Positions 1 through 57,820 of a DNA stretch of 57,820 nt are shown here, piece after piece. The position numbers were made by a program, and so were the translations under genes. Each line of letters opens with the position of its first letter. Positions within the stretch are counted from its first letter, which is position 1. The stretch lies in contig CADEDE010000006.1 of the NCBI GenBank assembly GCA_902825995.1, positions 1-57,820 of the forward strand, written 5' to 3'. The notes beneath the pieces are model-generated. The model did not search any database, was not told where the DNA came from, and saw nothing but the letters and a program-made list of their open reading frames with translations. This stretch comes from an uncultured Burkholderiales bacterium. Lineage in GTDB: Bacteria; Pseudomonadota; Gammaproteobacteria; Burkholderiales; Burkholderiaceae_C.

Positions 1-589
1 ACTCGGGCGCGTGCTGGGTGCTCAGCACCACGGTGTCGATGCTGTGCGGCTTGCCATCGACATAGCGCATGGTGACCTGGCTCTTCGCGTCCGGGCGCAG
101 GAAGGGCAGGCGGCCGTCCTTGCGCAATTGCGCCTGGCGCTCGACCAGGCGGTGCGCGTAGTAGATCGGTGCCGGCATCAGCTCGGGCGTTTCGTCGCAG
201 GCGTAGCCGAACATCAGGCCCTGGTCGCCGGCACCGGTATTGAGGTGGTCGTCTGACGCGTGGTCCACGCCCTGGGCGATATCGTTGCTCTGCTTGTCGT
301 AGGCCACCAGCACCGCGCAGCCCTTGTAGTCGATGCCGTATTCGGTGTTGTCGTAGCCGATGCGCTTGATCGTGTCGCGTGCGACCTGGATGTAATCGAC
401 ATGCGCGTTGGTGGTGATCTCGCCGGCCAATACCACCAGGCCGGTATTGGTCAGGGTTTCGGCGGCCACGCGCGAGCGCGGATCCTGCTTGAAGATCGCA
501 TCGAGAATCGCATCGCTGATCTGGTCGGCCACCTTGTCGGGGTGACCTTCGGAGACGGATTCGGAAGTGAAAAGGAAATCGTTGGCCAC
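1..589 (-). CDS. metK: S-adenosylmethionine synthetase (partial, C-terminus outside window)
   Basis: Makes S-adenosylmethionine from ATP and methionine in the cytoplasm. The visible 196 residues are the N-terminal part. They carry the family motifs SEGHPDK (ATP/methionine site, about residues 9-15) and [12 protein letters not shown] (near residue 115), and they diverge little from family consensus. The start is GTG at 589 (protein begins [11 protein letters not shown]), preceded by GGAG about 9 nt upstream; no ATG fits the conserved N-terminus. The gene runs off the left edge. Its 5' leader contains a candidate SAM-II riboswitch, so feedback control by its own product is likely. Confidence 0.97.
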
Positions 590-650
590 TCTTAAACTCC
601 TTTGGGTTGCAAGGCGCGTTGCCGGCCAGTTTCTGGAGGAGCGGCGAACG

Positions 651-701
651 CTTTAGCAGGATTTATGAATCGCCCCGCAAGTAGTTCATAACTCGGCGAT
701 G
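651..701 (-). ncRNA. candidate SAM-II riboswitch in the metK leader
   Basis: Read on the minus strand, the leader starts about 7 nt after a TATAAT box and forms an H-type pseudoknot. P1 pairs ATCGCC (700-695) with GGCGAT (674-669). The P1 loop segment TTATGA pairs with TCATAA just downstream of P1. The loop contains AAC-N3-CTTGC, and the 3' part reads ATAAAT-N3-GCTAAAG. As I recall the SAM-II class, it has the same order: GA, U-rich pairing segment, AAC, UUGC, P1 3' strand, AUAAAU-N3-GCUAAA. Position directly upstream of metK fits. Not confirmed with a covariance model. Confidence 0.72.
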
Positions 702-706
702 GCCCG

Positions 707-712
707 ATTATA
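707..712 (-). promoter_or_regulatory. -10 box of the metK promoter
   Basis: A perfect TATAAT on the minus strand lies about 118 nt upstream of the metK start and immediately before the pseudoknot leader. The matching -35 (TGCAAT or GTGCAA at 17-18 nt) is weak and lies within the first codons of the divergent acyltransferase gene. Confidence 0.55.
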
Positions 713-718
713 AGAAAT

Positions 719-1588
719 ATGTTTACCGTATTGCACTGGTTGTCACGCCGATCTCTGGGGGTATTGCATGCGCTGGGCGCCGCATTGGGCTGGGCCGGCT
801 ACGCGCTGTCGGGCCGCTACCGGCGGCGGGTGCGCGAAAACGCCGCGCTGGCGGGCATCGGCGCGGCCGATCGGCGCGCATCGGTGGCCCATGCCGGGCG
901 CATGGTCGCCGAGTTGCCGCTGTTGTGGCTGCGGCCCGCCGCTGCGCCCTTGCTGCCGGCGGTGCAATGGCAGGGCGCCGAGCTGATCGAGCGTGCGCTC
1001 GATGCCGGTCGCGGCCTGGTGATCCTGACCCCGCACCTGGGCGCTTTCGAGGTCGTGGCCCAGGGCTATGCCGAGCGCTTCGGCGCGCGCCAGCCGATGA
1101 CGGCGCTGTACCGCCCGGCCAAACAAGCCTGGCTGCGCGAACTGGAAACCACCGCGCGGGCGCGCCCAGGCCTGCTCACGGCGCCGGCCTCGCTGGCCGG
1201 CGTGCGCCAGTTGATCCGCGCCTTGCGCCAGGGCCAGACGGTGGGCCTGTTGCCCGACCAGGTGCCGCCCGAGGGCATGGGCGTGTGGGCGCCTTTTTTC
1301 GGCCGGCCGGCCTATACGATGACGCTGGCCTCGCGACTGGCTTTGCAGACCGGCGCCGCGGTATTGCTCACCCTTTGCGAACGGCTGCCGCACGACCAGG
1401 GCTGGTGCTATCGCGTATTCGCGTTGCCCGAGCCCTTGCCGGACGTCGCGGCCTTCGGCGGTGACGACACCGCGCATCAGACAGAATGCGCTGCCGTGAT
1501 CAACCGCGCGATGGAATTCCTGATTCGCCAGTGCCCGGCGCAATATCTGTGGGGCTACAACCGCTACAAGGCGCCGCGGGCGGCATGA
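719..1588 (+). CDS. Lipid A biosynthesis acyltransferase (LpxL/HtrB family), first of two
   Basis: A 289-residue member of the HtrB/MsbB family, which transfers a secondary acyl chain to Kdo2-lipid IVA at the inner membrane. It has a hydrophobic N-terminus (about residues 5-30), the HX4E catalytic motif HLGAFE near residue 106, and the conserved tail QCPAQYLWGYNRYK near the C-terminus. Length is slightly under the roughly 300 residues usual for the family. The start ATG at 719 lies only 130 bp from the divergent metK start. The stop codon overlaps the next gene (ATGATG), so the two are translationally coupled. Which acyl chain or position it uses cannot be read from sequence. Confidence 0.93.
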   Translation: MFTVLHWLSRRSLGVLHALGAALGWAGYALSGRYRRRVRENAALAGIGAADRRASVAHAGRMVAELPLLWLRPAAAPLLPAVQWQGAELIERALDAGRGLVILTPHLGAFEVVAQGYAERFGARQPMTALYRPAKQAWLRELETTARARPGLLTAPASLAGVRQLIRALRQGQTVGLLPDQVPPEGMGVWAPFFGRPAYTMTLASRLALQTGAAVLLTLCERLPHDQGWCYRVFALPEPLPDVAAFGGDDTAHQTECAAVINRAMEFLIRQCPAQYLWGYNRYKAPRAA

Positions 1589-2460
1589 TGGCACGCGTTG
1601 CGCTCGCTTTTCTATGGTTGCTGCACGGGTTGCCGGTGCCGGCGCAGGCGGTGCTGGGCCGTGCCCTCGGCGCGCTGCTGCACGCTTTGGCCGGCGCACG
1701 GCGGCGGATCGCTACACGCAACATCGAGCTGTGTCTGCCCGAACTCGACGCCGCGGCGCGCGAGCGCCTGGTGCGCGAGCACTTTCGCTGGCTTGGCCGC
1801 AGCATCGTCGAGCGCGGCCTGCTCTGGTACGCGCCGCGTGAACGCATCGAGCGCCTGATCGAAGTCGAAGGCGACGTGCACCTGGCCGAGCGCAGCGACG
1901 CGCCGGTGATGTGGCTGGTGCCGCACTTCATGGCCCTCGAAGTGGCTGCCGCGGCGGTGCAGTTGTTCCAGAAGCGCCGCGGCGCCACGATCTACCAGGC
2001 GCAAAGCAACCCGGTGTTCGACGCCGCCGTGCGCAAGGGCCGCCAGCGCTTCGGCGGCTCCGAACTCTTCACCCGGCAAGAAAGTGCCAAGCCCTTGATC
2101 CGCGCCATTCGCCAGCAGGGCCTGGGCTTCTTCAACTTGCCCGACATGGATTTCGGCATCAAGGACGCGGCTTTCGTGCCCTTCTTCGGCGTGCCCGCGG
2201 CGACCCTGCTGGCGCCCTCGCGGATGGCCAGGATGCTGGGCATGACGGTGCAGCCGGTGATTGCCGAGATGCTCGATGCCGGGGGTTGGCGTGTGCGTTT
2301 CCTGCCGCCGCTGCCGAACTGGCCGAGCGACGATGCGCTGGCCGACACGCTGCACATGAACCGCTGGATCGAAGCGCAGATACGGCGCTGCCCGGCGCAG
2401 TATTTGTGGGTCCACAAGCGCTTCAAGACGCGGCCGCCCGGCCAGGCCGCGCTGTATTGA
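1585..2460 (+). CDS. Lipid A biosynthesis acyltransferase (LpxL/LpxM family), second of two
   Basis: A 291-residue paralogue of the preceding gene, starting at ATG 1585 inside the stop codon of its neighbour; a second ATG follows directly, and no long upstream extension is needed. It has a hydrophobic N-terminus, the HX4E motif HFMALE near residue 115, an LPDMDFG segment near residue 190 and the conserved [10 protein letters not shown] end. A tandem pair of late acyltransferases suggests two successive secondary acylations of lipid A, or two enzymes with different acyl preference. Placement before dapF is common in Burkholderiales. Confidence 0.93.
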
Positions 2461-2485
2461 CGCCGCGGCGATAATCCCGCACAGC

Positions 2486-3340
2486 ATGCGATTGCCATTC
2501 ACCAAGATGCAAGGCGCGGGCAACGACTTCGTCGTGCTCGATGCGACACGCTCGCCGATCGAGCTGACGCCGGCGCAGGTGCAGCGCCTGGGCGACCGGC
2601 GCTTCGGCGTCGGCGCAGACCAGATCCTCGTCGTCGAGAAGACCGATACGCCCGGCGTCGATTTCCGCTACCGCATCTACAACGGCTTCAGCGGCGACGA
2701 GGTCGAGCATTGCGGCAACGGCGCGCGCTGTTTCGTGCGCTATGTGCGCGAGCACGGCCTGAGCGACAAAACCACGGTGCGCGTCGAGACGGTCAACAAC
2801 CGGCTCGAACTGCACTGGCAGGCCGATGGCCGGGTCACGGTCGATATGAATGCGCCGATCTTCGAGCCGGCGCAGGTGCCGTTCGACACCAGCGGCCTGG
2901 CGCCGCGCGAGGTCGGCGGCTTTGCGCTGTGGCCGCTGATGGCCGCCGGCCAGCGCGTCGAAGTGGCCGTACTGTCGATGGGCAACCCGCACGCCGTGCA
3001 GCGCGTGCAGGATATCGACGCCGCGCCCGTGGCCACGCTCGGCCCGGCCATCGAAGGCCACGAGCGCTTCCCGCGCCGTGTCAACGCCGGCTTCATGCAG
3101 ATCCGTTCGCGCCGCGAAATTGCCTTGCGCGTGCATGAACGCGGCGCCGGCGAAACCCTGGCTTGCGGCACCGGGGCCTGCGCGGCGGTGGTGGCCGGCA
3201 TCCGCCTGGGCTGGCTCGATGCCCAGGTCGATGTGCACACGCGCGGCGGCCTGCTGACGATCGAGTGGCAAGGTATCGGCCATCCGGTGCTGATGACCGG
3301 CCCCGCCGAAACGGTATTTGAAGGAGAGATCGAGCTGTGA
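2486..3340 (+). CDS. dapF: Diaminopimelate epimerase
   Basis: Converts LL- to meso-diaminopimelate for lysine and peptidoglycan synthesis, in the cytoplasm. The two-base mechanism cysteines are both present in their signature contexts: Cys76 in EHCGNGARC and Cys227 in [10 protein letters not shown]. The 284-residue length is typical. The start ATG at 2486 gives the canonical [17 protein letters not shown]-terminus. The stop overlaps the GTG start of the DUF484 gene (GTGA). With lysA at 43.8-45.0 kb, the window encodes two late steps of the same pathway in separate places. Confidence 0.98.
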
Positions 3341-4023
3341 TCACCAACGCCCTGCAAGGCATCACCGAAAACGATATCGCCGAATATCTGATCAATACGC
3401 CGGGCTTCTTCGAGCGCCATGCCGAAATGCTGGCCGGCATCCAGATCACCAGCCCGCACGGACAGCGCGCGGTATCGCTGCAGGAGCGGCAGATGGAAAT
3501 GCTGCGCGAGCGCATCAAGGGCCTGGAGAAAAAGATCGTCGAGATGATCCGCAACGGCCAGGACAACGCGGCCATCGCCGAGCGCCTGCACCGCTGGACG
3601 CGCGCGCTGATGATCACCGCCAATGCGGCCGAGTTGCCCGAGGTGCTGGTGCGCGAGCTGAAGCAGCAGTTCCTGATCCCGCAGGCCGGCCTCCGCGTCT
3701 GGGGCGTCGCCGAGCCATTCAAGGCTTTGCCCTTCGCTCAGGGCGCTAGCGACGACGCCAGGAGCCTGGCCGCCAGCCTGTCGATTCCGTACTGCGGCGC
3801 CAATACCGGCTTCGAGGCCGCGCGCTGGCTCGACGATGCGGCCAGCGTGGCCTCGATGGCGATGGTGCCGTTGCGTGCGGCGGGCGCCGATGCGGCCTTC
3901 GGCCTGTTGATCGTCGGCAGCCCCGACCCGACGCGCTACAGCGCCGAGATGGGCACCGATTTCCTGCAACGCATCGGCGAGATCGCCAGCGTCGGCCTGG
4001 CGCGGCTGCTGCCGGCAGCCTGA
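3337..4023 (+). CDS. DUF484 family protein (GAF-like, between dapF and xerC)
   Basis: A 228-residue protein with the DUF484 N-terminal signature: an [15 protein letters not shown] segment near residues 10-25, then [18 protein letters not shown], which is likely coiled coil, followed by a GAF-like C-terminal half ([19 protein letters not shown]). The biochemical role of the family is unknown; it is almost always next to xerC. The GTG start overlaps the dapF stop and has a strong AAGGAGAG site, so the start is secure. The downstream gene begins 5 nt after its stop. Confidence 0.93.
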
Positions 4024-4028
4024 CTGCC

Positions 4029-4997
4029 GTGCGCGCAGCCGCCTTGCTCCCTCTCTCAACGGGAGAGGGCGTAAAACCGGCATTGCCCGACGAGTTGCTG
4101 CGCTATCTGCGGCACCTCGAAGTCGAGCGGCGGCTGGCGGCGCGCACGCTGGTGTTGTACCGCGATGCCTTGCAGCGCCTTCACGCCGCGTCGATTGCCG
4201 CGGGCATCGACCTCCAGGCGGTACAAGCCCACCATGTGCGGCGCTGGATTGCACAAGCCCATCAGCGCGGGCTGGCCCCGCGCAGCCTGGCGCTGGTGCT
4301 CGCCGCCTGGCGCGGCTTGTACCGCTGGTGGGGCGAACAACGCGCGGTGGCCAGCAACCCGGTCGATGGCGTGCGCGCGCCCAAGGCGGGCAAGCTACTG
4401 CCCAAGGCGCTGTCGGTCGATCATGCGGTGGCACTGAGCGATCACCTGGGCCAGGGCGGCGACGCCGCGCTCGCCGCCCGCGACCATGCCATCGTCGAGC
4501 TGCTGTACGGCTGCGGCCTGCGCGTCGGCGAACTGGTCGGGCTCGATGTGCGCGCGGGCCGCGATGCAGCCGGCTGGATCGACATGCCAGACGCCACCGC
4601 CCATGTGCTCGGCAAGGGCAGCAAGCGGCGCAGCGTCCCGGTCGGTCGCGCGGCGCTCGCGGCGCTCGAAGCCTGGGCAGTGCACCGCACACCGCTGGCC
4701 AAGCCCGATGAGGCCGCATTGTTCGTCAGCCGCCGCGGCATACGTCTGAGCGCCAGCCAGCTGCGCTCGCGGCTGAAGGCGCTGGCGATGCAGGCCGGCC
4801 TGCCGACCCATGTCCATCCGCACATGCTGCGCCACAGCTTCGCTTCGCACCTGCTGCAGTCGAGCGGCGATCTGCGCGCGGTGCAGGAGCTGCTGGGCCA
4901 CGCCAATATCGCGACCACGCAGGTCTATACGCAACTCGATTTCCAGCACCTGGCCAAGGTCTATGACGCGGCCCACCCGCGCGCCAAGCGCCGCTGA
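4029..4997 (+). CDS. xerC: Tyrosine recombinase XerC
   Basis: Site-specific recombinase that resolves chromosome dimers at dif with XerD and FtsK. The complete catalytic set is visible in the 322-residue reading: Arg in GCGLRVGEL (about 166), Lys in GKGSKRR (about 200), HxxR in HMLRHSF (about 265), His291 and Tyr300 in GHANIATTQVYTQ. The SAM-like core-binding domain occupies roughly residues 20-110. The GTG at 4029 gives an N-terminal extension whose codons 7-14 are a palindromic repeat (CCTCTC...GAGAGG). A TTG at 4083 would give a protein of more usual length (304), so the start is uncertain. Confidence 0.95.
   Translation: MRAAALLPLSTGEGVKPALPDELLRYLRHLEVERRLAARTLVLYRDALQRLHAASIAAGIDLQAVQAHHVRRWIAQAHQRGLAPRSLALVLAAWRGLYRWWGEQRAVASNPVDGVRAPKAGKLLPKALSVDHAVALSDHLGQGGDAALAARDHAIVELLYGCGLRVGELVGLDVRAGRDAAGWIDMPDATAHVLGKGSKRRSVPVGRAALAALEAWAVHRTPLAKPDEAALFVSRRGIRLSASQLRSRLKALAMQAGLPTHVHPHMLRHSFASHLLQSSGDLRAVQELLGHANIATTQVYTQLDFQHLAKVYDAAHPRAKRR
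4047..4069. repeat. short palindromic repeat, class B core
   Basis: CTCCCTCTC-TCAAC-GGGAGAGGG resembles the CCCTCTCCC/GGGAGAGGG hairpin core seen at 17.6 kb, 35.9 kb and 39.4 kb. Here it overlaps the proposed first codons of xerC, 3' of the DUF484 stop. Confidence 0.6.
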
Positions 4998-5528
4998 TTA
5001 CTTCGGCGCAGCCTTGTTGGCCACGATCTGGATATCGCTGCCCTTGCTCTCGCTTTTGCTCACCGTCACCTGCGTGAACTGCTGGTTCTTGTCATCGCCC
5101 AGCATCAGCATGTGGGCGGCGCCGGTATTCATGTCGGTGAACTGCTTGCCTGCGGAGCCGGCCTTCAATTTGTCGCGGTAGAAGCCGGCCACCTTGTCGG
5201 GCGCGTCGTCGCTGTGCAGCATCACGGTGACCACGCTGCCCTCGGGCGACGAAATCTTGCTCGTCTCGCCTTCCTTGGGCTGGGTGCCGGGGTAGAAGGG
5301 CAGGCCGAGCTCGGCTTCCGTTACCTTGGCCATGCCCATCTCCATCTGGCTGGTCTTGCCGCTGGCGTCGGTGGTCGTGATCTTCATGCCGGCGCTGGAC
5401 AGATCGACCTTGGCCTGCGAGCCGTCTTTTGCGATTTGCGCTTCGATCGTTTTCTCGGCTGCGCTCTCGCCCGCCTTGCCACAGGCGGCGAGCGCAAGCA
5501 CGCAGAGCAGGATGAGAGTGCGTTTCAT
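4998..5528 (-). CDS. Hypothetical lipoprotein
   Basis: A 176-residue protein with a clear lipoprotein signal: MKRTLILLCVLALAACG, lipobox LAAC with Cys at residue 16, so it should be lipidated and held on the periplasmic face of a membrane. The mature part has a predicted loop followed by LPFYPGTQPKEGE and a DDAPDKVAGFYRDKLKA helix, a pattern found in several uncharacterised periplasmic lipoproteins. I do not recognise a function. The start was chosen at ATG 5528 because it directly precedes the signal peptide; longer readings add unstructured sequence. It converges with xerC with no gap between stop codons. Confidence 0.85.
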   Translation of the reverse strand: MKRTLILLCVLALAACGKAGESAAEKTIEAQIAKDGSQAKVDLSSAGMKITTTDASGKTSQMEMGMAKVTEAELGLPFYPGTQPKEGETSKISSPEGSVVTVMLHSDDAPDKVAGFYRDKLKAGSAGKQFTDMNTGAAHMLMLGDDKNQQFTQVTVSKSESKGSDIQIVANKAAPK

Positions 5529-5622
5529 GGGTCGCTCCGGGTGTCGGGAATGGGGCGGGAATTGTGGGCGCGTCGGGGCGTCCTGGCTACCCCCCAGCGT
5601 CTCGCCCGGCCACAATCGCGGC

Positions 5623-6807
5623 ATGAAAATCGTCAAGCTTCGCGAAGGCAAGGAGCGCTCGCTGTTGCGCCGCCACCCCTGGGTGTTCCAGGGCAGCGTG
5701 GCCCGGGGCGGCGCCGACGCGGGCGAGACCGTGCGTGTCGAGGCCGACGACGGCCGCTTCCTGGCCTGGGCCTCGTTCAGCCCGAGCTCGATGATCCGGC
5801 TGCGGGTCTGGAGCTTCATCGAGGCCGAGCGCATCGACGCGGCTTTCTTCGCGCGGCGCATCGCTGCGGCCGTCGCCCTGCGCGCGCGCCTGCCGATCCA
5901 AAGCGACGCTGTGCGCCTGATCCACGGCGAGGCCGATGGCCTGCCGGGCTTGATCGTCGATCGCTACGCCGACCTGCTCTGCGCGCAGTTCCTGTCGGCC
6001 GGCACCGAGCGCTGGAAGGCGACGATCGCCGACGCGCTGCTGGCGGCCACCGGCTGCGCGAAGCTGTACGAACGCTCGGACTCGGGTGTGCGCGGTCTCG
6101 AAGGTTTGCCGCCACTGAAGGGCTGGCTGCGCGGGGAGGGCGCCACCGGGGCGGTGATCCGCGAGCATGGCTGGAAGCTCACGGTTGATGTCGCCGAGGG
6201 CCACAAGACCGGTTTCTACCTCGACCAACGTGACAACCGCGCCCGCTTTGGGCAACTGGTGCGCCACTTCGGGGTGCAGCGCGTGCTCAACTGCTACTGC
6301 TACACGGGCGGTTTCTCGGTGGCTGCGCTGGCCGGTGGCGCGCAGCAGGTGCTGAGCGTCGATTCGTCGGCGCCCGCGCTCGAGCGGGCGCGCGCGCACG
6401 TGGCCCTGAACGGCTTCGACCCCGCGCATGCCGAGTTCGTCGATGCCGACGTCAACGCCCTGCTGCGCGAACGCCTGAAGGCGGGTGAACGTTTCGATGC
6501 CATCGTGCTCGATCCGCCGAAATTCGCGCCCAGCGCGGCGCATGCCGAGCGCGCTGCCCGCGCCTACAAGGACATCAACCGCCTGGCGCTCGAGCTGCTG
6601 GCGCCGGGTGGATTGCTCTTCACGTTCTCTTGTTCCGGTGGCATCGGCGCCGAGCTGTTTCACAAGATCGTGGCCGGCGCCGGGCTCGACGCCGAGGTCG
6701 ATGGCCTGTTGCTGGACCGCCTGGCCGGCGCCTGCGACCACCCGACGACGATCAATTTCCCCGAAGGCGAGTATCTCAAGGGCCTGGTGGTGTTGAAACA
6801 GGCTTGA
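5623..6807 (+). CDS. rlmI: 23S rRNA (cytosine-C5) methyltransferase, RlmI-like
   Basis: A 394-residue class I SAM-dependent methyltransferase of the RlmI/YccW family, which methylates C1962 of 23S rRNA in E. coli (396 residues). Visible parts: an N-terminal PUA-like domain (MKIVKLREGKERSLLRRHPWVFQGS), an EGHKTGFYLDQRDNR segment near residue 200, the SAM-binding NCYCYTGGFSVAAL motif and the LDPPKFAPS motif near residue 300, and a terminal GEYLKGLVV strand. ATG 5623 gives the canonical N-terminus; upstream in-frame sequence is the opposite lipoprotein gene. Its end overlaps the convergent lrp-like gene by 32 bp. Substrate position is inferred from family only. Confidence 0.9.
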   Translation: MKIVKLREGKERSLLRRHPWVFQGSVARGGADAGETVRVEADDGRFLAWASFSPSSMIRLRVWSFIEAERIDAAFFARRIAAAVALRARLPIQSDAVRLIHGEADGLPGLIVDRYADLLCAQFLSAGTERWKATIADALLAATGCAKLYERSDSGVRGLEGLPPLKGWLRGEGATGAVIREHGWKLTVDVAEGHKTGFYLDQRDNRARFGQLVRHFGVQRVLNCYCYTGGFSVAALAGGAQQVLSVDSSAPALERARAHVALNGFDPAHAEFVDADVNALLRERLKAGERFDAIVLDPPKFAPSAAHAERAARAYKDINRLALELLAPGGLLFTFSCSGGIGAELFHKIVAGAGLDAEVDGLLLDRLAGACDHPTTINFPEGEYLKGLVVLKQA

Positions 6808-7273
6808 GCGTGCGCAAGTCAATGCGCGGCAAGAACTTGGCACGCTTGACGGCGAAAAAAGTTTTCACGTTGCGCACATTGGCGTGTTGCGTGAAGAGCC
6901 GCTGCACGAGTGCGTGATAAGCCGCCATATCGGCCAGCCACAGCACGAGAAAAAAATCCGGCCCGGGGCTCACCCGCCAGCATTGCTGAACCGCCGCGTC
7001 GGCCACCGCCAGCGCCTCGAAGGCCTCGAGGTGCTCGGCGCCCTGGCGGTCGAGCTGCACTTCCACCAGAGCCTGCAAACCGGCGCCGAGTTTGTCGCTC
7101 GAAAGCAGGGCGATGCGGCGCTCGACGATACCGGCTTCGGTGAGCCGGCGCACGCGGCGCAGGGCCGTGGCCGCCGACACATGGGCGGCCGCGGCGAGAT
7201 CCTGGTTGGACAGGCCGGCGTTGTCCTGCAGCAGGTCCAGCAGGCGCAGATCGGTATCGTCGAATTCGAGCAT
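6776..7273 (-). CDS. Lrp/AsnC family transcriptional regulator
   Basis: A 165-residue regulator with the two-domain Lrp layout: an N-terminal winged helix-turn-helix beginning LEFDDTDLRLLDLLQDNAGL with recognition region LAAAAHVSAATALRRVRRL (about residues 25-45), then a RAM/AsnC ligand domain. ATG 7273 is chosen because it gives the standard family N-terminus; a TTG 24 nt upstream is in frame but unlikely. The 3' end overlaps rlmI on the other strand. It is divergent from glmS, and a 7-bp inverted repeat in the shared intergenic region is a candidate binding site. The effector cannot be inferred. Confidence 0.93.
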   Translation of the reverse strand: MLEFDDTDLRLLDLLQDNAGLSNQDLAAAAHVSAATALRRVRRLTEAGIVERRIALLSSDKLGAGLQALVEVQLDRQGAEHLEAFEALAVADAAVQQCWRVSPGPDFFLVLWLADMAAYHALVQRLFTQHANVRNVKTFFAVKRAKFLPRIDLRTLKPVSTPPGP

Positions 7274-7357
7274 GGAGAAATTATCGTGCTCTATCAAATG
7301 AATATCGCAACGAAAATGGTCAATCTATCTAGTCGGCGACATTCAGTCTCGAAAATC

Positions 7358-7381
7358 GTGAAATTTGCAATCATATTTCAC
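7358..7381. promoter_or_regulatory. candidate operator between lrp-like gene and glmS
   Basis: The AT-rich divergent intergenic region holds GTGAAAT-N10-ATTTCAC, a perfect 7-bp inverted repeat with centres about one helical turn and a half apart. Lrp-family dimers bind such AT-rich dyads. It lies about 50 bp from the glmS start. No promoter on either side could be called with confidence. Confidence 0.45.
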
Positions 7382-7428
7382 TGCTGTTTGCCTAGGATCG
7401 AGCCTTCTTCCTACTTTAAGGCCCTCCC

Positions 7429-9285
7429 ATGTGCGGCATCGTCGGCGCAGTCAGCGCGCGCAATATCGTCCCGATCCTCGTCGAAGGCCTGAAGCGGCTC
7501 GAATACCGCGGCTACGACTCCTGCGGCGTGGCGGTGCATCAGGGCGGCGGCCTGAAGCGAGCGCGCAGCACGGCGCGGGTGGCGGAACTGCAAACGCAGG
7601 TCGCGTCAGACCGCATCGAGGCCGGCACCGGCATTGCGCACACCCGCTGGGCCACCCACGGTATTCCGGCCGTCAACAACGCCCACCCGCATTTTTCGGC
7701 AGGGCCGAATGCGGCGGCCGATGCACCGGGAAAAATCGCGCTGGTGCACAACGGCATCATCGAAAACTACGAAGAACTGCGCAGCGAGCTCAAGGCCAAG
7801 GGCTTCAAATTCGATAGCCAGACCGACACCGAAGTCATCGCCCATCTGGTCGCGCACCTCTATCACGGCGATTTGTTCGAGGCCGTGCAGCAGGCCATGA
7901 CGCAACTGCGCGGCGCCTACGCAATCGCGGTGTTCTGCCGCGACGAACCGCACCGCGTGGTCGGCGCACGCGAGGGCTCGCCGCTGGTGCTGGGCGTCGG
8001 CAAGGGCGAGACATTTCTGGCCTCCGACGCGATGGCCCTGGCCGGCGTGACCGACCAGATCGTCTATCTCGAGGAGGGCGATGTGGTCGATGTGCAGCTG
8101 GGCAAGCACTGGATCGTCGGCAAGCAGGCCGACGGCTCGCTGCGCCCGGTGCAACGCGAAGTGCATACGGTGCAGGCGCACAGCGGCGCCGCCGAGCTGG
8201 GGCCCTACCGCCACTACATGCAGAAGGAAATCTTCGAGCAGCCCAAGGCGATCGCCGACACCCTCGACGCCGTGGCCGGGATCAGCCCGGAGCTGTTCGG
8301 CGACGGCGCGTACGCGGCCTTCAAGGGTGTCGATCAGGTGTTGATCCTGGCCTGCGGCACCAGCTACTACGCCGGCGCGGTGGCCAAATACTGGCTCGAG
8401 TCGATCGCCGGGATCCCGACCAGCGTCGAGATCGCCAGCGAATACCGCTACCGCGACAGCGTGCCGAACCCGCGCACGCTGGTGGTCACGATCAGCCAGA
8501 GCGGCGAAACCGCCGATACGCTGGCCGCGCTGAAGCATGCGCGCTCGCTCGGCATGGCGACCACGCTGACGATCTGCAACGTGGCCACCAGCGCGATGGT
8601 GCGCGAATGCAAATTCGCCTACATCACGCGTGCCGGCGCCGAAGTCGGCGTGGCCTCGACCAAAGCCTTCACGACCCAGCTCGTCGGCCTGTTCCTGCTG
8701 GCGCTGGCTTTGGCCAAGTTGCGCGGGCGCCTCACCCAGGCGCAGGAAGCCGGGCACCTGAAATTGCTGCGCCACCTGCCGGTGGCGGTGCAGGCCGTGC
8801 TGGCCCTCGAGCCGCAGATCGTGGCCTGGTCGCAAGCCTTCACCGCCAAGGAAAACGCACTCTTCCTCGGCCGCGGCCTGCATTACCCGATCGCGCTCGA
8901 AGGCGCACTCAAATTGAAGGAGATCAGCTACATCCACGCCGAGGCCTACCCGGCCGGTGAACTCAAGCACGGCCCGCTGGCGCTCGTTACTGCCGCGATG
9001 CCGGTGGTGACCGTCGCGCCCAACGACCAGTTGCTCGGGAAACTGAAGAGCAACATGCAGGAAGTGCGCGCCCGCGGCGGCGAGCTCTATGTCCTGGCCG
9101 ACAGCGATACGCGCATCGAAAGCGGCCCTGGCGTGCACGTGATCCGCATGCCCGAACACTACGGCGCGCTGAGCCCGATCCTGCACGTGGTGCCGTTGCA
9201 GTTGCTGGCGTATCACACCGCGTGCGCGCGCGGCACCGACGTGGACAAACCGAGAAACCTGGCCAAATCGGTGACGGTCGAGTGA
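7429..9285 (+). CDS. glmS: Glutamine--fructose-6-phosphate aminotransferase (isomerizing)
   Basis: Makes glucosamine-6-phosphate from fructose-6-phosphate and glutamine, the entry step to peptidoglycan and LPS amino sugars. The protein starts MCGIVGAV, so Cys1 of the mature enzyme is the Ntn-type glutaminase nucleophile. The N-terminal glutaminase half shows RWATHG and the HNGIIENY motif; two SIS domains follow (ACGTSYYAG near 305, SQSGETADT near 355). The protein ends [13 protein letters not shown] as in the family. Length is 618 residues (E. coli 609). No ribozyme-like leader is seen in the 155 bp upstream. Confidence 0.98.
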
Positions 9286-9322
9286 CGGCCGGGGCGCGCG
9301 GCGGGTTGCTTTACCCAGCTTC

Positions 9323-9342
9323 AAAAAATCCCGGTTAACCGG
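9323..9342 (-). terminator. possible terminator for the leftward MFS gene
   Basis: Read on the minus strand, CCGGTTAACCGG (a perfect 12-bp palindrome) is followed by GATTTTTT. Only a 4-bp stem with a TTAA loop forms, so termination strength is doubtful. It sits in the gap between convergent glmS and the MFS gene. Confidence 0.4.
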
Positions 9343-9365
9343 CCCCTGCGAGCCGCTGATCGCGG

Positions 9366-10676
9366 TCAAGTCAGATATTGAACGCTGCGGTCACGCTGGC
9401 GGCGGCGTTCGGCGCTCATCAGCAGCCACACGATCGACAGGTTGAGCAGGTTCCAGCCGACGCCGTTGATGAAGGCCGCGCGGTACGAGCCGCTCAGGTC
9501 GAAGACCTTGCCTGACATCCAGCCGCCCAGGGCCATGCCGAACAAGGTGGCCATCAGCACGGTGCCGACGCGCGCGCCGGCCTCGGCGGGTGGAAAGTAT
9601 TCGCGCACGATGATCGCGTAGCTGGGCACGATGCCGCCCTGAAACAGGCCGAACAGGGCCGAGATCAGGTACAGCGAGCTCAGGCTGTCGAAGGGGATGA
9701 ACAGCAGCAGCGCCAGGCCCTGCAGCACCGAGCCGAGCAGCAAGGTGCGCAGCCCGCCGATGCGGTCGCAGATCGCGCCCGAGACGAGCCGGCTGACGAT
9801 GCCGCAGGCGAGCATCAGCGACAGCATTTCGGCGCCGCGCGCCGCGCCGTAGCCGAGGTCGCCGCAATAGGCGACGATATGCACCTGGGGCATCGACATC
9901 GCCACGCAGCAGGCCACGCCGGCCATGCACAGCAGCGCCTGGGCCTGGTTCAGCCCGAGGCCGAAGGGCCGTGTGGAAGGCAGTGCGGTGGTGCCCATCA
10001 GGGCACCTTCGGGCTGCGCACTCCGGTATTCGCCCTTGGGGCGGCCCGGCGGGCTCATGCGCCGCGTTGGTGGCGCAGCGGCCAGCGCGGCCGGCGGCTT
10101 CTGCCGCATCGACGAGGCCAGCAGCGGCAGCGTCACCGCGCAGAAGATGCCCAGGCCGATATAAGTGCTGCGCCAGCCGGCGGTGTCGACAAAGTGCTGC
10201 ACGATCGGCGGCCATACCGCGCCGGCCAGGTAGTTGCCGCTGGCGCAGACGGCCACCGCAACGCCGCGCCGGCGCACGAACCACAGCGAGGTGTCGGCGA
10301 TCAGCGGCGCAAACGTGGCCGAGCTGCCGAGCAGGCCGAGCAGGAGCCCGTGGGCCAGCGAAAAACCGACCAGGCTGTCGGACAGGCCGGCTGCGATGAA
10401 GCCTGCGCTCAGGCCGGTAGCCCCGATCAGCACCGGCAACATCACGCCGTAGCGGTCGGCCAGTCGGCCCATCGCGATGCCGCCCGCACCGAAACCGAGC
10501 ATCAAGAGCGTGTAGGGCAAGGAGGCGTCGGCGCGGGCGACGCCGAATTCGGCCTGCACCGCAGGCAGCACCACCGACACGATGTACATCGGACTGCTGC
10601 CGATGGTCATCGAGGTCAGTGCGATCGCCAGCCGCGTCCAGGCGTAGCGCGAGTCGGCGGCGTGGGCTGGGCTCAT
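9366..10676 (-). CDS. MFS transporter with a repeat-encoded central loop
   Basis: A 436-residue major facilitator protein with about twelve hydrophobic segments. The signature between TM2 and TM3, GRLADRYGVMLPVLIG (about residue 72), is clear, and helices 7-12 resume at LLCMAGVACCVAMS. Substrate is unknown. Residues 207-224 of the cytoplasmic loop between TM6 and TM7 are translated from a 53-bp palindromic repeat in frame. Its start lies 10 bp beyond the stop of the aldo/keto reductase gene, so the two are probably co-transcribed. Confidence 0.88.
   Translation of the reverse strand: MSPAHAADSRYAWTRLAIALTSMTIGSSPMYIVSVVLPAVQAEFGVARADASLPYTLLMLGFGAGGIAMGRLADRYGVMLPVLIGATGLSAGFIAAGLSDSLVGFSLAHGLLLGLLGSSATFAPLIADTSLWFVRRRGVAVAVCASGNYLAGAVWPPIVQHFVDTAGWRSTYIGLGIFCAVTLPLLASSMRQKPPAALAAAPPTRRMSPPGRPKGEYRSAQPEGALMGTTALPSTRPFGLGLNQAQALLCMAGVACCVAMSMPQVHIVAYCGDLGYGAARGAEMLSLMLACGIVSRLVSGAICDRIGGLRTLLLGSVLQGLALLLFIPFDSLSSLYLISALFGLFQGGIVPSYAIIVREYFPPAEAGARVGTVLMATLFGMALGGWMSGKVFDLSGSYRAAFINGVGWNLLNLSIVWLLMSAERRRQRDRSVQYLT
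10006..10058 (-). repeat. 53-bp palindromic repeat (class A) inside the MFS gene
   Basis: Matches the segment 33120-33172 at 47 of 53 positions by eye, in the same orientation. Read leftward it begins ATGAGCCCGCCGGGCCGCC and is translated as PPGRPKGEYRSAQPEG within the MFS protein. It contains self-complementary GGGCCGCCCC/GGGGCGGCCC parts. Confidence 0.85.
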
Positions 10677-10686
10677 CGGCGCAGGG

Positions 10687-11535
10687 TCAGGTCATCGCCA
10701 GCGCGGCCTTGCGCTGCGGCGGCGGGAACAGCGCGTCGATCTGGCGCAGCGTTTCGGCGGACAGGACGCGATCGGCGACGGCCAGGTTGTGGCGCAGATG
10801 TTCGAGTTCGACCGCCTTCGGGATCGCCACCACGCCGGGCCGCGACAGCACCCAGGCCAGCGCCAGCTGCGCGGCCGTCAGGCTCTGCGCCGCGCCGATG
10901 GCGGCCAGCGCCCGGTGCCGCGCCAGTGCGCCCTGGTCGATCGGGCTGTAGGCCATCAGCGGCATGCCGTGGCGGCGCAACCACGGCAACAAGCTGAACT
11001 CGGCGCCGCGCTCGCCGAGCGAGAGATAGACCTGGTTCACCACGCCGTCGGTTGCGACGGTCATCAGCTCGTTCATGTCGGCGACATCGAAATTGCTGAC
11101 GCCCCAGTGCGCAATGCAGCCGGCGTCGATCAGCGCATGCATCGCCGCCACCGTCGCTTCGAGTGGATGTTCCCCGCGCCAATGCAGCAGGTACAGGTCG
11201 ATGCAGTCCAGGCCGAGCCGCTTGCGGCTGCGTTCGCAGGCCGCAGCGGTGCCCTTGCGGCTGGCGTTGTGCGGATAGACCTTGCTGACAACAAACAGCT
11301 CCTCGCGGCGTAAATCGCCTGCCCGCAGCGCCTCGGCCACGGCCTGGCCGACGACTTCTTCGGCGCCGCCTTCGCCGTACATCTCGGCGCTGTCGATGAG
11401 CCGGTAGCCGATCTCGATCGCGCTGCGCAGCGCCGCGACCTCGGTTGCACGGCTGGCCCGCGATTCGCCTATGCGCCAGGTACCCAGGCCGAGAGTCGGC
11501 ATCATCGCGCCCGAAGGCAGGGCCAGTGAGTTCAT
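10687..11535 (-). CDS. Aldo/keto reductase
   Basis: A 282-residue NADPH-dependent aldo/keto reductase (TIM barrel). The catalytic tetrad is visible: Asp and Tyr in DSAEMYGEG (about 52-57), Lys in VVSKVY (about 83) and His in LYLLHWRG (about 115). The C-terminal cofactor region VVAIPKAVELEHLRHN is typical. ATG 11535 was chosen because it gives the family N-terminus NSLALPSGAMMPTLGLGTWR; a TTG 21 nt upstream adds nothing recognisable. It precedes the MFS gene by 10 bp. The substrate is not predictable. Confidence 0.93.
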   Translation of the reverse strand: MNSLALPSGAMMPTLGLGTWRIGESRASRATEVAALRSAIEIGYRLIDSAEMYGEGGAEEVVGQAVAEALRAGDLRREELFVVSKVYPHNASRKGTAAACERSRKRLGLDCIDLYLLHWRGEHPLEATVAAMHALIDAGCIAHWGVSNFDVADMNELMTVATDGVVNQVYLSLGERGAEFSLLPWLRRHGMPLMAYSPIDQGALARHRALAAIGAAQSLTAAQLALAWVLSRPGVVAIPKAVELEHLRHNLAVADRVLSAETLRQIDALFPPPQRKAALAMT

Positions 11536-11682
11536 CGTTTCAAGGGCGTGCAGCAAGGGCCATTGCCTGGGTCGTCGAGCCCTCTGGCGCGCCGGGCAAC
11601 GGGGGCCGGCTTCGATGGCCCCGGGGAAGAGCGTCTGGCGGGCGCTTGGCGGGTCGCATGATGTTATGGCCCTAGGCCGTCA

Positions 11683-12957
11683 CTATCGATAGTTTCGCGC
11701 GTCCTCGATCACCTTGCCATCGTTGGGCAACTGGCCGGGCTGCTTCCAGGCTACTTCGCCACGCAGCTGGGTGACTTCGCGCAGGCTTTGCGCCACGCGC
11801 TCGGCCAAGCCCTCGGGGGGGGCGGTGCACAGCTCGGCGTGCAGGGTCATGCGGTCGTTGGCCATTTCGCCTTCGATGACCAGGCGTGCGCGGGCGATCT
11901 CCGGGTGGCGCTCGACGACCGTGGCGATCTGGCTGGCATGCACGAACATGCCGCGCACCTTGGCGGTCTGGTCGGCGCGGCCGAGCCAGCCTCTGATGCG
12001 CGTATTGCTGCGCCCGCTCGGGCAGGCGCCGGGCAGCACGGCCGACAGGTCGCCGGTGCCGAAGCGGATCAGCGGGTAGTCGGGGTTGAGGCTGGTGACC
12101 ACGACTTCGCCGACTTCGCCATCGGTCACCACCTCGCCGCTGCCGGGGCGAACGATCTCGACGATCACGCCTTCGTCGAGCACCAGGCCTTCGCGGGCCG
12201 ATGTTTCGTAGGCAATGAGGCCGAGGTCGGCCGTGGCATAACACTGGTAGGCCTGGATGCCGCGCTCGATGAGCCAGTCGCGCAGCGAGGGGGGGAAGGC
12301 TTCGCCGCCGAGCAGGGCCTTGGTGATCGAGTCGATGGGGCGGCCGGTTTCGGCCGCTTTTTCGACCAGGATCTTCAGGAAACCCGGCGTGCCGATATAG
12401 GCCTCGGGGCGCAGATCGGCGAGCGCCAGCAACTGTAATTCGGTATGGCCCACGCCGCCCGGAAAGACCGTGCAGCCGAGTGTCATCGCACCCGCTTCCA
12501 TCATCAACCCGCCGGGCGTGAGGTGGTAGGAAAAGCAGTTATGCACCAGGTCGCCGGCGCGCAGGCCGGCGGCAAACATCGCGCGCGCCAGGCGCCAATA
12601 GTCGCTGGCCGTGCCTTCGGGTTCGTAGATCGGGCCGGGCGATTGATAGACGCGCTGTGCTCGGCGCGTGGCTGCGAGTGCGCGCCAGCCGATGGTCGCG
12701 AAGCCGCCGAAGGGGTTGGCACCGCCGTCGCGAGCGGCCTGCTGGCGTTCGAGCAATTCGTGCTTGCGCACGACGGGCAGCGCGGCCAGCGCGGCGCGGC
12801 TGGCGACGGCTGCCGCATCGACGCCGGCCAGCGCGGCAGCGAAGGCCCCTGCATTGCGCTGCGCGTTGGCGACCTGTGCCGGCAGCGCGGCCATCAAGGC
12901 CGCTTCGCGCGCCGCCGGGTCGCGGATTTCCAGCGTGTCGTAGTACGGCGGGTTCAT
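11683..12957 (-). CDS. PaaK-like AMP-forming acyl-CoA ligase with altered P-loop
   Basis: A 424-residue adenylate-forming protein of the phenylacetate-CoA ligase type. It would activate a carboxylic acid with ATP and CoA in the cytoplasm. Family features: HNCFSYHLTPGG, the CYATADLGLIAYE core, PLIRFGTGDLS, and a C-terminal NDGKVIED with the expected catalytic Lys (about 415). The A3 P-loop, usually SSGTTGKPT, is instead SPGPIYEPEG (residues 106-115), so the nucleotide site differs from standard PaaK. It is last in the liv-ligase operon, and its ATG overlaps the stop of the 99-residue gene. Its stop lies inside a CTATCGATAG palindrome. Confidence 0.85.
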   Translation of the reverse strand: MNPPYYDTLEIRDPAAREAALMAALPAQVANAQRNAGAFAAALAGVDAAAVASRAALAALPVVRKHELLERQQAARDGGANPFGGFATIGWRALAATRRAQRVYQSPGPIYEPEGTASDYWRLARAMFAAGLRAGDLVHNCFSYHLTPGGLMMEAGAMTLGCTVFPGGVGHTELQLLALADLRPEAYIGTPGFLKILVEKAAETGRPIDSITKALLGGEAFPPSLRDWLIERGIQAYQCYATADLGLIAYETSAREGLVLDEGVIVEIVRPGSGEVVTDGEVGEVVVTSLNPDYPLIRFGTGDLSAVLPGACPSGRSNTRIRGWLGRADQTAKVRGMFVHASQIATVVERHPEIARARLVIEGEMANDRMTLHAELCTAPPEGLAERVAQSLREVTQLRGEVAWKQPGQLPNDGKVIEDARNYR

Positions 12958-13253
12958 TCGTCGTGCTCCCAGCGCGCCAGGCGCTTCTTCATCTCGTCGA
13001 TCAATTTGCGCTGATCGGTGGCGGATTTCACGGCGATGCGATCCCACTCGGGTGTCAGCAGCGGCCGGCGCGCGAGCCTGGCCTGGATCGCTTCGCCTTC
13101 GATCGCCCATTCGACGACGCGCTTGCCGCGCAGCTCGAAGGCATTGCCGCGCTCCGCGAGGTTCAAATCGCGCAGCGCGCGCTTGAGCGTCAGCAGCGCG
13201 TTCTCGGCGTTGAAGGGCGGCGGCGCAAAGCCAAAATCCTCGCCACTGCTCAT
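12954..13253 (-). CDS. Small protein of unknown function in the liv-ligase operon
   Basis: A 99-residue acidic/basic mixed protein with no signal peptide or membrane segment. The central part is helical (LLTLKRALRDLNLAERGNAF), followed by ELRGKRVVEWAIEG and a charged C-terminal helix KLIDEMKKRLARWE. Both ends overlap neighbours by ATGA (livF stop/its start; its stop/ligase start), which is strong evidence that it is a real, translationally coupled member of the operon. I do not recognise a family. A role as a partner of the ABC transporter or ligase is inference from context only. Confidence 0.8.
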   Translation of the reverse strand: MSSGEDFGFAPPPFNAENALLTLKRALRDLNLAERGNAFELRGKRVVEWAIEGEAIQARLARRPLLTPEWDRIAVKSATDQRKLIDEMKKRLARWEHDE

Positions 13254-14059
13254 GACAACCACCGCTTGCGCCGCTTGTAGCTCTTCACATCCTTGAAGCT
13301 TTTCCTGTCGCCGCCTCCCATGCCGAGGTAGAACTCCTTCACGTCCTCGTTTTCGCGCAGGCTCTTGGCAATGCCATCCATCACCACGCGGCCGTTTTCC
13401 AGGATGTAGCCGTAGTCGGCATAGCGCAGCGCCATATTGGTGTTCTGCTCGGCGAGCAGGAAGGTGACACCCTCGCGCCTGTTCAGATCCTTGACGATCT
13501 CGAACACCTCTTCGACGATCTGCGGCGCCAGGCCCATGCTCGGCTCGTCCAGCAGCACCATCTTCGGATTCGCCATCAGGGCGCGGCCGATGGCGCACAT
13601 CTGCTGCTCGCCGCCCGAGGTGTAGGCGGCCTGCGAAGTGCGCCGCGTTTTCAGGCGCGGGAAATAGGTATAGACCTTGTCCAGCGTCGCGGCCACCGCG
13701 GCCTTGCCGTCCTTGCGCGTATAGGCCCCGGTCATCAGGTTGTCCTCGATCGACAGGTGGGCAAAACAATGCCGGCCCTCCATCACCTGGATCACGCCGC
13801 GATCGACCATCTGCGCGGTGGAGAGCTTCTCGATGCGTTCGCCGCGCAATTCGATCGAGCCCTTGGTGACCTCGCCGCGCTCGCCCGCAAGCAGGTTCGA
13901 AACCGCGCGCAAGGTCGTCGTTTTGCCCGCACCGTTGCCGCCGAGCAAGGCCACCACGCCACCCTCGGGCACCTGCAACGACACCCCCTTCAACACCAGG
14001 ATGACGTGGTTGTAGATAACCTCGATACCGTTGACGTTGAGGAGGGGTGCGCCGCTCAC
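13250..14059 (-). CDS. livF: Branched-chain-type ABC transporter ATP-binding protein (LivF type)
   Basis: A 269-residue ATPase of the HAAT import family. It has Walker A GGNGAGKT (residues 40-47), Q-loop region, signature TSGGEQQM, Walker B MVLLDEPS and a LLAEQNTNMAL switch region. The start is GTG 14059, overlapping the stop of the binding-protein gene as GTGA; upstream in-frame sequence is the other gene in a different frame. Unlike textbook LivF it has a long basic tail (DVKSYKRRKRWLS). It would pair with the LivG-type ATPase encoded upstream. Confidence 0.95.
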   Translation of the reverse strand: MSGAPLLNVNGIEVIYNHVILVLKGVSLQVPEGGVVALLGGNGAGKTTTLRAVSNLLAGERGEVTKGSIELRGERIEKLSTAQMVDRGVIQVMEGRHCFAHLSIEDNLMTGAYTRKDGKAAVAATLDKVYTYFPRLKTRRTSQAAYTSGGEQQMCAIGRALMANPKMVLLDEPSMGLAPQIVEEVFEIVKDLNRREGVTFLLAEQNTNMALRYADYGYILENGRVVMDGIAKSLRENEDVKEFYLGMGGGDRKSFKDVKSYKRRKRWLS

Positions 14060-15438
14060 GACTGACAATCTTCCGGCGTGCGGCGCGTCAGCTTCTTCTC
14101 GGCGGCGTACTTGTCCGCAGCCTGCCTCACCATCGGCTTGATGATCGACTCGTCGGCCTGCATCCAGTCCGACGAGAAGTTCCACTTCTTGCCGTCCCAG
14201 GTGTGGATGCGGGCCCAGGCCGAGCCCATGTGGTCGGCGCAGGAGGTGCTGATCGGCCGCATCACGCCGGCAAAGCCCAGCGCGTCGAGCTTCTTCTGGT
14301 CCAGGGCCAGGTTTTCCAGGCCCCAGCGCGTCTGCTCGCCGCTCATGACCTTGCCCTTGCCGTAGCGCTCCTGCGCGCGCTTGACGCCTTCGACGCCGAG
14401 CATCGCGCTCATCGCGCCGCGCATATAGAGCACGCTGCCGACTTCGTCTTTCGCGCCGGTGCCCTGGCCCTTGTCATGCACCATCGCCAGGATGTCCTTG
14501 ACCACCTTGGCGCCGGGCTCGGCGCCATGCTGCATGGCCAGGCCGTTGTAGCCCCTGGCGCCATCGCCGACATCCTTGACATCGGGCTCGGCCGCGGCCC
14601 ACCACACGCCATACATCTTCTCGCGCGGGTAGCCGGTGGCCACCGCTTCCTTCAGCGCGGTGCCGTTCATCACGCCCCAGCCCCACAGGAAAACGTAGTC
14701 GGGGCGGTTCTGCCGAATCTGCAGCCAGGTGGCCTTCTGTTCGACGCCGGGGTGCGTCACGGGCAGCAGTTGCACCTCGAAGCCGTGCATCTTGCCGCGT
14801 TCCTGCAACAGCGCGATCGGCTCCTTGCCGTAGGGGCTGTCGTGATAGACCAGCGCCACCTTCTTGCCGCGCAGCTTGTCCAAGCCGCCTTCCTTCTTGG
14901 CGATCTGCTGCACCAGGATATCGGCCGCCACCCAGTAGTGGCCGGCAAGCGGGAAATTCCACTTGAAGACGTTGCCGTCCTGGCTTTCGCTGCGGCCGTA
15001 GCCGGCGGTGATGATCGGAATCTTGTCGCCCGGCGCTTTTTCGGTGATGGCGAACGTGATGCCGGTGGACAGCGGGTGGAACAGCGTGGCGCCGCCGTTC
15101 TTGCCCTTCAGGCGCTCGTAGCATTCGACGCCGCGGTCGGTGGCGTAGCCGGTTTCGCATTCCTCGAAACTGATCTTCACGCCGTTCATGCCGCCGCGGG
15201 CATTCACCAGCTTCAGGTAATCGACATAGCCGTTGGCCCAGGGCGCACCGTTGGGCGCGTAGGCGCCGGTGCGGTAGGACAGCACCGGGAAGAACTGCGC
15301 CTTGGCGGTGGCGGCAGCGGCCGGTTTGGCGGCCGCTTTGGCCGCAGGCGCAGCGGGTTTGGCGGGCGCCGTTTGCGCCAGCACGAATGCCGGCAGGGCC
15401 GACAGCGCGGCCAGCAATGCGATCGATCTGAATTTCAT
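14056..15438 (-). CDS. ABC transporter periplasmic substrate-binding protein (HAAT family)
   Basis: A 460-residue periplasmic type I binding protein. Signal peptide MKFRSIALLAALSALPAFVLA, then an unusual Ala/Pro/Lys-rich linker of about 25 residues, then a Peripla_BP_6-like domain (YDYLKLVNARGGMNGVKI-type opening, SSW-like WGWGVMNGTALKEA). GGAGG lies 6 nt before ATG 15438, so the start is secure. It is longer than E. coli LivJ (367) and resembles the Burkholderiales binding proteins linked to acyl-CoA ligases. Ligand unknown; an aromatic or fatty carboxylate is inferred from the two ligases in the operon. Confidence 0.93.
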   Translation of the reverse strand: MKFRSIALLAALSALPAFVLAQTAPAKPAAPAAKAAAKPAAAATAKAQFFPVLSYRTGAYAPNGAPWANGYVDYLKLVNARGGMNGVKISFEECETGYATDRGVECYERLKGKNGGATLFHPLSTGITFAITEKAPGDKIPIITAGYGRSESQDGNVFKWNFPLAGHYWVAADILVQQIAKKEGGLDKLRGKKVALVYHDSPYGKEPIALLQERGKMHGFEVQLLPVTHPGVEQKATWLQIRQNRPDYVFLWGWGVMNGTALKEAVATGYPREKMYGVWWAAAEPDVKDVGDGARGYNGLAMQHGAEPGAKVVKDILAMVHDKGQGTGAKDEVGSVLYMRGAMSAMLGVEGVKRAQERYGKGKVMSGEQTRWGLENLALDQKKLDALGFAGVMRPISTSCADHMGSAWARIHTWDGKKWNFSSDWMQADESIIKPMVRQAADKYAAEKKLTRRTPEDCQS

Positions 15439-15499
15439 GTCTGCCTCCAGAGGGTGGGAAAGAACGAGCACTCGTCAGTGCGGGGGGAACTCGATGTGT

Positions 15500-16576
15500 T
15501 CAATGCGGGAAGGGCCACAGCCGCAGCTTTTCCTTGGCCGTGGACCAGAGCCGGGCCAGCCCGTGCGGCTCGACGATGAGGAAGAAAACGATCAGCGCGC
15601 CGAAGATCATCAACTCGCTGTGCGATACCGCCGCGGTGCCGATCGAGACACCGATCAACTCGCCCAGCGCCGGCAGGGCCTGGTTCAGAAAGATCGGCAG
15701 GATGACGATGAAGGCGGCGCCGAAGAAGCTGCCCATGATCGAGCCCAGGCCGCCGATGATGATCATGAACAGCAACTGGAACGAGCGGTCGATCGAAAAT
15801 GCCGCCGGCTCCCAGGCGCCCAGGTGGACGAAGCCCCACAAGGCGCCGGCCACGCCGACGATGAAGGAGCTGACCGCGAAGGCGCTGAGCTTGGCATGGA
15901 CCGGACGGATGCCGATCACGGCCGCCGCCACGTCCATATCGCGGATCGCCATCCACTCGCGGCCGATATGGCTGCGCACCAGGTTCTTGGCGGCGACGGC
16001 GAAGGCGATCAGGACGCCCAGGCAGAACAGATATTTGGCCAGCGGTGTTTCGATCGCGATTCCGAACAGCGACAAATCCGATACCGATACCGAACCCGAG
16101 GATGAGTGGTTGGTGAACCACTTGACGCGCAGGAAGGCCCAGTCGGTGAAGAACTGCGCCGCCAGCGTGGCCACTGCGAGATACAGGCCCTTGATGCGCA
16201 GGCTGGGGATGCCGAACAGCACGCCGACCGCGGTGGCGCACAGGCCGCCGAGCAGGATCGCCGCCAGCATCGGCATGCCGTCGATGCGCACGAAGAAGTT
16301 GTAGGCCGCATAGGCGCCCACGGCCATGAAGCCGCCGGTGCCCAGCGAAATCTGGCCGCAGTAGCCGACGAGGATATTCAGGCCCAACGCGGCCAGCGCC
16401 AGGATCAGGAAGGGAATCAGGATCGCCCGGAACATATATTCGTCGGCCAGCAGCGGCACGCCGAAGACCGCGAAAGCCAGCAAGAGGCCGATGAAGAGGC
16501 GATCCTGCGCGATCGGGAAGACCTGGTTGTCGGCGCGGTAGCTGGTCTTGAACTGGCCGTTTTCGCGGTAAATCAT
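15500..16576 (-). CDS. livM: Branched-chain-type ABC transporter permease (LivM type)
   Basis: A 358-residue inner-membrane permease with about nine hydrophobic segments. The family motif ALGLNILVGYCGQISLGTGGFMAVGAYAAY is near residue 80, and the EAA-like region REWMAIRDMDVAAAVIGI is near residue 205. Start ATG 16576 has a GAGGG site at about 4 nt. It follows livH across a palindromic repeat. Confidence 0.95.
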   Translation of the reverse strand: MIYRENGQFKTSYRADNQVFPIAQDRLFIGLLLAFAVFGVPLLADEYMFRAILIPFLILALAALGLNILVGYCGQISLGTGGFMAVGAYAAYNFFVRIDGMPMLAAILLGGLCATAVGVLFGIPSLRIKGLYLAVATLAAQFFTDWAFLRVKWFTNHSSSGSVSVSDLSLFGIAIETPLAKYLFCLGVLIAFAVAAKNLVRSHIGREWMAIRDMDVAAAVIGIRPVHAKLSAFAVSSFIVGVAGALWGFVHLGAWEPAAFSIDRSFQLLFMIIIGGLGSIMGSFFGAAFIVILPIFLNQALPALGELIGVSIGTAAVSHSELMIFGALIVFFLIVEPHGLARLWSTAKEKLRLWPFPH

Positions 16577-16594
16577 GCCCTCACGCTCCCCCTG

Positions 16595-16660
16595 GTCGCT
16601 GCCCCCCGAGGGGGCTCTTGCAGCGGACCGGCAGAGCCGGATCCGCGCAAGCGGCTGGAA
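16595..16660. repeat. palindromic repeat (class C) between livH and livM
   Basis: Contains GCCCCC-CGA-GGGGGC (16601-16615) followed by a second dyad around GCGGACCGGCAG...GGATCCGC. Similar CCCCC/GGGGG hairpins occur at 25.6 kb and 40.1 kb. It sits inside an operon, not at its end. Confidence 0.6.
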
Positions 16661-16673
16661 TGCATGCACGGGT

Positions 16674-17603
16674 TCATACGCGGTCGATGATTTTTTCGCC
16701 GAACAGCCCTTGCGGCCGCACGAGCAGAACGAACAACACCAGCACATAGCCGAACCAGATCTCGATGCCGCCGCCGATATGCGGGCCGAGAAAGACCTCC
16801 GAGACCTTCTCGCCGACGCCCAGGATCAGGCCGCCGATGATGGCCCCGGGCACGGACGTCAGGCCGCCGAGGATCACGACAGGCAGCGCCTTCAGCGCCA
16901 GCAGCGACAAGGAGAACTGCACCCCGAGCTTGCTGCCCCAGATGATGCCGGCCACCAGGGCCGCGAAGCCGGCCACGCTCCAGACGATGACCCACACGCG
17001 CGAGAGCGGAATGCCGATCGACTGCGCGGCCTGGTGGTCGTCGGCCACGGCGCGCAGGGCGCGACCGGTCGATGTGTACTGAAAGAACAGCGACAGCGCG
17101 ATCACCAGCGCCGCCGCAATGCCCGCGGCATAGAGGTCTTCGGTATTGACCAGGATGCCGCCCTGGAAGCTGCTTTCGAGCAGGAACAGGGGAGCCTTGG
17201 GCAGGCCGATATCGATCTTGTAGATATCGCTGCCAAAGAGGGTCTGGCCGAAGCCGTCGATGAAATAGGCGATGCCCAGGGTGGCCATCAACAGCGTCAC
17301 GCCCTCCTGATTCACCAGTTTGCTCAGCACCAGGCGTTCGATCAGCCAGGCCAGCGCCACCATCAACACCATCGCCGCGGCAAAGGCCAGCAGATTGCCG
17401 AGCAATTTGTTGTCGAAGCCGAGCCGGGCCGGGAACCATTCGGAAAAACGCGCCATCGCCAGCGCCGCGAACAGCACCATCGCGCCCTGCGCGAAATTGA
17501 ATACGCCGCTGGCCTTGAAGATCAGCACGAAGCCCAGCGCGACCAGCGAATACAGCATGCCCGACATCAGGCCGCCGATAACGGTTTCGAGGAGGAAGGC
17601 CAT
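16674..17603 (-). CDS. livH: Branched-chain-type ABC transporter permease (LivH type)
   Basis: A 309-residue inner-membrane permease with about eight hydrophobic segments. The opening GLMSGMLYSLVALGFVLIFKASGVFNFAQGAMVL and the RALRAVADDHQAAQSIGI EAA-type loop are characteristic. It ends LVRPQGLFG as in the family. AGGAGGAAGGCC just before ATG 17603 is a strong ribosome site. It forms the channel with LivM. A class B palindrome separates it from livG. Confidence 0.95.
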   Translation of the reverse strand: MAFLLETVIGGLMSGMLYSLVALGFVLIFKASGVFNFAQGAMVLFAALAMARFSEWFPARLGFDNKLLGNLLAFAAAMVLMVALAWLIERLVLSKLVNQEGVTLLMATLGIAYFIDGFGQTLFGSDIYKIDIGLPKAPLFLLESSFQGGILVNTEDLYAAGIAAALVIALSLFFQYTSTGRALRAVADDHQAAQSIGIPLSRVWVIVWSVAGFAALVAGIIWGSKLGVQFSLSLLALKALPVVILGGLTSVPGAIIGGLILGVGEKVSEVFLGPHIGGGIEIWFGYVLVLFVLLVRPQGLFGEKIIDRV

Positions 17604-17608
17604 GGCTT

Positions 17609-17706
17609 TACTCCCTCTCCCGCAGGGCGGGAGAGGGTTGGGGTGAGGGTGGGACCGCGCGAAGAGCCCTCACCCCAGCCCTCTCCCGAAGGGAGAGGGA
17701 GCAAGA
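17609..17706. repeat. class B palindromic repeat between livG and livH
   Basis: Two facing hairpins, CCCTCTCCC...GGGAGAGGG and CCCTCTCCC...GGGAGAGGG, are joined by GGGTGAGGG/CCCTCACCC arms, so the whole roughly 98 bp is an inverted repeat. The outer parts match the 172-bp elements at 35.8 and 39.3 kb; the centre differs. Its intra-operon position could dampen expression of livH and downstream genes. Confidence 0.8.
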
Positions 17707-17731
17707 CGGGGCGTTCGTGGGTAGCTTCATG

Positions 17732-18517
17732 TCAGTGGCTGGTGCCGAGGTAGGCCGCGATGACCTCGGGATTGGCGCGCACCGCATCGGGCGTACCGTC
17801 GCCGATCTTCTTGCCGTAGTCGAGCACCACCACGCGGTCGCTGATATCCATCACCACGCTCATATCGTGCTCGATCAGCACGACGGTGGTGCCGTATTCG
17901 TCGTTGACGTCGAGGATGAAGCGGCTCATATCCTGTTTCTCTTCGACATTCATGCCGGCCATCGGCTCGTCCAGGAGCAGCACCTGCGGCTCCATCGCCA
18001 GCGCGCGGCCCAGATCGACGCGCTTTTGCAGGCCGTAAGGCAGGCGGCCGACGGGGGTCTTGCGATAGGCCTGGATTTCGAGGAAGTCGATGATGCGCTC
18101 GACCGATCCGCGGTGTTCGTTTTCCTCGCGTTCTGCGGCGCCCCAGCGGATGGCTTGCTGGAACAGATTGGTCTTCATGCGCAGGTTGCGCCCGCTCATG
18201 ATGTTGTCCAGCACGCTCATGCCCTTGAACAGCGCCAGGTTCTGGAAGGTGCGCGCGATGCCCATCTCGGCCACCTGACGCGAATTCATGTGGCTGAAAG
18301 TCCGGCCGCGAAAACTGATGCTGCCCTGCTGCGGCGCATAGACGCCGTTGATGCAATTCAGCATCGAACTCTTGCCCGCGCCGTTGGGGCCGATGATCGC
18401 GCGCACCTCGTGCTCGCGCACATCGAAGCTGATATCCGACAGCGCCTTCACGCCGCCGAAACGCAGGCTGATATTCCTCACGTCGAGGATGACATCGCCG
18501 ATGCTTCGCGCGCTCAC
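17732..18517 (-). CDS. livG: Branched-chain-type ABC transporter ATP-binding protein (LivG type)
   Basis: A 261-residue ATPase with Walker A GPNGAGKS (residues 43-50), GIARTFQNLALF Q-loop, signature variant LPYGLQKRVDLGRAL, Walker B VLLLDEPMAG and the IEHDMSVVM switch. The AGMN linker after Walker B is typical of LivG. The start is GTG 18517, one nucleotide beyond the ligase stop. Acts with LivF at the cytoplasmic face of LivHM. Confidence 0.95.
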   Translation of the reverse strand: MSARSIGDVILDVRNISLRFGGVKALSDISFDVREHEVRAIIGPNGAGKSSMLNCINGVYAPQQGSISFRGRTFSHMNSRQVAEMGIARTFQNLALFKGMSVLDNIMSGRNLRMKTNLFQQAIRWGAAEREENEHRGSVERIIDFLEIQAYRKTPVGRLPYGLQKRVDLGRALAMEPQVLLLDEPMAGMNVEEKQDMSRFILDVNDEYGTTVVLIEHDMSVVMDISDRVVVLDYGKKIGDGTPDAVRANPEVIAAYLGTSH

Positions 18518-18518
18518 T

Positions 18519-20453
18519 TCATGCCGCCTTCTTCACCGAGCCAAAGGTTTTGGCATCGACGATTTTCAAAGTGGCCGAGACGCTGCCCGTGCGACCATCC
18601 TCGAACTTCACCGCGGTCTCGATGAACTGCTCGCTCTTGCCGCCGTACAGCGCCTCCACCAGCAGCTGGTAGCGCTCGCCGATGAAGCCGCGGCGCACCT
18701 TGCGCGTGCGGGTCAGTTCGCCGTCGTCGGCATCGAGTTCCTTGTGCAGGATCAGGAAGCGGCCGATCTGCGAGCCGGCGAGTCTTTCATCCGCCGCCAG
18801 ATCGGCGTTGACTTTCTCCACGCATTCGCGCACCAGCTCCAGCACCTGCGGCTTGGTCGCCAGATCGTTGTAGCCGGCATAGGGCAGGTTGCGCTTCTCG
18901 GCCCAGTTGCCGACGGCGTCGAAATCGATATTGATGAAAGCGCAGACCGATGAGCGCTTGTCGCCGAAGGCCACTGCTTCCTTGATAAAAGGGAAGAACT
19001 TGAGCTTGTTCTCGACATATTTGGGCGCGAACATTTCGCCGCCGACCAGGCGGCCGACATCCTTGGCGCGGTCGATGATCTTCAGGTGGCCGCCGGCATC
19101 CAGAAAGCCGGCGTCGCCGGTGCGGTACCAGCCGTCGGGGGTGAGGACCTCGGCGGTCGCGGCTTCGTTCTTGTAGTAGCCCTTCAAGAGGCCGCTCGAG
19201 CGCACCAGCAATTCGCCGTTGTCGTCGAAGCGGATTTCCACGCCGTCGATCGGCACGCCCACGGTATCGGCCCTGGCCTGGTTGTCGGGTTGCAGGCAGA
19301 CGAAGACGGCGGTCTCGGTGCTGCCGTACAACTGCTTCAGGTTGATGCCGATCGAGCGGTAGAACGTGAACAGATCCGGGCCGATGGCTTCGCCTGCGGT
19401 GTAGGCCACGCGCACACGCGAGAAGCCCAGCGTATTGCGCAGCGGGCCGTAGATGAACAGATTGCCCAAGGCATAGTGCAGTTTGTCGAGCAGGCCCACG
19501 GGTCGGCCGTCCATCCGCGCGGGCCCGATGCGCTGCGCCAATGCCATGAAATGCCTGAACAGCCACTGCTTGACGCCCCCGGCGTCTTCCATGCGGATCG
19601 TCACGCTGGTCAGCAGGCCCTCGAAGATGCGTGGCGGCGCGAAGTAGTAGCTCGGGCCGACCTCCTTCAAGTCGATGCTCGCGGTGCTGGCGTTCTCGGG
19701 GCAGTTGACGACATAGCCGCAGGCCAGCCACTGCGCATAGCTGAAGATGTTCTGCCCGATCCAGGCCGGCGGCATATAGGCCAGGACTTCTTCGCTCGAT
19801 GTCAGCTTGTCGAAGCGCGCGCCGGCCGCGGCGCGGTCGAGCAACGAAAAATGCGTATGCACGACGCCCTTGGGATTGCCGGTGGTGCCCGACGTGAAGA
19901 ACATCGCGGCGACATCGTCGGGTTCGGCCGCGGCGACCGCGCGCTCGAAGAAGCCCGGGTTTGCCGCCTCGAAGGCCTTGCCGGCTTCGATCAGCGTGTC
20001 GATGCTGGCCAGGCCCGGCTCATCGTAATGGCGCAGGCCGCGCGGGTCGTCGAACCAGATGTGCGCGAGCTGCGCGCACTGGGGGCGGATTTCCAGCAGC
20101 TTGTCCACCTGCTCCTGGTCTTCGACGACCGCGAACCCCACCTCGGCGTTGGTGATCGGGAAGACGAACTCCGCGCTCGCCGCATCCTGGTACAGCGGCA
20201 CCGCGATGGCCCCCAGCGATTGGGCCGCGAGCATCGAGGCATACAGGCGCGGCCGGTTCTCGCCGATCACCACCACATGCTGACCGCGCTGCAAGCCCGC
20301 CGCCGCCAGGCCAGCGGCGAGTTGCCGCACCAGATCGGCCAGGGCGCGCCAGCACAGCGTCTGCCAGATGCCGTATTCCTTCTCGCGCAAGGCCGGCGCC
20401 GCAGGGCGCTGCGCGGCGTGGTCGAGCAACAAACGCGGGAAGGTGGTTTGCAC
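18519..20453 (-). CDS. Long-chain acyl-CoA synthetase-type AMP-forming ligase
   Basis: A 644-residue ANL-superfamily enzyme, first gene of the transporter operon. Motifs: P-loop FFTSGTTGNPKG (residues 185-196), YGSTE, YRTGD, and IDRAKDVGRLVGGEMFAPKYVEN hinge; the C-terminal catalytic Lys lies in LTRTRKVRR. The size and insert pattern resemble FadD15-type long-chain enzymes rather than acetyl-CoA synthetase. Start GTG 20453 is supported by GGAG 7 nt upstream. Coupling to a liv-type importer suggests that the imported acid is trapped as a CoA thioester; the actual acid is unknown. Confidence 0.92.
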   Translation of the reverse strand: MQTTFPRLLLDHAAQRPAAPALREKEYGIWQTLCWRALADLVRQLAAGLAAAGLQRGQHVVVIGENRPRLYASMLAAQSLGAIAVPLYQDAASAEFVFPITNAEVGFAVVEDQEQVDKLLEIRPQCAQLAHIWFDDPRGLRHYDEPGLASIDTLIEAGKAFEAANPGFFERAVAAAEPDDVAAMFFTSGTTGNPKGVVHTHFSLLDRAAAGARFDKLTSSEEVLAYMPPAWIGQNIFSYAQWLACGYVVNCPENASTASIDLKEVGPSYYFAPPRIFEGLLTSVTIRMEDAGGVKQWLFRHFMALAQRIGPARMDGRPVGLLDKLHYALGNLFIYGPLRNTLGFSRVRVAYTAGEAIGPDLFTFYRSIGINLKQLYGSTETAVFVCLQPDNQARADTVGVPIDGVEIRFDDNGELLVRSSGLLKGYYKNEAATAEVLTPDGWYRTGDAGFLDAGGHLKIIDRAKDVGRLVGGEMFAPKYVENKLKFFPFIKEAVAFGDKRSSVCAFINIDFDAVGNWAEKRNLPYAGYNDLATKPQVLELVRECVEKVNADLAADERLAGSQIGRFLILHKELDADDGELTRTRKVRRGFIGERYQLLVEALYGGKSEQFIETAVKFEDGRTGSVSATLKIVDAKTFGSVKKAA

Positions 20454-20522
20454 CCAGGCGCTCCATCGGGCCCAGCGGGCACCGTTCGAGGCACGATGCT
20501 AGGCACAAGTTTGACGCCCGGC

Positions 20523-20538
20523 TGTCGTGATGACGACA
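20523..20538. promoter_or_regulatory. candidate Crp/Fnr-type operator, TGTCG-N6-CGACA
   Basis: The 16-bp perfect dyad TGTCGTGATGACGACA lies between the divergent acyl-CoA ligase operon and the Crp/Fnr gene. Its geometry (5-bp arms, 6-bp spacer) is that of the CRP site TGTGA-N6-TCACA. A possible rightward promoter, TTGACG-18 nt-GACAAT, overlaps it, which would fit repression of the regulator by itself. Confidence 0.6.
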
Positions 20539-20620
20539 ATCCTAGGGTCGTCCCGCAGGGGAGTTTCCCAGGGGCTTCGTGTCAGTCCCTTGTCAACAAG
20601 CAGGGCGCGGAGACTTGCAG

Positions 20621-21346
20621 GTGTTCGCTCGCAAAGTACAGCCTTCCTCGCCGTTGCAGCACCGCGTGCGCCCCGCCAGCGCCGACGAATTGCGCCGCGT
20701 ACCTTGGTGGCCGCTGCTCGATGCCGCTGCCGCCGAGCGCGTGGCCGCCGACATGCAGGTGGCCAATGCCGAGGCCGGCGAATTCCTGTGTCGCATCGGC
20801 CGGCCGGCCACGCTGTGGTTCGGCGTCATCGAAGGCTTGCTCAAGATGAGCAACGACAGCGCGCTGGGCACGCCGATCACCTTCACCGGCGTGCCCTCGG
20901 GCGCCTGGTTCGGCGAGGGCACCCTGCTCAAGCGTGAAAGCTACCGCTACAACATCGAGGCTTTACGCAAGAGCGTCGTTGCCGGGCTGCCGATCGCCAC
21001 TTTCGACTGGCTGTTGGAACGCAGCATTCCGTTCAATCGCCATGTGATGAACCAGTTGAACGAACGCCTGGGCCAATTTATCGCCGCGCGTGAAATCGAT
21101 CGCCTCACGGACGCCGATACGCGCGTGGCGCGCAGCCTGGGCGCGCTTTTCCACCCGGTGCTCTACCCCGGCGTGGGCGAATTGCTGCGCATCACGCAGC
21201 AGGAACTGGGCTACCTGGTCGGGCTGTCGCGCCAGCGCGTCAATGAGGCGCTGCACACATTGCAGCTGCGTGGCCTGATCCGCATCGAGTACGGCGGGGT
21301 GCGGGTACTGGATCTGGCGGGCTTGCAGAGCGCGCGGCCGGCCTGA
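20621..21346 (+). CDS. Crp/Fnr family transcriptional regulator
   Basis: A 241-residue regulator with an N-terminal cyclic-nucleotide-binding-like beta barrel (GEFLCRIGRPATLWFGVIEGLLKMS) and a C-terminal helix-turn-helix: LRITQQELGYLVGLSRQRVNEALHTLQLRGLI. It lacks Fnr's N-terminal cysteine cluster, and the barrel lacks an obvious cAMP phosphate cassette. GTG 20621 has GGAG 8 nt upstream; in-frame TTG 20615 and GTG 20579 are alternatives. It probably controls the divergent transporter-ligase operon through the dyad in the shared promoter region. Confidence 0.92.
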   Translation: MFARKVQPSSPLQHRVRPASADELRRVPWWPLLDAAAAERVAADMQVANAEAGEFLCRIGRPATLWFGVIEGLLKMSNDSALGTPITFTGVPSGAWFGEGTLLKRESYRYNIEALRKSVVAGLPIATFDWLLERSIPFNRHVMNQLNERLGQFIAAREIDRLTDADTRVARSLGALFHPVLYPGVGELLRITQQELGYLVGLSRQRVNEALHTLQLRGLIRIEYGGVRVLDLAGLQSARPA

Positions 21347-21361
21347 GTACACCGTGATTCA

Positions 21362-22000
21362 CTACGCCACTCGCAGGTGCCCCAGCGCCTCGAAGCGATC
21401 CATCAGAACGTGGAGGTGCGTCGACGGGTTGGGCGCGTCCACTTCGATAGCATCCTGAAGTGCGCGCGCGGCGTTCAGGCGTGCGCGACTGAACAGATCG
21501 CCTACAAGCATCCGGTCGAAGAGCCCCTGTACGTTGCCCTTGTCGTAGGCATTCATGTTGACCTGCTGTCGCAGTGCATCAGTAACTCGGTCACAGGACG
21601 ATTTCGCGCCAACGGCGTTGAACGGCGCCCGCGTGTAGTCGAAGTGCAGCAACAACCAATATTCGAAACAGGGGTAGGAAGGTACGACTGCAAGCCCGGC
21701 TTTTTCGCGCGCCATGGCGCACGCAGTGTCGAAGCTTTGGTGGCCGTTGCGGTCGATGACACAGAAAACCTCGTCATACCGGCGGCGCCGCACGATCGCT
21801 TCCTCGACGATGCCCAGTGGGTTGGTTCGTCCGCAGTGCTCAACGCGAACATGTGGCGAGGCGCGAAAGTGGCGCGCCGCGTCGTTCAGATAAGCAATTG
21901 ACGCCTTGCTGTCCTCGCACAGCACCAATACGGTCGGCTGGGGTGCGAGGCGCGCCTTGCGCCGCGCAAACGAGGCCGCGTTGCGTGCGGCCACGGTCAA
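21362..22000 (-). CDS. RloB-like (AbiLii-like) TOPRIM-type protein
   Basis: A 212-residue protein matching the RloB pattern: VLVLCEDSKASIAYLND with the Toprim-like Glu29, the FCVIDRNGH segment (Asp83, with Asn85 where a second Asp is usual), and the diagnostic YPCFEYWLLLHF near residue 105. RloB/AbiLii proteins are predicted nucleases partnered with an ABC-type ATPase in abortive-infection systems. The start is TTG 22000, overlapping the stop of the ATPase gene; GTG 21994 is an equally good alternative. Base composition is visibly less GC-rich than the flanks, suggesting acquisition. Confidence 0.85.
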   Translation of the reverse strand: MTVAARNAASFARRKARLAPQPTVLVLCEDSKASIAYLNDAARHFRASPHVRVEHCGRTNPLGIVEEAIVRRRRYDEVFCVIDRNGHQSFDTACAMAREKAGLAVVPSYPCFEYWLLLHFDYTRAPFNAVGAKSSCDRVTDALRQQVNMNAYDKGNVQGLFDRMLVGDLFSRARLNAARALQDAIEVDAPNPSTHLHVLMDRFEALGHLRVA

Positions 22001-23259
22001 CGCCCGCGCAGCACGGGCAGACCGCGGTAGCGCCCCTCGAAGTAGCGTTTCTCGATATCTTCTTCGCTGCGGCCCTTGAAGTCGTGAATCGAGTAGAGCC
22101 GCGAGGCGCCATTGGCGTCACGCTCGACAATCCAGATTTGGTCGCGGCGCAGAACTTTCGCATCCATCAAATGCGTATCGTGCGTCGTGAAAATCAACTG
22201 CTTCGGTTCACCGTTGTCAATGTGGCGCCTAACGAGGGTGGCCACAATGCTGGGATGGAGGCTGCTGTCGAACTCGTCGATAACCAGCACGTCCGTTGAG
22301 TGTTCGGACGGCGCATCCTGCAACAGTCCCCAGGGTAGTGAAAACCCAATCAGGTTCTTCGTGCCCTCCGACTCCTCGCTGAAGTCGAAGTCGGCAGTGC
22401 CCAGAGAAGTCTCGTGTGTGAGCGTCGTCCTGCGGCGGGGCCGCGTCGCCACTCTAGTCAGTGCGCCGATGTCCGGGGCGACGTCTGAAGCATCGTTCGC
22501 ATCGAGCGTTTCTGAGCGAATGCCTGTGACAGGCACATCAACCTCGCGCAACAGCGTGGCGACATTTGCGGCAATCGATGGGTGTCGTTCGAGAAGCGAC
22601 TGGACTGACTTCTGCCAATTGCTCAGGCTGACTTGCATGGCATCGAACCTTTGCGTCAACCAGCGCAATGGATGTCGAAGTTGCTGCAATTCTTCGTTGC
22701 TATTGGCTACTGCGCGGCTGAGAAACAAGACGTCCGGCGCTGTCGCCTTGCGCCAGGTTTCGTGCAGATCGGAGCCACCCTCAAGTTCGTCGCCAAATCT
22801 GTACGACTCGGCGTCTTTCGATCGCGATCTCTCGTATAGCAGCTGCGGCCGTCCCCGTGGATGCGACGTCAGGCGCTCCTCAACAATCCGCTCTCGCGTT
22901 GCTGCAACCTCCATCGAGTAGCGCACGCCCTTTTCAATAAAGTGAACCTCAAATCGGCTTGGCTCGTCAAGCAGAGCGGGATCAAAGCGAAATGGCGACA
23001 CCGGCAAGCGCGAGGGCGCCGCGCTCGGTTGCCAATGGGCCAATATTGGCAGCACCGCCATTGCCTTAACAAGATTGCTCTTGCCGGCCGCATTTGGCCC
23101 ATAAATTGCCGCGACGCGAAGTAGGTCGGGGAAGGTCTCGCCTGTCGTTGCGGCCGCCAGGGTGTTCTCCTTCTTTCGCAAGCGCGGCGCGGCCACCATT
23201 GACAGCGTTTGCCGTTCGCGGAAGGAGCGAAAATTGCTGACGGAGAACTCGATCAACAT
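21997..23259 (-). CDS. AAA15-family ATPase (RloA/AbiLi-like), defence partner of RloB
   Basis: A 420-residue SMC/OLD-like ATPase. Opening MLIEFSVSNFRSFRERQTLSM is typical of the AAA15 group. Walker A is GPNAAGKS (residues 54-61), the signature-like EGTKNLIGF lies near 300, Walker B VLVIDEFD is at about 324-331, and a switch FTTHDTHLMD follows. A central variable region (about 130-270) probably holds a coiled coil. ATG 23259 gives the canonical N-terminus. It overlaps rloB by 4 bp, so the pair is one operon. Known AbiL and PARIS systems pair such an ATPase sensor with a Toprim-type effector. Confidence 0.9.
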   Translation of the reverse strand: MLIEFSVSNFRSFRERQTLSMVAAPRLRKKENTLAAATTGETFPDLLRVAAIYGPNAAGKSNLVKAMAVLPILAHWQPSAAPSRLPVSPFRFDPALLDEPSRFEVHFIEKGVRYSMEVAATRERIVEERLTSHPRGRPQLLYERSRSKDAESYRFGDELEGGSDLHETWRKATAPDVLFLSRAVANSNEELQQLRHPLRWLTQRFDAMQVSLSNWQKSVQSLLERHPSIAANVATLLREVDVPVTGIRSETLDANDASDVAPDIGALTRVATRPRRRTTLTHETSLGTADFDFSEESEGTKNLIGFSLPWGLLQDAPSEHSTDVLVIDEFDSSLHPSIVATLVRRHIDNGEPKQLIFTTHDTHLMDAKVLRRDQIWIVERDANGASRLYSIHDFKGRSEEDIEKRYFEGRYRGLPVLRGR

Positions 23260-23359
23260 GCTGAAAAGTCGCAATTCAACGACATCGGGCGGCCATCATA
23301 GGGCCAATCCAGACTATGGAGTGCGGAAAAGCGGCAGCAAACACCGCTTTCCGTTGTCG

Positions 23360-24259
23360 CTAGGCATCGTTGCTCACGCCAGCCGCGACATGCCCGGCAG
23401 GCACATGCGCCGCGGCCGACTCGATGTGCCCGGTCTGGTCGTCGAAGAAGAAGTCGGGCTCGAACTCGCGCAGAAATTCGCCCTTGGGCAGGCCGCCGAG
23501 AAACATCGCTTCATCGACGCCGATACGCCACTCCATCAGGGTGCGGATCGCGCGCTCGTGCGCTGGCGCGCTGCGCGCGGTGACCAGCGCGGTACGCACG
23601 CGCATGGCCTGCGCGGGCGCATGTTGCAGGCGCTGCAGCGCTTCGAGCAGGGGCTTGAAGGGGCCGGGCGCCAGGGGCGTGGCCGCGCGCGCGCTCTCGT
23701 GGGCCTGGAAGGCGGCCAGGCCGGCGTCCTGATAGACACGCTCGGATTCGTCGGAGAAGAGCACGGCGTCGCCGTCGAAGGCGATGCGTACCTCGTTCGG
23801 GTGCGCGCTCGAGGCGCGTGCCGAGTCGGGATAGACGCGCGCCGCCGGCACGCCCGCGGCCAGGGCCGAGCGCACATCGGCCTCGTTGGTCGAAAGGAAC
23901 AGGTGCGCATTCAGCGGCTTCAGGTAGCGCCACGGGCTCTGGCCGCGGGTGAAGACGCCGCGCTCGATCGGTAGCCCGTAATGCTGGCAGGAGCGAAAGA
24001 CGCGCATGCCCGAGACCGGATCGTTGCGCGACAGGATCACCACTTCGACCAGCGCGGCATCGCTGCGGTTGAAGGCCAGCAGTTTGTTGACCAGCGAAAA
24101 CGCCACGCCCACCCGAGCCGGTCGTTCCAGGCGCTGCAACTGGAGCTGCATATAGGCGCGGTCGTCGCTGGCTTCGAAGACGCGGTTCTCGTCCTCGAAA
24201 TCGAACAGGGCGCGCGAGGAAATGGCGACGACCAGGCGGCCGTCGAGCGAGGTGGGCAT
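23360..24259 (-). CDS. 5'-nucleotidase (cytosolic 5'-nucleotidase 1 family)
   Basis: A 299-residue protein that resembles the 5'-nucleotidase family related to cytosolic 5'-nucleotidase IA. Segments seen: LVVAISSRALFDFEDENRVF at the N-terminus, VILSRNDPVSGMRVF, an FDGDAVLFSDESE acidic motif (about residue 158) and a C-terminal FFFDDQTGHIE. It would dephosphorylate nucleoside monophosphates in the cytoplasm. Start ATG 24259 gives MPTSLDGRLVVAIS. It stands alone between the defence pair and gspF. A near-perfect stem (GGAAAGCGG/CCGCTTTTCC) lies just after its stop but has no T-run. Confidence 0.82.
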   Translation of the reverse strand: MPTSLDGRLVVAISSRALFDFEDENRVFEASDDRAYMQLQLQRLERPARVGVAFSLVNKLLAFNRSDAALVEVVILSRNDPVSGMRVFRSCQHYGLPIERGVFTRGQSPWRYLKPLNAHLFLSTNEADVRSALAAGVPAARVYPDSARASSAHPNEVRIAFDGDAVLFSDESERVYQDAGLAAFQAHESARAATPLAPGPFKPLLEALQRLQHAPAQAMRVRTALVTARSAPAHERAIRTLMEWRIGVDEAMFLGGLPKGEFLREFEPDFFFDDQTGHIESAAAHVPAGHVAAGVSNDA

Positions 24260-24375
24260 GGCGGCTCATGATAGCCAGCTGCTGCGACGGGTCTGAAGTC
24301 CCAGTCCGGTTCGACGCTGAAATGAAGGTGGCCGTCAGTTGGCCCGCGCGTGCAACAAGTCGCACGCCGCCGGGC

Positions 24376-25590
24376 TTACTTGACCCAGGTATTGAGCTGG
24401 ATGATCGGCAGCAGCACGGCCAGCACGATCAGCATCACGATGGCGCCCATGGCCACGATCAGCAGCGGCTCGAGCACCGTGGCCAGGGCCATCGCGCGGC
24501 GCTGCACCTCGACACTGAGCTGGGTCGCCGCACGTTGCAGCATCTGTGGCAGGTTGCCGGTTTGTTCGCCCAGGCGGGCAAACATCGGCAGCAGGCCCGG
24601 GAAGCGTTTCTTCGCGGCCAAGGCATTGGCCAGTGGTGCGCCTTCGCGCACCTGGACCAACGCGGCCATCGCATCGGCGCGCATCGCGCGATTGCCCAGG
24701 GTTTCGGCGGCGGCCTGCAAGGCTTTCAGGATCGGCACGCCGGCGCCCGCGAGCATGGCCAGCGTGCCGGCGAAACGCGCCGCGTTGTAGCCGCGCGCCA
24801 GGCGGCCGACCAGCGGCAAGCTCAGCCACAGCGCGTCGAAACGCTCGCGCACGGCTTCATTGCGCAACGAATAGGCAAATGCCATCCCGCCGGCCATGCC
24901 GGCCAGGATCACCAGCCAGCCCCACTGGCGCACGAACGCGCTCACCGCGAGCATGACCACGGTGAGCGTGGGCAAGGCGCGCTTGCTGCCGGCGAAGACG
25001 CTGGCCACCTGCGGCACCACGTAGGTCACCAGGAAGACCACGATCACCAGTGCGATCAGCGAGACGATGGCCGGGTACAGCGTGGCGCCGATCAGCTTGC
25101 CTTTGAGCGACTGGCGCTCTTCGAGGTCGTCGGCGAGCTTTTCCAGCACCGTGCCGAGTGCGCCGCTCTGCTCGCCGGCTGCGACCACGGCGCGATAGAC
25201 GTCGTCGAACTCGCGCGGGGCGCTGGACAAGGCGCGTGCGAACGGGCTGCCGGCGTTGACCTCGCTGCGCAGATGGGCCACCAGCTCGCGCTGGCGCGGG
25301 TCTTCGGATTCATCGACCAGGGCGGTCAAGGCGCGTTCGAGCGGCAGGCCCGAGCCGACCAGGCCGGCCATCTGGCGCGTCCACACCGACAGGCCGGTGC
25401 TCGAAAAAACACGCCGGCCGAAGCGCGCAGCCTGGCCGTCGTTGGCCGCCTGCGCCACCGGCACGACCTCCAGCGGCACCAGCGCCTGGGCCCGCAATTG
25501 CGCGCGCGCGGCCTTGGCGTTGTCGGCCTCGAGCAAGCCGGTCTTGGCCTTGCCGGCGGCGTCGAGGGCCTCGAATTTGTAGGCGGGCAT
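24376..25590 (-). CDS. gspF: Type II secretion inner-membrane protein GspF
   Basis: The 404-residue platform protein of the type II secretion system. It has duplicated GspF domains (about 70-190 and 270-395) and three hydrophobic segments (about 170, 220 and 375). It starts MPAYKFEALDAAGKAKTGLLEADN as in the family and ends with LPIIQLNTWVK. It is the last gene of the leftward gsp operon, separated from gspE by a palindromic repeat. Confidence 0.97.
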   Translation of the reverse strand: MPAYKFEALDAAGKAKTGLLEADNAKAARAQLRAQALVPLEVVPVAQAANDGQAARFGRRVFSSTGLSVWTRQMAGLVGSGLPLERALTALVDESEDPRQRELVAHLRSEVNAGSPFARALSSAPREFDDVYRAVVAAGEQSGALGTVLEKLADDLEERQSLKGKLIGATLYPAIVSLIALVIVVFLVTYVVPQVASVFAGSKRALPTLTVVMLAVSAFVRQWGWLVILAGMAGGMAFAYSLRNEAVRERFDALWLSLPLVGRLARGYNAARFAGTLAMLAGAGVPILKALQAAAETLGNRAMRADAMAALVQVREGAPLANALAAKKRFPGLLPMFARLGEQTGNLPQMLQRAATQLSVEVQRRAMALATVLEPLLIVAMGAIVMLIVLAVLLPIIQLNTWVK

Positions 25591-25599
25591 GATCAGCGC

Positions 25600-25665
25600 A
25601 GCGATGGGCCGCCCCGAGCGGCGCTGCTCCCCCTTGGGGGGGCGCGAAGGGGCGAAGCCACAAGC
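25600..25665. repeat. palindromic repeat (class C) between gspE and gspF
   Basis: Contains CCCCC-TT-GGGGG (25629-25640) plus flanking GCCGC/GCGGC and CCCTT/AAGGGG arms. It is similar in style to the repeats at 16.6 and 40.1 kb and fills most of the 88-bp gap between gspE and gspF. Confidence 0.55.
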
Positions 25666-25678
25666 TTGGGGGTCAACA

Positions 25679-27100
25679 TTATTCGCGCGTGACGCGCATG
25701 ACTTCTTCGGCCGAGGTAACGCCCTCTTCGATCAGACGTTGGCCGTCTTCGCGCATCGAGCGCAGGCCGGCGGCTTCGGCGGCGACGAAGAGTTGGCTTT
25801 CGGCGGCACGGTTGTGAATCAGCGAGCTGACCTTGTCGTCGGCGACCATCATTTCATAGACCCCGGTGCGGCCTTTGTAGCCACTCATGCCGCATTCGAC
25901 ACAGCCGACCGGGTGATAGCGGCCGCGGGCATCGACCCGCTTGCAGTGCGGGCAAAGCTTGCGCACCAGGCGCTGGGCCAGCACGCCGAGCAGCGAGCTG
26001 CTGAGCAGGAAGGGCTCGACGCCCATATCGGTCAGGCGCGTCACCGTGCTCGGCGCGTCGTTGGTATGTACGGTGGCCAGCACCAGGTGGCCGGTGAGCG
26101 AGGCCTGGATGGCGATCTGCGCGGTTTCGAAATCGCGGATCTCGCCGATCATGATCACGTCGGGATCCTGGCGCAGGATCGCGCGCAGGGCCTTGGCGAA
26201 GCTCAGGTCGATCTTCGGATTGACCTGGGTCTGGCCGATGCCGGGCAGTTCGTATTCGATCGGGTCTTCGACCGTCAGCACATTCGTCGTCGCCGTCTCC
26301 AGGGTTTGCAGGGCGGCGTACAGCGTGGTGGTCTTGCCCGAGCCGGTGGGGCCGGTGACGAGCACGATGCCGTGCGGCTGCTGCACCAGTTTCTGGAAGC
26401 TCTTCAGAACATCGCCGTTCATGCCCAGCGATTCGAGGGTGAATTTCGACTCGCCCTTGTCCAACAGGCGCAGCACGGCGCGCTCGCCGTGCGCCGAAGG
26501 CAAGGTCGAGACGCGCACGTCGATCGCCCGGCCGCCGATGCGCAGCGAAATGCGACCGTCCTGCGGCAGGCGCTTTTCGGCGATATCGAGCTCGGCCATG
26601 ATCTTCAGGCGCGAGATCAGCGCCGCATGCAGCGCGCGGTTGGGCTGCACCACCTCGCGCAGGGTGCCATCGACGCGAAAGCGCACCGAAGAGTTGCGCT
26701 CGTAGGGTTCGATGTGGATATCGCTGGCGCCGTCTTTCGCGGCCTGCGTCAGCAGCGCATTCAACATGCGGATGATCGGCGCGTCGTTGGCGGCTTCGAG
26801 CAGGTCTTCGACCGCCGGCAGATCCTGCATCAGGCGCGACAGATCGACCGCGCTTTCAACTTCACCGACCACCGCCGCCGCGCTCGATTCGCCGCCGGCA
26901 TAGGCCACCGCGATGCGCTGCGCCAGGCTGGCCTGGGCCTCGCGCTCGAAGCACTGCACGTCATACACGCGCAGGACTTCCGACAGCGCGGCCGGCGGCG
27001 AGTGCTCGCCGCTCCACAGCGTGAACTGCTGGCCGTCGTCCTCGAGCAGCAGCGTGTGCGCCTTGGCGAAGCCGTACGGCAGGGGGTGGCGGGTGCCCAT
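25679..27100 (-). CDS. gspE: Type II secretion ATPase GspE
   Basis: The 473-residue hexameric secretion ATPase. Walker A GPTGSGKTTT starts at residue 250; Asp box, VEDPIEY, and Walker B DPDVIMIGEIRD follow, with the His box TGHLVLATVHTNDA. The CPHC...CVEC zinc-binding cysteines are intact near residue 400. The N-terminal domain that binds GspL is short. Start ATG 27100. It follows gspD by 11 bp. Confidence 0.97.
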   Translation of the reverse strand: MGTRHPLPYGFAKAHTLLLEDDGQQFTLWSGEHSPPAALSEVLRVYDVQCFEREAQASLAQRIAVAYAGGESSAAAVVGEVESAVDLSRLMQDLPAVEDLLEAANDAPIIRMLNALLTQAAKDGASDIHIEPYERNSSVRFRVDGTLREVVQPNRALHAALISRLKIMAELDIAEKRLPQDGRISLRIGGRAIDVRVSTLPSAHGERAVLRLLDKGESKFTLESLGMNGDVLKSFQKLVQQPHGIVLVTGPTGSGKTTTLYAALQTLETATTNVLTVEDPIEYELPGIGQTQVNPKIDLSFAKALRAILRQDPDVIMIGEIRDFETAQIAIQASLTGHLVLATVHTNDAPSTVTRLTDMGVEPFLLSSSLLGVLAQRLVRKLCPHCKRVDARGRYHPVGCVECGMSGYKGRTGVYEMMVADDKVSSLIHNRAAESQLFVAAEAAGLRSMREDGQRLIEEGVTSAEEVMRVTRE

Positions 27101-27111
27101 CGTCGTTGCGT

Positions 27112-29235
27112 TCAGTCGGCTTTCGGCGCCGAGGCTGGCTCGGGCCGCAGCGGCGGCGCGACCGGTACATCGTTGATCGGCAGCAGGAAATTGCGCGCCG
27201 GCTGGCTGTCCTTCTGGTGCGAGCGGATCACGTCATAGCGGTCGAGCGAGAGCCGGTTCGCGCTCTGGGCATCGCGCATCACGGTCGGGCGCAGGAAAAC
27301 CATCAGATTCGTGCGCGTCTTTTTGCGCGATTCGCTGCGAAACAGATTGCCGATCAAGGGCAGATCCCCGAGTAGCGGCACCTTGGATTTGCTTTCGTCG
27401 TATTTGTCCTGGATCAGGCCGCCGAGGACCAGGATCTGGCCGTCGTCGATGACCACGTTGGACTCGATCGAGCGCTTGCTGGTCGTCGGCCCCGTGCCGC
27501 CGGTGCCGGTGGCTTGGCCGATCACATCCGAGCTTTCCTGAAAGATCGTCAAGCGCACCGTGCCGCCTTCGCCGATCTGCGGCTTGATGCGCAGCGTCAG
27601 GCCTACGTCCTTGCGCTCGATGGTCTGGAAGGGGTTGGTGGCCGCGGTGCCGGTATTGGTGAACGAGCCGGTGATGAAGGGCACGTTGTTGCCGACGACG
27701 ATCTTGGCTTCTTCATTGTCCAGCGTGATCAGGTTGGGCGTGGACATGATGTTGGTGTTGGACTGCGTCTGAAGCACGCGGGCAATGGCCGACAGGCCAT
27801 ACAGGCCGTCGCCGAGGTTTTTCAATACGCCGATATTCAATCCGTTGGGCAGCGCATTGAGTGCAGGCCCCGCGGTGGCGCGGCCCCCGGCTGCAGCGAC
27901 CGAAAGGTCGATGATCGACGAATCGCCGAAGCTCGTGCCGCCGGCGACGATGCTCGAGTCGCCTCTGCGCCCACTGACACCCTGCCACTGAAAGCCGAAG
28001 TCGGCCGCGTTGTCACCGCTGACTTCGACGATCAGGCTTTCGATATAGACCTGGGCGCGGCGCGAATCGAGCTGATCGATCATCGACCGCACCTGGCGGT
28101 ACAGCGGCTCGGCGGCCGTGATGATCAGCGAGTTGGTGGACGGGTCGGCCTGGATGAAACCGCCGGTGCTCGGTCCAGCCGAGGCCTGGATCGGCGCCGT
28201 TGCCTGCGGCGAGGCGCCGGGCTGGGCCGCCGATGGCAGCGTGCTCAGTGGGCTGGGCGACGTGCCGCCGCTGCCGCCACCGCCGCCAAACGCCGCGCGC
28301 AGCACCTGCGCCAGTTTGGTGGCATCGGCATTTTTCAAATGCACGACCCAGATCGAGCCGCCCGGGCCGCTGGCGCCCTGCGTCGGCAGGTCGAGCTTGT
28401 TGACGATGGCGCGCACCTGGGCCTGGCGCGCCGGGTTGGCGGCGCGCACGATCAAGGCGTTGCTGCGGGCGTCGGCAATCACCGCCACCGCGCCGGCGCT
28501 GCCGCCCGCCGCACCGGGGGCGCCACCGGCGGCGCCATCGGCCAGGCGCTGCACCAGCGGCGCCATGTCGCTGGCCAGGCCATGCTGGAGCGGCACGACT
28601 TCGATGTCCGACGCGCTGGGCTGGTCGAGCGCGGCGATGATCTTGCCCAGCCGCGCCAGGTTGTCGGCGTAGTCGGTGATGACCAGGGTATTGCTGCCGA
28701 GGTTGGCATTGATGGTGTTGTTCGGGCTGATCAGGGGCCGCAGCACGGCCACCAGGTTGTTCGGGTTCTCGTGGTTCAGGCGGAAGATCTGGGTCAGGAT
28801 CTGGTCGCCGCGCTGCTGTACCGCGCCGATCGATACCGTGCCGGCCTGCAGCTTGGCGTCGGCTTCGGGCACCACCTTCAGCAGGCCGGCGTTTTCCACC
28901 ACCGTGAAGCCCAGCCCGCGCAGCGCGGCCAGGTAGTTCAGGTAGGCCTCACGCACCGTCAGCGGGGTTTCGCTATAGACGGTGATATTGCCCTTGACGC
29001 GCGGATCGACGATGAACTGCTTGTCGAGCATCGCGCCCATCGCGCGGCTCACGGCCTCGATATCGGCGTTGACGAAATTCAGTGTCACCTGGGTGCCGGA
29101 CTTCAGCGCCGGGCTGTGGCCCGCAGCGCGGTTGGCCGCGGTCTGCGCCGCCAGCGGCGGCGCCAGCAGGCAGGCCGAAACCGTCGTCGCGATCAGGCCG
29201 AGCGCGATCGAAGGGGATTGTATTTTCATGCTCAT
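27112..29235 (-). CDS. gspD: Type II secretion outer-membrane secretin GspD
   Basis: A 707-residue secretin. Signal peptide (about residues 1-31, ending PPLAAQ), N0 domain beginning VTLNFVNADIEAVSRAMGAML, N1-N3 repeats, a Gly/Ser/Pro-rich insertion in N3 (about 325-375), then the secretin domain with GNNVPFITGSFTNTG and the VPLLGDLPLIGNLFRS signature near the end. ATG 29235 overlaps the gspN stop (ATGA); ATG 29229 is also possible. It is distinct from PilQ at 51-53 kb. Its C-terminus lacks a clear S-domain for pilotin binding. Confidence 0.96.
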   Translation of the reverse strand: MSMKIQSPSIALGLIATTVSACLLAPPLAAQTAANRAAGHSPALKSGTQVTLNFVNADIEAVSRAMGAMLDKQFIVDPRVKGNITVYSETPLTVREAYLNYLAALRGLGFTVVENAGLLKVVPEADAKLQAGTVSIGAVQQRGDQILTQIFRLNHENPNNLVAVLRPLISPNNTINANLGSNTLVITDYADNLARLGKIIAALDQPSASDIEVVPLQHGLASDMAPLVQRLADGAAGGAPGAAGGSAGAVAVIADARSNALIVRAANPARQAQVRAIVNKLDLPTQGASGPGGSIWVVHLKNADATKLAQVLRAAFGGGGGSGGTSPSPLSTLPSAAQPGASPQATAPIQASAGPSTGGFIQADPSTNSLIITAAEPLYRQVRSMIDQLDSRRAQVYIESLIVEVSGDNAADFGFQWQGVSGRRGDSSIVAGGTSFGDSSIIDLSVAAAGGRATAGPALNALPNGLNIGVLKNLGDGLYGLSAIARVLQTQSNTNIMSTPNLITLDNEEAKIVVGNNVPFITGSFTNTGTAATNPFQTIERKDVGLTLRIKPQIGEGGTVRLTIFQESSDVIGQATGTGGTGPTTSKRSIESNVVIDDGQILVLGGLIQDKYDESKSKVPLLGDLPLIGNLFRSESRKKTRTNLMVFLRPTVMRDAQSANRLSLDRYDVIRSHQKDSQPARNFLLPINDVPVAPPLRPEPASAPKAD

Positions 29236-30134
29236 CCGATCGAGATGACCGAGCGCGCGCCCTGGCGCCGGCCGATGATGTTCAAGAGGTTGTTCAAGGC
29301 CGTCTCGCTGCCCTCGGCGGCCTGGGCCTCGCCGCGAAAGCGCAGGCCGGTCCCCGTCCATTCGCCCTGGCCCGACAGGCGCAATGCGCCATCGACGGTG
29401 ATCAGCGACAGGCTCGCCGCATCGCCGCTGGCGGCATTGCCGCGCAGGCTCAGGCGGTAGCTGCCGAGGGTCTCGAGCGTGGCCACGCGCGAGGACGCAT
29501 TGGCGATATCGAGCGCGGCCTCGCCGGAAAAGCGCACCCGGCCCTGCACCCATTCGATGGTCAGGCCGGGCGATGTGAGGCGCAGCGTGCCGCCGAGCTG
29601 CAGCGTATTCCACGGCGTGCCCAGGCCGGCCAGCCAGCCGGTCGGCCATTGGCCGATCGTGCTGCTTTCGGCCGGCAGTACCTGCACCGACAGGCGCCCG
29701 AGGCCGGGGTGGATCAGCGCGCGCACTTCGCCGCGCAGGCAGCAGGCCTGGCGGGCGCGCAATTCGGCACTCAGGCCGCGCCAGGCCAGACGCCATTCAA
29801 TCCTGCCGGGCAGGGCGCTGGCGTCGCGGCTGCCGGGGCCACCGCTCAGCACCGGCAAGGCGCTGCCGTTCCACAGCGTGCCGCGGGCATCGGTCAGCAG
29901 CAGCCGATCGGCGGTGGCGGAGGCCAGCGCCGAGGCCAGCCAGGCCGCCGGTGCAAAGGCCGCCAGCCCGCCGGCCGCACCGATGATCGCCCCGGCCACG
30001 GCCCAGCGCCAGCCGGCGCCGCGCACGCGCTGCCAGGCCAGCTCGGCCAGCGTCGATTCGGCAAAACCGGTGCGCGCAAAGCGTGCCTGTTGGCCGCGTT
30101 CGCGCGTGCGCAGGGCGGCGGAAATGATGCTCAC
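29232..30134 (-). CDS. gspN: Type II secretion protein GspN
   Basis: A 300-residue bitopic protein: a basic cytoplasmic N-terminus, one membrane helix (about 43-70, AVAGAIIGAAGGLAAFAPAAWL), and a periplasmic beta-rich domain with DARGTLWNGSALPVLSGG, characteristic of GspN. GspN is an accessory component present in a subset of T2SS loci. Its stop overlaps the gspD start. Upstream lies a hairpin repeat that separates it from gspM. Confidence 0.9.
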   Translation of the reverse strand: MSIISAALRTRERGQQARFARTGFAESTLAELAWQRVRGAGWRWAVAGAIIGAAGGLAAFAPAAWLASALASATADRLLLTDARGTLWNGSALPVLSGGPGSRDASALPGRIEWRLAWRGLSAELRARQACCLRGEVRALIHPGLGRLSVQVLPAESSTIGQWPTGWLAGLGTPWNTLQLGGTLRLTSPGLTIEWVQGRVRFSGEAALDIANASSRVATLETLGSYRLSLRGNAASGDAASLSLITVDGALRLSGQGEWTGTGLRFRGEAQAAEGSETALNNLLNIIGRRQGARSVISIG

Positions 30135-30146
30135 TGGAGCCCCTCG

Positions 30147-30212
30147 CCCGACGGGTACGTCGGTCGATCCCCCGTCGGGATGCGGGCCGGCTTGGGAGCG
30201 GCCCGGCGCTCG
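30147..30212. repeat. palindromic repeat between gspM and gspN
   Basis: CCCGACGGG (30147-30155) is the exact inverse of CCCGTCGGG (30171-30179), giving a 9-bp stem. The adjoining GGCTTGGGAGCGGCCCGGC (from 30190) matches part of the class A repeats at 10.0 and 33.1 kb. Confidence 0.7.
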
Positions 30213-30243
30213 GCCCGCCGCGCGAGACAGGTGCGGTGGCGCG

Positions 30244-30786
30244 TCATTGCCCGCTCCCGCTCGGCAAGGCGAGTACGACGCTGCCGCTGTAGCCCTGCGG
30301 GCCGCGCGTCAGGTTGGCTTCGAGCGGGCGGGCGCGCGCGGCGCTGCGCGCTTCGACCAGCCAGTCGCGCAACTGGGCGCCGCTGGCCCCCGTCAGCGTC
30401 AGCGTGGCCCGGTCGCCACTCAGTTGCAAACGGCCGGCGCTGCCCAGCCCGTCGCTGGCCGCGCGCAGCGCCGCTGCGGCCTGCGTGCTGCCCAGCGCCG
30501 GTATCGCGCGCAACTCACGCGCTTCGTTGGCCTGGCGCTGCATCTGCTGCAACTGGGCGTCGAGTTGGTCGAGCTGTGCCGGTGTGGCACGCGCCGTGCG
30601 CCAGGCCGGCGCGATGGCCAGGGCCCAGAACAGGAACAGGAACAGCACCCAGGCCGCGATGGCCAGGCCGCGGCGCTCGCGTTCGCCCAGCGCGCGCCAG
30701 CGGGCGCGCCAAGGCGCGGTCCAGTGGTCGATGGCATCGCCGGCACTGAGCGGCAGGGCGATGCGTGAATTAGAAAAACCCCTCAT
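30244..30786 (-). CDS. gspM: Type II secretion protein GspM
   Basis: A 180-residue inner-membrane protein: cytoplasmic N-terminus (about 1-40), one membrane helix (GLAIAAWVLFLFLFWALAIAP, about 41-61), then a coiled-coil stretch rich in Gln/Leu and a ferredoxin-like periplasmic domain. It partners GspL. ATG 30786 overlaps the gspL stop by 4 bp. Confidence 0.93.
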   Translation of the reverse strand: MRGFSNSRIALPLSAGDAIDHWTAPWRARWRALGERERRGLAIAAWVLFLFLFWALAIAPAWRTARATPAQLDQLDAQLQQMQRQANEARELRAIPALGSTQAAAALRAASDGLGSAGRLQLSGDRATLTLTGASGAQLRDWLVEARSAARARPLEANLTRGPQGYSGSVVLALPSGSGQ

Positions 30787-32027
30787 GACGATTTACCGCG
30801 GCTGATGCTCAGCACGCCATTGTTGGCGGCCAGATTCCAGCCGCCGCCTGCGAGCTGGGCGCGAAACTGGGCAATCTGGGCCTCGGCCCAGCCGCCGGCC
30901 GCAAAACTGAGCCGGCCGTTGTCGAATTTCAGCGTGGCCAGCGGCGGCTGGCCATCGGGCCAGGCTGCGGCCATGGCGCCGAGCACGGTTTCGAGGTCGG
31001 TGTCGCTGTTCTTGCCGGCGGCACTGCGCAAGGTGTCGGTCTCGCGCTGCATTTGGACCGGGGCGTCGAGCACGGTGCGCACCTGCGGGTGCGTCGTGCG
31101 CAGCAGTTGCACGATGGCGCTGCGCTTGGCCTCGACCTGGCTTTGCTGGTGCCAGGCCCACAGGTTCAGGCCCAGCACCTGCAAGGCCGCCAATGCGAGC
31201 AGCCCATAACGCACCGGCCGCCAGGCGCTGCTGCGGAATTGCCGCCAGGCGTCGCGCAAGGCGAGCGCACCGCGGTGGCGCGGCGCGAGATCGAACTGGC
31301 GCAGGTTCCACAGCGAGCGCGCCGCCTGCAACAGGCGTTCTTCATCGCTCAGCACCAGCACGCCGCGCCCGAGCCAGCGCTCGGCCGGGGCGGCAACGGC
31401 GGGGTGCGCGCTCCAGCGTGCCGGCTGGGCGCCCCAGATCGGCAGCATCTGGCGTGCCAGCGCGCCTTGCACGCCGATAGCCGCCACGCCGTTGGCGTCG
31501 GACCAGGTCAGTTGCATCGGCGCCCCCGCGTCGGCGCCGAAGGCGGTCGAGAAGTGCCCCATCGGGGTCGCTTCGGGCCAGGAAACCGGCACCGCTCGTT
31601 CGACCTGAACGCCGGCCTTGTCCAGGCTGCGCAGTTCGGCCGCAAACCAGGCCTTGTCGATCGCCGCCACCCAGGCGCTCTGGCCGCCTGTGCCGCCGGG
31701 CGCCAGGGCCAGGTGCAGCGCACCGGGTTCATCGAGCAACTGTTCTTCGAGCACGCCGGCAATCGCTGCGCGCTGCTGCGCGGCGGGTGCTTTGGGCACC
31801 GTGATGCGGTGCCAGCTGACGTCGGTGTCGGCCAGCACCAGCACCACGCTGTCGGCCTTGGGCAGCACGGCCGCAGCCGCGCGGCCGTGCTTGGCGACGG
31901 CCAAGCCATCGGGTGTGAGCACGTAGGCCAGCTCGGGGCCCATGCCGCCCGGCGCCGACGCGCGCACTGCTTCGGTGCCGCCTTGCAGGCGCGGCCTTGC
32001 GGGAAGCTGGATCACCAGGGTGGACAT
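30783..32027 (-). CDS. gspL: Type II secretion protein GspL
   Basis: A 414-residue bitopic protein with an actin-like cytoplasmic domain that docks GspE, a membrane helix near residue 275 (YGLLALAALQVLGLNLWAW) and a periplasmic ferredoxin-like domain that binds GspM. Start ATG 32027. A 101-bp gap to gspK contains a T7 run on the minus strand but no convincing hairpin. Confidence 0.94.
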   Translation of the reverse strand: MSTLVIQLPARPRLQGGTEAVRASAPGGMGPELAYVLTPDGLAVAKHGRAAAAVLPKADSVVLVLADTDVSWHRITVPKAPAAQQRAAIAGVLEEQLLDEPGALHLALAPGGTGGQSAWVAAIDKAWFAAELRSLDKAGVQVERAVPVSWPEATPMGHFSTAFGADAGAPMQLTWSDANGVAAIGVQGALARQMLPIWGAQPARWSAHPAVAAPAERWLGRGVLVLSDEERLLQAARSLWNLRQFDLAPRHRGALALRDAWRQFRSSAWRPVRYGLLALAALQVLGLNLWAWHQQSQVEAKRSAIVQLLRTTHPQVRTVLDAPVQMQRETDTLRSAAGKNSDTDLETVLGAMAAAWPDGQPPLATLKFDNGRLSFAAGGWAEAQIAQFRAQLAGGGWNLAANNGVLSISRGKSS

Positions 32028-32128
32028 GACGGCGAGTCGAGGCTAGCGCCAAAAAAAGGCTGCGGCAACGGCATCGGATATGAAGTCAATGACGTGGCGA
32101 GTGTATTGGGTGCGTATTGCACATCGAT

Positions 32129-33112
32129 TCAATTGGTTTCGCGCAGGTTGATGCGCTCGCGCGCCAGCACCACGATGTCGAATTGCCGGCGTTCGATCAG
32201 CGAGCGTTCCTCGAGCACGCGCTGGCCCAGGCGCAAGCGGCCCTGGACCCAAAAAAAGCGGCTGGCCACGCCCACGCCGTCGAGCTGGGTCTGCGGGCCG
32301 GCCGGGAAATAGGCCCGTGTCGCCGCTGCACCGAGGTCGCGCAGCGGCGTGCGCTGGCGCTCCTGCAACAGGCGCTGCGCACTGCCCAGGCTCATGCCAT
32401 CGACGGCGGCGGCGATCACCTCGGCCGCTGCGGTATTGACGTTGACGCGGGTATCGGCGCTCGGCAGCAAGGTGACCCAGGGTTCGAGCCGGCGCAGGGT
32501 GTCGGGGTCGATGCCCAGCCAGCTCAGCTCGGCCAGGCGTTGCGGTGCGATGAAGGCCTCTTCCGGCGCCGTGCCGGGCGCCGCCGCCACCTTGGGCGCC
32601 CAGGCCTTGCGCAGCGCCAGCGCGATGCGCTCGGCGCTGGCGCCGGGCAGCCCGGCCTGTTCGCACAACCGGACCAGGACGCGCAATTGCGCCGGGGCGA
32701 CCTTGCCGTCGGCGTCGATCAATTTGCGCAGATTCCAGCGCGATTGCGCGTCGGTGATGCTGCCCGACAGGAAGGCCTCGATGCCATCGCTTTCGGCGGC
32801 GCTGTTGTTGTCGCGGTCGGCGGCCAAAAACGACGATAGCCGCGCCTCGGCCAGTGGCACGGCCCAGGGTTCGCCGAGATGGTCGGCGCCGCCGGTGCGC
32901 GCATCCTCGCGCAGGATCAGGCGGGCCCAGTCGAGCGCGCCGAGGAGGATCCACGCCGACTGCGTGCGCGCGCGTTCGGCGCTTTCGACCTGAATCGCGC
33001 GCCACTGCTGCCAGACCATGCCCGAGGCCATCGTCGCCACCAGGGTCAGGATCAGCATCGCCAGCAGCAGGGCGGCGCCGCGCTGGCGCTGGACGCAGGT
33101 GGGGTGCGTCAC
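32129..33112 (-). CDS. gspK: Type II secretion minor pseudopilin GspK
   Basis: A large pseudopilin (327 residues from GTG 33112) that caps the pseudopilus with GspI/J. The prepilin site is QRQRG/AALLLAMLILTLVATMASG, followed by the GspK-specific helical insert and a saposin-like part. GTG 33112 gives a 12-residue leader, normal for pseudopilins, and has GAAGG 7 nt upstream. The longer ATG 33172 reading, which overlaps the gspJ stop, would add 20 residues (RPPGRSQGEYRRAKPEG) encoded by a mobile-looking palindromic repeat, so I regard it as less likely. Confidence 0.93.
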   Translation of the reverse strand: MTHPTCVQRQRGAALLLAMLILTLVATMASGMVWQQWRAIQVESAERARTQSAWILLGALDWARLILREDARTGGADHLGEPWAVPLAEARLSSFLAADRDNNSAAESDGIEAFLSGSITDAQSRWNLRKLIDADGKVAPAQLRVLVRLCEQAGLPGASAERIALALRKAWAPKVAAAPGTAPEEAFIAPQRLAELSWLGIDPDTLRRLEPWVTLLPSADTRVNVNTAAAEVIAAAVDGMSLGSAQRLLQERQRTPLRDLGAAATRAYFPAGPQTQLDGVGVASRFFWVQGRLRLGQRVLEERSLIERRQFDIVVLARERINLRETN

Positions 33113-33119
33113 TGGCGAA

Positions 33120-33172
33120 CCTTCGGGCTTCGCCCTCCGGTATTCGCCTTGGGAGCGGCCCGGCGGTCTCAT
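33120..33172 (-). repeat. 53-bp palindromic repeat (class A) at the gspJ-gspK junction
   Basis: Aligns without gaps to 10006-10058, differing at about 6 of 53 positions. Its first bases (ATGA on the minus strand) supply the gspJ stop codon, and its other end provides the GAAGG in front of gspK GTG 33112. Confidence 0.85.
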
Positions 33173-33789
33173 GGCATTTGCGGTCCGAGCATCACGTCGC
33201 GGGTCAGGTTGCCGGCCAGGCCGCCGCCGGCGAAAGCGAGCACGACGCGCACGCCGGTGGGCAGCGGCGTGCGCGTGGGAGAAGGTGTTGTGGTGCCGGC
33301 GCTCGACTGTGCGTTGCTCCAGGCATTGCCGCGATAAAAATAGACCTGCCAGGCGACCAGGCCGTCCGGCAGGCGCAACTGCGCCGGCTCGTTGCCGAGC
33401 AACTGCTGGCTGACCAGCCAGCTTTCGCGCAAGGCCGCCGGCTGGGTCAGGACCGGCCCGGTCCAGCGCAGCCAGCGTTGCTCGCGCAGCGACCAGGCCA
33501 CGATCTGCAAACCGTCGGCCTGCCGGCGCACCAGGCGCACGGTGGTGCCGTCGAAGGCCAGTGCAGGCACGATATCGGTGTCGAACACCGATTGCAGATC
33601 CTGCTCCCATTGCGCCAGCACGGTGTTCAAGCGCAGGGTTTGTTCGACGCGGGCCTGGCTCGCATGGCGCGCCCGCGAGATGCCGTCCAGGCCCTGCCAG
33701 GCCAGGCCGGAAAGCACCGCCATCAGCACCAGCGCCACCAGGACTTCGACCAGCGTGAAGCCGGATTGCTTGCACACAGGGCGCGACAT
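33169..33789 (-). CDS. gspJ: Type II secretion minor pseudopilin GspJ
   Basis: A 206-residue pseudopilin with the type IV prepilin signal KQSG/FTLVEVLVALVLMAVLSGLAW, Glu5 conserved after cleavage, and a beta-rich C-terminal domain. Start ATG 33789 gives a 10-residue leader; longer readings run into gspI in another frame. It starts 2 nt past the gspI stop. The C-terminus is formed at the edge of a palindromic repeat, so the last residue or two may be repeat-derived. Confidence 0.94.
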   Translation of the reverse strand: MSRPVCKQSGFTLVEVLVALVLMAVLSGLAWQGLDGISRARHASQARVEQTLRLNTVLAQWEQDLQSVFDTDIVPALAFDGTTVRLVRRQADGLQIVAWSLREQRWLRWTGPVLTQPAALRESWLVSQQLLGNEPAQLRLPDGLVAWQVYFYRGNAWSNAQSSAGTTTPSPTRTPLPTGVRVVLAFAGGGLAGNLTRDVMLGPQMP

Positions 33790-33791
33790 AT

Positions 33792-34169
33792 TCAGTATCG
33801 GGGCAGGACGGTCGAAAGCGTCAACAAAGGTTGATCGAGGTCGTCGGCGAGGCTGGCATCGACGCGGCGGAAGTTCGGGTTCGGCGTCGGTCGCACGCGC
33901 AACTGGCCCTTGAAGCTGCGGCCGAGTTGCTCGCAGGTGAAGTTGCTGTCGCCGATGGCGGGAAACTGGCGTGCCAGTTTCAGGTTGGCGAGCTGGTTGT
34001 CGGCGCACCACTGTGCCGCGCTCACATCGGCCAGGCGCTGCGCGTTGTGGGTCAGCGCGCCGGCGGCCTTGATGCCGGCACCGAGGGCCACGGCCACGAT
34101 CGCCAGCGCCACCAGCACTTCGATCAGCGTGAAGCCGCGTGCGCTGCGCACTGCGGGGGGCCGCGTCAT
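33792..34169 (-). CDS. gspI: Type II secretion minor pseudopilin GspI
   Basis: A 125-residue pseudopilin. Leader MTRPPAVRSARG, cleavage before FTLIEVLVALAIVAVALGAGI, conserved Glu5. The CADNQLANLKL segment and two cysteines (CADN and FTCEQLG) fit GspI. ATG 34169 gives a 12-residue leader. It lies between gspH and gspJ and forms the tip complex with GspJ and GspK. Confidence 0.94.
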   Translation of the reverse strand: MTRPPAVRSARGFTLIEVLVALAIVAVALGAGIKAAGALTHNAQRLADVSAAQWCADNQLANLKLARQFPAIGDSNFTCEQLGRSFKGQLRVRPTPNPNFRRVDASLADDLDQPLLTLSTVLPRY

Positions 34170-34200
34170 GGCGTGTCTGCGTCGCCGCCGGGCGAGCGCA

Positions 34201-34695
34201 TCATGGCGCGCCGGCCTCATCGGCCGGTGCAAAGGGTGCCAGGCCATCGCTGGCCAGCACCAGGCGGCGGTCTTCGAGGTGCAGTACCAGGCGCTGCGCC
34301 GGCAGCACCGGTTCGGGCCCGAGCCAGAGCGCACGGGCGCCGACGATTTCGGCGCTGACGCCTTCGCCCAGCCAGCGCGTGGGTAATTCGGTGTCCTGCG
34401 GCAGGCCGATGAAACGAAAATGCGCGCCGTCGGTGGCGGCGGCGTCGGCTGGCGTCCAGCGCACCGCGATGCCGGAGGCGCGGGCCTCGGCGCGGGCCGA
34501 TTCGAGCAGCGCCGACAGGCGTGCGCCTTCCTCGTTGAGGCGGCTTTGCGTGCCGTCGCGCAGCGCCAGGCCGACCAGCGCAGTGCCGATGGCGATGAGG
34601 GCCATCACCACGATGACTTCGATCAGCGTGAAACCCGCGCTGCGCGCTGCACGCCGCAGCGAAGCGGCGCTATTGCCAGGAGCCGACATCCGCAT
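34201..34695 (-). CDS. gspH: Type II secretion minor pseudopilin GspH
   Basis: A 164-residue pseudopilin with leader ending RSAG before FTLIEVIVVMALIAIGTALVG and a globular beta domain typical of GspH. ATG 34695 has GAAGG 5 nt upstream and overlaps the gspG 3' end by 26 bp; ATG 34689 is a second possibility. The leader of about 23 residues is on the long side. Confidence 0.92.
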   Translation of the reverse strand: MRMSAPGNSAASLRRAARSAGFTLIEVIVVMALIAIGTALVGLALRDGTQSRLNEEGARLSALLESARAEARASGIAVRWTPADAAATDGAHFRFIGLPQDTELPTRWLGEGVSAEIVGARALWLGPEPVLPAQRLVLHLEDRRLVLASDGLAPFAPADEAGAP

Positions 34696-35113
34696 CGTTG
34701 CCTTCGCCGCCGGGCTGGCCATCGGCGCCAAAGCTGAAGACATCGATTTCGCCCTTCACGCCCGGGTTGACATACTGGTAGGCGCGGCCCCAGGGGTCGT
34801 TGGGCAGCTTGTCGAGGTAAGGCTTCCAGTTCGGCGGCAGGGTGCCGACAGCGGGTTTCCTGACCAGGGACTCGAGGCCCTGCTCGGCGCTCGGGAAGCG
34901 CTGGTTGTCGAGCTTGTAGAGCTTCAAAGCCTGGATCAGGTTGTTGACGTCGGTGCGTGCCGCCGTGACGCGCGCTTCGTCGGCGCGGTTGAGCACGTTG
35001 GGCACGATCAGCGCGGCCAGCACGCCGATGATCACCAGCACGACCAGCAACTCGATCAGCGTGAAGCCGCGGCTGGCGCGGGGACGGTAAAGCGGAAAAC
35101 GCGAGTGGTTCAT
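34670..35113 (-). CDS. gspG: Type II secretion major pseudopilin GspG
   Basis: The 147-residue main subunit of the pseudopilus. Leader MNHSRFPLYRPRASRG, then FTLIELLVVLVIIGVLAALIV with Glu5. The conserved calcium-loop region GRAYQYVNPGVKGEIDVFSFGADG is present near the C-terminus. ATG 35113 was chosen by leader length. First gene of the leftward operon (gspG-H-I-J-K-L-M-N-D-E-F), divergent from gspC. Confidence 0.97.
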   Translation of the reverse strand: MNHSRFPLYRPRASRGFTLIELLVVLVIIGVLAALIVPNVLNRADEARVTAARTDVNNLIQALKLYKLDNQRFPSAEQGLESLVRKPAVGTLPPNWKPYLDKLPNDPWGRAYQYVNPGVKGEIDVFSFGADGQPGGEGNDADVGSWQ

Positions 35114-35207
35114 GGTGCGTGTGCGCCGCGCGCCGCGTGCAGGCTGCACGCGAAGGCGGCTTGGGGGAGGGCTGCGGGGGCGATGCATTCAATGATAATC
35201 GGCCACC

Positions 35208-35816
35208 ATGCAGGCACGCTTCGTTGCATTCGTGATCTGGGCCGCGGTTGCCGCCAGCGCGATGTTCTGGCTTTTGCGCCTGGGCGCTGCGTCGCCCGCG
35301 GCGCCGGCCCACACCGTGGCGGTCGGCGCCGCCACCGCGCCGCGCGGCGACCTGACGCGCCTGTTCGGTGCGGTGCCCGAGACCGAGACCGTCGGCGGCG
35401 CTGGCGTGGCCCAAACGCCGCTGTCTGCACGTTTCAAGCTGCTGGGCGTGGCGGCGCCGCGGCAGGGCGGCGACCGCACGGGCCTGGCGCTGATCGCGGT
35501 CGATGGCAAACCGGCGCGCAGCTATGCCGTGGGCGCGGCGGTCGATGGCGATCTGCTTCTGCAAGCGGTGCATGCGCGCGGCGCCAGGCTCGGCGCGCGC
35601 GGCGCGGCGCCGCAGGTGACGCTGGATTTGCCGGCCTTGCCGCCGCCGGCCACCGGCAGCCTGCCGCTGGCGCAGGTGCAGGGCGCGCCGACCGGCCTCG
35701 CCGGCGCGGCGATTTCGACGCTGGCGGCCGCGCCGCCGACGATGGCCGCGCCGCCGCCGCCACAGCAGGCTGAGCCGATCCCGGCGCCGCCACCGCCCGA
35801 CCCCAATACGCGCTGA
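35208..35816 (+). CDS. gspC: GspC-like type II secretion protein (HR domain, no PDZ)
   Basis: A 202-residue bitopic protein: N-terminal membrane helix (FVAFVIWAAVAASAMFWLL), then a homology-region domain (FKLLGVAAPRQGG...ALIAVDGKPARSYAVGAAV...LLLQAVHARGARL) that contacts secretin N0. The C-terminus is a Pro/Ala-rich tail (PPPPQQAEPIPAPPPP) in place of a PDZ or coiled-coil domain. Transcribed away from the rest of the locus. A TERMINATOR-like hairpin with T6 follows at 35846. Confidence 0.88.
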   Translation: MQARFVAFVIWAAVAASAMFWLLRLGAASPAAPAHTVAVGAATAPRGDLTRLFGAVPETETVGGAGVAQTPLSARFKLLGVAAPRQGGDRTGLALIAVDGKPARSYAVGAAVDGDLLLQAVHARGARLGARGAAPQVTLDLPALPPPATGSLPLAQVQGAPTGLAGAAISTLAAAPPTMAAPPPPQQAEPIPAPPPPDPNTR

Positions 35817-35841
35817 GCTACCCTGGCTCCAGCCCGAAACG

Positions 35842-36013
35842 GGGCCTCAGAGACTGAGCGTTTTTTGAATTGGCCCTCTCTCCCTCTGGGAGAGGGTGGG
35901 GGTGAAGGCCCGAGAAACACCACTGTGCCCGGCGCAGCCCCTCACCCCAACCCTCTCCCCAAAGGGGCGAGGGAGCAAGTACGACGGGGGTCGAAAGACT
36001 CTCACGCTCTCAG
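35842..36013. repeat. 172-bp element, left copy (inverted relative to 39259-39430)
   Basis: Aligns end to end with the reverse complement of 39259-39430 with about ten mismatches by eye. It contains class B hairpins (CCCTCTGGGAGAGGG and CCCTCTCCCCAAAGGGGCGAGGG). One end carries CTCAG-AGA-CTGAG-CG-T6; the other end, ...CGCTCTCAG, supplies the cobT stop codon. It fills the convergent gap between gspC and cobT. Confidence 0.92.
35846..35866 (+). terminator. intrinsic terminator for gspC
   Basis: CTCAG-AGA-CTGAG stem-loop followed by CG and six T residues, 30 nt beyond the gspC stop. It is part of the 172-bp repeat, and the same structure follows coq7 on the other strand. Confidence 0.6.
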
Positions 36014-37092
36014 TCGGAGCGCGCGCCGAGCGCAGCCACCGGGCTGTCGATGCTGCCTGGCCGCGAAGGCCCCGGATCTTCGCCCTCGGCCAATTCGCTG
36101 AGCAAGGCCGCGGCGGCGCGCACCAGGGGCCAGGCCAGGGTGGCGCCCGTGCCGTCGCTGCTTTCCATGCCCAACTCGAGCAGGGCCGTGGTCTGGAACA
36201 GATCCAGGGCCACGTCCAGCCCCAGGTGGCTGTGGCTGCGACAAAATACGCAGTAGTCGGTGACCGGCGCTGCGATGCGCGCGGCGACCATCAGGGCTGC
36301 GCAGGCCGGCAGGCCATCGACCATGATCAGGTGGCGCCGGCTGGCGGCGACCAGCATCGCGCCGACCATCATGGCGATCTCGAAGCCACCGAAAGCCGCC
36401 AGCACCTCGACCGGATCGATCACCTCGCGATGCCGTGCCTGTACGGCCTGGGTGACGGTCAGCAGGTGGTTCAGGTGGTCGGCATCCATGCCCGCGCGAG
36501 ACATCAGCAAGTCACGCACCGGCGTGCCCGCCAGGCGCGACAGCATCAAGGCGGCACTCTCGTGGCCGCCGACGGCGACACCGGCGCAGGCCAGCAGGTT
36601 GCCGGGCAGCGAGTCGCCGATTTCCATGCCGGCGCGGATCGCGGCCTGGGCCTGCTCGACCGACATCGCCGCGCCCACGCGGGCGTTGCGCGTGCCGTGG
36701 GCGATTTTGCGCATCAACAGCCGCTCGTGCGGCATCAGGCGCTCGGCCACGCCGCCATCGACCACCGACAGCGCCAGGCCCTGGATATGGGCAAATACCG
36801 CCAGCGGCAACTGCCCGGTCAGGGCTTGCCGGGCGCGCTCGGCCGTGGCCTGGCCGGGCGGTGTGGGCAAGCCTTCGACGGCCAGGCCGTGGTCGCCGGC
36901 AAACAGCACCAGCTGCGGCTCGCGAAAGCGCGGCTTCAAGGTGTTCTGGACCAGGCCGATGCGCACGGCCAGCGGCTCGAGTTCGCCCAGGCTGCCAATG
37001 GTCTCGGCGCGGCGCTGCAATTTGTCGCGCAACGCACGTTCCAGGAGCGCGTTCGACGTCGGCGTGATCAGGGACCGCGTGCTGGGCGACAT
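36010..37092 (-). CDS. cobT: Nicotinate-nucleotide--dimethylbenzimidazole phosphoribosyltransferase (CobT), variant active site
   Basis: A 360-residue CobT-fold protein that would make alpha-ribazole phosphate for the lower ligand of cobalamin. It matches in LVLFAGDHGLAVEG, LPGNLLACAGVAVGGHESAAL, FGGFEIAMMVGAML and VDGLPACAALMVAARI. The catalytic segment, normally LGMRLGEGTGA with Glu317 (Salmonella numbering), reads LGMESSDGTGA here, placing Asp at the catalytic position. No other cobalamin gene is nearby. It lies 51 bp downstream of ilvA on the same strand; its stop codon lies in the 172-bp repeat. Confidence 0.88.
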   Translation of the reverse strand: MSPSTRSLITPTSNALLERALRDKLQRRAETIGSLGELEPLAVRIGLVQNTLKPRFREPQLVLFAGDHGLAVEGLPTPPGQATAERARQALTGQLPLAVFAHIQGLALSVVDGGVAERLMPHERLLMRKIAHGTRNARVGAAMSVEQAQAAIRAGMEIGDSLPGNLLACAGVAVGGHESAALMLSRLAGTPVRDLLMSRAGMDADHLNHLLTVTQAVQARHREVIDPVEVLAAFGGFEIAMMVGAMLVAASRRHLIMVDGLPACAALMVAARIAAPVTDYCVFCRSHSHLGLDVALDLFQTTALLELGMESSDGTGATLAWPLVRAAAALLSELAEGEDPGPSRPGSIDSPVAALGARSD

Positions 37093-37143
37093 GGTTGCCA
37101 GTGTAGGGCGCCCGGGGTTGCCCTGACTGTGAACAGATCCTGG

Positions 37144-38685
37144 CTATCTCAGGAACAGCCCATAGACGGGGTTGTCGGTCTCATCGACGTAGGGGTGGCC
37201 CAGGCCGTCGAGAAATTCACGCAGCGCGCGCTTGTCGCTGGCCGGAACCTGCAATCCGACCAGGATGCGGCCGTAGTCGGCGCCCTGGTTGCGGTAGTGG
37301 AACAGGCTGATATTCCAGCCCGGGTGCAAGGCCGCCAGAAAGCGCATCAACGCGCCGGGCCGTTCGGGGAAGACGAAGCTGTAGAGGCGTTCCTGGCGCG
37401 CCAGTTCGGAGCGTCCGCCGACCATGTGGCGCACATGTTCCTTGGCCAGCTCGTCGTCGGTGAGGTTGACGGTGGCAAAACCGTGGCGCAGGAAATTGCG
37501 CTCGATCTTGTCGGCCTCGTCGCGCTGCGCGATGGCGATGCCGACGAAGACATGCGCCACCTTGGCGTCGGAAATGCGGTAGTTGAATTCGGTCACGCTG
37601 CGCGGGCCGATCAGTTCGCAGAAGCGCTTGAACGAGCCGCGTTCCTCGGGGATCGTCACCGCAAAGAGGGCTTCGCGCTGCTCGCCGAACTCGGCCCGCT
37701 CGGCCACGAAGCGCAGGCGGTCGAAGTTCATGTTCGCACCGCAGGTGATGGCCACCAAGGTCCGGCCCTTGAGCTTGTGTTCAGCCACGTACTGCTTGAC
37801 GGCCGCCACGCCCAGCGCGCCGGCCGGCTCGAGAATGCTGCGGGTGTCCTGGAAGACGTCCTTGATGGCGGCGCAGACGGCGTCGGTATCGACGACGACG
37901 AAGTCATCGACCAAGGCGCGCGTCAGGCGAAACGTCTCCTCGCCGACCAGCTTGACCGCCGTGCCGTCGGAAAACAGGCCCACGTCGTGCAGCGTGACGC
38001 GGCGCCCGGCACGCACCGAGCGCAGCATCGCGTCGGAGTCCTGGGTCTGCACGCCGATGACTTGCACCTCCGGCCGCACCGCCTTGATATACGCCGCCAC
38101 GCCCGCGACCAGGCCGCCGCCGCCGATGGCCACGAACACGGCGTCGATCGGCCCCTGGTGCTGGCGCAGGATTTCCATCGCTACCGTGCCTTGGCCGGCA
38201 ATGACATCCGGGTCGTCGAAGGGGTGGACGAAGGTCATGCCGCGCTCGGCTTCGAGTAGCTTGGCGTGGCCATGCGCGTCGGAGTAGCTGTCGCCGTGCA
38301 GCACGACCTCGCCGCCCAGGGCCTTGACGGCGTCGATCTTCAACTTGGGCGTGGTCACCGGCATCACGATCGCCGCCTGGCAGCCGAGCTTTTTCGCCGA
38401 CAGCGCAACCCCCTGCGCGTGGTTGCCGGCCGAAGCGCAGATCACGCCGCGCGCCAGTTGCTCGGCCGACAGGTGCGCCATCTTGTTGTAGGCTCCGCGC
38501 AGCTTGAAGCTGAAGACCGGCTGCTGGTCTTCGCGCTTGAGCAGCACCTGGTTGCCCAGGCGGCGCGACAGGGTACGGGCGGGTTCGAGCGGCGACTCGA
38601 TGGCCACGTCATAGACCCGCGCGGTGAGAATTTTTTGCAGGTACTCGCCACCCGCCTTGCGTTGCACCCGGGGTGAGCCTGCCAT
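37144..38685 (-). CDS. ilvA: Threonine ammonia-lyase, biosynthetic
   Basis: Deaminates threonine to 2-oxobutanoate, the first step to isoleucine. PLP lysine is Lys61 in FSFKLRGAYNKM; the PLP phosphate loop is GGGGLVAG near residue 195. The C-terminal third has two ACT-like regulatory repeats (about 340-420 and 430-510), as in E. coli IlvA (514 residues; 513 here), so isoleucine inhibition is expected. It ends NPVYGLFLR as usual. Start ATG 38685; osmC is divergent across 154 bp. Confidence 0.98.
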   Translation of the reverse strand: MAGSPRVQRKAGGEYLQKILTARVYDVAIESPLEPARTLSRRLGNQVLLKREDQQPVFSFKLRGAYNKMAHLSAEQLARGVICASAGNHAQGVALSAKKLGCQAAIVMPVTTPKLKIDAVKALGGEVVLHGDSYSDAHGHAKLLEAERGMTFVHPFDDPDVIAGQGTVAMEILRQHQGPIDAVFVAIGGGGLVAGVAAYIKAVRPEVQVIGVQTQDSDAMLRSVRAGRRVTLHDVGLFSDGTAVKLVGEETFRLTRALVDDFVVVDTDAVCAAIKDVFQDTRSILEPAGALGVAAVKQYVAEHKLKGRTLVAITCGANMNFDRLRFVAERAEFGEQREALFAVTIPEERGSFKRFCELIGPRSVTEFNYRISDAKVAHVFVGIAIAQRDEADKIERNFLRHGFATVNLTDDELAKEHVRHMVGGRSELARQERLYSFVFPERPGALMRFLAALHPGWNISLFHYRNQGADYGRILVGLQVPASDKRALREFLDGLGHPYVDETDNPVYGLFLR

Positions 38686-38839
38686 CGCCTGTGTCTCCGC
38701 CTGCCGCCTTCGTCGTATTGCGGCGCATCATATGTCAGCGATGGCGGCCCACGGCCCAGCGCCAGGCGCATGGAGGCGGGGCACAATGCACCGCGCCGGA
38801 GCGCTTTCCGGCGATGCCGACGGGGCGGAGTCTTTGGCG

Positions 38840-39262
38840 ATGGAATGCACAGTCGATTGGGTCGCGGCCAGCGGCATGACCTTGGTGGCCGAAACCGGCA
38901 GCGGCCACCTGCTGACGATGGACGGCGCCGCCGACGGCGGCGGCCGCAACCTGGCGCCGCGGCCGATGGAAACCGTGCTGGCCGGCAGCGGCGGCTGCAC
39001 CGCCTACGACGTCGTATTGATCCTCAAACGCGGCCGGCACGACGTGACCGGCTGCCGCGTCGAGCTCAAGGCCGAGCGCGCGCCAGCCGATCCGAAAGTC
39101 TTCACCAGCATTCACATGCATTTCATCGTCAGCGGGCGCCAGCTGAATGCCGCTGCGGTGGCGCGGGCCGTCGCCCTGTCGCACGAAAAATATTGCTCGG
39201 CCAGCATCATGTTGGCCAAAACGGCGACCATCACGACGAGCTACGAAGTCGTGGCTGCCTGA
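38840..39262 (+). CDS. OsmC/Ohr family protein
   Basis: A 140-residue OsmC-fold protein, likely a thiol-dependent peroxidase or a relative. The two redox cysteines are in the expected places: Cys in GSGGCTAYD (about residue 53) and Cys in HEKYCSAS (about 117). ATG 38840 has GGAG 8 nt upstream. The family often reduces organic hydroperoxides with lipoamide, but the YhfA-like subset is uncharacterised. Its stop codon TGA lies at the edge of the right-hand 172-bp repeat. Confidence 0.9.
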   Translation: MECTVDWVAASGMTLVAETGSGHLLTMDGAADGGGRNLAPRPMETVLAGSGGCTAYDVVLILKRGRHDVTGCRVELKAERAPADPKVFTSIHMHFIVSGRQLNAAAVARAVALSHEKYCSASIMLAKTATITTSYEVVAA

Positions 39263-39430
39263 GAGCGTGAGAGTCTTTCGACCCCCTTTGCATTTGCTCC
39301 CTCGCCCCTTTGGGGAGAGGGCTGGGGTGAGGGGCTGCGCCGGGCACAGTGGTGTTTCGCAGGCCCTCACCCCCACCCTCTCCCAGAGGGAGAGGGGGCC
39401 AATTCAAAAAACTCTCAGTCTCTGAGGCCC
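39259..39430. repeat. 172-bp element, right copy (inverted relative to 35842-36013)
   Basis: Begins CTGAGAGCGTGAGAGTC, which contains the osmC stop, and ends CTCAGTCTCTGAGGCCC just before the coq7 stop. Same length as the left copy, about 94% identical. It fills the convergent gap between osmC and coq7. Confidence 0.92.
39406..39426 (-). terminator. intrinsic terminator for coq7
   Basis: On the minus strand, CTCAG-AGA-CTGAG followed by AG and T6, starting 6 nt past the coq7 stop. It is the mirror copy of the terminator after gspC. Confidence 0.6.
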
Positions 39431-39431
39431 T

Positions 39432-40058
39432 TCAGAGGCGGTGCGCGGTGATGGTCATGAACTTGGCCGCCAGGCGCATGGCCAGACGCAGCGGCGCGGG
39501 CAGGGTTGCGGCGCCGGCTTGCTGCGCGGCGCGCGCATGTTCGGCTTCGTCGTCCTTCATCTGCGCCACGATGGCGCGCGATGCGGCGTCGTTTTCGGGC
39601 AGACGCGACAAATGACCGGCCAGGTGTTGCTCGACTTGCCGCTCGGTTTCGACGACGAAGCCCAGGCTCCAGGCATCGCCGGCGCGGCCGGCCGCCAGCC
39701 CGAGGGCGAAGGCGCCGGCATACCACAGCGGATTGAGCCGGCTGGGCCGGTCGCCCAGCTCGCGCAGGCGCTGCTCGGTCCAGGCCAGGTGGTCGGTTTC
39801 CTCGCGCGCTGCGGCGGCCATTTGCTCGCGCAAGGCGGGCGTACGCGCGGTCAGCGCCTGGGCCTGGTACAGCGCCTGGGCACAAACCTCGCCGACGTGG
39901 TTGACGCGCATCAGCGCGCCGGACAGGCGGCGCTCGTTGGCGGACAAATCAGCGGCCGCGGGCGCCTTCGGCGGCGCACGCCGGGCCCGTGCGGCGCCGC
40001 CCAGGGTCTTCAGCGCGGCATCCGCAGCGATCAGGCTTCGGTCGATGGCATCGATCAT
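39432..40058 (-). CDS. coq7: 2-polyprenyl-3-methyl-6-methoxy-1,4-benzoquinone monooxygenase (Coq7)
   Basis: Diiron hydroxylase of ubiquinone synthesis (demethoxyubiquinone to demethylubiquinone). The carboxylate/histidine ligands are visible: [34 protein letters not shown] and MKDDEAEHA. The 208-residue form from ATG 40058 starts [16 protein letters not shown] like other betaproteobacterial Coq7; the upstream ATG at 40082 would add 8 residues. It converges with osmC across the 172-bp repeat. Confidence 0.96.
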
Positions 40059-40109
40059 GAATGCGCGAGGATAGATCGGCATGGACCCTGCCGTCGCCAC
40101 ATTGAGACC

Positions 40110-40182
40110 CCCCAACGCACTTCGTTCGCGGCCCCCCGAGCAAGGGGGCGCAGTGCCCTTCGGGCGGCCGGGCGGGCACTGA
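40110..40182. repeat. palindromic repeat (class C) upstream of coq7
   Basis: Two dyads: GCCCCC (40131-40136) with GGGGGC (40144-40149), and CAGTGCCC (40151-40158) with GGGCACTG (40174-40181), the latter enclosing a GGGCGGCC core. It lies in the promoter region of coq7. Confidence 0.7.
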
Positions 40183-40260
40183 CATCAAAGGCCGGGATGC
40201 AGGCCCTTTCGTTGTAGCGCGACAACATGCGCGATGGAAATCGCGGTCAATGCTTTGCAG

Positions 40261-40328
40261 CGCTGGAGGGCTCTGGTGCAATATGCCCAACTTCCGCTGA
40301 GGAGGTTGGTCTGATCGGCCCTCCAGCG
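40261..40328 (+). ncRNA. putative structured 5' leader of the porin gene
   Basis: An 11-bp perfect stem, CGCTGGAGGGC (40261-40271) with GCCCTCCAGCG (40318-40328), encloses a second 9-bp stem (40287-40295 with 40301-40309, one G-U pair, loop GCTGA) across an asymmetric internal loop (15 and 8 nt). It is 68 nt upstream of the porin start. No T-run follows, so it is not a terminator. Could be a cis-regulatory leader or a small RNA; I know no named family for it. Confidence 0.5.
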
Positions 40329-40395
40329 GGACGAACTTGTTTAGCCGGGCGGTTCCATAAATGGGATCCCTTTTTCAACCTAGGAGATAGTTGCA

Positions 40396-41442
40396 ATGAA
40401 AAAATCTCTGCTCGCTCTTGCCGCACTCGGCGCCTTTGCCGGTGCCGCGTTGGCGCAGTCGTCGGTCACCTTGTCCGGCATCGTCGATGCCGGCGTCGCC
40501 CGAGTGGGAACCCAAGTGGGAACCGCCACCACTCACAGCTGGAACATGCAGCCCTCGCAGTCGGGCTACAGCGCTTTCACGATTTCCGGGCGTGAAGACT
40601 TGGGCGGCGGCATGTCGGCCTTCTTCCTGCTGAACCATCGCTTCCGCATTCAAAACGGCAATACCCGGGGCACCACCAACGGCAACACGGCAGCGACGAC
40701 GGCAACCTTCTGGCGCAATACGGCGGTCGGCCTGGCGGGCGGCTTCGGCGACGTTCGCCTCGGTCGGATCCTGATGCCGCTGCAGGATATGGACGCCGGC
40801 TTCGACCCGTTCGCGACCGGCACGGTCGGCAGCGTGTACAGCGGCGGCATCAATGCCACGCTGCGCGCCAACAGTGCCATCTACTACCGCTCGCCGAGCC
40901 TGAGCGGTTTCAGCGTTCATGCCGCGATTGCGGCCGGAAAAGGTCAGATTGCTGAGGAGCATGGGGGCGGCCTTGCCGGCGCCAATACGCCGACGGCAAG
41001 CCTCAATAGCGAGCGGCCGATCGGCGCCAGTGTCCGCTATGCCGCCGGCCCGCTGAACGTGGGTCTGGCCTACGACCGGAATACGGCCGACTTGAAGACC
41101 ACCGGCGTCTATGGCGCCTACGATTTCGGCATCTTTAAGCTGCTCGGCGCGTTCGAGAAGGGCGACAACTTCACCGCGACGGCCGCTGGCGTCGCCGAGG
41201 ATCTGAAATTCTTCTCGATCGGCCTGACGGCGCCGTTCGGCCCGGTGCTGCTGCGCACGGGTTATGCCCGCATCAACTCCGATCTGGCGCTGCGCGACGG
41301 CAGCAAGTTCGGCTTCGGCGGCGACTACAGATTGTCCAAGCGCACCAACCTGTACGCAACGCTTGGCAAGTCCAGTGGCGATCGTTTCACCGCAGCTCAG
41401 AAGAAGACCGCCTTCGACGTCGGCGTTACGCACCGCTTCTGA
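40396..41442 (+). CDS. Gram-negative porin (trimeric, betaproteobacterial type), first copy
   Basis: A 348-residue outer-membrane beta-barrel. Signal peptide MKKSLLALAALGAFAGAALA, then QSSVTLSGIVDAG, the standard first strand of Comamonas/Bordetella-type porins. The LGGGMSAFFLLNHRF strand and the final aromatic residue (VTHRF) needed for BAM recognition are present. AGGAGA 8 nt upstream of ATG 40396. A long structured leader suggests post-transcriptional control. It is followed by a strong terminator, so it is transcribed separately from the second porin. Confidence 0.96.
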   Translation: MKKSLLALAALGAFAGAALAQSSVTLSGIVDAGVARVGTQVGTATTHSWNMQPSQSGYSAFTISGREDLGGGMSAFFLLNHRFRIQNGNTRGTTNGNTAATTATFWRNTAVGLAGGFGDVRLGRILMPLQDMDAGFDPFATGTVGSVYSGGINATLRANSAIYYRSPSLSGFSVHAAIAAGKGQIAEEHGGGLAGANTPTASLNSERPIGASVRYAAGPLNVGLAYDRNTADLKTTGVYGAYDFGIFKLLGAFEKGDNFTATAAGVAEDLKFFSIGLTAPFGPVLLRTGYARINSDLALRDGSKFGFGGDYRLSKRTNLYATLGKSSGDRFTAAQKKTAFDVGVTHRF

Positions 41443-41475
41443 TCGAAGCGCATACGCGCTTCACGCGTCACAGCA

Positions 41476-41499
41476 GGGCCGCCTTCGGGCGGCCCTTTT
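41476..41499 (+). terminator. intrinsic terminator after the first porin
   Basis: GGGCCGCC-TTCG-GGCGGCCC followed by TTTT. Eight perfect GC pairs with a UUCG tetraloop, 33 nt past the porin stop. Confidence 0.92.
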
Positions 41500-41617
41500 C
41501 ATGTGCGGGCGCGGTCGCCACTCAGGGAAAACAGGCGTTGGCATCGAACAACAGCGCAATCCATGGCCGGCGGCCATCGTTCAAGATTCAAGAGCCTGAA
41601 AATCCGGAGACGATCCC

Positions 41618-42919
41618 ATGAACAAAGCCTTCGCCCTGAGCTTGCTGGCTGCTGCGAGCGGCGCTTGTCTGGCCCAGACCGCCCCTCCCAACAGCGTTAC
41701 CCTGTACGGCATCGTCGATGTTGGCGTGCAGCGCGTCACCGGCTACGCCAAAGGCACCGATACGGCGCTGGTCAGCGGCATCATGGAAGGCTCGCGCTTC
41801 GGCCTGCGCGGCAATGAAGACCTCGGTGGCGGCTGGCGCGCGCTGTTCACCCTCGAGAACCGCACCGAGGCCAACAATGGCTCCATCAGCAACCGGCCGC
41901 CGTCGGGCTCGCAGGTGCCCGACCGCTTGCTGGATGCCAGACTCGTGATTCCCGCGCTGTGCCCGGTGGCCACGCCGAGTGGCCCGACCGGCCTGCCGAC
42001 CTGTGCCATTCAAGCGGCGGTGTCCGGCGTCGCGGCAAATATCGGTTCCACGCTGGGGGTCAACCACCTGGCCGACAGCAGGTTCTGGGATCGCCAGGTC
42101 TATGTTGGTCTGGTCACGCCCTATGGCGCGATCCTGGCCGGGCGCCAGTACACGCCGGCCTATGAAATATCGGTCACCTTCGACATCATGGGCACGCAGT
42201 CGAGCCTGGCCGCAGGCCAGGCTGGGGCGATCCCGCCGAGCATCGATATCCGCGTCAGCAATGCCCTGCAATACCGCATCGTCTTGGGCGGTTTGACCGC
42301 GTCGACCATGTATGCCTTCGGCGGTATCTCGGGCAATAACGCGGCCAACCGGTTTGGCGGCCTGATGGCGTCCTACAAGATGGGCGGCCTGCTGGTGGGC
42401 GCCGCGTACAACAAGCGCAACAACGAGCTCGGCCAGGATTCGCTCGAGTCAACCGTGCTCGGTGTTTCCTACGACATCGGCCCCGGCAAGATCAGCGGCA
42501 TGGTCGTGAACTACAAGGACGACAACCCGTCGGGCGTATCGGGCATTGCCGCCCTGCTGACACCTGCGGTCGGTGCTGCCGGGGCCGCGCTGGTCCAGGG
42601 TGCATTCACCGACGCGCTCCGGCAGGACGCGCAACTGCTGCACATCGGCTACAAGATGACGACCGGCCCGAATACGTTTTACGTGGCCTACACCGCCGCC
42701 AACGACAAGCGGCCGGCCAATGCCGACGTCGCTTCCTATGGTGCGGCCTATAGCTACGCGCTGTCCAAGCGCACCGACCTGAACGCGGTGGTCACGCACT
42801 TCAACAACAAGAACCTGGCGCAGGCCGCGCCGGGCCAGGCCGGTTTCCTGGGCGGTGTCACCAAGAGCGCGGGTACCGACTCGAACAGCCTGGCTTTCGG
42901 CATCCGCCATCGCTTCTGA
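41618..42919 (+). CDS. Gram-negative porin, second copy
   Basis: A 433-residue porin with signal peptide MNKAFALSLLAAASGACLA and first strand NSVTLYGIVDVGVQRV. It is 85 residues longer than its neighbour, with an insertion around residues 95-150 that has two cysteines (ALCPVA and PTCAIQ), probably a disulfide-bridged surface or constriction loop. It ends FGIRHRF with the C-terminal Phe. The separate promoter should lie in 41500-41617. The two porins are too different to be a recent duplication. Confidence 0.95.
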   Translation: MNKAFALSLLAAASGACLAQTAPPNSVTLYGIVDVGVQRVTGYAKGTDTALVSGIMEGSRFGLRGNEDLGGGWRALFTLENRTEANNGSISNRPPSGSQVPDRLLDARLVIPALCPVATPSGPTGLPTCAIQAAVSGVAANIGSTLGVNHLADSRFWDRQVYVGLVTPYGAILAGRQYTPAYEISVTFDIMGTQSSLAAGQAGAIPPSIDIRVSNALQYRIVLGGLTASTMYAFGGISGNNAANRFGGLMASYKMGGLLVGAAYNKRNNELGQDSLESTVLGVSYDIGPGKISGMVVNYKDDNPSGVSGIAALLTPAVGAAGAALVQGAFTDALRQDAQLLHIGYKMTTGPNTFYVAYTAANDKRPANADVASYGAAYSYALSKRTDLNAVVTHFNNKNLAQAAPGQAGFLGGVTKSAGTDSNSLAFGIRHRF

Positions 42920-42942
42920 CGCCGCCGCGTCGTTAACACAAG

Positions 42943-42968
42943 GGGCCGCCCGGTGCGGCCCTTTTTTT
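42943..42968 (+). terminator. intrinsic terminator after the second porin
   Basis: GGGCCGC-CCGGT-GCGGCCC followed by seven T residues, 24 nt past the porin stop and just ahead of the DUF3047 start. Confidence 0.93.
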
Positions 42969-42985
42969 GGCTCGTTCATGTGCGC

Positions 42986-43693
42986 ATGATCGATTGGACC
43001 GCAGCCTGCCGTCGTGCCCTGTGCCGTGCTGCCTTGGCGCTGACCGGTGCGCTGGCGGCCGCTTGCGCGATGGCGCCGCCGGCTCCCGAGCCGGGTGACT
43101 GGCACTCGGTGCCGCTGCCCGGCAAGCGTTTGACCGAATACCGCAGCGAGTACAAGGACGGGCGCCCGGCGCTGGCCGCACGCGCCGACGCCTCGGCCTC
43201 GATGTGGCGGCGCCATGTCGTGCGCGCGGGCGCTGAACTCGGCGGGGTCGAGTTCTCGTGGTGGGTGCAAGCCGTGCCCGGCCATGCCGATGTGTCCCGG
43301 GCCGAGTCCAGCGACGCGGCTGCGCGCGTGATGTTCGCCTTTGCCGGCGATACCGGCCGTTTGTCGGCGCGCAACCAGATGCTGTTCGATCTGGCGCATG
43401 CACTCACCGGCGAAGCGCCTCCATTTGCGACCCTGGTCTATGTGTGGGACGCCCAGGCTGCGGTGGGTGCGGTGATTGTCCATCCGCGCAGCGACCGCGT
43501 GCGCAAGATCGTCGTCGAATCCGGCAGCGCGGGCCTGGGCCAGTGGCGCCGCTACCGCCGCAACCTGGCGGCTGACTATCGCCTGGCGTTCGGTGAAGCG
43601 CCCGGCGCCTTGCAGTCGATGGCGGTGATGACCGACGGCGACAACACCCAGTCGCAGCTGAGCACCTGGTACGGCGAGATCAAGCTCGACTGA
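42986..43693 (+). CDS. DUF3047 family lipoprotein
   Basis: A 235-residue protein matching the DUF3047 pattern: [32 protein letters not shown], then [31 protein letters not shown] and [18 protein letters not shown]. Function of the family is unknown. ATG 42986 gives a signal sequence with lipobox LAAAC (Cys near residue 26). It starts 17 nt after a terminator, so it needs its own promoter, or depends on read-through from the porin. It converges with lysA. Confidence 0.88.
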
Positions 43694-43771
43694 ACTGCAC
43701 AGGATTTGCAGCGAAAGCAGGAGCCGACCTCAGCCTCGTCCGCGCCTGCCCGCGCCTGCCCGCGCCGTCGA

Positions 43772-45042
<1,271 letters not shown>

Positions 45043-45046
<4 letters not shown>

Positions 45047-45216
45047 TTGCCGGCCGGCGCGGAGGCCGAAGCCGCGGCCGGCGGCAATGTCAGCGGCCCC
45101 TTCTGGCCACAGCCGCCGAGCAATGCGAGCACGGCGACGGCGGCCGTGCAGGCTCCCTTTTGACAGAGGGGCGAAAGCCGCGCCGCTACACTCGATTCGC
45201 GCAAAATGAATTTCAT
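45043..45216 (-). CDS. lptM: LptM-like small lipoprotein (LPS transport chaperone family)
   Basis: A 57-residue lipoprotein. The sequence LALLGGCGQKGPLTLPP is the LptM (formerly YifL) signature: lipobox GGC followed by GQKGPLxLP. In E. coli LptM promotes assembly of LptD in the outer membrane. ATG 45216 was chosen because it directly precedes the signal peptide, though the n-region (about 25 residues) is long. Its stop overlaps the lysA start. Its ATG lies only 12 nt from the divergent cyaY ATG. Confidence 0.9.
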
Positions 45217-45228
45217 GCCGGCGATTCT

Positions 45229-45567
45229 ATGCAAGCCCAAACGCTCACCGATGCCGAATACCAGCGCCTGAGCGCCGATGCGCTGGCACGCATCGAAGTC
45301 GCCATCGACCGCTGGCTGCAAGACGATGTGATCGACATCGACGGCCAGCGCACCGGCGGCCTGCTCGAGTTGAGCCTGCCCGGCGGCAGCAAGATCGTCG
45401 TCAATACCCAGCCGCCGTTGCACGAGTTGTGGCTGGCCGCCCGCGGCGGCGGTTACCACTTCCGGTATGTCGATGGCCAATGGCGCGACACGCGTGATGG
45501 TGTCGAGTTCTTCGCCCGCCTGTCCGAAGCGGCCAGCGCGCAGGCTGGCAAGCCGTTGGCGTTTTAG
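45229..45567 (+). CDS. cyaY: Frataxin homologue CyaY
   Basis: A 112-residue iron-binding regulator of iron-sulfur cluster assembly (interacts with IscS). The acidic first helix (LTDAEYQRLSADALARIEVAIDRWLQDDVIDID) and the strand motif GGSKIVVNTQPPLHELWLAARGGGYHF are typical. Start ATG 45229. Convergent with mrcA, 16 bp between stops. Confidence 0.97.
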   Translation: MQAQTLTDAEYQRLSADALARIEVAIDRWLQDDVIDIDGQRTGGLLELSLPGGSKIVVNTQPPLHELWLAARGGGYHFRYVDGQWRDTRDGVEFFARLSEAASAQAGKPLAF

Positions 45568-45583
45568 GGCCAGCGCGGCCAGG

Positions 45584-47968
45584 TCAATTCCGGAACAGAT
45601 CGAGGATGCCCTTGCGCTCCTCTTCGGTCGGCGGCGCGGGGGCTGGCGCCGCTTCCAGGCCCAGGCTGGGGACGCCGGCGCCCTGCGTGTATTCCTCATA
45701 GACCCAGTCGCCGCCGACGTTGAGCACGCCTTCGGGCGCCGTCGCTTCCTTCACCGGCGCGCCCTTCAGTGCTTGGGCCATGTACTCGATCCATACCGGC
45801 AATGCCAGGCCGCCGCCGGTTTCGCGGTCGCCGAGCTTTTTCGGGTTGTCGTAGCCGATCCAGACCACCGCCACCACGTTCGGATGCCAGCCGGCGAACC
45901 AGGCGTCCATCGAGTCGTTGGTGGTTCCCGTCTTGCCGTAGATGTCGGCGCGCTTGAGCGCGCCTTGCGCGCGCGCGGCGGTGCCCGAGCGTGTGACCTC
46001 TTGCAGCAGGTTGGTCATGACGAATGCATTGCGGGCGTCGAGTGTGCGCAAGGATTCGTCCAGGGCCGGCCGCACCGCCTGCTGCAGCACACGGCCCTTG
46101 CTGTCGGTCAGGCGCTCGATCAGGTGCGGCGCCATCAGGTAGCCGCCGTTGGCGAAGACCGCGTAGGCGCTGGCCATTTGCAGCGGCGTGACCGAGCCGG
46201 CGCCCAGGGCCATCGTCAGATAGGCCGGGTGCTTCTCGGCATCGAAGCCGAAGCGCGTGACCCACTCCTGCGCGAACGGCGGGCCAATGGCCTGCAGGAG
46301 GCGGATCGAGATCATGTTCTTCGATTTGGCCAGGCCGCGCTTGAGCGGCATCGGGCCGTCGAAAGTGCCGTCGTAGTTTTTCGGCTCCCAAGGCTGGCTG
46401 CCCGTGGTCTCGGCATCGAAAAACAGCGGCGCGTCGTTGATCACCGTCGTGGCGGTGAAGCCTTTTTCGAGCGCCGCCGAGTAGATGAAGGGCTTGAAGC
46501 TCGATCCCGGCTGGCGCCAGGCCTGGGTGACATGGTTGAACTTGCTCTTGCCGTAGTCGAAGCCGCCGACCAGTGCGCGGATCGAACCGGTGGTTGGGTC
46601 GAGCGCGACGAATGCGCCTTCGACTTCGGGCACTTGCGTCAGCGACCACTGGCCCTTGGCATTCTTCAGCACCCGCACGACCGCACCGCGGCGGATCTGT
46701 TTTTGCGCCGCCGCCTTGTTGCCCAGGCCCGAGGCCACCGGCCTGAGGCCGTCGCCGCTGACGCTGATTTCTTCACCGTCCTGCAACACTGCCAGCACTT
46801 TGCGCGGCGACGCCTCGAGCACCACGGCCGCGCGCAGGTCGTCGTTGTCGGGGTGATCGGCCAGGGCCTCGGCCACGCGGATGTCCAGCGCTGCCGGGTC
46901 GGCCGGCAGATCGACATAGGCTTCGGGGCCGCGATAGACTTGGCGCAGCTCGAACTCCATCAGGCCGCGGCGCAGCGCGCGGTAAGCGACCATTTGTTCC
47001 GCGGCATTGACCGTCAATGTGGCATTCAGGCCGCGGCTGTAGGTCTCGTCGCCGTATTGGGCAAAAACGAGCTGGCGCGCCGTTTCGGCAACGAATTCGG
47101 CGTGGACGGCAATTTCCGATGGAGTGCGATAGTGGAGCTTTTCATTGCGGGCCATGGCGGCCTGCTCGTCCGTGATGAAGTCATGGGCCTGCATGCGCTC
47201 GATGATGTGCTGCTGACGTAGCGTGGCCCGCTTCGGGTTGACGATCGGGTTGTAGGCCGAGGGTGCCTTGGGCAGGCCGGCGAGCATCGCGGCCTCGGCC
47301 ACCGTGACGTCTTTCAGCGGTTTGCCGAAGTAGATCTCCGACGCGGCGGCGAAGCCATAGGCGCGCTGGCCCAGGAAGATCTGGTTCATGTAGGCCTCGA
47401 GGATCTGGTCCTTCGTCAGCTGGCTCTCGATCTTCCAGGTCAGTAGCACCTCGTAGATCTTGCGCGTGAAGGTCTTCTCGGTCGAAAGGTAGAAATTGCG
47501 CGCGACCTGCATGGTGATCGTCGAGGCGCCCTGGCTGCGCGCATCGCTGAACTGCGCCAGGCCGGCGCGCAGCATGCCGATGTAGTCAACGCCGCCGTGG
47601 TCATAAAAGCGCGCATCCTCGATCGCCAGCACGGCGTCTTTCATCACCTTCGGGATCTGCCCGATCGGCACGAAACTGCGCCGCTCTTCGCCGAACTCGC
47701 CGAGCAGCACGCTGTCGGCGGAATAGACTTTCAATGGCAGCTTGGGCCGGTAGTCGGTCAGGCTCGTGATCGAAGGCAGGTTGGGGTAGGCCACGGTCAA
47801 GGCGATGGCCACCAGGACGGCCAGCAGCAGCGCCAGCGCTGCCAGCAGGGCCAGCACCCAAGCCAAAGGGCGCACGATCCACAGAGCCCAGGCGGGAACG
47901 CGATGATTGAGGCTCACGGAAAGACGGGCGACGGGAGCCGCCGGGAGGCGCGCCAGCGTTGGCTGCAC
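45584..47968 (-). CDS. mrcA: Penicillin-binding protein 1A (class A, bifunctional)
   Basis: Peptidoglycan glycosyltransferase/transpeptidase of the inner membrane, about 794 residues. One membrane helix (about 32-58), then the glycosyltransferase motifs AIEDARFYDHGGVD, GASTITMQVARNFYL and RKIYEVLLTWKIE. An OB-like insert follows, then the transpeptidase with SSFK (QPGSSFKPF), SKN and KTGT motifs. GTG 47968 is the longest reading, but a TATAAT lies only 2 nt upstream, so the true start may be GTG 47917 (VSLNHRVPAWAL). Divergent from pilM, as in many proteobacteria. Confidence 0.96.
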   Translation of the reverse strand: MQPTLARLPAAPVARLSVSLNHRVPAWALWIVRPLAWVLALLAALALLLAVLVAIALTVAYPNLPSITSLTDYRPKLPLKVYSADSVLLGEFGEERRSFVPIGQIPKVMKDAVLAIEDARFYDHGGVDYIGMLRAGLAQFSDARSQGASTITMQVARNFYLSTEKTFTRKIYEVLLTWKIESQLTKDQILEAYMNQIFLGQRAYGFAAASEIYFGKPLKDVTVAEAAMLAGLPKAPSAYNPIVNPKRATLRQQHIIERMQAHDFITDEQAAMARNEKLHYRTPSEIAVHAEFVAETARQLVFAQYGDETYSRGLNATLTVNAAEQMVAYRALRRGLMEFELRQVYRGPEAYVDLPADPAALDIRVAEALADHPDNDDLRAAVVLEASPRKVLAVLQDGEEISVSGDGLRPVASGLGNKAAAQKQIRRGAVVRVLKNAKGQWSLTQVPEVEGAFVALDPTTGSIRALVGGFDYGKSKFNHVTQAWRQPGSSFKPFIYSAALEKGFTATTVINDAPLFFDAETTGSQPWEPKNYDGTFDGPMPLKRGLAKSKNMISIRLLQAIGPPFAQEWVTRFGFDAEKHPAYLTMALGAGSVTPLQMASAYAVFANGGYLMAPHLIERLTDSKGRVLQQAVRPALDESLRTLDARNAFVMTNLLQEVTRSGTAARAQGALKRADIYGKTGTTNDSMDAWFAGWHPNVVAVVWIGYDNPKKLGDRETGGGLALPVWIEYMAQALKGAPVKEATAPEGVLNVGGDWVYEEYTQGAGVPSLGLEAAPAPAPPTEEERKGILDLFRN

Positions 47969-47970
47969 CG

Positions 47971-47976
47971 ATTATA
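47971..47976 (-). promoter_or_regulatory. possible -10 box for mrcA
   Basis: TATAAT on the minus strand, directly ahead of GTG 47968. No good -35 is present at 16-18 nt. If used, transcription would begin inside the first codons of the long reading. Confidence 0.35.
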
Positions 47977-48251
47977 GGAAACCGCCTCGTCGGTGCTGTG
48001 GCGATCTGTGAACTGCTGCTCGCCTGGCCCAGCCTGCATCGGGCCTCACCCCTTGCGGCGGCCCTGCGGGTCGTGTCAAGGTCCGTCCCGGGGTGCGTTG
48101 TTCACGTCGGAGATTCACAACGACACGGGCCTCAAAAGCGTGCCTATTTCTTGGGCGCACAAGGGCTTTACTGCTAGCATTCAAGTAACTTCTTAACAGT
48201 CCAGGGTGCGAGCTGGCCGCATTCGGCAGCGCACTTGGGGAGAGAATCGTC

Positions 48252-49331
48252 GTGAGCTTTGTTGACTCGCTATTAGGCCGAAAGCACGGCTCGATGATCG
48301 GGCTGGATATCAGCACATCGAGCGTGAAGCTGGTTGAATTGGGCCAGAGCGCTGCGGGTGAGTTCATCGTCGAGCGCTTCGCCTCCGAGCCCTTCGAGAA
48401 GGGCTGGATCACCGACGGCCAGATCGAAAAATTCGACGAAGTCGCCGATGCCGTGCGCCGTGTCGTCGGCAAGAGCGGGACGCGAACCAAGAACGTGGTC
48501 ATGGCGATGCCTCAATCGGCGGTGATCACCAAGAAAATCATGCTGCCCGCCGGTCTGCGCGAGGAAGAGTTGGAGTTGCAGGTCGAGAGCGAGGCCAACC
48601 AGTACATTCCATTTTCGCTCGACGAAGTGAGCCTGGATTTCTGCGTCATCGGCCCGAGCCCGACCTCGGTCGGCGACGTCGAGGTGCTGATTGCGGCCTC
48701 GCGCAAGGATCGCGTGCAGGATCGCCAGGGCCTGGCCGAAGCCGCCGGCCTGAAGCCGGTGGTGCTCGATATCGAGAGCCACGCTTCGCGTCTGGCCATG
48801 AGCCGCATCGTCAAGGCCCTGCCCAACGAGGGCAAGGACGCACTGGTGGCGCTCTTTGAAATCGGTGCCGATACGACCAGCCTGAAAGTCCTGCGCGACG
48901 ACGAGATGCTCTACGACCGTGACCAGGCCTTCGGCGGCTCGCAGCTGACGCAGCTGATCTCGCGCCAGTACGGCTTTTCGTTCGAGGAGGCCGAGCAGAA
49001 GAAGCTCGGCGGCGATTTGCCGGAGGACTACGAAGCGGCGATCCTCGGCCCCTTTGTGGATAGCCTGTCGCAGGAGATCGGCCGCGCGCTGCAGTATTTC
49101 TTCACCAGCACGCCGAACCACAAGGTGCATTACGTGATGCTCGCCGGGGGCACCGCAACCCTGCCGGGCCTGAAGGAGCGCGTTACCGACCTGACCGGTT
49201 TCGCCTCGATGGTGGTCAACCCCTTCGAGCACATGAAGCTCGGCGGCGCGGTGCGCGAGAACAAGGTCCGCCGCGAGGCGCCCTCGTACCTGACGGCCTG
49301 CGGCCTGGCGATGCGGAGGTTCATGCAGTGA
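48252..49331 (+). CDS. pilM: Type IV pilus assembly protein PilM
   Basis: A 359-residue actin-like cytoplasmic protein that binds the N-terminus of PilN and couples it to the motor ring. Nucleotide-fold motifs: IGLDISTSSVKLVEL (about 15-30) and MLAGGTATLPGL (about 298). GTG 48252 follows a GGGGAGAGAATCG site. First gene of pilMNOPQ; a possible promoter TTGGGC-18 nt-TAGCAT lies near 48150-48179. Confidence 0.97.
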   Translation: MSFVDSLLGRKHGSMIGLDISTSSVKLVELGQSAAGEFIVERFASEPFEKGWITDGQIEKFDEVADAVRRVVGKSGTRTKNVVMAMPQSAVITKKIMLPAGLREEELELQVESEANQYIPFSLDEVSLDFCVIGPSPTSVGDVEVLIAASRKDRVQDRQGLAEAAGLKPVVLDIESHASRLAMSRIVKALPNEGKDALVALFEIGADTTSLKVLRDDEMLYDRDQAFGGSQLTQLISRQYGFSFEEAEQKKLGGDLPEDYEAAILGPFVDSLSQEIGRALQYFFTSTPNHKVHYVMLAGGTATLPGLKERVTDLTGFASMVVNPFEHMKLGGAVRENKVRREAPSYLTACGLAMRRFMQ

Positions 49332-49942
49332 TCCTCATTAACCTGCTTCCCCACCGGGAAGAAAAAAGGAAGCGCCGCAAGGCCGCGTATTTCACCGGCC
49401 TGGCGCTCGGTGCGCTGGCCGGGCTGTTGGCAGCCGGCCTCTGGTACGGTGTGCTCGAACAAATGAAGTCGGCGCAGATGGAGCGCAATGCCTTTCTCGG
49501 TGCGGAGATCAAGAAGCTCGAAGCGCAGATCAAGGATATCGCCAACCTGCGCGCCGAAATCGATGCGCTGAAGGCGCGGCAAAAGGCGGTGGAAGACTTG
49601 CAGACCGACCGCAATGTCCCTGTGCATCTGCTCAATGAACTGGTCAAGCAGACACCCGAGGGTGTCTATCTCAATTCGATCAAGCAAAACGGCAAGGTGG
49701 TGGCGGTGAACGGCGTCGCGCAGAGCAACGAACGCGTGTCGGAGTTCCTGCGCAATACGCTCTACAACTCAGCGTGGCTGGAGCGGCCCGAGTTGGTCGA
49801 GATCAAGGCCGGCGGCGCTGCGGCCGGTGGGCGTGCGCGGACCTACGACTTTTCGATGCGCGTCTCGATCAAAGTCCCCCAGGCTGCGGCGCCGGCCGTG
49901 GCCAAGGCCGCGAGCGCCGCTGTCGCGGCAAAAGCACCCTGA
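49328..49942 (+). CDS. pilN: Type IV pilus assembly protein PilN
   Basis: A 204-residue bitopic protein. It begins ILINLLPHREEKRKRRK, the conserved PilM-binding tail, followed by a membrane helix (about 20-42), a coiled coil rich in Lys/Glu/Ala and a ferredoxin-like periplasmic domain. The Ala-rich C-terminus (VAKAASAAVAAKAP) is an extension. GTG start overlaps the pilM stop by 4 bp. It dimerises with PilO. Confidence 0.96.
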   Translation: MILINLLPHREEKRKRRKAAYFTGLALGALAGLLAAGLWYGVLEQMKSAQMERNAFLGAEIKKLEAQIKDIANLRAEIDALKARQKAVEDLQTDRNVPVHLLNELVKQTPEGVYLNSIKQNGKVVAVNGVAQSNERVSEFLRNTLYNSAWLERPELVEIKAGGAAAGGRARTYDFSMRVSIKVPQAAAPAVAKAASAAVAAKAP

Positions 49943-49951
49943 GTTTGCACG

Positions 49952-50632
49952 ATGGCCACCCAGACCAAAACCCCCAGCGTTGACCTTGCGGCTGCCTTTG
50001 AGCAGGTCGCAGCGCAGTTCCGCGGACTCGATTTCAAACAGCCTGGCCAATGGCCCATGCTGCCCAAAGTGGCTTCCTGGCTGCTGCTAGGCGTATTGGT
50101 TGTTGTGCTGCTCTGGCTGCTGCTGTTGTCCGACAAGAAAGACGAGCTCGAAGCCGAAGGCAACAAGGAGCCCGGCCTCAGGCAGGACTACCGCGGCAAG
50201 CTGGCGCAAGCCGTCAACCTGCCCGAGTTGCGCAAGCAGAAGCAGCAGGTCGAGGAGTATGTGACGCAGCTCGAGAAGCAATTGCCGGGCAAGGCCGAGA
50301 TGGATGCGCTGCTGACCGATATCAACCAGGCCGGCATCGGCCGCGGCCTGCAGTTCGAGTTGTTCCGCCCCGGCGCCGTGGCCGTGCGCGACTATTACGC
50401 CGAATTGCCGATCACGATCCGCGTCAGCGGCCGCTACCACGATATCGGCGCCTTCGCGGCCGATGTGGCCAACCTGTCGCGCATCGTCACGTTGCACGAT
50501 TTGTCGATCGCCGGCGTGCAGCGCGAAGGCGGCGGCAACCTGTCGATGGACGCGGTGGCGCGGACCTACCGCTATCTCGATTCGAGTGAAGTTGCCGCAC
50601 AGAAGAAGCCGGCGGCGGGGGCCAAGAAATGA
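49952..50632 (+). CDS. pilO: Type IV pilus assembly protein PilO
   Basis: A 226-residue bitopic protein: a cytoplasmic N-terminus, membrane helix (ASWLLLGVLVVVLLWLLLL, about 37-55), coiled coil (LRKQKQQVEEYVTQLEKQLP) and periplasmic domain with YYAELPITIRVSGRYHDIGAF, which is diagnostic. It forms the inner-membrane alignment complex with PilN and PilP. It overlaps pilP by 4 bp. Confidence 0.97.
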   Translation: MATQTKTPSVDLAAAFEQVAAQFRGLDFKQPGQWPMLPKVASWLLLGVLVVVLLWLLLLSDKKDELEAEGNKEPGLRQDYRGKLAQAVNLPELRKQKQQVEEYVTQLEKQLPGKAEMDALLTDINQAGIGRGLQFELFRPGAVAVRDYYAELPITIRVSGRYHDIGAFAADVANLSRIVTLHDLSIAGVQREGGGNLSMDAVARTYRYLDSSEVAAQKKPAAGAKK

Positions 50633-51165
50633 GTCGCCTGAATCGCTTCGCACTCGGCTTGCTGTGGACTGTCGCCCTGGCCGGTTGCGGCGCCGAGCTC
50701 GACGAGCTGCAGCAATGGATGGAGCAGCAGCGCCGCGAGGTCCGGCCCAACGTGCCGCCGCTGCAGGCGCCGAAGAAATTCGACCCGCAACCCTATGCCG
50801 CTGCCGACGCCGTCGAGCCCTTCAGCACGCTAAAACTCGCGGTCGCGCTCAAGCGCGACGAACGCGCCCCCAGCTCGCTGCTGGCGGGTGAACTCAAGCG
50901 GCGCAAGGAGCCGCTCGAGGCCTATCCGCTGGACAACATGAATATGGTCGGCAGCGTCAACAAGCAGGGCCGGCCGTTTGCGCTGCTGCGTGTCGATGGC
51001 CTGCTCTACCAAGTCAAGGTCGGCGACTACATGGGCCAGAACTACGGCCGCGTGCTGCGCATCGGCGACGCCGAACTGGTGTTGCGCGAAGTGGTGCAGG
51101 ATGCTGCCGGTGAATGGATCGAGCGCAACAGCACGCTGCAATTGCTGGAGCGGGGGGCGCGATGA
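50629..51165 (+). CDS. pilP: Type IV pilus lipoprotein PilP
   Basis: A 178-residue lipoprotein, lipobox LAGC at about residues 17-20. It continues AELDELQQWMEQQRREVRPNVPPL, which contacts PilN/PilO, and has a C-terminal HR-like beta domain (LRVDGLLYQVKVGDYMGQNYGRV) that docks onto secretin PilQ. ATG 50629 overlaps the pilO stop; the pilP stop overlaps the pilQ leader. Confidence 0.97.
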   Translation: MSRLNRFALGLLWTVALAGCGAELDELQQWMEQQRREVRPNVPPLQAPKKFDPQPYAAADAVEPFSTLKLAVALKRDERAPSSLLAGELKRRKEPLEAYPLDNMNMVGSVNKQGRPFALLRVDGLLYQVKVGDYMGQNYGRVLRIGDAELVLREVVQDAAGEWIERNSTLQLLERGAR

Positions 51166-51188
51166 AGAATCCGAAGGAGAAGCACATC

Positions 51189-53291
51189 ATGATGAAGTGG
51201 CGGGCATGGGGTGTCGCGGCGGTGCTGGCAATCGGCGCACCGGCCACGGCCCTGGCGCAAAGCGTGATCCAGTCGATCACCAGCAGCCAGCAATCGGGCA
51301 GCGAGGTGGTGCGCATCGAGCTGAGCGAGGCCTTGGCGGCGGTGCCGGTGGGTTTCGCGATCCAGGCGCCACCGCGCATTGCCATCGACCTTCCCGGCGT
51401 GGGCAGCGCCCTGGGCCGGCCCTCGGTCGAACTGAACCAGGGCAACCTGCGCTCGGTGAATGTGGCGCAGGCGGGGGAGCGCACGCGCCTGGTGCTCAAC
51501 CTCAAGCAGGCCGCGACCTACCGCGCACAGCTCGACGGCAAGGCCCTGCTGATCATTGTTGATACCGGTGTGCCGGCCAGCGCGACCGTGGCGGCGGCCC
51601 CGGTCGGCGCGGCGCCGAGCGGCAATTTCGCACAGCCGCAAAACCGCGAGCAGCAGGCGCTGCGCGAGATCGATTTCCGCCGTGGCGGCGACGGCGCCGG
51701 CCGCGTCATCGTCAGCCTGCCCAGCAGCCAGGTGGGTGTCGATATCCGCCAGCAGGGCACCGGCCTGGTGGTCGAGTTCCTGCGCTCGGCGGTGCCCGAC
51801 AGCCTGCGTCGGCGCCTGGATGTCACCGACTTCGGCACGCCGGTGCAATCCATCACCACCTCGCAAAGCGGCGACCGCGTGCGCATGGTGATCGAGCCGC
51901 GCGGCAACTGGGAGCACAGCGCCTACCAGAGCGATAACCAGTTCGTGGTCGAAATCCGGCCGGTGCGCGTCGATCCGAACAAGCTCACGCAAGGCCCCGG
52001 TTACCAGGGCGAAAAGCTGAGCCTGAATTTCCAGAATATCGAAGTCCGCTCGCTGTTGCAGGTGATTGCCGACTTCACCAACTTCAACGTCGTGACCAGC
52101 GATACCGTCACCGGCAACCTCACCCTGCGCCTGAAAGACGTGCCCTGGGACCAGGCCCTGGACATCATCCTGCAGGCCAAGGGCCTGGGCCTGCGCAAGA
52201 GCGGCAATGTGATCTGGATCGCACCCAAGGACGAACTGGCGATCAAGGAGCAGGCCGAGCTCGAAGCCGGCAAGAAGAAGACCGAACTCGAACCGGTGCG
52301 CACGCAAAGCTTCCAGCTGAACTACACCAAGGCCGACGAAGTTGCCAAGGGTCTGGTGGGGCAGGGCGCCAGCGGTGGCGGCGGCCAGTCGTCACGCATC
52401 CTGTCGCCGCGCGGCAGCGTGATCTCCGAACAACGCACCAACCAGCTGTTCGTTACCGACATCCCGTCCAAGCTCGAAGAAATCCAGGCGCTGATCGCCA
52501 AGATCGATATCCCCGTGCGCCAGGTGCTGATCGAGGCGCGCATCGTCGAGGCCAACGACACCTTCGGCAAATCGCTGGGCGTCAAGCTGGGTGGTGCGGC
52601 ACAAAATCTGTCGGGGGGCTTGCACCGGGTTGCCGTCGGCGGAATCACAGGGCCAGGCCGCGGCAGTCCGACGGGTGGCGTTCTCGACTCGTCGCCCTTT
52701 GTTAACTTGCCAGCTTTAGGCCAGGGCGGCTTCGATCCGGCAACCTTCGCGGTGTCCTTGTTCAACAGCGGGGCAACGCGATATCTCAACCTGGAGATCT
52801 CGGCGCTGGAGGCTGACGGCAAGGGCAAGATCGTATCGAGCCCGCGCATCGTCACGGCCGACCAGGTCAAGGCCTTGATCAGCCAGGGCACCAAGATTCC
52901 GTTCCAGAAATCGACCAGTTCAGGCGCCACGTCAGTGGAATTCATCGAAGCTTCACTGAAGCTCGAAGTGACACCCCAGATCACGCCCGAAGGCAATGTG
53001 ATCCTGGATGTGCAGGTCAACAAGGACAGCCTGGGCACACTCACCGCGCTGGGTCGCGAGATCAACATCAAGCAGGTCAAGACCCAGGTTCTCGTCGAGA
53101 ACGGCGGTACGGTGGTTATTGGCGGTATCTTCGAGCAGAACGATTCGACGGCCGAGACGAAGGTGCCGTTCCTGGGCGACGTGCCCGTTTTGGGCAACCT
53201 GTTCAAGACTCGCACGCGCGACAGTTCACGCACCGAATTGCTCGTTTTCCTGACGCCGCGCGTGGTCAGCGAGCGCAGCGTTGCACGCTAG
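51189..53291 (+). CDS. pilQ: Type IV pilus secretin PilQ
   Basis: An outer-membrane secretin for pilus exit, 700 residues. Signal peptide MMKWRAWGVAAVLAIGAPATALA, two AMIN domains (about 25-120 and 150-245), N0/N1 domains (LSLNFQNIEVRSLLQVIADFTN), then the secretin domain ending VPFLGDVPVLGNLFKT. ATG 51189 is chosen for its AAGGAGA 8 nt upstream; ATG 51162, overlapping pilP, would add MKNPKEKHI before the signal. It has no long variable insert. Confidence 0.97.
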   Translation: MMKWRAWGVAAVLAIGAPATALAQSVIQSITSSQQSGSEVVRIELSEALAAVPVGFAIQAPPRIAIDLPGVGSALGRPSVELNQGNLRSVNVAQAGERTRLVLNLKQAATYRAQLDGKALLIIVDTGVPASATVAAAPVGAAPSGNFAQPQNREQQALREIDFRRGGDGAGRVIVSLPSSQVGVDIRQQGTGLVVEFLRSAVPDSLRRRLDVTDFGTPVQSITTSQSGDRVRMVIEPRGNWEHSAYQSDNQFVVEIRPVRVDPNKLTQGPGYQGEKLSLNFQNIEVRSLLQVIADFTNFNVVTSDTVTGNLTLRLKDVPWDQALDIILQAKGLGLRKSGNVIWIAPKDELAIKEQAELEAGKKKTELEPVRTQSFQLNYTKADEVAKGLVGQGASGGGGQSSRILSPRGSVISEQRTNQLFVTDIPSKLEEIQALIAKIDIPVRQVLIEARIVEANDTFGKSLGVKLGGAAQNLSGGLHRVAVGGITGPGRGSPTGGVLDSSPFVNLPALGQGGFDPATFAVSLFNSGATRYLNLEISALEADGKGKIVSSPRIVTADQVKALISQGTKIPFQKSTSSGATSVEFIEASLKLEVTPQITPEGNVILDVQVNKDSLGTLTALGREINIKQVKTQVLVENGGTVVIGGIFEQNDSTAETKVPFLGDVPVLGNLFKTRTRDSSRTELLVFLTPRVVSERSVAR

Positions 53292-53300
53292 TGTCGTTTC

Positions 53301-53891
53301 GTGGGGCCGGGCGCGCTGGGTCGAGCCGATAACCGGGCGTTGATCGCCCTCGTCGGCATGCCCGGCAGTGGCAAATCCACGGTCGGTCGGCACGTGGCAC
53401 GCCAACTCGGGCTGCCCTTCATCGACACCGACCCGTTGATCGAGCGGCGCATCGGCTGCTCGATTCGCGACTACTTCGAGACCCAGGGCGAAGCGGCCTT
53501 TCGCGACATCGAACAGGCGGTGATCGGCGATGTCACACAGCTTGACGCGCATGTGGTGGCCACCGGCGGCGGCGCGGTCTTGCGCGAAGCCAACCGGCAT
53601 GCGCTGCACGATCGGACCACGGTGATTTACCTGCGCTCGACGCCCGACGAACTGTCGCGGCGCCTGCGGCACGACACGCATCGACCGCTGCTGCAGCAAG
53701 GCGGCGCCGACCTGCTGCGCCGCCTGCGCGGGCTGTTCCAGGAGCGCGACCCGCTGTACCGGCGCACGGCGCATTTCGTCATCGAAACCGGCCGGCTTTC
53801 GGTGCATACGCTGGTGAACATGGTCCTGATGCAACTCGAACTCGCCGGCGTCGTGCCGCTGGCGGGCGACCGGCGAGCTCCGCACCCGTAA
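53301..53891 (+). CDS. aroK: Shikimate kinase
   Basis: A 196-residue kinase that phosphorylates shikimate in the chorismate pathway. P-loop GMPGSGKST (about 19-27), shikimate-binding [20 protein letters not shown] and the lid RPLLQ are visible. GTG 53301 is the only start that preserves the first beta strand (ALIALVGM). It follows pilQ by 9 bp and precedes aroB by 10 bp, the usual pilQ-aroK-aroB order. Confidence 0.96.
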
Positions 53892-53901
53892 ACTTGGCGC
53901 C

Positions 53902-55005
53902 ATGCCGAGTTCGCCCGTACCCACCGCATGCCGTGTGCCGATCGCCCTTGGCGATCGCAGCTACGACATTGTTATCGGCAGCGGCCTGTGGCATGACGCA
54001 GCCGCATGGCAAGGCTTGCCGCGCGCGGCCACCGCGCTGATGGTCAGCAACCCGGCCGTCGCCAGGCTCTACGCCCTTGCCTTGCGCGAGGCCCTGGCGC
54101 CGCACTTCAAGCGCATCCTCACGCTCGAGTTGCCCGACGGCGAAGCGCACAAGGACTGGGCTTCGCTGAACCTGATCTTCGAGCGCTTGCTCAGCGAGGG
54201 TTGCGACCGCAAGACGGTGTTGTTTGCACTCGGTGGCGGTGTGGTCGGCGACATGACCGGCTTTGCCGCCGCCAGCTACATGCGCGGCGTGCCCTTCGTG
54301 CAGGTGCCGACGACGTTGCTGGCGCAGGTGGATTCGTCGGTCGGCGGCAAGACCGCCATCAACCACCCGTTGGGCAAGAACATGATCGGCGCGTTCTACC
54401 AGCCGCTGCGCGTGGTCTGCGATCTCGACACCTTGGACACTTTGCCCGACCGAGAATTGTCGGCGGGGCTGGCCGAGGTCATCAAGTACGGCCCCATCGC
54501 CGATGCGGATTTCTTCGACTGGATCGAGGCCAAGCTCGATGCCTTGCTGGCGCGCGACCGGCAGGCACTGGCCCATGCTGTGCAACGCTCGTGCCAGATC
54601 AAGGCGGCCGTGGTTGCCGAAGACGAACGCGAAAACGGCCTGCGTGCGATTCTCAACTTCGGCCACACCTTCGGCCATGCGATCGAGGCCGGGTTGGGCT
54701 ACGGCGTGTGGCTGCATGGCGAGGCGGTCGGTTGCGGCATGGTGCTGGCCAGCGAGTTGTCGGTGCGGCTGGGCCTGATGCCTGCCGCCTTCGCCGGGCG
54801 TCTGCGGCGCCTGTGTGAACGCGCGCGTCTGCCGGTGCGCGCCCCCGATCTCGGCGCCGAGCGCTATCTCGAACTGATGCGCATTGACAAGAAGAGCGAA
54901 GGCGGCGAGTTGCGCTTTGTGCTGATCGAGGCCCTCGGCCGCGCCACGCTGCGCGCGGTGCCCGATGCCGAGGTGCGCGCGACCCTCGCTGCCCACCTGG
55001 CCTGA
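53902..55005 (+). CDS. aroB: 3-dehydroquinate synthase
   Basis: A 367-residue NAD- and metal-dependent enzyme converting DAHP to dehydroquinate. It has the [19 protein letters not shown] dinucleotide region (about 112-130), [22 protein letters not shown], the metal-ligand Glu in [11 protein letters not shown], and HTFGHAIE with the zinc His residues. ATG 53902 is supported by the [12 protein letters not shown]-terminus. Part of a rightward cluster with aroK and dgt. Confidence 0.98.
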
Positions 55006-55008
55006 CCC

Positions 55009-56163
55009 ATGTTGGCCCGCTATGCCTGCGACCCGGAGCATACGCGCGGTCGGCGCATCGGCGAGCCGCCCTCGCCGCCGCGCACCGAGTACCAGCGTGA
55101 TCGCGACCGCATCGTGCACAGCACGGCGTTCCGGCGCCTGGTCTATAAAACCCAGGTCTTCGTCAACCACGAGGGCGACCTGTTCCGTACACGGCTCACG
55201 CACTCGCTCGAGGTGGCGCAGCTCGGCCGCTCGATTGCGCGCACGCTGCAACTGAACGAAGACCTGGTCGAGGCCATCGCGCTGGCGCACGATCTCGGCC
55301 ACACCCCCTTCGGCCACGCCGGGCAGGATGCGCTGCACGACTGCATGAAGGAGTACGGCGGCTTTGAGCACAACCTGCAAAGCCTGCGCGTGGTCGATCG
55401 GCTCGAGCAGCGCTATCCGGCTTTCGACGGCCTGAACCTGTGCCTGGAAACGCGCGAAGGCCTCCTGAAGCGCTGCCCGGCGCGCGTCGCCGCCGCGCTC
55501 GAAGCCGCCGAACCGGACGGCGTGGCACGGCGTTTCCTGGCTGGCCAGCAAGCCAGCCTGGAAGCGCAGTTGATCGACCTGGTCGACGAAATTGCCTACA
55601 GCGCCCACGATATCGACGACGGCGTGCGCTCCGGCCTGCTCGCGTTCGAGCCACTGCAAGCTGTACCGCTGTTCATGCAGCACTGCCAAGCGGCGCGCAC
55701 CCAGTATCCGCAGCTGGCCGAGCAGCCGAGGCGGCTGCTGGCAGAAACGCTGCGGCGCATGTTGTCGGCGCAGGTGGAGGATGCGATTGCGGCCACGCAG
55801 GCGCAGATCGAACACCACCGGCCGCACAGCGCCGATGCGGTGCGCCGGCTGCCGCCGCTGGTGTGCTTCAGCGAACCGATGCGCGAGCAGAGCGCGCATT
55901 TGAAGCGTTTTCTGTTTGCCGGGCTGTACCGCCACCCGCAGGTGACGAGCACCACCGAACGTGCATGCGATATCGTGCGCGCGCTGTTTGCCGCCTACGT
56001 TGCGCTGCCAACCCAGATGCCGGACGAGCAGGCGAGCGGTTTTGACCGACGGGGCCACCGCGTGGTCGCCGACTACATCGCCGGCATGACCGACCGCTTC
56101 GCCAGCCGCGAATATGCGCGGCTGACGGGCCGGCAGGCCTTCGCGCTGCCGTCTGCAGTGTGA
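55009..56163 (+). CDS. dgt: dGTPase-like HD-domain triphosphohydrolase
   Basis: A 384-residue deoxyguanosinetriphosphate triphosphohydrolase-like protein (type 2). It contains TEYQRDRDRIVHSTAFRRLVYKTQVF, a TRLTHSLEVAQLGRSIAR opening, and the HD motif AHDLGHTPFGHAGQDAL (metal-binding His/Asp about 100-108), with DEIAYSAHDIDDG near residue 200. Hydrolyses dNTPs to deoxynucleoside and triphosphate; the exact substrate may be broader than dGTP. Starts 3 nt beyond aroB. Confidence 0.95.
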   Translation: MLARYACDPEHTRGRRIGEPPSPPRTEYQRDRDRIVHSTAFRRLVYKTQVFVNHEGDLFRTRLTHSLEVAQLGRSIARTLQLNEDLVEAIALAHDLGHTPFGHAGQDALHDCMKEYGGFEHNLQSLRVVDRLEQRYPAFDGLNLCLETREGLLKRCPARVAAALEAAEPDGVARRFLAGQQASLEAQLIDLVDEIAYSAHDIDDGVRSGLLAFEPLQAVPLFMQHCQAARTQYPQLAEQPRRLLAETLRRMLSAQVEDAIAATQAQIEHHRPHSADAVRRLPPLVCFSEPMREQSAHLKRFLFAGLYRHPQVTSTTERACDIVRALFAAYVALPTQMPDEQASGFDRRGHRVVADYIAGMTDRFASREYARLTGRQAFALPSAV

Positions 56164-56178
56164 ACAGGCCCTAGCACG

Positions 56179-56880
56179 ATGGCCCGCCCACCGCGCCTCG
56201 CGCTGGCCGGCGAACTGCACTACCTGCTGCAGCGCGGCCACAACCACCACGATGTATTTGCCGACGATGGCGACCGCGAGGCGTACCTGACGATGCTGCG
56301 CGACGCCGCGGCTCAGTACGGCGTGGCGATCCATGCCTACGCCCTGCTGCCGTCTGAAGTGCATTTGTTGGCCACCCCGGCCCATGGCGAATCGCTCAGC
56401 CGGCTGATGCAGTCGCTGGGCCGCCGTTATGTCACCGCCTACAACCGACGGCACCGTCGCAGTGGCGCCTTGTGGGCCGGGCGTTTTTGCGCCGGTTTGA
56501 TCGACGGCGCCGCATTCGGGGCCGATGCGGTGGTCCACGTCGAGGCTCTGCCGGTACGGGCCGGCTTGTCAATGTTCGAGGCCGACTGGCCCTGGTCGAG
56601 CGCAGCGCACCACCTCGGTCGCCGACGTGACCTGCTGATTACTGAACACCCGGCCTATTGGGCTTTGGGCAACACACCCTTTGAAAGAGAGTTGGCGCAC
56701 GCTCATAGATTGCGCGATGGTGTGCCTGAGGCGATGGCGGCGGCCTTCGCGACCACGGCGCTTCGCGGCCGCGCGCTGGGGCCGACTGTGTTCAGTGCCC
56801 GAATCGCTGCGCAAAGCGGCCTGAACCTCCAGGCCAAAGCGCGTGGCCGGCCCGCACGCGGCGGTGGTTCGAAAACCTAA
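56179..56880 (+). CDS. RAYT-like (IS200/Y1) transposase with substituted catalytic residues
   Basis: A 233-residue protein of the REP-associated tyrosine transposase family, of the kind that starts MARPPRL and contains VFADDGDREAYLTMLRDAA. The expected HUH motif (NHVHLL) reads SEVHLL (Glu60-Val-His62). The expected catalytic Tyr (RYIELNPVRAG) is replaced by His120 (VHVEALPVRAG). Other family positions (LWAGRF, WPWSSAAHH, YWALGNTPFERE) are intact. It is therefore probably unable to cut DNA by the usual chemistry, yet the frame is open and full length. It lies between dgt and gltB. Confidence 0.88.
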   Translation: MARPPRLALAGELHYLLQRGHNHHDVFADDGDREAYLTMLRDAAAQYGVAIHAYALLPSEVHLLATPAHGESLSRLMQSLGRRYVTAYNRRHRRSGALWAGRFCAGLIDGAAFGADAVVHVEALPVRAGLSMFEADWPWSSAAHHLGRRRDLLITEHPAYWALGNTPFERELAHAHRLRDGVPEAMAAAFATTALRGRALGPTVFSARIAAQSGLNLQAKARGRPARGGGSKT

Positions 56881-57017
56881 AAAAGATTGTCCCCATTTAA
56901 TTTTGATTTGATGGATATTAGAAGATAATTCGAGTCTGACCCTAATTAAATCTGCTTGTCTGGATTGTTGCGTCGCAGTAACCTTGCCTTCCCGCGAATA
57001 GGTCTCTGGAGAACGCC
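56881..57017. other. AT-rich intergenic region between the RAYT gene and gltB
   Basis: Markedly AT-rich for this genome. It begins AAAAAAGATTGTCCCC and includes CGAGTCTGACCC about 45 bp later, sequences I associate with the flanks of RAYT genes in betaproteobacteria. A GATAAT at about 56925 could be a -10 for gltB, but the -35 is poor. Confidence 0.5.
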
Positions 57018-57820
57018 ATGACCCAGCCTGCCCCGCAATCCATCCCAACGTCGCCCGCCGAGGCGCTCGTCGCCGCTGCGGCCCATGGCCTGTACGGCCC
57101 GGCGCATGAACACGATGCCTGCGGTGTCGGTTTCGTGGCCCACATCAAGGGCCAGCGCGCCCACGGCATCGTCGAGCAGGGCCTGCGCATCCTGGCCAAC
57201 CTCGACCACCGTGGCGCCGTCGGCGCCGACAAGCTGATGGGCGACGGCGCCGGCATCCTGATCCAGATTCCCGACGAGTTCTACCGCACCGAGATGGCGG
57301 TACAGGGCGTCGAATTGCCACCGCCGGGCGAATACGGCGTGGGCATGGTCTTCCTGCCCAAGGAGCACGCGTCGCGCCTGGCCTGCGAGCAGGAGCTCGC
57401 GCGCGCGGTCAAGGCCGAGGGCCAGGTGCTGCTCGGGTGGCGCGATGTGCCGGTGGATCCGCAGATGCCGATGTCGCCGGCCGTGCGCGCCAAGGAGCCG
57501 GTGATCCGGCAGATCTTCATCGGCCGTGGCCCCGACGTGATCGTGCCCGATGCGCTGGAGCGCAAGCTCTACGTCATCCGCAAGACCGCCAGTTCCGCGA
57601 TCCAGGCGCTCAAGTTGACGCACGGCCGCGAGTACTACGTGCCCAGCATGAGCTGCCGCACGGTGATCTACAAGGGCCTGCTGCTGGCCGATCAGGTGGG
57701 CCAGTACTACCTCGACCTGCAAGACCCGCGTACCGTGTCGGCGCTGGCCCTGGTGCACCAACGCTTCTCCACCAACACCTTCCCCGAGTGGCCGCTGGCG
57801 CACCCCTACCGCATGGTCGC
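57018..57820 (+). CDS. gltB: Glutamate synthase large subunit (partial, C-terminus outside window)
   Basis: First 267 residues of NADPH-GOGAT alpha chain, which transfers the glutamine amide nitrogen to 2-oxoglutarate. The Ntn-type glutaminase nucleophile is Cys35 in HEHDACGVGFVAH, so a propeptide of about 34 residues would be removed. NLDHRGAVGADK, GDGAGILIQIP, and LVHQRFSTNTFPEWPLAHPYR are all present. ATG 57018 has GGAG 10 nt upstream. It continues past the right edge. Confidence 0.98.
   Translation, partial: MTQPAPQSIPTSPAEALVAAAAHGLYGPAHEHDACGVGFVAHIKGQRAHGIVEQGLRILANLDHRGAVGADKLMGDGAGILIQIPDEFYRTEMAVQGVELPPPGEYGVGMVFLPKEHASRLACEQELARAVKAEGQVLLGWRDVPVDPQMPMSPAVRAKEPVIRQIFIGRGPDVIVPDALERKLYVIRKTASSAIQALKLTHGREYYVPSMSCRTVIYKGLLLADQVGQYYLDLQDPRTVSALALVHQRFSTNTFPEWPLAHPYRMV

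Follow-up and report, generated by a model that had tools for sequence, protein, structure and literature searches.

A two-gene AbiL-type ATPase and RloB pair, probably a mobile phage-defence module, in an uncultured Burkholderiales bacterium

What are two minus-strand genes, an ATPase gene and a small gene next to it, doing between unrelated genes of a Burkholderiales bacterium, and do they form a known kind of phage defence? The question arises from a 57,820-nucleotide stretch of DNA analysed as a whole (hereafter, the window; assembly GCA_902825995.1, contig CADEDE010000006.1, positions 1 to 57,820), in which an original prediction, made from the letters alone, had described an AAA15 ATPase overlapping an RloB protein as an AbiL/PARIS-type anti-phage system. 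We conclude, with a probability of roughly 0.8, that the pair is a mobile two-gene AbiL-type abortive-infection module. Judged from its motifs, the unusual point of the pair is an apparently altered active site in RloB, the presumed killer protein.

The two genes, their families and their surroundings

Both open reading frames lie on the minus strand at the coordinates that had been claimed for them, and the Walker A and Walker B motifs are where they were said to be:

20579-21346, plus strand: CRP/FNR-type regulator gene, the neighbour on one side of the pair
21362..21994, minus strand: AbiLii/RloB protein of 210 aa, counted from the GTG start that homologues support, presumed Toprim effector
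21997..23259, minus strand: AbiLi-like AAA_21 / Rad50-SMC-type ABC ATPase, 420 aa with an ATG start, presumed sensor/regulator
22267..22290, minus strand: Walker B of the ATPase, VLVIDEFD
23077..23100, minus strand: Walker A of the ATPase, GPNAAGKS
23360-24259, minus strand: 5'-nucleotidase gene, the neighbour on the other side

The start of RloB was set by a five-sequence alignment of the window copy and four relatives, in which the relatives' starts align with the window GTG at 21994, leaving a 2-nt gap after the ATPase stop codon that is the same in the four relatives. The four-base overlap described earlier arose because a less likely start was assumed, the alternative TTG at 22000, from which RloB would be 212 aa. 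The effector matched Pfam RloB (PF13707; 2.9e-25; 90 bits, cut-off 31.5), in keeping with the family first proposed, whereas the ATPase matched AAA_21 (1.6e-33, 117.5 bits) and fell under the cut-off of AAA_15, the family to which it had been assigned. PADLOC profiles name the two genes AbiLi (ATPase, 7.4e-80) and AbiLii (effector, 4.2e-17, covering part of the profile only), which supports the predicted AbiL-type pair; the AbiLii profile was matched by 59/59 members of alignment A5, window included. Walker A residues G54, N56, G59 and K60 and Walker B residues D328 and E329 are invariant across the 51 sequences of alignment A4. In the C-terminal tail of the ATPase (window 21997-22050), Y406 and G409 are invariant and R410, Y411 and P415 nearly so in the 51 sequences, and we speculate that this conserved tail could be an RloB-docking segment.

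The best re-aligned fold matches of the predicted RloB model were, by a narrow margin, the Toprim domains of OLD and Gabija GajA. Counted from the first aligned residues, RloB E27 falls on BpOLD E400, and D81 falls within one residue of D455. The predicted ATPase structure most resembles Rad50/SMC heads, and PtuA of Septu holds rank 2 in its Foldseek list; AriB and AriA are absent among the 50 structural matches listed for each model, an absence that does not count against PARIS. Sequence searches found no RloB-named chains among solved structures, and a search of the PDB with the RloB profile returned designed or unrelated proteins only, which we took as chance matches.

Scans of seven flanking proteins identified transport, AMP-ligase, CRP, 5'-nucleotidase and type II secretion proteins, all of housekeeping type and none belonging to a plasmid or phage. 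Because all seven are of other kinds, with no hsd among them, we rejected the identification of the small gene as an Rlo gene of a type I restriction locus. The view that both genes are less GC-rich than their flanks stands for the ATPase gene, whose GC of 58.8% was undercut by 0/283 sliding 1,260-bp windows, and for the third codon positions of both genes (69% in the ATPase and 74% in RloB vs 82-89% in the seven flanking genes); it does not stand for RloB overall, which at 62.3% equals a nearby ABC-transporter gene. The window contains no tRNA genes, the repeats around the insert are short and chance-like with none linking its two ends, and no promoter-like or terminator-like sites were found.

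Variable presence, joint inheritance and viral relatives

Comparison with close relatives, as the original prediction had recommended, revealed empty sites in two congeners (G001 and G002). The missing segment is bounded by the ends of the two neighbouring genes:

21347..23359, no strand assigned: segment that two congeners lack, flanked by the stop codons of the CRP/FNR-type regulator gene and the 5'-nucleotidase gene

These stop codons are 0 bp apart in G001 and 3 bp apart in G002, vs 2,013 bp in the window. At the same junction a third congener, G003, carries some 1.6 kb of different sequence that includes a DUF985 cupin gene and an unassigned frame (L026:1517-3097), and since its cargo is different, the junction may be a small insertion spot. 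In the fourth, G004, the only match to the compared window stretch was 100 bp of the CRP gene at a contig end. An RloB match is present in one of the five genomes of the genus, the window's own (the other four are 61, 97, 89 and 78% complete), and in 23/299 genomes of the family, 27/399 of the order and 27/369 of the class, samples that overlap in some genomes. Synteny of the pair in all relatives, which the original prediction had named as the outcome that would refute it, was not observed; its presence is variable, with the two empty sites and a patchy distribution in the family. Acquisition of the window pair is the simplest reading of the empty sites, although it may instead have been lost from the other congeners.

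Where one gene occurs, the other generally does too. The ATPase was found in 24 of the 299 family genomes (E up to 1e-25), and 21 genomes carry both genes. Among the three with an ATPase alone, the first has an RloB frame adjoining it at a contig end; in the second, G039, a 67-codon, weakly matching RloB remnant adjoins the ATPase (L143:1273-2796), possibly a decaying pair; and in the third the ATPase match has an internal stop and the contig ends soon after. The two family genomes with RloB alone have their loci near contig starts. The 87 loci found by RloB searches, with one place counted twice (L044/L084), have the ATPase directly upstream on the same strand in 77 cases; five of the other ten reach a contig end (L032, L039, L080, L101 and L110) and five do not (L070, L082, L089, L111 and L112). 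Conversely, RloB adjoins the ATPase in 17/19 viral loci found by ATPase, the other two of which end at a contig end. Distances in the RloB and ATPase trees correlate with a Spearman coefficient of 0.82 over 61 of 86 pairs (the other 25, either on long branches or near copies, were removed), a value reached in 0/2,000 permutations. At one locus, L064 (232-2109), RloB lies in the group of copies with a CED motif described below but its ATPase does not join the clade formed by the other eight ATPases, a possible mosaic pair.

The nearest relatives, with ATPases 49-58% and RloB proteins 43-50% identical to those of the window, are located in three Pseudomonas species and on four IMG/VR contigs. 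On three of these contigs viral genes lie within about 6 kb of the pair, encoding terminase and a P2-type portal (L121), portal and head protease (L118) or a Zot-like protein (L120), and on the fourth a baseplate protein gene adjoins it (L119, on the same contig as L056). Searching IMG/VR with the RloB alignment gave no contigs beyond the two that the single sequence had found, and the ATPase alignment added three (L118, L120 and L121). A Klebsiella P2-like phage carries a more distantly related pair between its replication endonuclease and portal genes, a location that PMC9122126 reports to be a hotspot in E. coli P2-like phages. Elsewhere in the plasmid and phage record collections the pair is rare: RloB matched 12/72,556 plasmid records and 2/50,697 phage records (two entries for one phage), and the ATPase matched 9 plasmid records (E up to 1e-30) and 4 phage records (E up to 1e-20). 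The setting of the relatives, on viral contigs and in a P2 hotspot, supports a defence-like role.

The RloB active-site motifs

The window RloB departs from its family at two motifs:

21746..21754, minus strand: RloB motif 2, DRN, where DRD (the DxD of Toprim) is usual
21911..21919, minus strand: RloB motif 1, CED, where CEG then TE is usual; E27 is kept, G is changed to D and the acid at +5 to S

The original prediction had read CEDSK as an RloB pattern, and the protein is indeed of that family; the usual motif is CEGxxTE. We counted motifs in 86 RloB rows having both genes, short fragments excluded, with residues in GTG numbering. E27, D81 and H117 are invariant in the 86 rows (when fragments are counted too, E27 and H117 each vary in a single odd row). 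The residue after E27 is G in 77/86 and D in 9/86, the position at +5 from E27 is E in 77, S in 5 and G in 4, and the nine rows with D at +1 are the same nine that lack E at +5. In the DxD motif the first D is present in 86/86 rows and the second position is D in 82, N in 2 and E in 2; DRN in the window RloB does not fit the motif. A single branch of the RloB tree separates the nine CED rows from all the others (SH-aLRT 96, in a quick tree that included the motif columns), so the loss of the +5 acid and the gain of the +1 acid look inherited and not like damage. Within this CED clade, DRN occurs in the window copy alone.

Two further loci bear on the motifs. L100 (1492-2112) encodes the second RloB with DRN, which lies outside the CED clade, has the motif CEG and is adjoined by an ATPase frame. 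L130 (9245-9544) encodes a tenth CED-type RloB, a fragment at a contig end that was excluded from the trees; because its ATPase is just 31% identical to the window's, a second origin of CED or a swapped partner may apply there. We raise tentatively, as a reading with the odds against it, that the CED clade might comprise distinct RloB effectors acting as one-metal enzymes, nickases or RNases of other specificity, or binding without cutting. With its natural change at the presumed metal site, the clade offers a ready comparison for finding the effector residues that matter.

Competing explanations and comparison with known systems

By analogy with PARIS, the AbiL-type defence module that we favour would have the ATPase sense phage and unleash RloB. 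The AbiLi-like ABC-type ATPase would assemble into an oligomer that restrains the small AbiLii-like RloB, probably of Toprim fold, until some product or activity of the phage altered the ATPase; the freed RloB would then cut nucleic acid, either RNA (for example tRNA, by analogy with AriB) or DNA, such that the infected cell would stop growing before phage release. The window copy would presumably be active despite its altered site. The Lactococcus AbiLii is reportedly non-toxic in E. coli, which counts against the defence reading, as does the narrow fold margin of the predicted RloB model. In its favour, Fusobacterium nucleatum AbiLii is toxic in E. coli (PMC3985639), and PMC10440598 lists an RloB-class toxin of Clostridium algidicarnis (D44) as neutralised by an AAA partner. 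Our literature search returned no target for RloB and no experiment on the window copy.

An alternative that we consider unlikely is a selfish toxin-antitoxin pair, with RloB as toxin and the ATPase as antitoxin, which would persist by promoting its own transmission or stabilising its carrier, without specific phage defence. The 2-nt spacing and joint inheritance of the genes would suit such a pair, and the C. algidicarnis RloB-class toxin, with its AAA partner, is among the neutralisation-tested pairs of PMC10440598. However, F. nucleatum AbiLi failed to neutralise AbiLii (PMC3985639), none of the seven housekeeping flanking proteins is of plasmid or phage, and one relative occupies a known defence hotspot. 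A little less probable still is a decaying defence cassette, in which the catalytic residues of RloB have been lost and the pair is dead or works through the ATPase alone. The window RloB does deviate at two otherwise conserved acidic positions, with DRN and no +5 acid, but nine rows set apart by a single branch share the CED change, neither window frame is interrupted, and L100, the other copy with DRN, likewise adjoins an open ATPase frame. Moreover, neither D457A nor E404A alone had a discernible effect on cleavage by BpOLD (PMC6755086).

Two further identities appear very improbable. A PARIS system (AriA/AriB), the other half of the original prediction, shares the plan of two genes encoding an ABC ATPase and a Toprim-like protein; the ATPase matched PADLOC AriA (1.7e-33, 114.9 bits), and solved AriA chains matched its profile weakly (E 0.0048). 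The AriA match, however, tracks generic AAA_21, with an identical span and a nearly equal score, and AbiLi scores far higher. Among the Pfam and PADLOC families, at E up to 1, the effector matched RloB/AbiLii only, without AriB or DUF4435, and we rejected PARIS membership because the effector belongs to the RloB family. A housekeeping DNA-repair or recombination pair of Rad50/OLD-like type is suggested by the resemblance of the ATPase model to Rad50/SMC heads; against this, the pair is missing from most sampled relatives, with the empty sites in two, and relatives occur in a viral setting.

The AbiL-type module that we prefer can be placed among systems already described. PARIS likewise joins an ABC ATPase to a Toprim-type effector in two genes, AriA and AriB acting as sensor and nuclease, and differs in that its effector is DUF4435 where that of the window is RloB. 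Unlike OLD and Gabija GajA, the window pair has its Toprim part as a separate protein, and unlike their Toprim domains the window RloB lacks the second DxD acid and a second acid after the glutamate. Septu and retron PtuA is a related ABC-type defence ATPase, whose partner, unlike that of the window pair, is the HNH nuclease PtuB (PMC10440598). By comparison with the literature, the pair resembles the NetFlax D44 (RloB/TOPRIM_OLD):D29 (AAA) pairs, such as that of Clostridium algidicarnis, which combine an RloB-type toxin with an AAA partner and which their authors speculate to be Abi defence systems (PMC10440598). The closest likeness in PADLOC profile comparison is to AbiL (AbiLi/AbiLii) of Lactococcus lactis and its PADLOC relatives, with adjacent, co-oriented AAA ATPase and RloB-type genes; the window RloB differs in belonging to the CED clade with DRN and in matching the AbiLii profile partially. 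In the kin of the window, AbiL/RloB pairs occur commonly but patchily, yet sequence search found no RloB-named chain among solved structures. The pair described here joins this already known AbiL kind of phage defence.
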